From: a virus
Length of the DNA stretch: 38,335 nt
Direction: 5' to 3' (one strand)
IMG/VR virus record: IMGVR_UViG_3300010401_000058
Location: 1 to 38,335 of that record
In this document: positions 1 through 38,335 of the stretch, in pieces
Position numbering within the stretch: position 1 is the stretch's first letter
Layout: each line of letters starts with the position of its first letter
Notes under the pieces: generated by a model
The model's database searches: none
What the model saw: the letters and a program-made list of their open reading frames with translations, nothing else
What the model was told of the DNA's origin: nothing
Translations under genes and position numbers: made by a program

Positions 1-2
1 AT

Positions 3-290
3 GGGTATGGGTCTGGGTATGGGGATGGGTATGGGTATGGGTCTGGGGATGCGGGGTGTGGGTCTGGGTCGGGGTATGGGTCTGGGTATGGGTATGGGGC
101 TGGGGATGGGTATGGGTATGGGTCTGGGTATGGGGATGGGTATGGGTATGGGTCTGGGGATGCTGGGTGTGGGTCTGGGTCTGGGTATGGGTCTGGGTAT
201 GGGTATGGGTCTGGGGATGGGTATGGGTGTGGGTCTGGGTATGGGGATGGGTCTGGGGATGGGTCTGGGTATGGGGATGGGGATGGGTCT
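3..290 (+). repeat. GGG-N3 hexamer tandem repeat inside a coding region
   Basis: Units of GGGTAT, GGGTCT and GGGGAT follow one another for almost 290 bases with rare variants (GCGGGGTGT near 51-59, GCTGGGTGT near 162-170). All length changes keep frame 3 open. Regular G-tracts separated by three bases match the simple G-quadruplex pattern many times over. The array begins at the window edge, so its full length is unknown. Confidence 0.95.
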
Positions 291-635
291 TATTGGCTCA
301 GTTGCTTGCCTTATTTCGCGCGCAAATGGCCGCAGGCCCAGCGAGCACGGCTCAGTGAGCTGCAGGAACTCGGAATCACCCTCGCCTTCTGGCGCTCGGA
401 CAGGGATGGCCGCGCGTGCAACGGTGGTAACACCAAACAACCTGCAGCGCCTGGCCTGGTCGAGGAAATCGAAGGCCCGCTCAAAATATGCTCACTTCAT
501 GCGCTTCACGCCACTCGATTGCCGCCCAAGTGGAAAGGCGAACGCGTATGGGTCGTGGCGCTTTTCGGTGAGATCCAGGAACAGGAGGATAAGTTAGGAG
601 CTCTCAAGAGGGAAATTCTCGGCGAGGCACTTTAA
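3..635 (+). CDS. Gly-X repeat protein with conserved C-terminal domain (5' partial)
   Basis: The gene is open from the window edge in frame 3, so its start lies upstream. About the first 96 codons are a Gly-X repeat (X is mainly Tyr, Ser or Asp, a few Ala/Cys), with Gly written as GGG. The frame then runs without a stop into a globular C-terminal part of about 110 residues that contains [18 protein letters not shown] and [20 protein letters not shown]. That part looks like a small conserved phage domain whose function I do not know. The stop TAA overlaps the next ATG by one base. The other two forward frames through the repeat (Met-Gly/Leu-Gly and Trp-Val) are also open, but they do not connect in frame to the conserved part. 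The Tyr/Ser/Asp-Gly composition suggests a flexible linker or low-complexity tail; that is inference. Confidence 0.7.
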
Positions 636-829
636 TGAGCGAGGATCCGATCACGTTCACCGAGCCATCATATGCGCTCTTTGACGTGGAGAGGAACGCA
701 GTGCTCACCACGGCGCATGGAAATCTCGCTATATTCAGCACGTTGGGGATGGCGCAGGCGTGGGCGAGGAGCTCGAGCCGGCGCATTGAGATCATCCCCG
801 TGCGCATCCGGCCAGCGGACCCGCACTGA
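635..829 (+). CDS. small conserved-looking phage protein, unknown function
   Basis: A 64-residue soluble protein whose ATG overlaps the upstream TAA by one base, the usual sign of translational coupling. The sequence has a compact alpha/beta look (YALFDVERNAVLTT, then AIFSTLGMAQAWARS, then RRIEIIPVRIRP). I have seen similar short proteins in phage early or accessory regions but cannot name the family. There is no signal peptide, membrane segment or metal motif. The coupling to the genes on either side is the best evidence that it is real. Confidence 0.6.
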   Translation: MSEDPITFTEPSYALFDVERNAVLTTAHGNLAIFSTLGMAQAWARSSSRRIEIIPVRIRPADPH

Positions 830-834
830 TAACC

Positions 835-1017
835 ATGCCTGACTATACAAAGCCGCCGGTGTTTCTCACCGAAACGAAACTGTTTAAGGCGTGGCTGAAA
901 GAGAAGAATTATCCCAATCCCAGATTTGATGAGATAGAGAGTCGAATCGCTGAGTTCTACCGTGATGCGCTCGCAGATGCCAGATGCGAAAAAGCCCCGA
1001 CTGAAGCGGGGCCTTGA
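835..1017 (+). CDS. small hypothetical protein ending in a terminator hairpin
   Basis: A 60-residue protein that starts at an ATG five bases after the upstream stop. Its body (FLTETKLFKAWLKEKNYPNP, then FDEIESRIAEFYRDAL) looks like a helical small domain. The last residues, CEKAPTEAGP, are what a terminator hairpin reads as when translated: the DNA holds GCCCCG-ACTGAAG-CGGGGC just before the TGA. The C-terminus is therefore probably not functional sequence in its own right. No known family is recognised. Confidence 0.6.
   Translation: MPDYTKPPVFLTETKLFKAWLKEKNYPNPRFDEIESRIAEFYRDALADARCEKAPTEAGP
991..1015 (+). terminator. terminator-like hairpin overlapping a gene end
   Basis: A 6-bp GC stem (GCCCCG at 994-999, CGGGGC at 1007-1012) follows an A-run and is followed only by CTTGACG. 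The missing T-tract makes it a weak intrinsic terminator. It could instead be the first hairpin of the structured stretch that follows. Confidence 0.5.
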
Positions 1018-1345
1018 CGCTTCCACCGAAGTGGAATATGTTCGAATTGCGAGAAACGAACGGGCACATCTTAAGCCAGCCTGGCTCTAACTGCAAATCC
1101 CTACTCGTTCAAACTCCTCGCTGTATCACATGGGGCGGATACCGGCATGTGCTGCATGGTGCGTCACCGGGGGAAACCATCATAGACGATAGGGCCGAAT
1201 GTAACCGCTGGCCCGAGATGGCGTGAGGCAACAGCTCACGAAAGTGAGGCGGGACGTGGGGTCTTTGCATGGCCACGCCAGACGGCTCTACAGGGCTCTG
1301 AGCGGTCTGAGTGAATTCCTAACCTGTGGTTTTTCACAGGAAAGG
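1018..1345 (+). ncRNA. candidate structured RNA (about 320 nt), class unknown
   Basis: No convincing gene lies here, but perfect inverted repeats are dense. TTCCAC-CGAA-GTGGAA is at 1021-1036. GCGAG (1049-1053) pairs with CTCGC (1117-1121) and encloses GAACG/CGTTC (1058-1062, 1106-1110). CACATG/CATGTG is at 1127-1132 and 1146-1151. GGGCC/GGCCC is at 1192-1196 and 1210-1214. TGGCGTG (1219-1225) pairs with CACGCCA (1274-1280) around CTCAC-GAAA-GTGAG (1235-1248). CAGAC/GTCTG (1279-1283, 1305-1309) encloses GCTC/GAGC. CCTGTG/CACAGG is at 1323-1340. The strand is inferred from the GNRA-type loops (CGAA and GAAA read on this strand). The GCGAG-AAAC-GAACG arrangement resembles group I intron P4-P5, but I could not build P3 or P7, and no split gene flanks it. 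Confidence 0.45.
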
Positions 1346-1400
1346 GGTTCATTCGCCAGCCAGATACGAGATAAACAGTCTGAGTGTCCTGGATGTACGA

Positions 1401-1817
1401 ATGTTCAAAGTTACCTCTGAGTGGATTCATCAGTTTAAGAGTGGAAGCGGAGGCTGGAATCGTCAGCAGCTGGATGTCATCGCAGTGAAGTGGCCGCCTC
1501 TAGCGGGATGGGTAAATCGGACGCACGGAATAGAGATTACGGAGGCTCAACGGATTCGGTTTGAACAACTTCAGGGGAAGACAAAGAGGGTTCTACGAGC
1601 TGAGAAAGCAGGAGAATCTCCGAAGAAGAAGCTCCTATCCCGCAAACAACAACGGATTTATGACTGGATGGAGCAAATGGTGAAAGTGGCAGTGAGCTTG
1701 TCCGAACAAGATCGAGCTGAACTGGCAGCGTGGGAGCTATTGAATGTGGATGGCTGCACCGTTGGAACTACGGACTGGCCTGGTTGGAAGCGGTATCTAC
1801 CTCCCCGTCCTTGGTAA
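1401..1817 (+). CDS. hypothetical protein with N-terminal GGWNRQQLxxIAVKWPP motif
   Basis: A 138-residue protein. I chose the ATG at 1401 because residues MFKVTSEWIHQFKSGSGGWN begin a conserved-looking N-terminal domain: GGWNRQQLDVIAVKWPPLAG followed by a Gly-x-Glu-Ile-Thr segment. Such Gly-Gly-x-x-x-x-Gln/Ala-Leu...Gly-Val-x-Trp-Pro-Pro modules occur in small phage proteins of unknown function. The middle is basic (KKKLLSRKQQR) and the C-terminus contains a helical stretch and ends in PPRPW. No nuclease motif is visible, so it is probably not a homing endonuclease despite sitting after a possible structured RNA. No good ribosome binding site is seen. Confidence 0.6.
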   Translation: MFKVTSEWIHQFKSGSGGWNRQQLDVIAVKWPPLAGWVNRTHGIEITEAQRIRFEQLQGKTKRVLRAEKAGESPKKKLLSRKQQRIYDWMEQMVKVAVSLSEQDRAELAAWELLNVDGCTVGTTDWPGWKRYLPPRPW

Positions 1818-1827
1818 TGTAATCCGA

Positions 1828-1898
1828 CCCCGCAGATGAGTCGTGCGTTAGCACGGGGCAAGAGCCAAACCGAAGTGAGATCTCAACGGCTATGCCGT
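1828..1898. promoter_or_regulatory. cluster of short palindromes between opposing genes
   Basis: Between the stop of the plus-strand gene (1817) and the stop of the minus-strand gene (1909) lie CGTGC-GTTA-GCACG (1842-1855) inside a wider CCCCG/CGGGG pair (1828-1832, 1854-1858), a perfect TGAGATCTCA palindrome (1876-1885) and ACGGC-TAT-GCCGT (1886-1898). Their place between convergent genes fits a bidirectional termination region, but no T-tract follows. Confidence 0.35.
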
Positions 1899-1908
1899 CA
1901 CGAATCAC

Positions 1909-2094
1909 TCAATGCAGGGTGGGCCAGGAATGACCCTGCACCATCTGCAGCAGCCACAGCAGAATGATGATGCCGACCACCACGAAAATGATCGTCTTCA
2001 CGATGGCGGGAATGCCGGGGATCTGCTGAATGGCCCATACGACGAGCCCCACGATGGCGAGCACGATCAGGAGCACCAGGAGGGTTGTGATCAT
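1909..2094 (-). CDS. small two-helix membrane protein
   Basis: A 61-residue protein on the minus strand, beginning MITTLLVLLIVLAIVGLVVW. It has two hydrophobic segments (about residues 3-20 and 33-51) separated by the polar loop AIQQIPGIPAIVK. This is a common layout in short phage inner-membrane proteins, and the function is unknown. The ATG at 2094 overlaps the TGA of the upstream minus gene (ATGA), so the two are probably co-translated. A longer reading of the frame is possible, but the upstream residues are basic and unrelated, so the ATG at the junction is preferred. It is transcribed against its neighbours. A holin-like or superinfection role is possible but unsupported. Confidence 0.65.
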   Translation of the reverse strand: MITTLLVLLIVLAIVGLVVWAIQQIPGIPAIVKTIIFVVVGIIILLWLLQMVQGHSWPTLH

Positions 2095-2258
2095 GAGAGA
2101 AATAACGCACGAGATGGCGTTTGCTTCCCCTGACGACCTTGCGGGCTGCACTGCCAGTCCTCGAGCGCCATTTCCCACACGGTTTGCAGCGCGCACGGCA
2201 GATCGTGACGCGAAAAGCGCCACGGTTCGGCGATAATGCGCAACAGAAGTGCGTGCAT
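2091..2258 (-). CDS. small hypothetical protein coupled to the membrane protein
   Basis: A 55-residue protein on the minus strand starting MHALLLRIIAEPWRFSRHDL, with a central DLPCALQTVWEMALEDWQ. The TGA overlaps the ATG of the membrane protein gene by the ATGA pattern, which supports both genes. A GGGA sequence lies upstream of the start as a weak ribosome binding site. Its 5' end faces the start of the large plus-strand operon at 2301, leaving a 42-bp gap that must hold any divergent promoters. No family is recognised. Confidence 0.5.
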   Translation of the reverse strand: MHALLLRIIAEPWRFSRHDLPCALQTVWEMALEDWQCSPQGRQGKQTPSRALFLS

Positions 2259-2300
2259 GGCGGTTCCCACGCAAGAATAGTACCCTAAGGTGGCACTGAT

Positions 2301-2750
2301 ATGGCACAACCCAGCTATTTCTATTATCCGCGAACGATCTTTACCGAAGAACAGTTATGGCAGAGACTCGCGCAACGCTCGGGGAAGCCCATCGATACGA
2401 TCAGACCTAAGCCTGTGCCAGCGCAGAGCCAACGACAGCGGCCAGGGGAGGCTACCCAAACCGCCGAGGCCAAACAGGCTGTGCAACTCAGCCGACAGGC
2501 GCCCTTGCAATGGCGCAAAGGGCCCGATGATTGGAGCATCGTAAGCACCTGTGGCGTCTATACCATCCGCAAGAGCGTTCCGATGGCAGCGACCGCCTCA
2601 GGCGGCCCCGAATCGCACTACGAGGCGAGTTTCCGCACGCCCACGCAGGGAGAATTCTCACTCGGTGGGAGCGACAGCGCTGATACCGCCCGGGCCTTCT
2701 GCAACGCGCATCACGCCAAGATGCGGGCGTTTGAGGCAATGCCGAAATGA
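2301..2750 (+). CDS. hypothetical protein, first gene of the late operon
   Basis: A 149-residue protein with a clear AAGGTGG ribosome binding site seven bases before the ATG, so the start is well supported. The N-terminal half is Gln/Pro-rich and probably flexible (residues 35-65). The C-terminal half (about 70-149) looks folded: DDWSIVSTCGVYTIRK, a SHYEASFRTP segment and FCNAHHAKM, typical of a small beta-rich phage domain that I cannot name. Its TGA overlaps the next ATG. It opens a run of overlapping genes, so the promoter for at least part of the late region probably lies in or before 2259-2300. Confidence 0.6.
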   Translation: MAQPSYFYYPRTIFTEEQLWQRLAQRSGKPIDTIRPKPVPAQSQRQRPGEATQTAEAKQAVQLSRQAPLQWRKGPDDWSIVSTCGVYTIRKSVPMAATASGGPESHYEASFRTPTQGEFSLGGSDSADTARAFCNAHHAKMRAFEAMPK

Positions 2751-3022
2751 GTTTGCGCCGCACCTCACGCCGCGACGATAACGAGCCGTCGATCATCGCG
2801 GCGCTCGAGGCGATCGGCGCTCAGGTCAAACCGCTGCAGCGCCCGTGTGATCTGTTGGTGCGCTGGGGAGGCGAGGTCCATCTGCTTGAGATCGATAATC
2901 CCGCGAGCAAATACCGCAAGCGCGATGCCAAACAGCTCGAGTTTCTGCGCATCTGGGAAGTTGCGATGGTTCAAACAGCGGATGAAGCGCTGCGGGCGAT
3001 CGGAGCCATCCACCATGCCTAG
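2747..3022 (+). CDS. VRR-NUC/PD-(D/E)XK-like small protein, probably inactive
   Basis: A 91-residue protein in an ATGA overlap with the gene before it. The pattern IIAALEAIGAQVKPL, then CDLLVRWGGEVHLLEID, then KRDAKQLEFLRIWEVAMVQT matches the layout of small phage VRR-NUC-type nucleases: an Asp in the first core strand, Glu-x-Lys in the second, then a Gln helix and a final strand. Here the expected Glu-x-Lys reads Glu-Ile-Asp, so the catalytic lysine is missing at its usual place. It may therefore be a non-catalytic DNA-binding relative. Family assignment is from pattern memory only. Confidence 0.5.
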   Translation: MSLRRTSRRDDNEPSIIAALEAIGAQVKPLQRPCDLLVRWGGEVHLLEIDNPASKYRKRDAKQLEFLRIWEVAMVQTADEALRAIGAIHHA

Positions 3023-3197
3023 CGGCTTCCCCAAACCCTTTACCTATCAGGGAAAAACTTATCCAACCCTCTTCGCCTTTTGCCGCGAGCGCGGGTTAGA
3101 CTACGATACGGTCCGCGCACGTATCAAACGCGGTGTCAGTGAGGCGCAACTCATCATGAGGCGTATCCCCCGACCCAGAAAGATCGATCTCGTATGA
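3015..3197 (+). CDS. small helix-turn-helix-like protein
   Basis: A 60-residue protein whose ATG lies eight bases inside the preceding gene. After YQGKTYPTLFAFCRERGL comes DYDTVRARIKRGVSEAQL, which reads like the short DNA-binding repeat found at the ends of phage homing nucleases and in small regulators: a helix, a turn and a recognition helix with Arg/Lys. It ends with a basic tail (MRRIPRPRKIDLV). It may bind DNA beside the nuclease-like protein encoded just upstream, but no target can be named. The stop overlaps the next ATG (ATGA). Confidence 0.5.
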   Translation: MPSGFPKPFTYQGKTYPTLFAFCRERGLDYDTVRARIKRGVSEAQLIMRRIPRPRKIDLV

Positions 3198-3592
3198 GGC
3201 TGAAAGGCGCTTTGTTTTTGATGGTCCTGGCCGCCCTCCTCACTCTCGCCGCCACTACCACTACGCCGCCGACTCTCACGCCCGTCCCCTGCCCCGCCGG
3301 GTTTAACTGCAGCTACACGTACACGGCAACCTGGCCACCCACGACGGCCATGACCGTTACCATCAACTGGTACAAGTCCCTCGGGGGCCCGATCGACCAC
3401 ACGCGCACCGTGCAGAATGTCAAAAGCTCAGTGGCCTTCGAAGTCGAAGGGGGACTGTGGTACGTGCAACTCTTTGTGGTGCCGATTGATGGCTCCCTGG
3501 CTCCCGCTAGCGTGATCTATGAGGTACAGTATCCAGGGACTTTGATCCCGATCATGTCCCCCGGCGTTCCCACGAACTTGCAGGCAACCTGA
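3194..3592 (+). CDS. exported beta-rich (Ig/FN3-like) protein
   Basis: A 132-residue protein with an N-terminal signal or anchor segment (MRLKGALFLMVLAALLTLAA), followed by a Thr/Pro-rich part and then beta-strand-like sequence with alternating hydrophobics (AMTVTINWYKSL, VAFEVEGGLWYVQLFVVPID). It looks like a secreted immunoglobulin or fibronectin-III-like domain. The next gene is a second exported beta protein that overlaps it by TGATG. An exported beta-sandwich from a phage could act at the cell surface, but the role is unknown. Confidence 0.55.
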   Translation: MRLKGALFLMVLAALLTLAATTTTPPTLTPVPCPAGFNCSYTYTATWPPTTAMTVTINWYKSLGGPIDHTRTVQNVKSSVAFEVEGGLWYVQLFVVPIDGSLAPASVIYEVQYPGTLIPIMSPGVPTNLQAT

Positions 3593-4134
3593 TGCGCTAC
3601 TGGCTGGCTCTCCTGTTGATTGCCGCGCTACCGGCGCACGCGACGGATCTCAAGCTCAGTTGGACCGCGCCTACCACCTACGCGGATAACACAACGCCCT
3701 TACCGGCCGGCGCCGCCCTCACCTATAACGTCTATGGCGGCCCCTGCGGCGGCACCCTTACCCGCCTGACGCCGACCCCGATCACGACCACCACCAACAT
3801 CCGTTATAACGTCAACCCCGGCAACTGGGGCTACGCCGTCACCGCGATACTCAGCGGTAATGAGAGCGCGCAGACCGCCCCCGTGTGCGCCAGCGTACAG
3901 CCCGCTCCCGCCGCGCCCGGTACGCTTACCGTCGCGCCCGTGACGACCAGCACCATCGCGTATATGCTCGTGCCCGGCGCGGATACCTACGCGCCCCTCA
4001 TTGTGGGGCAGGTCCCCCTCGGAGTGCCCTGTAATGCGTCTGAGCGCCTGCTCAACCTCAATGTCATTCCCCGCGCTTCGGTAACGTTCACCGGCGCGCT
4101 CAAACCCACTGCCGTCCTTGCCGCCTGTAACTAG
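3592..4134 (+). CDS. exported fibronectin-III-like protein
   Basis: A 180-residue protein. A signal peptide (MRYWLALLLIAALPAHA) is followed by an FN3-like domain whose hallmarks are visible: LKLSWTAPTTYADNTTPLP, a YNVYGG strand, and WGYAVTAILSGNESA before the last strand. A second beta-rich segment fills residues 100-180 and has three cysteines. The start overlaps the stop of the upstream exported gene. Fibronectin and Ig folds are common on phage surfaces, but a classical signal peptide argues for export into the periplasm or beyond rather than virion assembly. Confidence 0.6.
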   Translation: MRYWLALLLIAALPAHATDLKLSWTAPTTYADNTTPLPAGAALTYNVYGGPCGGTLTRLTPTPITTTTNIRYNVNPGNWGYAVTAILSGNESAQTAPVCASVQPAPAAPGTLTVAPVTTSTIAYMLVPGADTYAPLIVGQVPLGVPCNASERLLNLNVIPRASVTFTGALKPTAVLAACN

Positions 4135-4142
4135 GAAATCCC

Positions 4143-4466
4143 ATGACCCAAATCACCGTCGTCGCCACCAAAGCCACCACGCCCACCAATCTTAATCCCG
4201 GCCAGACCTACGCCGCGACCGCCTATGTGGTGGTCGATAACTCCGGCGCCACACTGCCCGCCGGCACCCTGAACGGCTCCGAGACGCCCCCTTGGACCGC
4301 TGTCCTGACGGGCGCTCCCGGCCCCAATGAGGCCACCGTGACGTTTACCGACCTCGACACCGAGGGTAACACGATCGGCACGCCCGTGGTCGTCACTGAG
4401 AGCGGCACGGGCGGTGTGACCGGACAGTTCCTGCCCACGGTGGGTGGCACGATCAGCGTTGCGTGA
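4143..4466 (+). CDS. Ig-like beta-sandwich protein
   Basis: A 107-residue protein with no signal peptide. It is rich in Thr/Val strands (MTQITVVATKATTPTNLNPG, then ATAYVVVDNSGATLPAG, then EATVTFTDLDTEGNTIG), in the style of single Ig-like domains carried by phage surface proteins. Loss of the leader separates it from the two upstream exported proteins, with which it may form one functional set. It starts eight bases after the preceding stop, and no strong ribosome binding site is seen. The fold is inferred from strand pattern only. Confidence 0.5.
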   Translation: MTQITVVATKATTPTNLNPGQTYAATAYVVVDNSGATLPAGTLNGSETPPWTAVLTGAPGPNEATVTFTDLDTEGNTIGTPVVVTESGTGGVTGQFLPTVGGTISVA

Positions 4467-4472
4467 GCGTCG

Positions 4473-4640
4473 GTGCGTTTCGAAGCCGAAGCGCTCTTGA
4501 TCGAGCTCACCTGCTCGAATCGGCGCATCATCGAACTCCTGCAGGAGCAACACAAACTCCTGCGGGAGATCCTCAAGCGTCTGCCGCCCCCCAAGCACTA
4601 TCATGCCACCGTGGGCGGTGAGATCACCGTTAGGAGTTGA
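4473..4640 (+). CDS. 55-aa coiled-coil protein with GTG start
   Basis: Too short to stand out, but well supported as a gene. From GTG 4473 the frame reads MRFEAEALLIELTCSNRRII and then a Leu-rich helix (ELLQEQHKLLREILKRLPPP) and a short beta-like tail (HYHATVGGEITVRS). It fills the gap between two genes exactly, and its end region supplies the TAGGAG ribosome binding site of the next one. Small coiled-coil proteins ending in a Pro-rich joint and a His-Tyr-His tail occur in phage head/packaging regions. The function is unknown. Confidence 0.55.
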   Translation: MRFEAEALLIELTCSNRRIIELLQEQHKLLREILKRLPPPKHYHATVGGEITVRS

Positions 4641-4643
4641 ATC

Positions 4644-4844
4644 ATGCCTACTACCCTCGATGATATTCGTGCCCGGATGAGGGCGGCCCCTAAGCCCTTA
4701 GCGTCTTTTTCCGCAGCGTCCTCAAATCCCACGACTGCCCCTTGCGCTTGGACCAAGCTGCTTATCGCCATTGCTCACGTCAATGGGCATTCCGAGCCTA
4801 AGGTTTGGGCGAAACAAGTGACGGATCATCTTGCCAAACTCTAG
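4644..4844 (+). CDS. small hypothetical protein
   Basis: A 66-residue protein with a TAGGAG ribosome binding site well placed before the ATG. It starts MPTTLDDIRARMRAAPKPLA, followed by a Ser/Ala-rich linker and a C-terminal helix pair (TKLLIAIAHVNGHSEPK, VWAKQVTDHLAKL). It has no transmembrane segment or known motif. It ends with TAG immediately before the ATG of the HTH gene, so the genes are tightly linked. I do not recognise the family. Confidence 0.5.
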   Translation: MPTTLDDIRARMRAAPKPLASFSAASSNPTTAPCAWTKLLIAIAHVNGHSEPKVWAKQVTDHLAKL

Positions 4845-5003
4845 ATGCGCGCTAAGAAGAACTACTTCTTGAGTGATCGGGAGATCCTCGCGATTCGACG
4901 CGACCTTCGTACCGCAAAAACCTCCCGGGAGGTCGCACGTAAGTACGGCCTTTCAGAGTCCTACATCTCACAACTCAGGCACTACACCCGCCGTGCGGTA
5001 TGA
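4845..5003 (+). CDS. 52-aa helix-turn-helix protein
   Basis: A short but clear gene whose ATG directly abuts the preceding TAG. The protein reads MRAKKNYFLSDREILAIRRD, followed by TSREVARKYGLSESYISQLR. The latter is a textbook homeodomain-like HTH: a positioning helix, a Gly turn, and a recognition helix with Ser/Tyr/Ser/Gln. It is basic and ends HYTRRAV. It may be a phage transcription regulator, or a DNA-recognition part used in packaging, since it sits in the run leading to the terminase genes. No partner motif distinguishes these options. Confidence 0.6.
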   Translation: MRAKKNYFLSDREILAIRRDLRTAKTSREVARKYGLSESYISQLRHYTRRAV

Positions 5004-5577
5004 GCGCCCACGGGCGTCGTTCCCATTGCTGCTAAACGAGTGGAATCTTCTCGGGGAGGGCGTGGAGGTGGGCACGTGCCGGGGGCTTTTCGCGCAGAAC
5101 CTCCTCGAGTACTGGCCCGGCTATCTGCACTGTGTGGATGCCTGGGCGCCGTACGAAGAGCAGTACGACCACGAGGCCAACTACGTCGAGACGCTCGCGC
5201 GCCTGGCGCCCTACGAGAATCGCAACGCCATTCACCGCATAACCTCCCAGGAAGGCGCCAGACTGTTCGAGGACGGCACCCTGGACTTCGTGTACTTGGA
5301 TGCCAATCACGGCTACGAAGCCGTCAGGGACGATTTGATCGCCTGGTGGCCCAAGGTCAAATGCGGTGGCATGTTGGCCGGGGATGACTACGGTATCGTG
5401 GAGGAGCAATGGGTAGACTTCGGCCACGGCCGCGTGCGTTTTGGCGTCAAACGCGCGGTGGATGAGTGGTCGAAGAAGGTCGGCAAGAACATCTCGATCG
5501 ATATCCTGGCGGACTGGAAAAACCTGATCCCCGGTCAAGGGGAGCTCCAGGCACGGGGTTGGTACACGCTCAAGTGA
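4993..5577 (+). CDS. class I SAM-dependent methyltransferase (Methyltransf_24-like)
   Basis: A 194-residue protein starting at GTG 4993, eleven bases inside the HTH gene. In-frame sequence further upstream is the shadow of that HTH gene. The Rossmann methyltransferase signature is visible: GVEVGTCRGLFAQNLLEYWP (SAM-binding loop, residues 19-38), LHCVDAW (acidic strand 2), and DFVYLDANHGYEAVRDDLIA followed by WWPKVKCGGMLAGDDYG (motif IV-V). This layout fits the Methyltransf_24 group, often linked to sugar or small-molecule modification. It is directly followed by a glycosyltransferase in a GTGA overlap, so the pair probably works on one glycan. The substrate is unknown. Confidence 0.7.
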   Translation: MRYERPRASFPLLLNEWNLLGEGVEVGTCRGLFAQNLLEYWPGYLHCVDAWAPYEEQYDHEANYVETLARLAPYENRNAIHRITSQEGARLFEDGTLDFVYLDANHGYEAVRDDLIAWWPKVKCGGMLAGDDYGIVEEQWVDFGHGRVRFGVKRAVDEWSKKVGKNISIDILADWKNLIPGQGELQARGWYTLK

Positions 5578-6707
5578 CCCCGCTCGTCATCAACTTCGCC
5601 GCCGATGTGTTCACCGGCTGGGGCCAGGTCGGCCTCAACTGGGCGGGCCTGCTCGCGCCTGACTACCAACCGATCTTCGGCAATATCCCCACGCCTCAGC
5701 ATTTCGTCGGCATGGACCCCTGGCGCTACCGCACGATAGAGCGCGCCATTCAGGCGTCAAAAGCGTTCAAATACATCCCATCGGAGACGATCGTCGTCGA
5801 TCCAATCGGCAATGACCTCAAAAGCTACAGCAACGTCGATCCCCAGTGCCTCATTGCCCGCGTGGTCATCGAAAAAGCCGAGATGAAGCACGCGTTGGAG
5901 CGCTTGGCCAAGTACGACTTTCTACTCACAGGTTCCACGTGGAACCAAGAGCGCATCGAAGCCGCAACCGGCCGTACCGTCAAGGTCATCCACGAAGGCG
6001 TCGATCCCAGCCTGTTCTGCCCGGGAGACAAAACCCACTGGAACAAGACTTTCAACATCTTCAGCAGCGGCAAGGTCGAGTTCAGAAAGGCCCAGGACGT
6101 GACCCTGATGGCCTTCAAACGCTTCAGCGAGCCTCACCCCGACGCACGGCTGATCACGCTCTGGAACAGTCCGTATGCTGATCTAGGCAACGGCTACAAG
6201 GGCATCGCGGATGAGCCGTTGTGGCTCAATGACGCAGGCCAACTCGACATCAAGCGCTGGGCGCACGACAACGGCATCGATCCGGATAAGGTCTTTGAAC
6301 TCGGCAACATCCCGAACTTCGCGCTGCCCCAGATTCTGCGGGATATGGATGTGATGCTGGCGCCCACCCGAGTGGAGTCCTGCACCAGCTTGCCGGTCAA
6401 AGAGGCGATGGCGTGCGGTGTGCCGGTGATCTACGCCCGGCATTCAGGCATGCTGGATTTGCCCGCTCATATTGGCCTACCCTTACAGCACAACAAGCCT
6501 ATTCGAGCCAGTTCCGAGTATTTCTTTCCCCTAGCCGACTGGGAGTGGTACGAAAGCGATCTGGAGGAGATCGATGCTTACCTTGAGGATGTCTATCAAG
6601 CTCGAGAGGATCGCTTGAATCTAGATGACTCGAAGTGGATTCACGAGCACCGCACCTGGCCCATCCACGTTAAAGCCTTGAAAGATTGGCTCAAAGAGGT
6701 ATTTTAG
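5574..6707 (+). CDS. GT-B fold glycosyltransferase (GT4/GT1-like)
   Basis: A 377-residue enzyme starting at GTG 5574 in a GTGA overlap with the methyltransferase stop. The N-terminal domain has the open sheet of GT-B enzymes (LVINFAADVFTGWGQVGLNW). The C-terminal domain has the donor-binding segment DVMLAPTRVESCTSLPVKEA followed by MACGVPVIYARHSGM, where the Glu...Glu motif of retaining GT4-type enzymes is clear. FNIFSSGKVEFRKAQD corresponds to the strand entering the second domain. It would transfer a nucleotide-activated sugar, possibly to host surface polysaccharide, to phage protein or to modified DNA; nothing here decides which. A separate methyltransferase-GT9 fusion exists at 19194. 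Confidence 0.75.
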   Translation: MTPLVINFAADVFTGWGQVGLNWAGLLAPDYQPIFGNIPTPQHFVGMDPWRYRTIERAIQASKAFKYIPSETIVVDPIGNDLKSYSNVDPQCLIARVVIEKAEMKHALERLAKYDFLLTGSTWNQERIEAATGRTVKVIHEGVDPSLFCPGDKTHWNKTFNIFSSGKVEFRKAQDVTLMAFKRFSEPHPDARLITLWNSPYADLGNGYKGIADEPLWLNDAGQLDIKRWAHDNGIDPDKVFELGNIPNFALPQILRDMDVMLAPTRVESCTSLPVKEAMACGVPVIYARHSGMLDLPAHIGLPLQHNKPIRASSEYFFPLADWEWYESDLEEIDAYLEDVYQAREDRLNLDDSKWIHEHRTWPIHVKALKDWLKEVF

Positions 6708-6711
6708 AGCG

Positions 6712-6948
6712 ATGCGCCCGAACCAGATGCACCGGCTCGCACACGACGGCTGTCACGATGACTGCGCCCCCAGCGCGTGGCACGATGTCCCCAAATGCAC
6801 CGGCGATTACGACCTGGATGCCACCATCCTGCACCGATCCAACAAAGCCCTTCCCGATCGCCTGAAGCTGTACTTGAAGCGCTCGAAGGACGCGTACGGT
6901 CCCAAGACCGGATACAACGGCTATCACGGCTACTCAGGGGATGACTGA
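6712..6948 (+). CDS. hypothetical protein, His/Asp-rich N-terminus
   Basis: A 78-residue protein starting four bases after the glycosyltransferase. The N-terminal part contains HRLAHDGCHDDCAPSAWHDV with several His and Cys residues that could bind a metal, though no standard motif fits. A central helix (LPDRLKLYLKRSKDAYG) precedes a Gly/Tyr-rich tail ending in acidic residues. The TGA overlaps the ATG of the next, very acidic gene by one base. I cannot assign a family or function. Confidence 0.45.
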   Translation: MRPNQMHRLAHDGCHDDCAPSAWHDVPKCTGDYDLDATILHRSNKALPDRLKLYLKRSKDAYGPKTGYNGYHGYSGDD

Positions 6949-7055
6949 TGCCCGACTGGATACCGGACGATGAAGACGACGATGAGCGCTGTCCGCCGAT
7001 GTTCACCGACGATAGCGACACGATCTACGACGATGACGATGAATCAGAGGATTAG
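6948..7055 (+). CDS. 35-aa extremely acidic microprotein
   Basis: Starts at ATG 6948 overlapping the previous TGA by one base and ends at TAG 7055. Of 35 residues 18 are Asp or Glu, for example MPDWIPDDEDDDER near the start and YDDDDESED at the end. Such a peptide would be mostly unfolded and strongly negative, which could suit binding to a basic protein or mimicking DNA; this is inference. The TGATG junction and its place directly before the TerS-like gene support it as a real gene. Confidence 0.5.
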   Translation: MPDWIPDDEDDDERCPPMFTDDSDTIYDDDDESED

Positions 7056-7068
7056 GGATTGAGCTAAT

Positions 7069-7380
7069 ATGGCCGGTGCTCCGAAAGGTAACAAGAATGG
7101 CGCCAAAGCCAAAAGATGGGAAGAAGCCCTCCGGAGAGCTTTGTCTCGTGATGGAGGCAGTGTTGACGCAGGGCTCGACCCAATCGCGGATCAGGTGGTT
7201 CAAGCGGCGAAGGGCGGCGATATTGAGTCCATTAGAGAGATCGCTTGCCGTTTGGATGGTAAACCAACTGAGCGCGTCCACATCGAACAAGACGTAACCG
7301 TTCATGTCGGTGATCAATCCACGGTTGCCCCCGCACTTACACGCGCTCTCGAGCTACGTACTAAGCCTACCGTTCAGTGA
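7069..7380 (+). CDS. terminase small-subunit-like DNA-binding protein
   Basis: A 103-residue protein immediately before the large terminase. The N-terminus (MAGAPKGNKNGAKAKRWEEA) is the Gly-Asn-x-Asn basic segment that often opens small proteins upstream of phage terminases. It is followed by a helical core with IADQVVQAAKGGDIESIREI and ending RLDGKPTERV, then a beta-like tail. It probably recognises packaging DNA as the TerS component, although TerS proteins are too divergent to prove this by eye. A GGATTGAG sequence is a plausible ribosome binding site. Its 3' end overlaps the terminase gene by 77 bases. Confidence 0.6.
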   Translation: MAGAPKGNKNGAKAKRWEEALRRALSRDGGSVDAGLDPIADQVVQAAKGGDIESIREIACRLDGKPTERVHIEQDVTVHVGDQSTVAPALTRALELRTKPTVQ

Positions 7381-8926
7381 ACTCCTCGCCTTCTGGGACG
7401 AAGGTGACAGTAAGGGCACCGACAAGCAAGCCATTCGGCAACTATGCCTCGTCGATCGCTATTACCTCTTAATCAAGCTGCTCAAGCGCTACGATGCGTG
7501 GCACCCGTGGATCTACGACCGCTGTCGCGAGGTTGAGCGCGCCTCAGACGGCTTCTGTGACATCTGGGCTCGAGAGCATTACAAAAGCACGATCATCACT
7601 TTTGCCGGCATGATCCAGGAAGTTCTGCGCAATCCCGAGATCACAATCGGTCTCTTCAGCCACACCAAGCCTATTGCGAAGGGATTCCTGGCTCAGATCC
7701 AGCGCGAGCTCGAATCTAACGAGAATCTGATCGCAGTCTTCCCGGACATTCTCTACCGCAACCCTGCGAAGGACAGTCCGAGCTGGGGCCTGGACAACGG
7801 GCTGATCGTCAATCGCCAATCGAACCCGAAAGAGGCTACGATCGAGGCGCACGGTCTCGTAGACGGCCAGCCCACCAGCAAACATTTCCAATTACTCGTC
7901 TACGACGATGTGGTGACCCGTGAAAGCGTTAACACCCCGGAACAGATTCAAAAGACCACCGAAGCGTGGGAGCTCAGCGACAACCTTGGCACCGCGGGGG
8001 GGCGCAAATGGATCATCGGCACCCGATACCACTACGCTGACACTTACGCCGAAATCATTAAGCGAGGCGCAGCGACGGCTCGAATCTATCCGGCGACCCA
8101 CGATGGAACAATGGACGGCCGACCTGTTCTTTTCACTCCAACTGAGTGGGCCCGTCGAGTCCGCGACCAGGGAGAAGCCACAGTTGCGTGCCAGCTATTG
8201 GCCAATCCTCTGGCTGGCCACCAGCGGATGTTCAACGTCAACGACCTCCAGGTCTACGAGGTCCGACCCCTCACCCTGATGGCCTACCTGATGATCGACC
8301 CCGCTCGATCGGTTAAGAAAGAATCTGCCAACACCGCCATGGTCGTGATCGGCATCGATCATGCCGGGAACAAGTACCTTCTGGACGGCATCGACCACAA
8401 GGTCGATCTCATGGACCGATGGAAGTGGATGCGCGATCTGTGGTGGGTCTGGCGCCAAGCCCCTGGCATCGTCGGTATCCACGTCGGCTACGAGCGCTTC
8501 GGGGCTATCGCGGACCTCGATTACTTCAAAGAGCGCATGAAGATCGAGAAGGTGAACTTTGACATCGTGGAGCTCGAGTGGCCGCGCGACGGTGAGCGCT
8601 CCAAGCACGATCGCGTGCAACGCCTGGTGCCGGACATCAAAGGCCACCGCTTCTACCTGCCCTATCCCACCGACGAGCAGCGCCTGACCAAGCTACAGCG
8701 CAATATGATGGGCCAAGGCTATGATTACCGCTTGGCTCGGCCTATCCTACGGCGGGACGAGAACGGCAATAAGTACGACCTGACAGAGCGGTTTCGTACC
8801 CAAGTTTCTTTTTTCCCGTTTGGGGGGCTGGTGGATGTGATCGACGCCGTGAGCAGAATTTACGACTGCGATCCCATTACCCCTGAGTACGTGGATCAGC
8901 AGTCTCTCGAACCGGAGTATACCTGA
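7304..8926 (+). CDS. terL: terminase large subunit (packaging ATPase-nuclease)
   Basis: A 540-residue packaging motor. The ATPase half carries a P-loop variant WAREHYKSTIITF at residues 89-100, with Lys-Ser-Thr kept but the usual Gly replaced. Walker B is LLVYDDVVT near residue 198. The C-terminal RNase H-like nuclease has the first catalytic Asp in MIDPARS (about residue 330) and the last in GLVDVIDAVSR (about residue 511). It binds the portal and translocates and cuts genome concatemers. The start at 7304 lies inside the TerS-like gene; an ATG further upstream is not available in this frame. The portal gene follows after two small genes, the normal packaging order. Confidence 0.9.
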   Translation: MSVINPRLPPHLHALSSYVLSLPFSELLAFWDEGDSKGTDKQAIRQLCLVDRYYLLIKLLKRYDAWHPWIYDRCREVERASDGFCDIWAREHYKSTIITFAGMIQEVLRNPEITIGLFSHTKPIAKGFLAQIQRELESNENLIAVFPDILYRNPAKDSPSWGLDNGLIVNRQSNPKEATIEAHGLVDGQPTSKHFQLLVYDDVVTRESVNTPEQIQKTTEAWELSDNLGTAGGRKWIIGTRYHYADTYAEIIKRGAATARIYPATHDGTMDGRPVLFTPTEWARRVRDQGEATVACQLLANPLAGHQRMFNVNDLQVYEVRPLTLMAYLMIDPARSVKKESANTAMVVIGIDHAGNKYLLDGIDHKVDLMDRWKWMRDLWWVWRQAPGIVGIHVGYERFGAIADLDYFKERMKIEKVNFDIVELEWPRDGERSKHDRVQRLVPDIKGHRFYLPYPTDEQRLTKLQRNMMGQGYDYRLARPILRRDENGNKYDLTERFRTQVSFFPFGGLVDVIDAVSRIYDCDPITPEYVDQQSLEPEYT

Positions 8927-9144
8927 TGGCCTTACCCGCTAGTCTCGGTCGCCAAGTCACGACGCGCCAGTTCAGCCTGCTGGAGATGGTGAGCCGTGAG
9001 TGGGGCTCGTCCTTCCGCGCGCCCGACCATCGTATCTACAACTTCAGGGGCCGCAGTTTCGACAGCACCGACATTGGCGTGACCGGCATCTACCGCCGGC
9101 CAACCACGCTGCCGAACAAGCTCAAGTACACGGGTATCCCCTGA
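8926..9144 (+). CDS. small conserved hypothetical between terminase and portal
   Basis: A 72-residue protein whose ATG overlaps the terminase TGA by one base. It is basic, starts MALPASLGRQVTTRQFSLLE and ends with RRPTTLPNKLKYTGIP. The middle contains HRIYNFRGRSFDSTDIGVTG, a beta-like segment. It has no recognisable catalytic or membrane features. Its position between terminase and portal suggests a packaging or head-assembly accessory role, which is inference only. Its stop codon forms the left arm of an inverted repeat. Confidence 0.5.
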   Translation: MALPASLGRQVTTRQFSLLEMVSREWGSSFRAPDHRIYNFRGRSFDSTDIGVTGIYRRPTTLPNKLKYTGIP

Positions 9145-9170
9145 TTATGCATGGGTTATGCGCATAATCA
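9142..9170. promoter_or_regulatory. inverted repeat at a gene junction
   Basis: TGATTATGC (9142-9150) and GCATAATCA (9162-9170) are perfect 9-bp arms with an 11-base loop. An alternative perfect palindrome, TTATGCGCATAA, sits at 9156-9167. ATGCAT-type words recur around it (9149-9153, 9209-9214). The region is AT-rich compared with its neighbours and is one of the few intergenic gaps in the late operon (9145-9200). It could be an operator, an RNA processing hairpin or a terminator-like element; no T-tract follows. Confidence 0.5.
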
Positions 9171-9200
9171 TGCACAATCCCCGAGCTGAGACCCGATAGT

Positions 9201-9581
9201 ATGCAAAACATGCATATTCTGGAGCACGGCAACGAGGACGAGACCTCAGCCGCAGCTCTAGCTCTCGCAGTGGGTGAGGCGCTCAACAAAGCCTACCCCG
9301 ATCACCCCTGGCTCGTGGGTTTCCAAGGCGGTCACATCGTGGTGAAACACCTAGCGATCGAGGATGCCGTCCACGCCGCGATCGGCAAGCGCGGTCTCTC
9401 CTGTGCGCTGCCCTATGACCGGCTGACCACGCACAAGCAGGTGAGCGATTCCGCGGTGCGAATGGGTGGACAGCTCTTGGAGCAGTTCAACCTACCTCGA
9501 GGTAAGTGGGACGGGCGTGATCCCATGGTGCCGGGCTACTACGACCGCTCGACACCGTTCAAACGCAAGGGGCTACAGTGA
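9201..9581 (+). CDS. conserved hypothetical protein preceding the portal
   Basis: A 126-residue protein. ATGs at 9201 and 9210 are both possible; homology would be needed to choose, and the first is used here. The core reads YPDHPWLVGFQGGHIVVKHL, then a Ser-Cys-Ala-Leu-Pro segment and a helix ending GGQLLEQFNLPRGKWDGRDP. I associate this type with small proteins next to portal genes of short-tailed phages but know no function. It ends in a GTGA overlap with the portal. The tail is basic (STPFKRKGLQ). Confidence 0.55.
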   Translation: MQNMHILEHGNEDETSAAALALAVGEALNKAYPDHPWLVGFQGGHIVVKHLAIEDAVHAAIGKRGLSCALPYDRLTTHKQVSDSAVRMGGQLLEQFNLPRGKWDGRDPMVPGYYDRSTPFKRKGLQ

Positions 9582-11713
9582 CCGCTAGTACCCCCTGGCG
9601 CCCGCTCCCCCCATCAATCAGTGATCCTGAAGCCGGCGATGTTGCGCTCAACTACCTGGGCGAGGAGCACGAGGCCAGCGGCATTGAGATGGGCGATGTC
9701 GCTGACGAAGACACGAACAAAGACCAACCGAATTGGCTCCAGCGCGCCAAGGATGCGTTCCGTTTTTCAACGACTTACATCGATAGCAATTACCGACGGC
9801 AATGGGATGACTCGATCCGGGCCTTCAACAACCAGCACGCGGCCGATAGTAAGTACAACGGTGAGCTGTTCCGCAAGCGCTCGAATCTGTTTCGCCCCAA
9901 GACGCGCGCCATCATTCGCAAGAACGAAGCCGCAGCGGCAGCCGCGTTCTTCTCAAACATCGACCTCATCGATGTCACGCCGACGAACCAGAGCGATAAG
10001 GCCGAGATCGTCAGCGCTGAGGTGACCAAACAACTGCTGCAGTACCGGTTGAGTAAAACCATCCCGTGGTTCCAAGTCTGTGTCGGTGGCATTCAAGACG
10101 CACAGGTGCAGGGCGCAGTGGCCGCTCATGTGCACTGGCGGTTCTTCGAGAAATTCGGTCATAAGGGCGATCGCGAGGCGCTGGAAGACAAACCCGTCGT
10201 TGACCTGATCCCGATCGAGAATATCCGCATCGATCCATCAGCCGATTGGATGGACCCGATTGGCACCAGTCCCTACGTCATCCACATCATACCGATGTAC
10301 TGGTGTGACGTGCAGGACAAGATGAACTTTCCCAATCCCAAGGGCCAGACCTGGAAGAAGTACGCGTCGTCGCAGGTGTTCGGGCAGCGTTACGACGCCA
10401 CCGATGACAGCACGCGTCAGGCGCGCATTCAGGTCGCGCAAGACCCGACCCAACAGCGGCGCACGGTGAGCGACTACGACATCGTGTGGGTACACCGGCA
10501 CATCCATCGCTGGGACGGCCAGGACTACGAGTTCTATACGCTTGCCTCTGAGCGGATGTTGACCGATCCGCAGTTGCTGAAAGACACGGTTTGGCATGGC
10601 GTGCGACCGTATGTGATGGGCAAAGTGAATCTTGAGACGCACAAACCGATGCCGTCTTCGATCGCCACTCTTGTCAAGCCCCTCCAGGAAGAAGCCAATG
10701 ACCTCCAAAACCAGCGCATGGACAACGTCAAACTTGTTCTCAATAAGCGCTGGTTTGCCAAGCGCGGAAAGAACGTTGATCTGGCATCGCTGGTTCGAAA
10801 TGTGCCAGGAGGAATTACTCTCCTCGATGATCCAGAAATGGACGTCAAGGAAATCACTTGGCCAGATGTCACCCAGTCCTCCTATTTGGAACAAGACCGC
10901 GTAGACGGAGACTTCTCCGACCTCGTAGGTAACTTCAACCCGATGCAGGTGCAGGCGCAAAGGACAGGGCGAGAGTCCACCAATACGATGCGCATGCTGC
11001 AGGGGCCGACAAACCTCCTGACGGAGTACATGCTCAAGACCTTCGTCGAGACCTTCGTTCAGCCGGTGTTGCGTCAGGTGATGATGCTGGAGCAGCACTA
11101 CGAATCGGACCTTACGCTGATCGCGCTGGCCGGAGACAAAGCTCAGGTATTTAAAAAGTACGGCGTGAACGAAGTGACGGACGCGGTGCTCGACAATGAG
11201 CTGAACATCACCGTCAACGTCGGCATGGGCGCGACCGATCCCGCGCAGAAAATCCAGCGTTTCGCCTATGCGCTGCAGGTTTTCACAGGGATTTGCAAGA
11301 TGCCGCCGCCGGGTATAGACCTGAAGGAAGTGTGGAAGGAACTCGCGGGACTATCGGGTTATCAGGACGGCACCCGCTTCGTGATCGATGGGGCGAATCC
11401 TGAAGTGATGAAGCTGCAGCAGCAGGTGGCGAAGCTCACCCAGCTCCTGCAGAAGAGCCCGATCGCCAAGCAGCAGCAGGTCACTGAGACCAACAAGACC
11501 AAAGAGCGCATTGCGGACAAGAGCAACATCGTGAAGCTGGCACTGGCGGATAAGCAGCATGTGAGCAACTCACGTCAGATGTTGGTCAAACATTTGATGG
11601 AGATGGAGAAGGGCTCCGTAGAGCGTGAGGGCGAGGTTGAGGATCGCGACTTCGGGGCGGTGCAGGAAGAGAAGAAAATGAAGGCGGCGAATGATCGACC
11701 CCGAAAGTCCTGA
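9578..11713 (+). CDS. portal protein
   Basis: A 711-residue protein starting at GTG 9578 in a GTGA overlap. Its length and place after terminase fit the large portals of P22-like podoviruses. The N-terminal region holds RKRSNLFRPKTRAIIRKNEA followed by an Ala run and FFSNIDLIDVTP, a segment typical of these portals. The middle has wing and stem-like segments (DIVWVHRHIHRWDGQDYEFY), and the C-terminus is a long Gln/Lys-rich helix (roughly residues 605-711) comparable to a barrel. Twelve copies would form the ring through which DNA enters and leaves. No catalytic site is expected. Confidence 0.85.
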   Translation: MTASTPWRPLPPSISDPEAGDVALNYLGEEHEASGIEMGDVADEDTNKDQPNWLQRAKDAFRFSTTYIDSNYRRQWDDSIRAFNNQHAADSKYNGELFRKRSNLFRPKTRAIIRKNEAAAAAAFFSNIDLIDVTPTNQSDKAEIVSAEVTKQLLQYRLSKTIPWFQVCVGGIQDAQVQGAVAAHVHWRFFEKFGHKGDREALEDKPVVDLIPIENIRIDPSADWMDPIGTSPYVIHIIPMYWCDVQDKMNFPNPKGQTWKKYASSQVFGQRYDATDDSTRQARIQVAQDPTQQRRTVSDYDIVWVHRHIHRWDGQDYEFYTLASERMLTDPQLLKDTVWHGVRPYVMGKVNLETHKPMPSSIATLVKPLQEEANDLQNQRMDNVKLVLNKRWFAKRGKNVDLASLVRNVPGGITLLDDPEMDVKEITWPDVTQSSYLEQDRVDGDFSDLVGNFNPMQVQAQRTGRESTNTMRMLQGPTNLLTEYMLKTFVETFVQPVLRQVMMLEQHYESDLTLIALAGDKAQVFKKYGVNEVTDAVLDNELNITVNVGMGATDPAQKIQRFAYALQVFTGICKMPPPGIDLKEVWKELAGLSGYQDGTRFVIDGANPEVMKLQQQVAKLTQLLQKSPIAKQQQVTETNKTKERIADKSNIVKLALADKQHVSNSRQMLVKHLMEMEKGSVEREGEVEDRDFGAVQEEKKMKAANDRPRKS

Positions 11714-11966
11714 CCTGCAGCGCGCCGTATTTGGCCGTCAGGTGGAGTTATTCCTGGAATCTGACATCGGTGTGTATCTCACCCAATGCGCGCAGACCGA
11801 GATCAACGAGGCGATCGAGAAACTCGTCAAGGTGGACCCCGAAGACCCCAAGGCGATTCGCGACCTACAACACAAGATCCGTGTGGCCGAGTCCGTGATG
11901 GGATGGCTCGCCGATGCCGTCCGCAGTGGCTCTCAGGCCCGTGAAGCGATCGAGGAAACCCAATGA
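11691..11966 (+). CDS. small helical head-assembly accessory protein
   Basis: A 91-residue mostly helical, acidic protein that overlaps the portal end by 23 bases. It starts MIDPESPDLQRAVFGRQVEL, then has a helix ALQ-type core (CAQTEINEAIEKLVKVDPED) and HKIRVAESVMGWLADAV. It ends in an ATGA overlap with the scaffold gene. Its position between portal and scaffold suggests a role in capsid assembly or a proteinaceous plug, but this is from context only. Confidence 0.55.
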   Translation: MIDPESPDLQRAVFGRQVELFLESDIGVYLTQCAQTEINEAIEKLVKVDPEDPKAIRDLQHKIRVAESVMGWLADAVRSGSQAREAIEETQ

Positions 11967-12904
11967 GCACCACCGAAGAAGAAGTTGAGAAGACCACCGA
12001 AGAGAAGGTGCGCGAGGCGATCGACCGCCGCAACTCCGAGCGCCTGCAACTCATGGAGAATATCGCCGATGCCTCCGAGATGGGCCGCAAGGAGGACATC
12101 GAAGGCATCGACAAGGGCACACCAGATGAGGAGCAGCTGGCCGCTGAGTCTGCGGCACGCGCGCTCCAGGAAGAAGGATCCTCGACTGAAGTCAAGGGCG
12201 CCGAAGCTGAGGAAGGCGATACCCGGGTGATCGACGGGGTAACCTACTACCTGACGGTCGTCAACGGGCGCGAAAAGTGGCAAACGCTTAAGCAACTGCG
12301 CGAAACGGCCTCCAAAGTAGAGGCTGCGGACGAATATTTGCGAAACGCCAGCGAAGCTGCTAGAACGGCAGCACGCGAGGCTCTATCCCCTAAGGACGAG
12401 CCCTCGAGTCTCGAGGAAGACGAGGCGCGGAAACTCCTGGCCGCAGCCGCACTGGGAGATGAAGAAGCGATTGGCAGACTGGCACGGGCCATTACCGCAA
12501 AACCATCCGTGACCCCGGACGTTTTGCAGGCTCTCGATCAGCGCCTGTCGTTCAGGACCGAACTGGCTTCACTCGAAGCCGAGCAGAAGGATCTCCTGGA
12601 AGACCCGTATATGGGACGCTTGTTTCGGGCTCGACTGAACGAGCTCAAGCAGGAAGCCCCGAATACGAAGCTGGCAGACGCCTACCGAAGCATCGGTCAG
12701 GAGCTGAAAGCGGCCTTCCCGGGATACAAAGGCTCGGCGACTCAAAAGAAGCTGGAACGGAAACGAACACTCGTTCAGGTTCCGTCCGCCGCGACACGGC
12801 AACAGACGGATACCGAGGACGAGGGCGAGGAAGATCCTTCGGCCATCATCGAACGATTGGCCAAGGCACGCGGGGTGAGCCCGCATCTTCATCGCCGGCA
12901 GTAG
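11963..12904 (+). CDS. scaffolding protein
   Basis: A 313-residue, highly charged, almost wholly helical protein without Trp-rich or beta domains except near residues 90-103 (DGVTYYLTVVNG). It lies directly between portal and coat, the usual place for a scaffold. Long Glu/Lys/Ala helices (for example EKVREAIDRRNSERLQLMEN), Asp/Glu-rich linkers and a basic C-terminus (KARGVSPHLHRRQ) fit the class: scaffolds bind the coat with a basic C-terminal helix and leave the head before or during packaging. The stop is followed by the regulatory hairpins of the inserted endonuclease. Confidence 0.8.
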   Translation: MSTTEEEVEKTTEEKVREAIDRRNSERLQLMENIADASEMGRKEDIEGIDKGTPDEEQLAAESAARALQEEGSSTEVKGAEAEEGDTRVIDGVTYYLTVVNGREKWQTLKQLRETASKVEAADEYLRNASEAARTAAREALSPKDEPSSLEEDEARKLLAAAALGDEEAIGRLARAITAKPSVTPDVLQALDQRLSFRTELASLEAEQKDLLEDPYMGRLFRARLNELKQEAPNTKLADAYRSIGQELKAAFPGYKGSATQKKLERKRTLVQVPSAATRQQTDTEDEGEEDPSAIIERLAKARGVSPHLHRRQ

Positions 12905-12907
12905 CGC

Positions 12908-12935
12908 GGGAGTCCTTGCGACTCCCCACGGAGTC
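12908..12935 (+). promoter_or_regulatory. mutually exclusive hairpins over the endonuclease RBS
   Basis: GGGAGTC (12908-12914) can pair with GACTCCC (12920-12926) across a five-base loop. The same middle arm GACTCC (12920-12925) can instead pair with GGAGTC (12930-12935) across the loop CCAC. The second pairing hides GGAG at 12930-12933, the ribosome binding site five bases before the ATG at 12939. The two folds cannot exist together, so this is a possible translational switch. Both stems are perfect. Confidence 0.6.
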
Positions 12936-12938
12936 GGT

Positions 12939-13430
12939 ATGGCGGGTCAAGTCGAGCAGCCTCTTTACACCTACGTATTGAGAGCGCCTCTCACCAACGT
13001 CCCTATCTACGTAGGTAAGGGAGTCTGGGACCGTGCTTACAAGCATCGGTTTCAAGACAGCGCCATCGGATCGCACATCCGTGGCCTAGTATCTCAAGGT
13101 CTTTGTCCCTCATACGACCGTGTTCCAGTCAGGAACGCCGAAGAGGCGTTTGAGCTTGAAGCACTGCTAGTCGATGAGATCGGCCGCCGTGACATCGGCA
13201 CCGGCCCCTTGTTCAATCGCCGTCCCGGTGGACGCAAGGTAGTTCACACCGAGGAAGCGCTACGCAGAATCGTGGCCAGCCGAATCGGTAAACCCCTGTC
13301 CGAAGCTCACAAGGCTGCTGTGTCCAAGACTCTCTCGGGTCGGCAGCACTCAGACGCTTACAAAGCGCGTCATTCAGAGCGCATGCGTCAGTGGTGGGCA
13401 ATCCGCAAATCAACTCAGGTGGAGAACTAA
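12939..13430 (+). CDS. GIY-YIG homing endonuclease
   Basis: A 163-residue free-standing nuclease inserted between scaffold and coat genes. The GIY-YIG core is visible as YTYVL (residues 10-14), IYVGKG (23-28), the catalytic-type Arg in DRAYKH (about 32), a Glu in FELEALLVDEIG (about 74) and TGPLFNRRPGG. The C-terminal part, GKPLSEAHKAAVSKTLSGRQ and beyond, looks like a NUMOD3 DNA-binding repeat. It would cut related phage genomes and copy itself by recombination. The first residues MAGQV equal the first five of the coat protein. Its RBS can be hidden in a hairpin. Confidence 0.85.
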   Translation: MAGQVEQPLYTYVLRAPLTNVPIYVGKGVWDRAYKHRFQDSAIGSHIRGLVSQGLCPSYDRVPVRNAEEAFELEALLVDEIGRRDIGTGPLFNRRPGGRKVVHTEEALRRIVASRIGKPLSEAHKAAVSKTLSGRQHSDAYKARHSERMRQWWAIRKSTQVEN

Positions 13431-13432
13431 CC

Positions 13433-14404
13433 ATGGCCGGACAGGTGTGGGCCGTCAGCTCTCTCGGCGGATATCTCTACTCTCGGCAGCTCTCGAACGT
13501 TCTACGCATGAACGTTCAGCCACTGGTGAAATTCCGCCAGTTCGCCGACGTTCACGACATCTCCCAGCAAGGAAAAAAGAAGGGCGACACCTTCACGTGG
13601 GATGTCGTGTCGGATGTCGCGACCGCTGGCGGCGTGCTGCTCGAGACGAACACCCTGCCGGAGACGAACTTCACCATCACCCAGGGCACGCTGACCATCA
13701 CGGAAGCGGGTAACAGCGTTCCGTACTCCGGCAAGCTCGACAACCTGTCGAAGTTCCCGGTCGAAGACATCATCAAGAAAGCCCTGAAGAACGACACGGT
13801 CAAGTCCGTTGACAGACTCGCCTGGGGCCAGTTCAACCAGACGCTCCTTCGGGTGATCCCGACCGGTGGTACATCAGCTTCAGCCGTCACGCTGTACACC
13901 AACGGCACCGTCACCGGCACGAACTCCATCGCCTACTCGAACGCCCACGCCAAGGCGATCGTCGATGCGATGAAGGAGCGTAACATCCCCGCCTACATCG
14001 CGGACGACTACTACGCGATCGCGTGGCCCACGACGCTGCGCACCTTCAAGAACGCGCTGGAGGCGATTCACCAGTACAGCGACACGGGCTTCAACCTCAT
14101 CATGAATGGGGAGATTGGCCGCTACGAGAACACCCGCTACATTGAGCAGACCAACATCCCCAAGGGAACCGGCACCGATGGCGTGACCACGACACCGTGG
14201 ACCAACGGGCAAAGCGACTGGATCTTTTTCTTCGGCAACGACACGGTGGCTGAGGCCATCGCGGTACCGGAGGAGATGCGCGGCAAGATCCCGACTGATT
14301 ACGGACGGTCCAAGGGTATCGCGTGGTATTACCTCGGAGGATTCGGCATCGTGCACACGACCGCCATCAACGTGCGCATCGTCAAGTGGGATAGTGCCCT
14401 GTGA
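13433..14404 (+). CDS. major coat protein (N4-gp56/P22-like)
   Basis: A 323-residue protein. I chose ATG 13433 because a GGAG ribosome binding site precedes it and the upstream frame belongs to the endonuclease gene. Typical coat features: MAGQVWAVSSLGGYLYSRQL, the LVKFRQFADV segment, KKGDTFTWDVVSDVAT, and the strand-rich ITQGTLTITEAGNSVPYSGK with KLDNLSKF. I place it near the N4-gp56-like HK97-fold coat family; the exact family is a memory match. Hundreds of copies form the head. The order scaffold-nuclease-coat shows that the nuclease interrupted an otherwise standard arrangement. Confidence 0.8.
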   Translation: MAGQVWAVSSLGGYLYSRQLSNVLRMNVQPLVKFRQFADVHDISQQGKKKGDTFTWDVVSDVATAGGVLLETNTLPETNFTITQGTLTITEAGNSVPYSGKLDNLSKFPVEDIIKKALKNDTVKSVDRLAWGQFNQTLLRVIPTGGTSASAVTLYTNGTVTGTNSIAYSNAHAKAIVDAMKERNIPAYIADDYYAIAWPTTLRTFKNALEAIHQYSDTGFNLIMNGEIGRYENTRYIEQTNIPKGTGTDGVTTTPWTNGQSDWIFFFGNDTVAEAIAVPEEMRGKIPTDYGRSKGIAWYYLGGFGIVHTTAINVRIVKWDSAL

Positions 14405-14435
14405 GTGGTAAATTCACAGTGGGACATGATATGAT

Positions 14436-14457
14436 CTGTGGTGTTGAACCACAGGAG
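14436..14457 (+). promoter_or_regulatory. hairpin touching the HNH gene RBS
   Basis: CTGTGGT (14436-14442) pairs perfectly with ACCACAG (14448-14454) around GTTGA. The ribosome binding site AGGAG (14453-14457) overlaps the last two bases of the stem and lies seven bases before the ATG at 14465. This may limit translation of the HNH gene. Confidence 0.5.
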
Positions 14458-14464
14458 ATCACTC

Positions 14465-14971
14465 ATGTCAGCGCGAGACGAACGTCAGTTAGCAGCCTCA
14501 CGAGCCTGGAAGAAGGCCAATCCAGAGCGGCATGCCGAGTTAGCCCGTGCCTACCGGCTAAGAAACAAGGCCAAGACTCAAGCTCAGAATCTGTTGAACT
14601 ACGAGATTCGCTGCGGTCGTATGTCTCGTGGTCCGTGCGAGAAGTGCGGCACGACCGAGCGCGTGCATGCTCACCACGACGACTATCGGGAACCGTACAA
14701 CGTCCATTGGCTTTGCTACCTGTGTCACAAGGGGACTCATCCCGTCAGTTCCGAGGACAAGGAAGTGAAGTTCGAAGGAGCCAAGCGCGGCGATTTTCAC
14801 GGCGAGAGAAACAACGCTGCGAAGCTTTCGGAGCAAAAGATCGGTCAGATTCTCAAGCTACTCGACGAAGGTCTGCTGAGCCAAGCACAAATAGGTTTGG
14901 CGTTCGGCGTTACTCAGACAACCATCAGCCGGATAAAACGTCGGCAGACTTGGACTCATAGGAACCCGTAA
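14465..14971 (+). CDS. HNH homing endonuclease with C-terminal HTH
   Basis: A 168-residue protein between coat and decoration genes. The start at ATG 14465 has an AGGAG ribosome binding site. The HNH/zinc core is clear: CEKCG (Cys58, Cys61), HAHHDDYREPYNVHWLC with the His-His-Asp active strand (70-72), and CYLCHKGTH (Cys84, Cys87, His92). The last 60 residues have an HTH-type region (LSEQKIGQILKLLDEGLLSQ, then IGLAFGVTQTTISRIK) for site recognition. It is likely a free-standing mobile nuclease. Its TAA overlaps the next ATG by one base, so its insertion is neat. Confidence 0.85.
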   Translation: MSARDERQLAASRAWKKANPERHAELARAYRLRNKAKTQAQNLLNYEIRCGRMSRGPCEKCGTTERVHAHHDDYREPYNVHWLCYLCHKGTHPVSSEDKEVKFEGAKRGDFHGERNNAAKLSEQKIGQILKLLDEGLLSQAQIGLAFGVTQTTISRIKRRQTWTHRNP

Positions 14972-15597
14972 TGACTACACAGAACCAAGGCAGCGGCAAC
15001 ACCGTCACCCGAACGCTGGCGTACGACGATCCGTCCTATATCACGCGCCAGAGCGCCTCCTTGGGGACGATCACCGGCTCCGGCGGTACGTCCACGACCA
15101 AGTTCACCGCGTTCACCCAGCTGACCATCTTCGGGGTGACCTTCTTCCCGACCGTGCTGGGCAGCTCCACCTACACGGTCAACGGTACGGCCACGACCTC
15201 CGCCCAGTCGGCCTACTGTGTGTTCATCACCAACACCAATACCACGGGAACCGCGATCTCTCTCGCCACCACCACGGTGGGCGGCATCTCCACAGGCCCG
15301 TTCTACGTGGCGGGCACCGGCTCCATGGGCACGAACGTGAACGTCCCCGGTCAAGGTGGCGTGGGTGGCTACTCGAAGTACGCCATCAACACACTCGGCG
15401 GCACGAACACCACCATGCCGTGGGGCACGGTCACGTACAGCTCCGGTTATGCCGGCGGCAATGCCGCCGGCGTCGGTGGTCTTTACATGAACCCCGGCGA
15501 TCAGTTCTATGTGGTGGCGGGAACCGATGCCACCGGAACGGCCTCTCACATCCTCGAGTACCAGATCGGAGCGCCCACGGGCGTACTCCTGGCGTAA
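14971..15597 (+). CDS. head decoration/cement-type protein, copy A
   Basis: A 208-residue Gly/Thr/Ser-rich beta protein just after the coat gene (and the HNH insert). It shares the motif DDPSYITRQS and NTNTTGTAI with the next gene, together with a similar end (DQFYVVAGTDATGTASH), so the two are tandem paralogs. Small beta proteins in this spot usually decorate or cement the capsid. A tail-surface role is also possible. Extra Gly-rich loops between residues 105 and 155 make this copy longer than its neighbour. Confidence 0.6.
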   Translation: MTTQNQGSGNTVTRTLAYDDPSYITRQSASLGTITGSGGTSTTKFTAFTQLTIFGVTFFPTVLGSSTYTVNGTATTSAQSAYCVFITNTNTTGTAISLATTTVGGISTGPFYVAGTGSMGTNVNVPGQGGVGGYSKYAINTLGGTNTTMPWGTVTYSSGYAGGNAAGVGGLYMNPGDQFYVVAGTDATGTASHILEYQIGAPTGVLLA

Positions 15598-15600
15598 GTC

Positions 15601-16110
15601 ATGGCCACTCCCGTCATTGCGGCTCAGAAGACCTTCCCGGTCTTTGATCACCCCTCCTACATGACTCGCCAGAGCCTGCAGGCGGGGAAAGTCACCGGGA
15701 ACGCCGCGACCGCCAAGATGGTGGCGTACGCGTCGATGTTCGCGTTTTCCGTCTCGGTGTATGTGGATACGGCCGGCACGTCCACGTTCTCGAGCACGAT
15801 CTCAGCTCAAACCCTACAGCTCACCATCATCTCGAACACGAATACCACGGGTACGGCGATTGGACTCACCACCGCGACGTGGGGCCCCTATGCGATGGGC
15901 GGCCCGAACGTCTCGACCTCCACGGGCACCGGCATTGCGGGCGGATTCGTGCAGTTCGCGCTCAACACCGCAGCCGGTGTCGCCGGTTCCGGCGGGTACT
16001 ATGTACCGGCGGGCTCGGAATTCAATTTTACCCTGGGCGCGGATGCGACCGCCGTGCTCGTGCCCGCGATCGATTATCAGTTGGCGCCGCTCGCGCCTGT
16101 TCCGGCGTAG
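15601..16110 (+). CDS. head decoration/cement-type protein, copy B
   Basis: A 169-residue paralog of the preceding protein: FDHPSYMTRQSLQAGKVTG matches its first motif and ISNTNTTGTAIGLTTATWGP its second, and both end in a P-x-G-x-x-F...ADAT segment. It begins three bases after the upstream stop. Gene duplication followed by divergence is the simplest reading. The proteins may be incorporated together on the capsid surface. A better ribosome binding site for the next gene (TAGGAG) lies at its stop. Confidence 0.6.
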   Translation: MATPVIAAQKTFPVFDHPSYMTRQSLQAGKVTGNAATAKMVAYASMFAFSVSVYVDTAGTSTFSSTISAQTLQLTIISNTNTTGTAIGLTTATWGPYAMGGPNVSTSTGTGIAGGFVQFALNTAAGVAGSGGYYVPAGSEFNFTLGADATAVLVPAIDYQLAPLAPVPA

Positions 16111-16118
16111 GAGTTAAC

Positions 16119-16508
16119 ATGACCTCAAGTGCCAAGAATTCAGATTTCGAGTCCAACCAGGACAATCTGAAAACGCATGTCACGCCGACCTACGGTGGCA
16201 AGGCGCCGTCGCACAATGACATCATCAAATCAGTCAACGCGCGCTCGAAAATGCGTCACGAAACCGGTGGCGACAAATATGCCGATGTGAATGTTCTGCC
16301 GCAGTCCGGCGGTGAGATGCTGGAAAAAGCCGGCGTTAACAACAACGGGTATCTGGTCAAGAAGGGCACGCCTTACGGAGCGGAGGTGTTTTTCAACTCT
16401 CTGCCGCCAGGGATGGATATTACCGATCAGGAAATGGCGGATATCCGTGAGGAGACGATGAAGACGTGGAGTGGCGGGCTGTCCTATCCTGGTGACGGCT
16501 GGACCTGA
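16119..16508 (+). CDS. head-region protein, paralog 1 (SLPPGMxI motif)
   Basis: A 129-residue protein starting at ATG 16119 with a TAGGAG ribosome binding site. Its C-terminal half has FFNSLPPGMDITDQEMADIR and then an acidic tail. The next protein contains LYNSLPPGMNIVDQEFADIR, so the two are a second tandem paralog pair. The N-terminus is polar and probably flexible. I infer a minor head or connector role from its position; no established family name is known to me. Confidence 0.6.
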   Translation: MTSSAKNSDFESNQDNLKTHVTPTYGGKAPSHNDIIKSVNARSKMRHETGGDKYADVNVLPQSGGEMLEKAGVNNNGYLVKKGTPYGAEVFFNSLPPGMDITDQEMADIREETMKTWSGGLSYPGDGWT

Positions 16509-16510
16509 CC

Positions 16511-16939
16511 GTGTCGCGCATCGTTCAGGAAAAGTTCCAGGTTGACTACGCGCAGCAGAAGAACGATGACGCGCAGTCCGTCTGGGTGAGCGATAAGTCC
16601 GCTCGTGCCAAAAAGGGTGCGCCGGGACGTGAGATGACCGGGAGCAATCCAGGCCAGAACGCGTACCTGTACAACTCGCTGCCTCCCGGGATGAACATCG
16701 TTGACCAAGAGTTCGCTGATATCCGCCAGCAATCCATGAACGGAAACAATATGGGCACTGGGGACCAGGTGACGGTGGATGTCACGGCCCAGTCGATCCG
16801 CGAGGGCTATGACCGCAAGCGCTTATTAGGCACGGACGACATGTACACTCGCGAGCATAACGACGCGTTTTACGACGTCGTCGAGGTGGAGGGTGTAGAA
16901 GGCTTCGTCGAGCGTAACAACATGCTGGATCGGATGTGA
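16511..16939 (+). CDS. head-region protein, paralog 2 (SLPPGMxI motif)
   Basis: A 142-residue protein from GTG 16511, two bases after the upstream stop. The shared motif YLYNSLPPGMNIVDQEFADI sits at about residues 52-71 and is followed by a linker and an acidic C-terminal part (FYDVVEVEGVEGFVERNNML). Its length, motif and place beside its sister gene indicate duplication. Both proteins may bind the same partner through the SLPPGM segment. The function is unknown. Confidence 0.6.
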   Translation: MSRIVQEKFQVDYAQQKNDDAQSVWVSDKSARAKKGAPGREMTGSNPGQNAYLYNSLPPGMNIVDQEFADIRQQSMNGNNMGTGDQVTVDVTAQSIREGYDRKRLLGTDDMYTREHNDAFYDVVEVEGVEGFVERNNMLDRM

Positions 16940-16940
16940 C

Positions 16941-17300
16941 GTGGGCATCATCTCCGGAAATCCCATCAACGCCGGGTACAGTGTTCTCACCACGGCTGGC
17001 ACCTACACGCTGAATCCCAGTCCGGGTTCTCCGGGTCAAGGTGTAGGGGTAGGAACACCGGGCGCGTACTACGGCGCTTATGTGACTACGTTTGGTACCT
17101 CGCCCGTCTTTACCGTTTACGACATTGTCCCCGCCAGAGGAAGCGTGGCCTCGTCCACGAACGTGCTCCACAACGGAACCGGGACCGCGGTCAATCAATC
17201 GTTCTCGCCAGTAAGCAGTATGTTGGGGATTCGATATACCGGAGCGCTCGTGGTGGTGGTGACCGGCACGGCTAACGCGATCAACGTCTTATGGGATTAG
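16941..17300 (+). CDS. small beta-rich virion-type protein
   Basis: A 119-residue protein from GTG 16941. It is Gly/Thr/Val-rich, with a strand-type sequence YSVLTTAGTYTLNPSPG, then VFTVYDIVPARGSVAS and a C-terminal ALVVVVTGTANAINVLWD. It has no signal peptide or catalytic motif. The location after the coat and paralog pairs, and the composition, suggest a structural protein exposed on the particle. Confidence 0.5.
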   Translation: MGIISGNPINAGYSVLTTAGTYTLNPSPGSPGQGVGVGTPGAYYGAYVTTFGTSPVFTVYDIVPARGSVASSTNVLHNGTGTAVNQSFSPVSSMLGIRYTGALVVVVTGTANAINVLWD

Positions 17301-17304
17301 ACGT

Positions 17305-17664
17305 ATGTCTTATGATGGATCGGGTAATTTCCAGAACTCCGTCTCAGCGACGTTGGGTGCTGGTCCGCTGAATGATTTGAGTTTCGGGACAATCCCGAAC
17401 TTTAGATCCGGTTCGACCAACCGCCTCTTTCTCACCCCCGCCTCCGGTGGCACGACGATTAACAGTCTCGATGCCTCGGGGGTATCAGACGGTTACACGA
17501 TGCTTCTGGTGAATCCTTCGACGACCGACAATCTGGTTTTTACTCATCAAGGAGGGGGAATCTCGACGAATCAGTTCCAGAATGCGAACGCAGGGTCTGT
17601 AGCCATTCCTCCTTTGGGCGCCGCACGGTGCACCTACGTGGTCAACAAATGGAAATTCGCATGA
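17305..17664 (+). CDS. small beta-rich virion-type protein
   Basis: A 119-residue protein with Gly/Ser/Asn-rich beta sequence (MSYDGSGNFQNSVSATLGAG, then TNRLFLTPASGGTTINSLDA). Residues 60-119 (GYTMLLVNPSTTDNLVFTHQ and CTYVVNKWKFA) look like the small domain that often forms the end of phage surface proteins. Its TGA overlaps the ATG of the SGNH gene. It may be a tail or capsid fibre component; there is no direct evidence. Confidence 0.5.
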   Translation: MSYDGSGNFQNSVSATLGAGPLNDLSFGTIPNFRSGSTNRLFLTPASGGTTINSLDASGVSDGYTMLLVNPSTTDNLVFTHQGGGISTNQFQNANAGSVAIPPLGAARCTYVVNKWKFA

Positions 17665-18887
17665 AGATACTTCTCGCGCTTGCGCTTGCGTTCTTCTCGC
17701 TGGAGTCTTTCGCGCAAGTTGTGCCAACCATTCCTTCCGGTACCATTCTCGGAAACAGCTCTGGCTCAACCGCAGCGCCCTCGGCGCTGACGCAATCTCA
17801 AATCAATTCGGTGCTGGAGATTACCCGCGCTAATAATCTTCCTCATTGGCGCAATGCATTGGCGAAAGTTCGCGCAGGCACTGGTCGAGGAAGAATCCTC
17901 TTTATAGGTGATTCCACAACGGGCGGTACGGGCTCGGGTAGTGGCGGTGGTTTGACGGGTGCTTGGGGAACATCGTTTCCTAACGATGTTGCTAACATAC
18001 TTGCTGCGCGTGGAATCCCAACCTCCAGTAAAAGCATTGCGGGCGATCAAGGAGTCAAGAGTGGCGCCGCGGTCGATTACGGCACTTACGATACCCGTGT
18101 CACGTTGGGCACGGGTTGGGCAACTAATACTTTGTCGATCGCGGGTGGAGGCGCGTTCAACTCCACGGGTACCGGGACACTGGCATTTACCCCTGTAGGA
18201 AACATCGATACTTTCGAGACCTATCACGTTAAAAACGCGCAAGGCGGTGCCTCTGTCACGGTCAATATAGACGGTGGCGCCACCTTATTGACGCTCACGG
18301 GTGGAGGCGCTGCATCTATTTCCAAGACAACGCAGTCCGTAGCGAAGGCGTCACACACGATCAACGTCGTGGGTGTTGCTGGAAGTGTGTACCTGATGGG
18401 ACTGGTTGCGTACGATAGTACCGTACCCGCCGTAGACATCATCCAGGCAGGCGCATACGGGGCTACAGTCACTTATTGGGCAGCTACGACCAATCCATGG
18501 GACGCCAGTTCTCTGGTGGGGGTGATTGGGTTATATGCTCCCGATCTGACCGTCATCGATCTGACTATCAATGATGCAAATACAGCCACGGCGACGTACT
18601 TGGCGAAGATGGCCATCATTGTCGCAACTGTTCAGGCTGCCGGGTCAGATGTACTGATCGTTACGGGGAACCCCACGTCCTCCACGTCTGCACAACTCCT
18701 CTCCAACTTGTCCGCCCTATCCGCATATGCAGACACGAATAATTTCGTGTATCTGGACATATTTTCTCGGTGGGGGTCATACGCGAGTGTAAACAGTCTA
18801 GGTTGGATTTTTTCTAGTCCGCATCCTAATGCGGTGGGGTATCAGGATATTGCGCAGGCGATTGCCACTTTGCTATCAGGAATATGA
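17661..18887 (+). CDS. SGNH/GDSL-type hydrolase with signal peptide
   Basis: A 408-residue protein starting at ATG 17661 in an ATGA overlap. The first 18 residues (MKILLALALAFFSLESFA) are a good signal peptide. IPSGTILGNSSGSTAAP follows, a phrase common in phage fibre proteins. The hydrolase blocks are visible: ILFIGDSTTGGTGS (catalytic Ser, about residue 85), VIDLTINDA (block III type, about 299) and FSSPHPNAVGYQDIA (His block, about 386). It likely deacetylates a polysaccharide at the cell surface. Exported enzymes with a tail-fibre-style linker among structural genes are unusual; whether it is cleaved and secreted or anchored to virions is open. Confidence 0.7.
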   Translation: MKILLALALAFFSLESFAQVVPTIPSGTILGNSSGSTAAPSALTQSQINSVLEITRANNLPHWRNALAKVRAGTGRGRILFIGDSTTGGTGSGSGGGLTGAWGTSFPNDVANILAARGIPTSSKSIAGDQGVKSGAAVDYGTYDTRVTLGTGWATNTLSIAGGGAFNSTGTGTLAFTPVGNIDTFETYHVKNAQGGASVTVNIDGGATLLTLTGGGAASISKTTQSVAKASHTINVVGVAGSVYLMGLVAYDSTVPAVDIIQAGAYGATVTYWAATTNPWDASSLVGVIGLYAPDLTVIDLTINDANTATATYLAKMAIIVATVQAAGSDVLIVTGNPTSSTSAQLLSNLSALSAYADTNNFVYLDIFSRWGSYASVNSLGWIFSSPHPNAVGYQDIAQAIATLLSGI

Positions 18888-18923
18888 TGCTTGTAGGTAG
18901 CATCGGCTGCCTGGAGTACTGAT

Positions 18924-19160
18924 ATGAAACTACGCGAAGACCGATCCTATGGCACCGTCTACGGCCACTCTCAGATTGCCTACGAACAGGACGGCCATCA
19001 GTTCGGCCATGACAAGGGCCTGCTCGAAGGCCCGATTGTCGAGCCGCCGGCACCGCCCGCGTCTTCCGTCGATGAAGCGGCGAAAGCAGCACGATCGGCG
19101 AAGATGAAGGAGATTTGGGCGAAGAAGCGCGCTGCGCAGGCTGCCCAAGCCCAGACTTAG
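18924..19160 (+). CDS. small hypothetical protein with Ala/Lys-rich C-terminus
   Basis: A 78-residue protein with GGAG nine bases before its ATG. The first half, SYGTVYGHSQIAYEQDGHQF, is polar with several Tyr/His. The second half is a charged Ala helix (AAKAARSAKMKEIWAKKRAA) preceded by a Pro-rich hinge (VEPPAPPASS). Such proteins with basic Ala-rich tails occur in phage tail regions, but I cannot assign a role. It lies in a short gap before the methyltransferase-GT9 fusion. Confidence 0.5.
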   Translation: MKLREDRSYGTVYGHSQIAYEQDGHQFGHDKGLLEGPIVEPPAPPASSVDEAAKAARSAKMKEIWAKKRAAQAAQAQT

Positions 19161-19193
19161 GGGTACACTCAAGCCCTCTTTTGCGGAGGTGCT

Positions 19194-20765
19194 ATGACCT
19201 GGGATATCCATGTTCCTCAAGGAAATGAGGGCGCGAAATGCAAATGGGAAATCGTCCAGTGGACACGGGGTCGGGGCTTGGAGCTCGGCTCGGGCATCCA
19301 GAAGCTCTACCCCCACTTCATCGGGGTCGATAACAAGAAGGACGAAGCCCTCTTCGGGCACCCGATCAATCCGGATATCCGGGTCGATTCCGCCGAGCGC
19401 ATGGACTTCTTTGCCACCGGGAGCATGGATTTCATCTTCTCCAGCCACCTGCTCGAGCACATCGAGCCTGAGCGGGTGACCGGAGCGCTCAAGGAATGGA
19501 TGCGTATCATCAAACCCAAGGGCTACCTCACGCTGTACCTGCCGGACGAGGATGAGTACCCTAAGGTGGGCGAGAACGGCGCCAATCCCGATCACAAGTG
19601 GAACGTGAACTACGCGCGTGTGATCCAGTACATGCGTGGCTCCGGCGGCTGGGATCTCATTGAATTTCAGAAGCGCAACCAAGAGAAAGAGTACTCGCTC
19701 CTCTTTGTGTTTCAAAAGACTAACTCCGGGCAGCATGAGAGTTGGAAGAAAAAAGAAAAGCCCAAAAAGAGTTGCGGCGTGGTCCGTTACGGCGCCTTCG
19801 GCGATTTGCTGCAGGCGTCTTCTGTGTTCGCGGGATTAAAATCCCAGGGCTATCACACCACGCTCTACACCTCCCCGCCCGGGGATGACATCGTCAAGCA
19901 CGACCCTAACATCGATGCGTTTTACTACCAGGACAAGGATCAGGTTCCAAACCATCTCTTGGGTGAGTACTGGGAGTACCACAAGAAGAAGTACGACAAG
20001 TGGGTGAACCTGTCGGAGTCTGTCGAGGCGTCCTTCCTCGCGATCCCGGGCCGTACGATGCACTTCTGGCCGCCGGCGCTGCGGCACCAGATGATGAACA
20101 AGAATTATCTGGAGGCGCAGCACGAGATCGCAGGCGTCCCCCACAAACCGCAGATCCGCTTCTTCCCCACCGAGGAGGAGAAGACCTGGGCCAAGAAACA
20201 ACGCGCCAAGATGGGCGACTTCCTTATCGCCTGGCCGCTCGCCGGCTCGTCCTGTCACAAGACCTGGCCGTACCTCGATCGCACGATCGCAGCCGTAATG
20301 CTCGATTTCCCGCAGGTGCATTTCGTTCTGATGGGCGGGGAGGCGTGCAAGCTGCTCGAGCAGGGCTGGGAGAAAGAAGCGCGCGTACATCGCACGTCCG
20401 GAGAATGGTCGATCCGCCAGTCTATGACGATGATGGGCGAAGTGCAGATGGCGATTGGCCCTGAGACCGGCCTCATGAACGCTGCCAGCCAGTACGACTA
20501 TCCCAAGATCGTCCTGTTGTCTCATTCGACGCATGAGAATCTCACACGGGACTGGACGAATGTGTACCCGATGGCGAGTGAGCACACCGTCTGCCCGGGC
20601 CGTGGTAACAACGAGGCCCCGGCTTGTCACCAGATGCACTACGGCTGGCAGACCTGCAAGCGCACCGAGAACGGAACCGCGCAGTGTCAGGATGACTTGA
20701 GCTTTGAGGAGGTGTATCGCACTCTCTGGCACGTGCTGCAGCGCGCCTTGGAGAAAGCGGCTTGA
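19194..20765 (+). CDS. methyltransferase-GT9 glycosyltransferase fusion
   Basis: A 523-residue two-domain enzyme with a strong GGAGG ribosome binding site. Residues 1-185 form a class I SAM methyltransferase: RGLELGSGIQKLYPHFIGVD (SAM loop), then MDFIFSSHLLEHIEPERV and IIKPKGYLTLYLPDEDEYPK. From about residue 190 the sequence changes to a GT-B enzyme of the GT9/ADP-heptosyltransferase type: CGVVRYGAFGDLLQASSVFA, a large central linker, and MAIGPETGLMNAASQYDYPK at the donor site. GT9 enzymes transfer heptose to LPS. Neither domain appears truncated. A second methyltransferase and GT-B pair is encoded separately at 4993-6707. Substrates are unknown. Confidence 0.75.
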   Translation: MTWDIHVPQGNEGAKCKWEIVQWTRGRGLELGSGIQKLYPHFIGVDNKKDEALFGHPINPDIRVDSAERMDFFATGSMDFIFSSHLLEHIEPERVTGALKEWMRIIKPKGYLTLYLPDEDEYPKVGENGANPDHKWNVNYARVIQYMRGSGGWDLIEFQKRNQEKEYSLLFVFQKTNSGQHESWKKKEKPKKSCGVVRYGAFGDLLQASSVFAGLKSQGYHTTLYTSPPGDDIVKHDPNIDAFYYQDKDQVPNHLLGEYWEYHKKKYDKWVNLSESVEASFLAIPGRTMHFWPPALRHQMMNKNYLEAQHEIAGVPHKPQIRFFPTEEEKTWAKKQRAKMGDFLIAWPLAGSSCHKTWPYLDRTIAAVMLDFPQVHFVLMGGEACKLLEQGWEKEARVHRTSGEWSIRQSMTMMGEVQMAIGPETGLMNAASQYDYPKIVLLSHSTHENLTRDWTNVYPMASEHTVCPGRGNNEAPACHQMHYGWQTCKRTENGTAQCQDDLSFEEVYRTLWHVLQRALEKAA

Positions 20766-21799
20766 CGACCAGCAATTCTTACTCCTTCAACGTGACCCTC
20801 ACCGACATGGTGCGTCACATCATGTTGAACCTGGGGGCGATCGGGGAGTCGGAAGTCCCTACCGCGCAAGAGTTCGCGGACGTTCAATTCAAGATCAACA
20901 TGTTGGTCAAGCAGTGGATGGCGAAGCAAGACTTCGCTCCAGGACTTAAGGTCTGGACCCGACAACAGGGTGATCTGTTTCTCGGATACTCCAAGTTCCA
21001 ATATCAGCTGGGTCCGGGTGGGGACAATTGGGCGGTAGGCGTAACCGGTGGAAGTCCGGGGCAATGCTCCAATGCGACAACCGTAAAAACGACTGTGAAT
21101 GCAGGGTCTACTACGGTCCCGGTCAATTCCATCGTCAACATCAACAACGGAGATTTCATCGGTATCGCTTATGCGGCTGCCTCCGGTGGAACCGATCTGT
21201 TCTGGACTACTGTGAATGGAGCACCTTCAGGGTCCAATGTCACCATTTCAGCCGTGGCTCCAGCAGGGGGATTCGCAGTCGGCGCACAGGTATTCAACTT
21301 CACGACCAAGGGACAAAGACCAGAGGCGATAGTGACCGCGGTTCTTAGGGATATCTATACCAACGACACACAGTTGAATCCTCTGAACCGTGAAGATTAC
21401 GACGCCCTGCCCACCAAGCAGATGCCGACCTTCCAGGCCGACCCCACCGCTTACCTGTACGAGCCCCAGATCGGCGCAGGGCCTCAGGAAACTGTCGGTT
21501 GCGGACAGTTCTTCATTGATTGCGGCGGCGCTCAGGATGTCACCAAGAAGATCTCCGCGACCTGGTACCGGCCGGTTCAGGATCTCAACAACCCCGGAGA
21601 CAATCCCGAGTATCCTCATGAGTGGTACCGGGCGCTGGTATGGGGCGGGACGCTTGACTGCGCGGGCATGTTCGATGCCGTGGTGACGCAGGATATGCAG
21701 GAGAACTACAAGGAATCGCTGCTCATCGCTCAGCAAGCCAATACCGAAACCACAACGTTCTACTTCCAGCCGAACGCGGGTTCGCCGTACGATCCGTAG
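20762..21799 (+). CDS. P22 gp4-like tail accessory (connector) protein
   Basis: A 345-residue protein from TTG 20762, with GGAGAAAG upstream and its TTG overlapping the previous TGA. It has the pattern of the P22 gp4-type head-to-tail adaptor: MVRHIMLNLGAIGESEVPTA, QFKINMLVKQWMAKQDFAPG, then an inserted beta domain (residues 100-180), and a conserved C-terminal part with YPHEWYRALVWGGTLDCAGM. It would bind the portal ring and prepare it for gp10-like proteins. The adjacent gene encodes that partner. The match is by overall pattern. Confidence 0.7.
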   Translation: MTTSNSYSFNVTLTDMVRHIMLNLGAIGESEVPTAQEFADVQFKINMLVKQWMAKQDFAPGLKVWTRQQGDLFLGYSKFQYQLGPGGDNWAVGVTGGSPGQCSNATTVKTTVNAGSTTVPVNSIVNINNGDFIGIAYAAASGGTDLFWTTVNGAPSGSNVTISAVAPAGGFAVGAQVFNFTTKGQRPEAIVTAVLRDIYTNDTQLNPLNREDYDALPTKQMPTFQADPTAYLYEPQIGAGPQETVGCGQFFIDCGGAQDVTKKISATWYRPVQDLNNPGDNPEYPHEWYRALVWGGTLDCAGMFDAVVTQDMQENYKESLLIAQQANTETTTFYFQPNAGSPYDP

Positions 21800-21817
21800 G
21801 AGATAGACATCCGAGTC

Positions 21818-23260
21818 GTGCCCCTCTTTGGCAATGGAATTGCCGGTAAGTCGCAGGTCATCACGGCGCAGCGCCGGTTGAACGTGTATCTGGAGAATCG
21901 CGAGGACGGCGACAAGACCAAAATCGCCGTGATCGGAACTCCCGGCTTGAGTGCGTCCTTCACGTTGGGATCGACCTCTTTGCCCATGCGCGCCCTGTCC
22001 GGGGACGCCAATTACCTCTACGCGTGTCAATACAACCAGTTCCTTGAGGCCAATCCGGCCAATGGGACCACGCTCAATTCCGGAAGCTTGGCGACCTTCT
22101 CGGGCCTGTGCTCCATGGCGGTGAGCCCGACTCAAGTCGTCATTGCCGATGGCAATACGGGCTACGTCTTCAACATCGTGACCAACACGTTCACGACGCT
22201 GATTTCGGGCTCGACGTGGCCTGCCGTGGGAGCCCGTACGGTGACCTTCATCTCCGGGTTCTTCGTGGCCGAACAGCCCGGCAGCCAAGCGTTTTGGGTC
22301 AGTAACGCGTTTGACGGCTCAACCTGGGGGGCCTTGTCCACCGCGAGCGCATCCTCCGATGGCGACACCATCCAGGCGGTTGACCAGCTCTCGGGCAACC
22401 TCATCATCTTCATGGGACGCGGCATGGAGTACTGGCAGAACGTGGGCGCCTCGCCCCAACCGTTTCAGCCGGTGCTCTCGGCCTTCAATCAGTGGGGCCT
22501 GGGCGCGATTTTCTCGCGCGCTCATTTGAACCAGTCACTCTTTTTCCTAGCCGTCAACACCAATGGCACGGCCCAGGTGGTAAAAGCCAATTACTACTCG
22601 GTGAATGTGGTCTCGACCTCGGATCTGGAATCGATTATCAACGGGTTCTCCACTTTCTCCGATGCCGTGGCGCTGACCTACAATGCCGGCAAACACCCGA
22701 TGTATCAGTTGACCTTCCCCACCGGGAATAGGTCTTTCCTGTATGACGACAACACCGGCATCTGGAGCGAGGTCCAGACCGGAACCTCCGTCATCCCGAC
22801 CCGACACTGGGGGAACTTGTCCGCTGTCGCGGCCGGTTCTAACTTTATCAGTGACTTCGCGAGCAATCAGATTTATCAGATGAATCCGAATCTGTACACG
22901 GACAACGGCCAGACCATCATCCGCCAGATCATCACGCGCCATGTCCTCTCACAGTTCAATCGCGTGCGCATCTCACTGCTGTATCTTGACATGGAAACCG
23001 GCGTGGGACTGCAGAGCGGCCAAGGTTCTAACCCGCAGATCATGCTGAAGAGCTCGAAAGACAATGGGCGCACTTGGAGCGCAGAGCGCTGGGCGCCGTT
23101 GGGCAAGATCGGCTTCTATTTGTGGCGCGTCATCTGGCGCCGGTTCGGCTCGGCGCGAGACTACGTGTTCTCGATCACGATGAGTGATCCGGTGAAATTC
23201 GTGATTACCGAGGGGGCCATCAAACTCTCGGAACGTCAGCCCGGGGAGAAATTGGGATGA
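21818..23260 (+). CDS. P22 gp10-like packaged-DNA stabilisation protein
   Basis: A 480-residue beta-propeller-like protein. It begins MPLFGNGIAGKSQVITAQRR followed by NVYLENRED, the N-terminal signature of gp10-like tail hub proteins that plug the portal channel. Repeating beta blades (NLIIFMGRGMEYWQNVGA, then NQWGLGAIFSRAHLNQSLFF) and the end RWAPLGKIGFYLWRVIWRRF support this. The annotated start is GTG 21818, but an ATC at 21809 in the same frame sits better behind the GGAGATAG element and would give an N-terminus closer to what homologs usually show. It acts with the gp4-like protein. Confidence 0.75.
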   Translation: MPLFGNGIAGKSQVITAQRRLNVYLENREDGDKTKIAVIGTPGLSASFTLGSTSLPMRALSGDANYLYACQYNQFLEANPANGTTLNSGSLATFSGLCSMAVSPTQVVIADGNTGYVFNIVTNTFTTLISGSTWPAVGARTVTFISGFFVAEQPGSQAFWVSNAFDGSTWGALSTASASSDGDTIQAVDQLSGNLIIFMGRGMEYWQNVGASPQPFQPVLSAFNQWGLGAIFSRAHLNQSLFFLAVNTNGTAQVVKANYYSVNVVSTSDLESIINGFSTFSDAVALTYNAGKHPMYQLTFPTGNRSFLYDDNTGIWSEVQTGTSVIPTRHWGNLSAVAAGSNFISDFASNQIYQMNPNLYTDNGQTIIRQIITRHVLSQFNRVRISLLYLDMETGVGLQSGQGSNPQIMLKSSKDNGRTWSAERWAPLGKIGFYLWRVIWRRFGSARDYVFSITMSDPVKFVITEGAIKLSERQPGEKLG

Positions 23261-23535
23261 GCACCAATCCCGTTCAACCCGGCCTTTCCCCTATCCCCAT
23301 CCGGGTGCCCATTGTGGACCGGGACGGTAAGCCCACTCCGGTGTGGCAGGCGTGGTTCAATTCTGTCTACACGTGGTGTGTGGGGAACGGGCAATCGGGA
23401 GCCACGGGAGCGCGTCCCACGGTGGGGTTGTTTGTCGGACGGCAGTACTTCGATACGACGTTGGGTTACATGATCGCGGTCAAGCAGGTGAGCCCGTCTG
23501 TCATCTGGGTGAATGGCGCGGGGACGCCGGTATGA
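23257..23535 (+). CDS. small tail-associated protein
   Basis: A 92-residue protein whose ATG overlaps the gp10-like stop. After LSPIPIRVPIVDRDGKPTPV it has WQAWFNSVYTWCV, then TGARPTVGLFVGRQYFDTTL and SPSVIWVNGAGTPV. The last segment is a short beta unit often seen at the ends of phage tail and fibre proteins. It probably belongs to the tail machine or its fibres. Its stop overlaps the SET-domain gene (ATGA). Confidence 0.6.
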   Translation: MSTNPVQPGLSPIPIRVPIVDRDGKPTPVWQAWFNSVYTWCVGNGQSGATGARPTVGLFVGRQYFDTTLGYMIAVKQVSPSVIWVNGAGTPV

Positions 23536-23894
23536 GTTTCGATTCGATGCTGGCGGAATTCGGTCTGACGCTGGAAGTGCTACGACCGCTGTACGAATCT
23601 CTGGAGGATCAAATCCCGTTCGATGGCTCCCAGGTGGTTGAGACGGGTCTTTCAGCGGTAGATGGGATAGGAATATTCTCACAGCGCTCTTTTGAACCCG
23701 GAGACTGTGTTGCCCTGTGTCGCCATGGCAGAAAACGTACACCCGTAGGACGCTATACGAACCACAGCGATTCCCCCAACGCTCGAGTGATACACATTGA
23801 TACCGACCTGTACCTCGAGGCAATCAAACCCATTGCGTTAGGAGAAGAGATTTTGATCGATTATCGCGAGGCCTTTAGAGTGAGTCATGAATAA
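23532..23894 (+). CDS. SET-domain protein (putative lysine methyltransferase)
   Basis: A 120-residue protein starting at ATG 23532, within an ATGA overlap. The SET hallmarks are visible: GLSAVDGIGIFSQRSFEPGD (residues 39-58), RYTNHSDSPNA (74-84, like the family's Arg-x-x-Asn-His-Ser-x-x-Pro-Asn) and GEEILIDYRE (104-113, like Gly-Glu-Glu-Leu-x-x-Asp-Tyr). It is shorter than eukaryotic enzymes and lacks a Cys-rich post-SET, although the SAM and Tyr sites are present. SET proteins use SAM to methylate lysine side chains. The target is unknown, and could be a host or virion protein. It is followed by a dioxygenase in a 8-bp overlap. Confidence 0.75.
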   Translation: MSFDSMLAEFGLTLEVLRPLYESLEDQIPFDGSQVVETGLSAVDGIGIFSQRSFEPGDCVALCRHGRKRTPVGRYTNHSDSPNARVIHIDTDLYLEAIKPIALGEEILIDYREAFRVSHE

Positions 23895-24423
23895 CTTCGT
23901 ACGACTCACCACGGGCGCGAACGTCAACCCGCTTTTGATCCAACTCCTGCGCCATCCGCAGTTGTGGGACAAGGAGCACATTGCAGGCAAGTGGAAACCC
24001 CATCATCCTGAGATAGAGGTGAGCGAAGTCCTGGTCCGCTATCCCTCCATGGACGATGAAGTGGATGAGATCCAGTGTGCCTGGACTGCCGCTTCGGCCT
24101 CATTGCCGGCCGCCCGAGACCTGGCCATGAGCGTCATGTCGCATGTGCGCGGTGAGCAGTTGGGACGGGTGGTGATTACGAAATTACCGCCCGGCAAGGT
24201 GATCTATCCCCACGCGGATACGGTGGGTAAATACTCTCAGTGGTATACCCGGTTCCATGTTCCGATCCAATCGGAAGAGGGCGTCATATTTGCGTGCGGA
24301 GAGGAAAAAACCACGATGTTCTCCGGTGAGTTGTATTGGTTTGATCACTCAAAGTTGCACTCCATCGAGAACCGCAGCAAATCAGACCGCATCAACATGA
24401 TTGTGGATGTGAGGCTTTCATGA
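23887..24423 (+). CDS. AspH-like 2-oxoglutarate Fe(II) dioxygenase
   Basis: A 178-residue protein overlapping the SET gene by 8 bases. It contains the double-stranded beta-helix features of aspartyl/asparaginyl hydroxylases: LGRVVITKLPPGKVIYPHAD with the His-x-Asp metal pair (His109, Asp111), GKYSQWYTRFHVPIQSEEGV, the distal His in WFDHSKLHSIENRS (about 158) and the 2OG-binding Arg in SDRINMIVDVR (about 168). It would hydroxylate a side chain using 2-oxoglutarate and O2. The target is unknown; the neighbouring SET protein invites the idea of a shared substrate. Confidence 0.7.
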   Translation: MNNFVRLTTGANVNPLLIQLLRHPQLWDKEHIAGKWKPHHPEIEVSEVLVRYPSMDDEVDEIQCAWTAASASLPAARDLAMSVMSHVRGEQLGRVVITKLPPGKVIYPHADTVGKYSQWYTRFHVPIQSEEGVIFACGEEKTTMFSGELYWFDHSKLHSIENRSKSDRINMIVDVRLS

Positions 24424-24959
24424 GCGAATACCTGATTCCGGTTGAGCCGATGGACAGCTTGCCGGCCATGCCGTGGGCTGAAAAGTTGGCGTACTTGGCT
24501 TATGAATTCCGCCAGTTGGAGCAAGTCCCCTGTCCGTTGGAGCATGGGTTCGAGGGAACTGACTACGTGCGCCGAATCGCTATCCCTAAGGGGACGTTGT
24601 TTATCGGGCGCATCCACAAGATAGGTCATGGGGTGGAGCTCCTATCAGGCTCTGTCCTTCATATCCGCGAGAAATGCCGTAGAATCGTGCACGCTCCGTT
24701 TGAGCTTAAAACCCAGCCTGGGGATCAAGTTTGCGCGCTGGCACTCACAGACATTACGGCTAAAACGGTGCATCCTGCGCAAGGGTGCACAGACATCGAA
24801 GCGCTGGAAGAGCGCTATTTTGAGACAGCGCAGTCTTTGATTGATCAGGGCGAGAAAGTCCATGAACGCCTAGAGAGGATTACCTATGAGCGCGATAGCC
24901 GCAGCGGTTGGGGTCGCGGCAGTAGTGGGGGCCACCGCTACAGTTGTGGCCGGATCTGA
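24420..24959 (+). CDS. cupin-like protein
   Basis: A 179-residue protein starting in an ATGA overlap with the dioxygenase. The middle reads VRRIAIPKGTLFIGRIHKIG, then HGVELLSGSVLHI, and TQPGDQVCALALTDITAKTV with His118 following. This is a small cupin-type barrel with possible metal ligands (His66, His70, Glu73, His118). The last 20 residues (RSGWGRGSSGGHRYSC) are the out-of-frame reading of the ejection-protein gene start, so the true domain likely ends near residue 157. Phage tail and capsid regions carry proteins like this; their role is uncertain. Confidence 0.55.
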   Translation: MSEYLIPVEPMDSLPAMPWAEKLAYLAYEFRQLEQVPCPLEHGFEGTDYVRRIAIPKGTLFIGRIHKIGHGVELLSGSVLHIREKCRRIVHAPFELKTQPGDQVCALALTDITAKTVHPAQGCTDIEALEERYFETAQSLIDQGEKVHERLERITYERDSRSGWGRGSSGGHRYSCGRI

Positions 24960-25719
24960 ATCCGCCAGTGCCACCCGAGATGCCACCAATGCGTCGATAG
25001 CTGCCCAGCAGAGCGCCCAGCAGAGGCAGGAAGCTGGAAACGCTCCTTATGCCGCTATTGGTACGGGCACCCCTGGCACCCCCGCGCACGCCGCCACGCC
25101 GGCTCATCCGGGCATCCCCCAACTCGGCATCCCGGCCTCGGCAGGGACGCCGGCTACAGCCGCCACGCCGGGCACCACGGGGGCGATCCAGCAGTACCAG
25201 AATCTCTTGGGTCTGGGGCCGCAAGGCACTGCGGGTATCGAAGCCTCCCTCGCGGCCACCCCCGGTTACCAGTTCGCCAAGAACCAGGGCATGCAAGCCA
25301 CCCTGAACGCGGCGACCCTGACTAATCCGGGTGCGGTTTCCGGCAACACACTGGAAGCGCTAGATAGGTTTTCCACCGGCCTTGCGGATTCCACGTATCA
25401 GAACGCTTTGGGGAACGCTCAGAACGCCGTGACCATCGGCCAGAACGCCGCCGCCGGCACCGGAGCGGGGATCTTGCAGACGGGCGCGAATGTGGGCAGT
25501 GCGCTCATCAACCAAGGCAATACCATCGCCGGCATCAATGCCAACCAGGCCGCAGGACTCAGCAAGGTCGCCTCCGGTGCGGCGAGCAACTACGCCACGC
25601 TGAGCACGCTCAACAACCTCAATTCCGTAGGACCGGATACCAACTGGATCAGCGGTCAGAACAATCTCGCTGCCGGGCAGATCGCCGATCAGCCGGTGGC
25701 GCCGATTGCTCTAGGGTGA
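24886..25719 (+). CDS. DNA ejection (internal virion) protein 1
   Basis: A 277-residue protein with GAGAGG as ribosome binding site. It begins with a hydrophobic Ala/Val helix (MSAIAAAVGVAAVVGATATV), then a Pro/Thr/Ala/Gly repeat (about residues 58-97), and a helical body (TPGYQFAKNQGMQATLNAAT, then NTLEALDRFSTGLADSTYQN). This body is what I associate with the small ejection proteins of podoviruses, which leave the head and form a tunnel in the cell envelope. The first of three consecutive ejection candidates, it overlaps the cupin-like gene by 74 bases. Confidence 0.7.
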   Translation: MSAIAAAVGVAAVVGATATVVAGSESASATRDATNASIAAQQSAQQRQEAGNAPYAAIGTGTPGTPAHAATPAHPGIPQLGIPASAGTPATAATPGTTGAIQQYQNLLGLGPQGTAGIEASLAATPGYQFAKNQGMQATLNAATLTNPGAVSGNTLEALDRFSTGLADSTYQNALGNAQNAVTIGQNAAAGTGAGILQTGANVGSALINQGNTIAGINANQAAGLSKVASGAASNYATLSTLNNLNSVGPDTNWISGQNNLAAGQIADQPVAPIALG

Positions 25720-25726
25720 GGGGATC

Positions 25727-27130
25727 ATGAGTTTCGACCCATCCGTTATCAGTCAGATCGGTGAGCAGCCGGACTTCGGCGCCGCCATCGGTAAGGGATT
25801 TCAGCTGAAGGATTTGGCGAATGAGACCTCGCTTAAGAACATCGAGGTGCGCAAGGCCAAGCGGGACGAGGAGCAATCCAGCTTTCTGTCCGGTCTCTCC
25901 AAGCAGTACGACATCACCAAGCCCGATCAAGCCTCCAAGGCCGCCTCCAAGGCCGCCCAGGCGGGCTATCCCGGCCTGGCGGCCGGCGTCCTGAAGCAAT
26001 CCCAGAGCCTCCAGTTGGGCCAGGCGCAGATCCAGGAGATGCGCTTTCAGGCCGGCATGCAGGCGCAGACCCGAATCGACGAGGGAGTGCAGGGGATCCT
26101 CGCGAGCGTCAAAGCCCAAACCAGCGGCCCGGACGGTCAGCCGTTGCGTACGCCGCAAGGCACGGAGAAGTACGACAGCCGCACCAAGGACGCCATGACG
26201 ATGGCGGCGGTGCTCAAGTTCAAAAAGGACTTGGAGGATGATGAGTCCATGGGTCCAGAGGCCAAAAAAATGGCCATGGCGGAGATCAACAAATACTTGG
26301 CCTCCGGCCAGCCGATTACCTACGACGGCATCAACGCGGTGGCCAAGTCCACGAAGACCGGGCGCGAGATGTTCGACAAGGAGATCGAGCGTCGTAACAA
26401 GTTGAGTGAGATCCAAACTCGGGAAGCGGGATTGGAAGAGCGTAAGCGTCATGACTTAGCGACTGAGACGCTCGCGACCAAAAAAGCCGCGCCCGCCACT
26501 GACTTGAGTCCCGAGGCCCGTAGCCTCTACGACGAGCTTGTCGCTCGAGATCCCAGCTTCCTGTCCAGGCTCTCCAACAAAGGGATTGAAGAGCGCAACA
26601 AGGTTCTCGAGGACTGGGCCAAGCAGGGCAAGACCGCCGATCAGGTGATTGGTTCGCGCGCGGGTACGGTGGCCACCAAGACTGAAGCCTCCGTCCTGGG
26701 CCGGCGCGAAGCGGCCATCCTGCCCGTCGAGCAGTCGATCACCAAGCCCGGCGGGTTCCTGGATCAAGCCGAGTCGGCCGTCAACTCGGTGAATCTGTCG
26801 AAGCTCAAAGCGGCCGGCAAATTTGAGAGCTGGTCGAAGGATCAGATGTCAGATCCGGATCTCACGCGCTACCGCGCCGCGGTGGCCGAGCTCCGTGCTG
26901 AATACGCCGTCGTACTCTCTAAGGGCGGCCAGGTGACGGACGCCGCGAGGCATGAGTCCGAGAAGGTCATCCCCGATCTCATTACGCCCGCGCAGTTCAA
27001 GAGCATCAAACAGGTCGTGCAGCAGGGGATTCAGGCGTCCAAGACGGGGGTGGAGTCGAGTCTGGCTGGGGTGACGAAACCCGCAGATGCATCCGGCGGT
27101 AACGTCGTGCACTGGGACGATCTGAAATAG
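25727..27130 (+). CDS. DNA ejection (internal virion) protein 2
   Basis: A 467-residue, mostly helical protein. It begins MSFDPSVISQIGEQPDFGAA and continues through charged Ala/Lys/Gln helices, without a globular catalytic site, as in large internal proteins of short-tailed phages. A DSRTKDAMTMAAVLKFKKDL segment and a C-terminal SVNLSKLKAAGKFESWSKDQ stand out. Such proteins are packed in the head and injected with DNA. The stop TAG shares a base with the GTG of the next gene. Confidence 0.65.
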   Translation: MSFDPSVISQIGEQPDFGAAIGKGFQLKDLANETSLKNIEVRKAKRDEEQSSFLSGLSKQYDITKPDQASKAASKAAQAGYPGLAAGVLKQSQSLQLGQAQIQEMRFQAGMQAQTRIDEGVQGILASVKAQTSGPDGQPLRTPQGTEKYDSRTKDAMTMAAVLKFKKDLEDDESMGPEAKKMAMAEINKYLASGQPITYDGINAVAKSTKTGREMFDKEIERRNKLSEIQTREAGLEERKRHDLATETLATKKAAPATDLSPEARSLYDELVARDPSFLSRLSNKGIEERNKVLEDWAKQGKTADQVIGSRAGTVATKTEASVLGRREAAILPVEQSITKPGGFLDQAESAVNSVNLSKLKAAGKFESWSKDQMSDPDLTRYRAAVAELRAEYAVVLSKGGQVTDAARHESEKVIPDLITPAQFKSIKQVVQQGIQASKTGVESSLAGVTKPADASGGNVVHWDDLK

Positions 27131-28608
27131 TGGACGTTCAGCTCCCTGATGGGTCGATCCTCAAGGGGGTTCCAGACGGGACCACTAAGGATCAGATCGC
27201 GCAGAAGCTTCAGGCCAACGGTAAGACCGTACCGCAGGAATGGTTTGCGCCGAAAACGGCCTCCTCCCCAAAAGTCGAAGAGCCCGGGATAGGTTCAAAG
27301 TTAGTCAGTGCCGCAGTGCGTCCGATCGCTAAGGGTGTGGCGGCATTGCCCTTGATGGCGATGGATGCCGGGGTAGCCACGCGAAACCTCGTTGAGGGAC
27401 GCGATAAGTCCGGTCAGTACCCTTACGAGCTGCCTTCGAGCATGTTCAACAAAGCGCTGGACTCAGCCACTTTTCCGCCTTCGGGTGCGGGGAAAGTGGC
27501 TGAGGAAGTTTCAAGCGCCTTGGTAGGGGCTGCTGCGGGACCTCAAGTTCCAAAATCTGCGGCGGCAACGCTAAAGCCAGAAGCTCAGGCGGCCCGTAAC
27601 GCGGGCTATGTCTTACCACCCTCTCAGGCCCGCCCGACCTTACTCAACCAACTCGCGGAAGGCTTTTCAGGGAAGATTAAAACCGGACAACTCGCGAGCC
27701 AAAAGAACCAGGAGGTCACCAACGGGTTGGTACGCAAAGCCTTGGGACTAAAGCCCGGTGCACCGATCACAGTGGATACCCTAAAACAGGTGCGCGCTCA
27801 AGCGGGCAAAGCCTATGCGGCACTCGACAAGGCCGGTGACATCGACACTGATCCTGACTTCCATAAGGCGGTAGCCTCCATCGGGCGTCGATATGCGACA
27901 AGTATGAAGGCGTTCGGGCGCGGTAAAGACCATCCGGTCAGTGAGCTTGTAGGCCGGCTATCCAGTGTTCAGACGTTCTCAGGAGAGGAAGCGTCCAACG
28001 AGATCAGCCTACTGCGCGAAGAGGCTGAAAAGGCCGCAGCGAATCGCGATAAGGGCACCGCAACCGCGATGCGGCAAGCTGCTACCGCGATTGAAGATCA
28101 GATCGACCGTCACTTATCTCAGTCAAACCCTAAGTTGATCGATGATTTTCGACACGCCCGACAGCTCATTGCGAAAACTTATTCGGTACAGAGCGCTCTG
28201 GATCGGGGCACGGGGGATGTGTCTGCGGCGAAGTTGTCGAGCCAGTTAGGTAAGGATAAGCCGTTATCGGGTGAGCTGAAGAAAGTGGCCGAGGTCGGAA
28301 CTGCCTTTCCGAAGGCTACTCAGCTCCCAAGTAAGATGGGCAGCGTAACTCACTTCAGTCCCCTCGATACGGCGGTGATGGGCATGGAGGGGGCTTCCGG
28401 CCTGACGGCAGCGATAGCCGCAGGGGACAGTAAAGCTGCGGCGGCGGCAGCCGTGGCGATGGCCGTGCAAGCGTCTCGACCGGCTGTGCGCGCCGGCTTG
28501 TTATCGAAAGCGGGACAGAAATTGACTCTCGAGGGCGCACCAGCCGCGACACAGGCACTGAAGAAAGCCACCCTAGCCGAGTTGCCTCAGCGGGAGATCG
28601 GCAATTAG
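27130..28608 (+). CDS. DNA ejection (internal virion) protein 3
   Basis: A 492-residue protein from GTG 27130, whose GTG overlaps the previous TAG by one base. The N-terminus VQLPDGSILKGVPDGTTKDQ is a phrase repeated in phage internal proteins. A hydrophobic stretch (VSAAVRPIAKGVAALPLMAM) is followed by helical charged body sequence (ALGLKPGAPITVDTLKQVRA), and Ala-rich C-terminal helices around residues 415-450 (AAIAAGDSKAAAAAAVAMAV) could insert into a membrane. It completes a three-gene ejection set. Confidence 0.65.
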   Translation: MDVQLPDGSILKGVPDGTTKDQIAQKLQANGKTVPQEWFAPKTASSPKVEEPGIGSKLVSAAVRPIAKGVAALPLMAMDAGVATRNLVEGRDKSGQYPYELPSSMFNKALDSATFPPSGAGKVAEEVSSALVGAAAGPQVPKSAAATLKPEAQAARNAGYVLPPSQARPTLLNQLAEGFSGKIKTGQLASQKNQEVTNGLVRKALGLKPGAPITVDTLKQVRAQAGKAYAALDKAGDIDTDPDFHKAVASIGRRYATSMKAFGRGKDHPVSELVGRLSSVQTFSGEEASNEISLLREEAEKAAANRDKGTATAMRQAATAIEDQIDRHLSQSNPKLIDDFRHARQLIAKTYSVQSALDRGTGDVSAAKLSSQLGKDKPLSGELKKVAEVGTAFPKATQLPSKMGSVTHFSPLDTAVMGMEGASGLTAAIAAGDSKAAAAAAVAMAVQASRPAVRAGLLSKAGQKLTLEGAPAATQALKKATLAELPQREIGN

Positions 28609-28686
28609 CGACGCGATGATTTATCTATAGCATCCACGATCAGAGCAACAGCAACAATCAGCGGAATACAGTACACCAAGTAAATC

Positions 28687-29151
28687 ATGAAATCCCTCCG
28701 AGAAAGGCTCTACGGTAAGTTTATCGTACACCCGAAAACTAGGTGCTGGATATGGACTGGCGCACAAAGCGATCGAGGTTATGGGCGCATGTGGAACAAA
28801 TACACGTACGAGTACGCTCATAGGGCCTCTTATGTTCACCACAAAGGTGAAATCCAGGACGGGATGTTCATCTGCCATCACTGCGACAACCCATTATGTA
28901 TAAATCCTGAGCATCTATTTGTCGGAACCGCTCAGGAGAACTTTGATGACATGCACAGCAAAGGACGCTGCAAGCTGGGTATGCATCCCATGAAAGGGGA
29001 AAATCATGGGCTCGCCAAACTTACAGAATCTCAAGTCCGTGAGATTAGGAACTCAACGGAGCAGGGCGTTTCCCTAGCCAGGAAATTTGGGGTAACAACA
29101 GGGTTGATTTCTATGGTCAGAAAGAATCTGCGCTGGAAACATGTGGCGTGA
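28687..29151 (+). CDS. HNH homing endonuclease (HNH_3 type)
   Basis: A 154-residue protein after the ejection genes. The N-terminal HNH_3 core is plain: CWIWTGAQSDRGYGRMW, YEYAHRASYVHHKGEIQDGM, and FICHHCDNPLCINPEHLFVG (Cys63, Cys66, Cys71, catalytic His-His and the Asn/His of the second motif). The C-terminus (LAKLTESQVREIRNSTEQGV, then LARKFGVTTGLISMVRK) is an HTH for DNA recognition. It has no obvious ribosome binding site, unlike the other two intact endonucleases. Its TGA overlaps the GTG of the ATP-grasp gene by the GTGA pattern. Confidence 0.85.
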   Translation: MKSLRERLYGKFIVHPKTRCWIWTGAQSDRGYGRMWNKYTYEYAHRASYVHHKGEIQDGMFICHHCDNPLCINPEHLFVGTAQENFDDMHSKGRCKLGMHPMKGENHGLAKLTESQVREIRNSTEQGVSLARKFGVTTGLISMVRKNLRWKHVA

Positions 29152-30467
29152 AAGTTTTGATTGTCTCAATGGACTCAGTTGGGGAGGGATTACCGCTAGC
29201 AATTAGGGCCGCGAAGGCTGGGCATTCCGTGAAGTTGTGGCTGTCTCCCGATAATCACGAAAATACCGGACTGGGATTCAAAGGCGTCGAACGAGTTAAG
29301 AATTGGCTATCCCATGCGAAATGGTCAGATTTGATCGTGCCAACCGGAAATCATGACTTCGTCAGTAAATTTGATATGTTGCGCAAGTCAGGAATGAAGG
29401 TGTTTGGCCCTTCGGAAAACTCTGCCGCGCTTGAGATAAAACGCGGCAAGGGAATGGATCTGTTCAAAAAGTGTGGAATAGAAGTTCCTGAGTGGAGTCA
29501 GTTCCCAACGCTCGAAGCGGCAGAGTCTCACGTCCGGAAAACCGGTAAGCGATACGTGTTCAAGAACATGGGAGATGAGGAGGACAAGAGCAAGAGCTAT
29601 GTGAGTAAGACCGCCGCTGATATGGTCGCTAGGCTCCAGCGGTGGAAGAAGCTTGGAATGACTGATGGCGCCCCTTTCATGCTGCAAGAGGTAATAGAAG
29701 GAATTGAACTCGGGGTTTCCTGTTGGATGGGTGCTTCCGGATTTATAGGAAAGGCTAACGAAAACTGGGAGTTCAAAAAGCTACTGTCTGGTAACTGCGG
29801 ACCCAACTGCGGGGAATCTGGCACTGTGCTCAAGTATGTGGACAAATCCAAGCTTGCAGAACAGGTATTGTATCCGGTAGAGGACGAGTTGGTTAAGATG
29901 GGTCACTTGGGAGACGTTGATGTCAACTGCATCATCTCCCAGGATGGCAAGGCATGGCCTCTTGAATGGACCACCCGCATGGGCTGGCCCGCCGCCAATA
30001 TCATGTGGGCAACTCACAAGGGGGACCCGATCCAATGGATGGCGGATGCAGTGGATGGCATCGACTCACTCGAAGTCTCCCCACAAGTCGCTTGTGGGAT
30101 AGTCGTCGCCCAGCCGGACTATCCGTATAGCAAGAAGACCAAAGCCGAGACCGATGGCATCCCCATTTACGGTGTGACGCCTGAGAACCAAAAGTACATC
30201 GCCCCGCAGTCGGTCAAGATCGTTCCGCAGCCCAACATGGAAGGCGATAAAGTTATCGACAAACCCACCTGGACCACCACGGGAGACTATATCTGTGTGG
30301 TCACGGCGTTGGGCAAGACTGTCAAACAATCCTGCGAGCGAGCCTACAAGACCGTGAAGGAGCTGCACATCCCGGACATGATTTATCGCGATGACGTGGG
30401 GGAGAAGTTGGAGAAGGAACTGCCCGAGCTCCACAAGCACGGCTACGCCACAGAGTTCTCCTATTAA
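29148..30467 (+). CDS. PurD/GARS-like ATP-grasp enzyme
   Basis: A 439-residue protein from GTG 29148. The N-terminal fold is a Rossmann-like start (MKVLIVSMDSVGEGLPLAIR) resembling phosphoribosylamine-glycine ligase. The ATP-grasp core includes KVFGPSENSAALEIKRGKGM, RYVFKNMGDEEDKSKSYVSK, LQEVIEGIELGVSCWMG and GHLGDVDVNCIISQDGKAWP with LEWTTRMGWP, where metal and nucleotide ligands are expected. It may ligate an amine or acid to a phage or host molecule, or act in purine supply. A catalytic copy would be rare in a phage late region. It ends next to the tailspike genes. Confidence 0.65.
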   Translation: MKVLIVSMDSVGEGLPLAIRAAKAGHSVKLWLSPDNHENTGLGFKGVERVKNWLSHAKWSDLIVPTGNHDFVSKFDMLRKSGMKVFGPSENSAALEIKRGKGMDLFKKCGIEVPEWSQFPTLEAAESHVRKTGKRYVFKNMGDEEDKSKSYVSKTAADMVARLQRWKKLGMTDGAPFMLQEVIEGIELGVSCWMGASGFIGKANENWEFKKLLSGNCGPNCGESGTVLKYVDKSKLAEQVLYPVEDELVKMGHLGDVDVNCIISQDGKAWPLEWTTRMGWPAANIMWATHKGDPIQWMADAVDGIDSLEVSPQVACGIVVAQPDYPYSKKTKAETDGIPIYGVTPENQKYIAPQSVKIVPQPNMEGDKVIDKPTWTTTGDYICVVTALGKTVKQSCERAYKTVKELHIPDMIYRDDVGEKLEKELPELHKHGYATEFSY

Positions 30468-31471
30468 TGGCAACGTTCTTTTTATGCCCGCTGGCCTCCT
30501 TCCTTCAGGTGTTCACCGACGCCGGTGTGCCCCTTGGGGGGGCGCTGTTATGGACGTATGCCGCCGGCACGTCCACGCCCACCAACACGTGGACTGACAT
30601 CACGGGAGTCACGCCCAACGCCAATCCCATCCAAATGAATGCAGCGGGACGGTTGCCGAATGTCTCCATCTGGCAGCAGGGCGGCGTTCCGATAAAACTA
30701 GTGTTTTCGACCAACGCAGGCACGACGGGCGCTCCGATCTTTGGCACACAGATTGGTCCTACGTTCGACCAAGTGTCGGGTATTGACGATCCCGCGGCGA
30801 CCCTGACGGCGCTTTCGACTCCCACGTACGGATCGGGCGCGGACTTGGTCGCCAACGCCATGCGGTCGTATGACCTTATCTCGATAGTCAGACAATCCAA
30901 CGTCCCCAATCTCGGCACAGGACAGACACTTATCATTGATGTCGAAGGAGGATCTCAAGTTAACGATGGCTTGGGAGGGATGTTTTATTGGAACGCATCC
31001 AGTACCGCTGCGGATGATAACGGCTTCACAACGATCAAGCCCAATGCGGCGGGAAGTACAGGCCGATATATTCGACTGACATCGAGCGCCGGAACAAATG
31101 GCACTTTCACTATGGTGGTCACCGGCTGTAACACGGCCCCCAGCGTAACCTTTCGGTATAATCTACAGGGAGGCCCGGCCAACGGCTTAGTGACGCTCAG
31201 TTGGGATGGGACAGGCGTGCTCACGAGTAATTCCACGTCTTTCGGCTTTTCCGGTATGGCCAACGGATTGCAGGGTTTGACAAAATCGGTCACTTCGCCA
31301 TTGATCGCCGCAGAGGACAATGGTGCTGCGGGGGTGGCAGCGTATCTGACCATTCAAAACCAAGTGGGTGGCTCGGCGGTATCGATTACCCCCAACAACG
31401 CCTCGGGACTATGGACCGCTTCAGGCAGTAAGCAGCTCTTCCCCGGTTCCTTCTCCTACGTGCTGAAATGA
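30467..31471 (+). CDS. tailspike/fibre protein with shared N-terminal anchor
   Basis: A 334-residue protein whose ATG overlaps the previous TAA. The first 80 residues (MATFFLCPLASFLQVFTDAG, then LLWTYAAGTSTPTNTWTDIT, and NPIQMNAAGRLPNVSIW) form the anchor repeated at the head of the next gene. The middle and end are Gly/Thr/Ser/Asn-rich beta sequence without catalytic motifs. It is likely an exposed receptor-binding or fibre protein. Its stop overlaps the next ATG (ATGA). Confidence 0.65.
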   Translation: MATFFLCPLASFLQVFTDAGVPLGGALLWTYAAGTSTPTNTWTDITGVTPNANPIQMNAAGRLPNVSIWQQGGVPIKLVFSTNAGTTGAPIFGTQIGPTFDQVSGIDDPAATLTALSTPTYGSGADLVANAMRSYDLISIVRQSNVPNLGTGQTLIIDVEGGSQVNDGLGGMFYWNASSTAADDNGFTTIKPNAAGSTGRYIRLTSSAGTNGTFTMVVTGCNTAPSVTFRYNLQGGPANGLVTLSWDGTGVLTSNSTSFGFSGMANGLQGLTKSVTSPLIAAEDNGAAGVAAYLTIQNQVGGSAVSITPNNASGLWTASGSKQLFPGSFSYVLK

Positions 31472-33075
31472 GCGTCTCACTCTCACCGCCGATGTTCCTA
31501 CAGTTCTTCGTGCCGGGCACGAATGCGCCGGCTGTGGGCTATCAGCTCTTTACCTACATCGCGGGCACCTCCACCAAGCAGGCCACGTGGACGGACTCGA
31601 CTCAAGTCACGCAAAACGCGAATCCGGTCATCGCCGACAGCAACGGCGTGATGATCGTATGGCTCGACCCGACGCTCACCTACAAATTTGTGCTGGCGGC
31701 TAAAGGCGATACGGACCCGCCGTCCAGTCCGATTTACTCAGTTGACAATATCAGTCCTTTTCTGACTAGTGCGGCGCTCACCGCGGCGTTGATTGGTCCA
31801 ATCCTCTATCCGCGCACCGCAGCCGAGATCGCAGCGTCCGTGACGCCGTCGAACTATACGTATGCGCCGACACCCTTCATTGATGCTCGGCGCTATGGAT
31901 TCGATACGGCTGCCTCTTCCGCAACCAATGTTCAGGGGCTCAAAAACGCCATTGCGGTCGCCACTGCGGCGGGCGGGGGGACCGTTCAGCTCCCCTATGG
32001 TGCATTCACCTGCGGCGCGGCTTCCGATGTCATCGACATTCCGCAGTATGTAGTTGTGCGTGGCGCGGGCATGCGGGCCACCATGCTCACCACGGGAAAC
32101 GATGGCAATACGGGGCCTCTTTTCCGATTGGGAGCCGCTTCAACGGGGGTACTGAAATACGGATGCGGGCTTACGGATTTAGGCATCGTCATGACTAACG
32201 TGGGCGGCACGGCAGTGCGTTTGTTGGAAACGTGCGGGGCCTCGCTCAAGAACCTCTACATTGAAGGTCCTATCAATGCCGTCCGTTTCACAACGGCTGT
32301 ATTTATCGACGGTGGCAATATCTCCAGTTTCTTCAACTTACTGGAAAATATTATCTGTAACCACATCCATCATGGCTTTGATTTGATGACGAGCGGTTCA
32401 ACAGGTCCCACCCAGACTGTGTTTGTCGACTGTACCGTATTAGGGGATGTGGCGACCGATACTACTTCCTTGGGACTCACGGTCAGAAGCGGCTGCGGTA
32501 GTGGAGCAACGTGGCTAGGGGGAAATTTTGAGTCATGCCAGAGAGGTATTCAATACCAGAACAATTGCCAATCCATGACGGTTCATGGCGCGCGCTTTGA
32601 AGGAAATACCAACGATATAGAATTCCAGTCAACTGCTGGCGCGCAATCCATCGTAGGGAGTTTGATTGACGTTGATAATCTCGTTCTGGACAACAGCTCT
32701 CTCAATTACCATCGATTTATCGCTTGCGTGAATGGCTCCAATCGTCCGGCTGGAGATCAAGAGCCGGGGCAGATGATCAAGCGGGCGGTCGTTACGGGGC
32801 AGGCTCCCCTCATTATCGAGGGATTTCCCGGCGATACCACGACCGAGACCTTTATCTTGCGCAACAGTACGGGTCAAAAGCTATTGTCCCTCACCAATCA
32901 AGGCGTGTTCGCACGGATCAATAACACAACGGGCGGGGATAGCGGATGGGGAACGCCCACCGGAACCGGAGTTGTAGCGAACTTCCCCGGCGCTTCAGCG
33001 ACACTCGGTCAGTGTTCGCAAGCCATTGCAGAAATCATTCGCTATATGAAGGTCCTAGGAATCTTTTCAGCATAG
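31468..33075 (+). CDS. tailspike with pectate-lyase-like beta-helix
   Basis: A 535-residue protein. The N-terminal 80 residues match the previous protein (YQLFTYIAGTSTKQATWTDS, TQVTQNANPVIADSNGVMIV). After a linker, DARRYGFDTAASSATNVQGL and GGGTVQLPYGAFTCGAASDV open a right-handed beta-helix of the pectate-lyase_3 type (residues about 135-440), with repeated GxxxxxxI/L turns such as IDGGNISSFFNLLENIICN. The end (LSLTNQGVFARINNTTGGDS) is a fibre-type C-terminal unit. Tailspikes of this kind bind and often cleave surface polysaccharide. No catalytic residues can be named safely. Confidence 0.75.
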   Translation: MSVSLSPPMFLQFFVPGTNAPAVGYQLFTYIAGTSTKQATWTDSTQVTQNANPVIADSNGVMIVWLDPTLTYKFVLAAKGDTDPPSSPIYSVDNISPFLTSAALTAALIGPILYPRTAAEIAASVTPSNYTYAPTPFIDARRYGFDTAASSATNVQGLKNAIAVATAAGGGTVQLPYGAFTCGAASDVIDIPQYVVVRGAGMRATMLTTGNDGNTGPLFRLGAASTGVLKYGCGLTDLGIVMTNVGGTAVRLLETCGASLKNLYIEGPINAVRFTTAVFIDGGNISSFFNLLENIICNHIHHGFDLMTSGSTGPTQTVFVDCTVLGDVATDTTSLGLTVRSGCGSGATWLGGNFESCQRGIQYQNNCQSMTVHGARFEGNTNDIEFQSTAGAQSIVGSLIDVDNLVLDNSSLNYHRFIACVNGSNRPAGDQEPGQMIKRAVVTGQAPLIIEGFPGDTTTETFILRNSTGQKLLSLTNQGVFARINNTTGGDSGWGTPTGTGVVANFPGASATLGQCSQAIAEIIRYMKVLGIFSA

Positions 33076-33088
33076 AGAATGGAACATC

Positions 33089-33520
33089 ATGGGGGGCACT
33101 GAAGAGCACACTTGGGCACCGGACACGGCGGATGTCAAACTGGAATTCATTGCTGATGGGATTGTCGAGAGAAAGATTCCGGGTATCCTCGAGCGGCTGA
33201 AGCAGTATGTGAGCCAGATGATGGAGTCGCGGCGCTATCGAGATGGCGTACCGGACCCGGATTACGGACGACGCTTGCGCGAGCTGGAGGGTCAGATCGA
33301 GCGCGAGTCTGGGTTTCGCATGCGGGACTATCATGAAGGAGGAGGAGGCAAGTGGGACAAGTGGGCGATCCCGGGACTGGTGACCCTGGCAGTGTCGGGG
33401 ATTATCGGCAACGTCGTGCAGGCGATGGCGGTGTCAGCCCTGAGACAGGAAGTGACGGATTTGAAGGCGGAAGTGGATCGGGTGGAGCGTATCTTGGAAG
33501 CACGGGGCCCGGGTCGATGA
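33089..33520 (+). CDS. single-pass membrane protein with coiled coil
   Basis: A 143-residue protein with a charged N-terminal domain, a Gly-rich hinge (YHEGGGGKWD) and one membrane segment (WAIPGLVTLAVSGIIGNVV, about residues 92-113). A coiled coil follows (LRQEVTDLKAEVDRVERILE). It opens the lysis block, so an inner-membrane spanin-like or antiholin-like role is possible. It is followed by an ATGA-coupled membrane protein. There is no clear family match. Confidence 0.5.
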   Translation: MGGTEEHTWAPDTADVKLEFIADGIVERKIPGILERLKQYVSQMMESRRYRDGVPDPDYGRRLRELEGQIERESGFRMRDYHEGGGGKWDKWAIPGLVTLAVSGIIGNVVQAMAVSALRQEVTDLKAEVDRVERILEARGPGR

Positions 33521-33765
33521 CACAGATACATCCCGAATTCAGTCATTGTGATACGAATACGAATGAGGCCCGCGAGCACTCTCAAATTCACAACACGACA
33601 CACACGACGGGTATTGATGCGACAGTACTCTTGATTACATTGGGAGTGATGCTATTCGTGTTGGCGATCTCGATCATGGTCAATATCTGGTCAGTCACTA
33701 CGATGAACCATGCTCAGGCGAGCATTCAGTATTACGAGCGCGCCTTCAAGGCGTGCAATCCATGA
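33517..33765 (+). CDS. small membrane protein of the lysis block
   Basis: An 82-residue protein starting at ATG 33517 in an ATGA overlap. The polar N-terminus (MTQIHPEFSHCDTNTNEARE) leads to a strong membrane segment (TVLLITLGVMLFVLAISIMV, about residues 36-56), then a short tail with NHAQASIQYYERAFKACNP. It may be a holin partner or a spanin-like peptide, but the tail is not Pro-rich. It lies three genes before the lysozyme, so a lysis role is a reasonable guess. Confidence 0.45.
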   Translation: MTQIHPEFSHCDTNTNEAREHSQIHNTTHTTGIDATVLLITLGVMLFVLAISIMVNIWSVTTMNHAQASIQYYERAFKACNP

Positions 33766-33768
33766 GAC

Positions 33769-34092
33769 ATGGACAAACAGTTGGAAGTGAAGCCACATGG
33801 CTATGTGACTCTACAAGAACTCATGGATGAGAGATTTAAGGCCTTACAACGCGCGGTAGACAAGGCAGAAGAAGCGGCGGACAAGCGTTTTGCAGCAATC
33901 AATGAGATGCGCTCTATGGTGACTGACGCAGCGAGCAAATTTATGCCACGCTTGGAATATGAGACCTCGCATCGAGCTCTAATCGAGAAGGTTGAGTCAC
34001 TACAGAAGTTCATGTGGATGGGACTGGGAGCCATGTTAGCTGTTCAATTGTTTATTGGTATCGTATTTGTTCTGCTTAAGAAATCTCTATGA
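33769..34092 (+). CDS. holin-like membrane protein with coiled coil
   Basis: A 107-residue protein. The N-terminus is a coiled coil (LMDERFKALQRAVDKAEEAA, then DKRFAAINEMRSMVTDAASK). A Phe-Met-Pro-Arg-x-x-Tyr motif and a short Glu/Lys segment precede one membrane segment (about residues 82-103: MWMGLGAMLAVQLFIGIVFV), and it ends LLKKSL. Proteins of this shape next to lysozyme genes are often called holins or holin modulators. The ATGA-type overlap with the lysozyme gene supports a joint role. Confidence 0.6.
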   Translation: MDKQLEVKPHGYVTLQELMDERFKALQRAVDKAEEAADKRFAAINEMRSMVTDAASKFMPRLEYETSHRALIEKVESLQKFMWMGLGAMLAVQLFIGIVFVLLKKSL

Positions 34093-34499
34093 GCGCGATC
34101 GATATAGCCACTTCTCGACTCGCCATAGAGGAAGGTTTTCGCGCCACCGTTTATTTAGATACTCGCGCCCATAGGACGATTGGGTTTGGTTTCGACATTG
34201 ACGCGGGTATCAGCAAGTCGGCCGCCATGGCATTATTAGAAGCCCAACTGAAAGAGATCGATGCAACGCTTACTGGATTTTCCTGGTATACCTCAGCCGA
34301 TCCGGTGAGGCAGTCAGTGTTTTTGGATATCGCGATGAACGCAGGGGTGCACGGGTTGATGCGGTTCCCCCATCTGCTCGCCGCCGCCGCCCGCGGGGAT
34401 TGGGCGGCCGCTGCGATGGAATGCCATGTCAAGGAACCTGAGCTCGCCTCTCGATACGCTTCGCTGGCAAAATTATTACTCACAGGAGGGTCTACATGA
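34089..34499 (+). CDS. T4-type lysozyme (GH24 endolysin)
   Basis: A 136-residue enzyme with the T4-lysozyme active-site spacing: Glu15-Gly16, then Asp24 nine residues later and Thr30 six residues further (EEGFRATVYLDTRAHRTIGF). The helical C-terminal domain includes VFLDIAMNAGVHGLMRFPHL and ELASRYASLAKLLLTG. No signal peptide is present, so it probably reaches the wall through a holin. It would cleave peptidoglycan glycan chains at lysis. It overlaps the preceding holin-like gene and the following one. Confidence 0.85.
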   Translation: MSAIDIATSRLAIEEGFRATVYLDTRAHRTIGFGFDIDAGISKSAAMALLEAQLKEIDATLTGFSWYTSADPVRQSVFLDIAMNAGVHGLMRFPHLLAAAARGDWAAAAMECHVKEPELASRYASLAKLLLTGGST

Positions 34500-34804
34500 A
34501 CGCAATTCCTTGGTTTCAGTCGCCTGTGATGATAGGCGCTGTTGTATCAATTCTATCGCAGGCATTAGCCATTTTCGGTGTCCAGGTCGCGCCTGACACG
34601 ATTAACAAAGATGTCACGGCTGTCTTTCAAGTCATCGCGATCGGGTCCGGTTTGTATTCCGCCTACAAGCGAAAAACCTCGACCGTGCAACCCCTGACGC
34701 TCACACAGACAGGCGCTGATATCCATCCGCAGACGATCGCCAATGCCCAGGCGGAAATTAGAGCGGCTAATCCTCCTCCCACTGCAACGGTGAAGCAACC
34801 ATGA
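34496..34804 (+). CDS. holin-like two-helix membrane protein
   Basis: A 102-residue protein coupled to the lysozyme by ATGA. Two hydrophobic segments are seen: PVMIGAVVSILSQALAIFGV (about residues 10-29) and VFQVIAIGSGLYSAY (about 43-57). A basic loop (KRKTSTVQPLTLTQTG) and a polar C-terminus follow. The arrangement of N-terminal Trp-Phe-Gln-Ser-Pro, two helices and a basic tail resembles holins of short-tailed phages. It is a better holin candidate than the other three membrane proteins in the block. Confidence 0.6.
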   Translation: MNAIPWFQSPVMIGAVVSILSQALAIFGVQVAPDTINKDVTAVFQVIAIGSGLYSAYKRKTSTVQPLTLTQTGADIHPQTIANAQAEIRAANPPPTATVKQP

Positions 34805-35139
34805 AACCCTTGATTCTCGCAGCCATCGTGTTGCTCCTTGGCGCCTGCTCTTCCTTGGGACTCGCCCCTGCGAAATCTCTGGATGAAAAGTTGGCATACG
34901 GATATGGCGGCGTCACCGCAGCCCTGAATACCATCGCTACGGCGACCAACGCAGGTCATCTTACGAGTGATCAGGCGACCCACGCGAACAACTTGGCGCT
35001 GCAAGCGAAGTCGATCTTGGATACCGCGCGCGCGCTCGAAACCACGAACGCTACGAGTGCGCAGAATGATCTGACACTCGCGCTCACTGTACTGACGGAA
35101 GTCCAAAAATATCTCACTTCCAGTGGAGTAAAACCATGA
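34801..35139 (+). CDS. lipoprotein, possible o-spanin or surface protein
   Basis: A 112-residue protein whose N-terminus (MKPLILAAIVLLLGACSSLG) is a lipobox with the lipid-modified Cys at residue 16. The mature part is a helical Ala/Thr/Asn-rich segment (LDEKLAYGYGGVTAALNTIA). Outer-membrane lipoproteins after lysozyme and holin genes are often o-spanins, but those are usually Pro-rich, which this is not. It could instead protect the infected cell. It is linked by ATGA overlaps on both sides. Confidence 0.6.
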   Translation: MKPLILAAIVLLLGACSSLGLAPAKSLDEKLAYGYGGVTAALNTIATATNAGHLTSDQATHANNLALQAKSILDTARALETTNATSAQNDLTLALTVLTEVQKYLTSSGVKP

Positions 35140-35345
35140 ACGCCGCCGTTATTGTTTCAGGAGTGGTCGAAGGACTGCAGTTGCTGGATCAACTCCTGCA
35201 GGCCGCAGGGACGGTCTCCACCGCCATTCAGACCGCACAGGCTTCGGGGCAACCGGTTGACTGGACAGCGATTCTAGGAGCTGAGGCGACGGCTGAGGCC
35301 AATGTACTGGCTGCAATTGCGGCTGCGAAATCTCAGGGGAAATGA
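35136..35345 (+). CDS. small Ala-rich helical protein, last late gene
   Basis: A 69-residue protein in an ATGA overlap with the lipoprotein gene. It is made of Ala/Val/Leu-rich amphipathic helices (MNAAVIVSGVVEGLQLLDQL, then AEATAEANVLAAIAAAKSQG). No signal peptide or motif is seen. The plus-strand operon ends here, and the sequence after it is a decayed nuclease gene on the other strand, with no strong terminator visible between. Confidence 0.5.
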   Translation: MNAAVIVSGVVEGLQLLDQLLQAAGTVSTAIQTAQASGQPVDWTAILGAEATAEANVLAAIAAAKSQGK

Positions 35346-35625
35346 CACTCCGACACGGTTTGATGTCGTATCTCTATGCGCCGGTTTCGATGTACCGCTG
35401 CAGGTGGATTGCGTCGATATCGTTTCATGTCTCGCTCACAGTGTGCATCGCCACCAGTGGCTCACCGGATGGCAGATCATGCCAACCGTTCTCACATTCG
35501 TCGATATGCCCATAGCCATGACGGTCTATCCGTGCCTGCCATATCCAGCAGCCATTGCTGTCCATCTCAGACAGGGCGCGAATCCGATCAGAAACCGGTG
35601 ATCCACGAGGAATGGATGCTCGCAT
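35346..35625 (-). pseudogene. decayed HNH endonuclease at the convergence of the two arrays
   Basis: An open stretch from ATG 35625 to 35425 on the minus strand gives MRASIPRGSPVSDRIRALSE and CWIWQARIDRHGYGHI, the N-terminal HNH_3 core as in the intact gene at 28687. The rest loses phase. A different frame holds HPVSHWW where intact proteins read Ala-His-Arg-Val/Ala-Ser-Tyr. Remnants near 35430-35370 (HTVSET, HCERD, DAIHLQ in different frames) fit the Cys/Asn-Pro-x-His-Leu part. So it is frameshifted more than once, and the product is probably inactive. Its ATG overlaps the stop of the upstream minus gene, the neat position expected of an inserted nuclease. Confidence 0.5.
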
Positions 35626-35921
35626 CAGCGTCCCTCCGCTTTGGCGATCGCATTGGACACCATCAAGTCATGGTGATCGTCCTCAAGTAGGGACGGACAC
35701 TCACCCTGCACTAAGGCGTAGAGATTCTTGAGCGCATCCAGCAGATCCGGCGCAGCGGCGATAAGGCGGGCGTTGGCCGCATGACTTCCATAGTTCCGGT
35801 CAGGCCCTTCGAGCGGCTCCACGGACGCCACAATCGGCAACGTGCCGTATTGGCCGGCGCCGATGCTGCCGTACTTGTTGACCATCCATGGTCCGGGCGT
35901 GCTTACGGGATCAGTGGTCAT
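35625..35921 (-). CDS. small phage protein with NARLIAAAPDLLDAL motif
   Basis: A 98-residue protein on the minus strand starting MTTDPVSTPGPWMVNKYGSI. It has HAANARLIAAAPDLLDALKN, a motif I know from many short phage proteins of unknown function (a Gly-Pro-Trp opening, then Asn-Ala-x-Leu-Ile-Ala-Ala-Ala-Pro-x-Leu-Leu). It ends with an acidic helix. The ATG overlaps the preceding gene end by 11 bases. It is probably an early gene. Confidence 0.7.
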   Translation of the reverse strand: MTTDPVSTPGPWMVNKYGSIGAGQYGTLPIVASVEPLEGPDRNYGSHAANARLIAAAPDLLDALKNLYALVQGECPSLLEDDHHDLMVSNAIAKAEGR

Positions 35922-36135
35922 GTTGCATTACCTTAAGCTTACCAACTTTTGCCACAATGGCCGATGCTTTCTGGATCAGTTCCCGATCAATTTTCCCTAT
36001 CGCGACTTTCACTAACATCTCGCGCGATTGTGGTGAATGACGGCGCAATTCCCGCTTGATGCGGTAGAGCTTCCAGCGGTGGCGTAATGCGTTCATATAT
36101 TCCCTTGTCTCCTGGAACTCTCCATCGTTCGCCAT
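35911..36135 (-). CDS. small basic helical protein
   Basis: A 74-residue protein starting MANDGEFQETREYMNALRHR. It is very basic in the middle (RWKLYRIKRELRRHSPQS) and ends with an Ile/Lys helix (DRELIQKASAIVAKVGKL) and a His-rich tail. It may bind nucleic acid; no family is known. It overlaps the genes on both sides, by 11 bases downstream and 43 bases upstream, so the frame is constrained by neighbours. Confidence 0.5.
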   Translation of the reverse strand: MANDGEFQETREYMNALRHRWKLYRIKRELRRHSPQSREMLVKVAIGKIDRELIQKASAIVAKVGKLKVMQHDH

Positions 36136-36416
36136 AGTTCGATAATCAACACTTCGCGCGCTCGCCGAGCCTTGAGAGATTCGTAGGCCACCACGGCTTT
36201 GAATGCTTCTTCGTGCGCCCTCGCTACTTCGGGCACCAGTAATACCGCGCGTCGTTTATCCTCGACGGTTCCATCCAATGATTTATAGGCGAGAGATTCA
36301 GCCACCTTTGCCATATGTTCATTGCGCAGGACTGCGCCCTTCCACTGCGCATACTCCATATCCGTTTCTGCTAATAATGAAAGCGCTTTCTCTAGCCTTT
36401 GTTGAGAAATCAACAT
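36093..36416 (-). CDS. helical phage protein, unknown function
   Basis: A 107-residue protein beginning MLISQQRLEKALSLLAETDM. It is helical with YAQWKGAVLRNEHMAKVAES, a Gly-rich turn, then VARAHEEAFKAVVAYESLKA and LIIELWRTMESS. Such long helical proteins are common in early phage modules next to single-strand-binding genes. There is no catalytic motif. It begins three bases after the upstream stop. Confidence 0.6.
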   Translation of the reverse strand: MLISQQRLEKALSLLAETDMEYAQWKGAVLRNEHMAKVAESLAYKSLDGTVEDKRRAVLLVPEVARAHEEAFKAVVAYESLKARRAREVLIIELWRTMESSRRQGNI

Positions 36417-36419
36417 GAT

Positions 36420-36884
36420 CTACCAGCTCGGCTCACCACGCGGTGCTGGATTTTCCGACTCATCGCCGTCGGGGATATCGTCATCGAATTCCGGCTCGGC
36501 CGGTTGCGCGGCCTTCTGTCGGCGCGTAAAGCCGCCCCACGCAGCGATAAACCACTTCTCCAGCTCCTCGGGATTCTTCACCGTACCTGCGGCGCAGGCG
36601 CTGCCCACGACGTTAGAGACTGAACGCAGGATATCGGCGTCCGTGATAGTCGAGCGTGGCTCGGGCTTGCCAGCGCTATCCACCACGGGTTTCCAGCTAA
36701 TGATGGCGCGTGGTCGTCCCCACTTGCCGCGCGGCTCGCCGAATTCCTCGTACTCGAATTCGATCTTTTGACCTACTTCCGGGTAGGACTTCACGGCGCG
36801 CCCGAAATAGTAGCGCGTGCGATCGATGGTGATGTGCTTGCTACCGCTATCGGTTTGCCCGCGCTCTTTGACAACGCCAATCAT
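36420..36884 (-). CDS. hypothetical early protein with internal DDDIP motif
   Basis: A 154-residue protein starting MIGVVKERGQTDSGSKHITI. The N-terminal half is a small beta-rich region (TRYYFGRAVKSYPEVGQKIE), the rest helical with a Trp-rich part (EELEKWFIAAWGGFTRRQ). Near the end is FDDDIPDGDESENPAPRG, which resembles the acidic SSB-tail motif but is not at the terminus. It may be a recombination or single-strand-binding accessory protein; that is inference. Its ATG overlaps the upstream stop by ATGA. Confidence 0.55.
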   Translation of the reverse strand: MIGVVKERGQTDSGSKHITIDRTRYYFGRAVKSYPEVGQKIEFEYEEFGEPRGKWGRPRAIISWKPVVDSAGKPEPRSTITDADILRSVSNVVGSACAAGTVKNPEELEKWFIAAWGGFTRRQKAAQPAEPEFDDDIPDGDESENPAPRGEPSW

Positions 36885-37057
36885 GGGTGCTCTCCGAGCT
36901 CTTTGTTGCGCTCCTGCACGAGTTTCCAGCAGCGCTCGATATAGGCGAGTCTTTCCTGCTCGCGCTGCTGACGCTCTTCGAGTTGCGCCTGCGCAAGCTG
37001 GGCATCGCGGGTGTCGAACTCATCGAACCAGTCCTGCATATCAGAAGGGGATATCAT
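36881..37057 (-). CDS. small coiled-coil early protein
   Basis: A 58-residue protein. I chose ATG 37057 because TGGAGG lies six bases upstream. It overlaps the end of the previous gene by 17 bases, and the shared region encodes the DDIPF end of that protein. A later ATG at 37039 is a weaker alternative. It is almost one long helix (DAQLAQAQLEERQQREQERL, then AYIERCWKLVQERNKELGEH). The function is unknown. Confidence 0.55.
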   Translation of the reverse strand: MISPSDMQDWFDEFDTRDAQLAQAQLEERQQREQERLAYIERCWKLVQERNKELGEHP

Positions 37058-37544
37058 CAGATGCCTCCACGACAGCGGTTTTCGGTGCGTCGAGTTCGGG
37101 CAATTCCCCGCATTGAACCTCGTATATTGGTTGTTCGACCATTTGAGTGCCAACCTGCACGCGCCGGCAAACTGAACTTGAGAAGTTCATCCAGATTGTG
37201 CTGTAACCTTCCAGATTCCAATGGGCATAGAAAGTTGAATCGCCTTTCTTTGGCCGCGCTGTCGTCTCATATCCGGCCTGGCGTAATGCTTTCCAGACTT
37301 CGGCCAGCTTATGGCCATCACCTGTGAAATAGACATTCACATCGCCATCAGACAAAGAAAATGAGGGCTCAATGTCTAACTCTTCTAAGCGTCGAAAGAG
37401 CGCCGGGAAGCTTTTCACGGTGAGATGAAACGCAGCATGTAACTGCTTCGCCTTTTGTGACTGCTCCATGAGTCTCAGGAGCGTTTTATCCGGCAGATAG
37501 TCGAGCGTTTCTGGCTCGATGTTGATCACTGGGTTAGAATTCAT
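37041..37544 (-). CDS. hypothetical early protein ending in the SSB tail DDIPF
   Basis: A 167-residue protein starting MNSNPVINIEPETLDYLPDK. It is followed by a helical-beta body (AFHLTVKSFPALFRRLEELD, then SDGDVNVYFTGDGHKLAEVW) and a conserved-looking end with CRRVQVGTQMVEQPIYEVQC. The last residues, ASDDIPF, match the C-terminal tip of bacterial SSB proteins, which docks many DNA-repair and replication partners. No OB-fold hallmark could be confirmed by eye, so it may be an SSB-like protein or a protein that borrows the tip. Confidence 0.6.
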   Translation of the reverse strand: MNSNPVINIEPETLDYLPDKTLLRLMEQSQKAKQLHAAFHLTVKSFPALFRRLEELDIEPSFSLSDGDVNVYFTGDGHKLAEVWKALRQAGYETTARPKKGDSTFYAHWNLEGYSTIWMNFSSSVCRRVQVGTQMVEQPIYEVQCGELPELDAPKTAVVEASDDIPF

Positions 37545-37903
37545 AGGCCACCATTTCCAAACAGATTTCGATTTTTAAGATAATCATTATATCTTTGACC
37601 TGCCGTCATACAGTCACCACACAAACAGGAGGGCAGATGTCGTGTCGGTACTGGAGGTGCTGCCTCAATAGGGGCGGTTTCTCGTTTTGGCGTTGGCGGC
37701 AATGCTGCTCGCCCCAATAATTTGTCCTTGCCCACTGGAACCCATGTTTGCCACGCCGCGCTCCAGCGCAGCAAGCCTGAGGCGCTCAATTCGCCGTCTT
37801 TCCTTGATGTTTCGTGCGACGGAGATCCGCCAGCGCTCCCGGAGGATGTGATCGTAGCGGCAGTGGAGGTCGAGGGAGCGTCGGTCGATGAATGCTTGCG
37901 CAT
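37541..37903 (-). CDS. early protein with small Cys cluster
   Basis: A 120-residue protein with a Ser/Thr-rich disordered N-terminus (MRKHSSTDAPSTSTAATITS), a middle with AWQTWVPVGKDKLLGRAALP, a Pro-rich linker and a CLCGDCMTAGQRYNDYL segment near the C-terminus. The three Cys could bind a metal or a disulfide partner. Upstream there is a possible AAGG ribosome binding site. The TGA overlaps the ATG of the SSB-tail gene, so the two are probably translated together. Confidence 0.55.
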   Translation of the reverse strand: MRKHSSTDAPSTSTAATITSSGSAGGSPSHETSRKDGELSASGLLRWSAAWQTWVPVGKDKLLGRAALPPTPKRETAPIEAAPPVPTRHLPSCLCGDCMTAGQRYNDYLKNRNLFGNGGL

Positions 37904-37915
37904 GGAGTGTTACCT

Positions 37916-38167
37916 TCACAGGTGCGGCCCTAACAGTTTGATGAGCGCGGGCATCGCCGCTTTGCATTTCTCGGTGAGCGCTGAAATGTTGACTGTGGGA
38001 GATGTATCGCAATAGCTCTCAGGTAAAGACCCGCGCGAGTCGAGCGGCAGTGCTTTGAGCACCGCGACAATCAATGGGCCATAGGGGTTCAGCGGCAGAT
38101 TGTCCATTAGCTCACGCAGCTGGTCGATATCGCGGCTCGTGAGATCTAGCTCAACACGGGTTTTCAT
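37916..38167 (-). CDS. small early protein coupled to the Ala-repeat gene
   Basis: An 83-residue protein from ATG 38167, whose ATG overlaps the TGA of the preceding gene (ATGA), so the start is strongly supported. It reads MKTRVELDLTSRDIDQLREL, then NLPLNPYGPLIVAVLKALPL, and a helical end (ISALTEKCKAAMPALIKLLG). No known motif is recognised. Its place at the leading part of the minus array suggests an early protein. Confidence 0.6.
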   Translation of the reverse strand: MKTRVELDLTSRDIDQLRELMDNLPLNPYGPLIVAVLKALPLDSRGSLPESYCDTSPTVNISALTEKCKAAMPALIKLLGPHL

Positions 38168-38335
38168 TGGTGCTCCTTGATTTCCAACATATGTTGAACT
38201 AATACAACAGCGCTTTTCTGACACCATTCGACGGTTGGGTATAATTTATTATAGGCAGCAGCACTGGCAGCATCCCAGGTAGCATCCCAGGTAGCAGCCC
38301 AGGCAGCAGCACTGGCAGCAGCCCAGGCAGCAGCA
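38164..38335 (-). CDS. Ala-rich tetrapeptide-repeat protein (5' partial)
   Basis: The C-terminal 56 residues of a gene entering from the right edge. Reading codons from base 38334 downward gives AAAWAAASAAAWAATWDATW and then DAASAAAYNKLYPTVEW, ending in VVLVQHMLEIKEHQ. The four-residue Ala-Ala-Ala-x pattern (x is Trp, Ser or Tyr) continues out of the window, so the length is unknown. The stop overlaps the next start. Long Ala-Ala-x helices of this kind occur in phage and plasmid proteins of unknown function. Confidence 0.65.
   Translation of the reverse strand, partial: AAAWAAASAAAWAATWDATWDAASAAAYNKLYPTVEWCQKSAVVLVQHMLEIKEHQ
38252..38335 (-). repeat. 12-bp coding repeat at the right edge
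   Basis: On the minus strand the unit GCTGCTGCC(TGG or AGT) is repeated with variants (GATGCTACCTGG). Each unit is four codons, and the repeat is cut by the window edge. The units do not disturb the reading frame. Confidence 0.85.

Follow-up and report, generated by a model that had tools for sequence, protein, structure and literature searches.

Gene organization of the locus

The window, i.e., the whole stretch of 38,335 nt that was analysed (positions 1–38,335 of the IMG/VR record IMGVR_UViG_3300010401_000058), carries three enzyme-type genes between the gene for a gp10-like head-closure protein and that for a gp7-like ejection protein (ej1), a place hereafter called the slot. Relatives are referred to by locus number (L), and a tilde marks gene fusions. 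The genes and features of the region are as follows:

20,762–21,799, plus strand: gp4-like tail accessory factor (phrog_12985, E = 2e-14; synteny with gp4-type genes beside gp10 in relatives), backbone upstream of the slot
21,818–23,260, plus strand: gp10-like head-closure protein (phrog_578, head closure Hc3, E = 2e-83), left anchor of the slot
23,257–23,535, plus strand: 92-aa small tail protein with homologues in L009–L011; backbone homology to L009 stops just after it
23,532–23,894, plus strand: SET-domain methyltransferase, 120 aa (Pfam SET, E = 2.4e-9; NHS, GxG, and Y motifs), first cassette gene
23,887–24,423, plus strand: AspH-like Fe(II)/2-oxoglutarate (2OG) hydroxylase, 178 aa (Pfam PF05118, Asp_Arg_Hydrox, E = 2.2e-13), second cassette gene
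24,420–24,959, plus strand: cupin, 179 aa, with an H66/H70/H118 triad (phrog_12032, phrog_24280, phrog_34170; AlphaFold2/Foldseek), third cassette gene
24,886–25,719, plus strand: ej1, gp7-like ejection protein (phrog_598, DNA ejection, E = 1e-12), right anchor of the slot and proposed substrate
24,886–24,963, plus strand: leader of ej1, ~26 residues (MSAIAAAVGVAAVVG...), which in relatives changes along with the cassette
25,727–27,130, plus strand: ej2, second ejection protein (by position and synteny in relatives), used here as the control gene
27,130–28,608, plus strand: ej3, third ejection protein (by position and synteny in relatives)

The preliminary description of this DNA had placed the three genes between tail and ejection genes and had reported overlaps of 8 bases (SET/AspH) and 4 bases (AspH/cupin), all of which is confirmed here, with three real open frames flanked by gp10/Hc3 on the left and the gp7-like ej1 on the right. 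In addition, the SET gene shares its first 4 bases (23,532–23,535) with the upstream 92-aa gene, and the last 74 bases of the cupin frame run into ej1, whose start at 24,886 lies inside the cupin frame and has GAGAGG just upstream. Four-base ATGA overlaps are ordinary in phages; chance does not explain that the slot is used repeatedly, nor that the same families pair and fuse time and again, as described below. The gp4–gp10–gp7-like order around the slot is that of the head-tail module of P22-like podophages. Similarity to L009 (74% by blastn) extends up to position 23,537. The SET gene has the lowest GC3 of the region (0.52, vs 0.68–0.78 in gp4 and gp10), in keeping with a foreign origin. A role in anti-phage defence is unsupported, as PADLOC returned no match to known defence models for any cassette protein, and a prophage origin is largely excluded, with two matches in 85,000 genomes. 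Just downstream of the ejection genes lies an HNH endonuclease gene (28,687–29,151; phrog_1872, E = 1e-31), and a 523-aa ORF (19,194–20,765) that immediately precedes the gp4-like gene has a weak match of ~65 residues to the "methyltransferase" phrog_22502 (E = 2e-5).

Active sites of the cassette proteins

The SET protein contains the glycines of the GxG motif (G45/G47), N77-H78-S79, and the catalytic Y111, and among 73 family sequences NHS, G47, and the tyrosine are 98% conserved; PBCV-1 vSET is among its PDB matches. The AspH protein has the HxD...H iron triad (H109, D111, H158) and the 2OG-binding R168, which are conserved at 95% in 80 sequences, the remainder being gaps. Because the motifs are conserved across the two families, both enzymes look catalytically competent. 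Searched against the PDB, the AspH profile matched best to L-proline cis-4-hydroxylase (4p7w, E = 1.8e-8), followed by the proline hydroxylase 1e5r and then AspH, and it shows weak similarity to LpxO (E = 0.0016). The likeness to L-proline cis-4-hydroxylase would fit the N-terminal proline of the ej1 leaders found with AspH and cupin, not the valine of those found with AspH and GNAT (see below). SET enzymes usually methylate lysine. The ej1 protein of L017, a cupin~SET locus, contains no lysine at all, which rules out lysine methylation of ej1 as the general function of SET; the SET target in that locus must therefore be the terminal amine or another protein.

A Pfam search gave no match for the window cupin. 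Its AlphaFold2 model, computed as a single chain like all models used here, is predicted with a pLDDT of 89 as a compact single-domain cupin fold in which no fibre features were seen, and Foldseek related this jelly roll to manganese/metal cupins such as TM1459 (E about 1e-5). Among its PHROGs matches, the N-terminal part of phrog_34170 matches the window cupin and its C-terminal part the window SET, and two others bear the names "short tail fiber protein" (phrog_12032) and "tail fiber adhesin" (phrog_24280). These names look like a misannotation that has spread to many records (X14, BA3, VvAW1, Vibrio phages); for the family member in the window, the model shows a compact metal cupin. The three-His site H66/H70/H118 is intact in the window cupin, as it is in 17 of 23 cupins that stand alone and in all 6 next to AspH, compared with 3 of 39 SET fusions and none in the GNAT fusion. 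This distribution suggests that free cupins may act as metal enzymes and that those joined to a transferase may serve in binding or positioning.

Contents of the slot in related phages

Relatives were found in viral contigs through SET, through AspH, and through gp10 regardless of the slot, supplemented with cultured phages, and were classified by profile searches over their ORFs. Among the cultured phages, Pseudomonas phage PfAn1 has AspH+GNAT, Rhodoferax phage P26218 a cupin~SET fusion, and Shewanella phage X14 and Thalassomonas phage BA3 a cupin. In most of the ~150 loci, some of whose contigs were sampled twice, the same slot was present in the order gp10, then AspH GNAT, cupin~SET, SET~cupin, cupin, AspH cupin, GNAT, or nothing, then ej1. 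AspH followed by a GNAT acetyltransferase dominates and is present in the great majority of a first set of 84 AspH loci and in 68 of 73 in a second. The SET-cupin fusions amount to 47 ORFs (40 cupin~SET, 7 SET~cupin), cupin alone occupies ~20 loci of the gp10-anchored set, AspH lies next to cupin in 6 loci with both gene orders represented, and GNAT alone also fills the slot in some loci; one cupin~GNAT fusion (L198) and one AspH~GNAT fusion (L112) were seen. Enzyme-free slots, in which gp10 is followed by a small tail gene and then ej1, were found in L261, L264, L265, L242, L255, and L257. The gp10 of these empty-slot phages is up to 87% identical to that of cassette carriers such as L232. 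Single-protein pattern scans of viral contigs with the window cupin and AspH found nothing; the cupin alignment holds no stretch conserved enough for such a scan. Literature searches of open-access papers yielded no description of the cassette.

SET and AspH occur together only in the window among ~100 SET loci and 84 + 73 AspH loci, and the closest relatives by gp10, L009 (84% identical) and L011 (~64%), carry cupin alone, so that a conserved trio is rejected. The preliminary description had proposed the trio as one modification pathway, and had named random gain and loss in relatives as the observation that would speak against it. Gain and loss are indeed frequent, and by this test the trio is therefore not a fixed pathway, yet the contents and the place are restricted, and the idea of joint action survives in the form of families that pair, fuse, and use the same slot.

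Several marine contigs (L156–L163, L149–L155, L160, L161, and similar) carry a stand-alone gene of the window's SET family next to a Cpn10-like (GroES-type) gene, with apparent terminase and portal genes downstream of SET. In 16 loci, SET is directly preceded by a gene for a second, unrelated 2OG oxygenase; phages of another lineage thus also combine SET with a 2OG oxygenase. Limnohabitans phage DC33 (PQ492659.1, L003), although filed under Inoviridae, has a 39-kb genome with AspH and GNAT of the podophage slot type, and its filing is probably a taxonomy error.

Cassette swaps and the origin of the window set

The exchange of whole cassettes can be followed at the DNA level. The loci L071/L073, which carry AspH+GNAT, and L122/L123, which carry a cupin~SET fusion at the same spot, are ~95% identical in DNA along 4.6 kb that end a few bases into the cassette; from a point within ej1 onwards, L071 and L122 match again at 89%. 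On the gp10 tree the cassette changes ~43 times. In the protein trees, the window cupin falls among the cupins fused to SET (nearest L137, support 0.97), the window AspH groups with GNAT-paired AspH (L041, L042), and the window SET is nearest to L040 and L125 with weak support. The likeliest origin of the window set would thus be a composite, in which a SET-cupin pair, unfused and permuted, was joined with an AspH from an AspH-GNAT cassette.

The leader of ej1 follows the cassette

The first residues of ej1 track the cassette, which is a new finding of this analysis. With start codons assigned by rule (the start nearest to the cassette end, ATG preferred) and counted on unique leaders, AspH+GNAT loci have leaders of the M-V-A type (V2 in 48 of 54, A3 in 46 of 54), and V-A at residues 2–3 occurs in 47/54 of them vs 0/84 of the others. 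Leaders of cupin~SET loci are of the M-S-[GA] type (S2 in 27/29, G or A at position 3 in 26/29), with S/A-G/A at residues 2–3 in 23/27. Cupin-alone leaders are of the M-x-[WF] type, having T, S, A, or P at position 2 in 21/21 and W or F at position 3 in 16, and P-[WF] is found in all eight loci with AspH and cupin or AspH alone (L093, L094, L097, L114, L117, L119, L222, L004). For L004, P-[WF] was predicted from the rule before its leader was read; its cupin~SET relatives L006 and L008 start with M-S-G. Among cupin-alone loci, M-P-W is limited to L232 and L236, both of whose cupins fall inside the subclade of AspH-paired cupins (support 1.0). Loci without a cassette gene, including empty slots, have mixed, other leaders. 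With M-S-A, the leader in the window belongs to the SET type, whereas the cupin-only L009 and L011 have M-S-F. Exceptions to the rule are L148 (M-S-F), L281 (M-S-L), L027 (M-S-W), and cupin-only isolates with M-S-V or M-S-M. Nearly all cassette-associated leaders have a small second residue, which allows removal of the initiator methionine.

Clade structure alone is insufficient to explain this co-variation, because the control gene ej2 does not follow the cassette. At a gp10 identity of 35–50%, residues 2–3 of ej1 agree in 56% of comparisons with the same cassette and in 0.4% with a different one, vs 8% and 11%, respectively, for ej2. Among pairs with ej1 bodies at least 50% identical, which are not independent of one another, residues 2–3 agree in 233 of 293 same-cassette pairs and in 0 of 146 different-cassette pairs. 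The codons differ within a class, with TCN about as frequent as AGY for Ser2 and all four valine codons in use for Val2; therefore it is the residue that is kept and not the DNA. A start/stop overlap (ATGA) as the cause of Ser2 was rejected as well, since about half of the cupin~SET loci are spaced otherwise and TCN is as frequent as AGY.

In the second AspH set, V-A stands at the start of 41/63 leaders, and ~13 more have V-A-A-A behind an extension of 15–23 residues, where the valine codon is mostly not a start codon. The carriers include L301, L304, L319, L327, L333, L337, L343, L349, L351, and L359, and several of the extensions before VAAA are of the type MKKLRGE.KQD..LDG..RYC[GNK]. With VAAA lying 15–23 residues inside the protein, an exposed N-terminus at this place would need leader cleavage. 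The extension may be a cleavable leader, by analogy with P22 gp7, whose 20-aa N-terminal leader is removed by a host protease (PMC4992974), namely oligopeptidase A (OpdA; PMC8402733).

Discussion

Alongside the directly observed slot, swaps, fusions, active-site motifs, and leader co-variation, we propose a mechanism that we regard as on balance probable, namely a swappable slot with interchangeable sets of modifying enzymes that would act on, or be read out by, the N-terminal leader of ej1. As a pattern, the exchangeable modification slot and the ej1 leader that matches it have good support; as a mechanism, their support is moderate. The slot between gp10 and ej1 of P22-like podophages would hold sets of SET, AspH-like hydroxylase, and GNAT acetyltransferase, together with a cupin that may be a metal enzyme or, in transferase fusions, a partner domain free of metal. 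Each set would act on the leader encoded by the next gene, so that the first residues of the leader change with the set, and the window would represent a composite of SET and cupin from the (normally fused) SET-cupin lineage with the AspH of an AspH-GNAT cassette and a SET-type M-S-A leader. The enzymes may chemically modify the leader or the mature N-terminus of ej1, and such a modification could tune its maturation, packaging, or membrane entry. GNATs often acetylate N-termini. The target address, i.e., the front end of ej1, is better supported than the chemistry of the modification. The ejection proteins had already been named as candidate substrates in the preliminary description, a proposal that gains unexpected support from the cassette-specific start of ej1. 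The lysine-free ej1 of L017 counts against lysine methylation. A bolder version, which we consider possible but rather doubtful, is that exchangeable podophage cassettes tailor the ej1 front end through a leader code (V-A, S-G/A, P-W/F, x-W/F), as in a leader-guided modified peptide, and that SET, AspH, and metal cupin in the window would give a composite modification seen nowhere else.

Phages are known to modify their own virion proteins with their own enzymes, for instance by capsid glycosylation. The window would resemble this in having virus-encoded enzymes that alter the virus's own structural proteins, and would differ from it in using methyl, hydroxyl, or acetyl chemistry and in directing an exchangeable cassette, matched to the leader, at an ejection protein. 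The natural cupin~SET fusion of phrog_34170 (Rhodoferax phage P26218 gp30, Pseudoalteromonas PH1 gp49) sits in the same slot and is homologous to the window cupin and SET, whereas in the window these are separate, in reverse order, and have AspH between them, and the cupin keeps its metal triad. As in P22 gp7, ej1 is the first ejection protein after gp10, and the likeness would extend to a leader of ~20 residues that is processed before assembly; in P22, however, the processing enzyme is a host protease, whereas here modifying enzymes of the phage are encoded directly upstream and the first leader residues vary with them. P22 with the gp7 leader deleted still reaches ~60% burst (PMC8402733), which counts against a mechanism that acts through the ej1 leader, as do the exceptions to the leader rule and the VAAA motifs that lie inside the protein. 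In the Bcep22-like phage JC1, a GNAT (gp63) occupies the same slot, its neighbours being the head-closure protein, a small virion-associated protein, and the virion-associated protein that follows, but it stands as a single GNAT that was read as a host-directed moron, and no link to the neighbouring virion proteins was proposed (PMC9144972).

Since the leader physically adjoins the cassette, a serious rival is that cassette and leader are merely inherited as one recombination unit and that the enzymes act on the host or on other virion proteins. The cassette end contains the ribosome-binding site and start of ej1, and the leader follows immediately, often overlapping the last cassette gene, so that linkage explains part of the co-variation; the L071/L122 crossover inside ej1 and the L017 ej1 that lacks lysine despite a SET point the same way, and in the window the leader could simply have arrived with its cupin, both deriving from a SET-cupin cassette. 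Linkage alone, however, fits poorly with residues 2–3 that are fixed within a class despite different codons (TCN/AGY for Ser, four for Val) while the rest of ej1 diverges, with a P-[WF] start that follows the AspH and cupin subclades in both gene orders, even where the protein downstream escapes recognition by the ej1 HMM, and with V-A-A-A being kept even behind N-terminal extensions, and we therefore hold this explanation to be unlikely.

The slot might also be a permissive intergenic site that gathers unrelated, host-directed moron or auxiliary genes with no common target, as could be concluded from the JC1 acetyltransferase in the same position being called a moron (PMC9144972), from the placing of the DC33 AspH under metabolic potential (PMC12195039), and from the frequent gain and loss. 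The limitation to a few protein-modifying families plus a cupin, repeatedly fused or paired, and a neighbouring ej1 leader that follows the cassette make this improbable. We give still less credence to a structural role of the cupin as a tail or fibre protein that would itself be modified by SET or AspH instead of ej1. The names of phrog_12032 and phrog_24280 (short tail fiber, tail fiber adhesin), the annotation of X14 gp38 as "Unknown function structural gene", and the frequent fusion of cupin to a transferase agree with such a role; against it, the window cupin is predicted to be a compact single-domain metal cupin like TM1459, its His triad is kept in unfused proteins (17/23 alone, 6/6 with AspH) and lost in fused ones (3/39 keep it), as fits an enzyme, and no mass spectrometry was found that places the cupin in a virion.

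Ejection proteins, which are highly variable, form the channel through which phage DNA crosses the cell envelope. If the proposed action on ej1 is true, an enzyme slot that can be read from the first residues of an ejection protein would represent a new layer in virion maturation and would explain several families whose present labels are "short tail fiber protein", "moron", or hypothetical. The loss of the metal site in fused cupins, together with the repeated fusions among cupin, SET, GNAT, and AspH, defines a set of protein-modifying enzymes with a proposed substrate.
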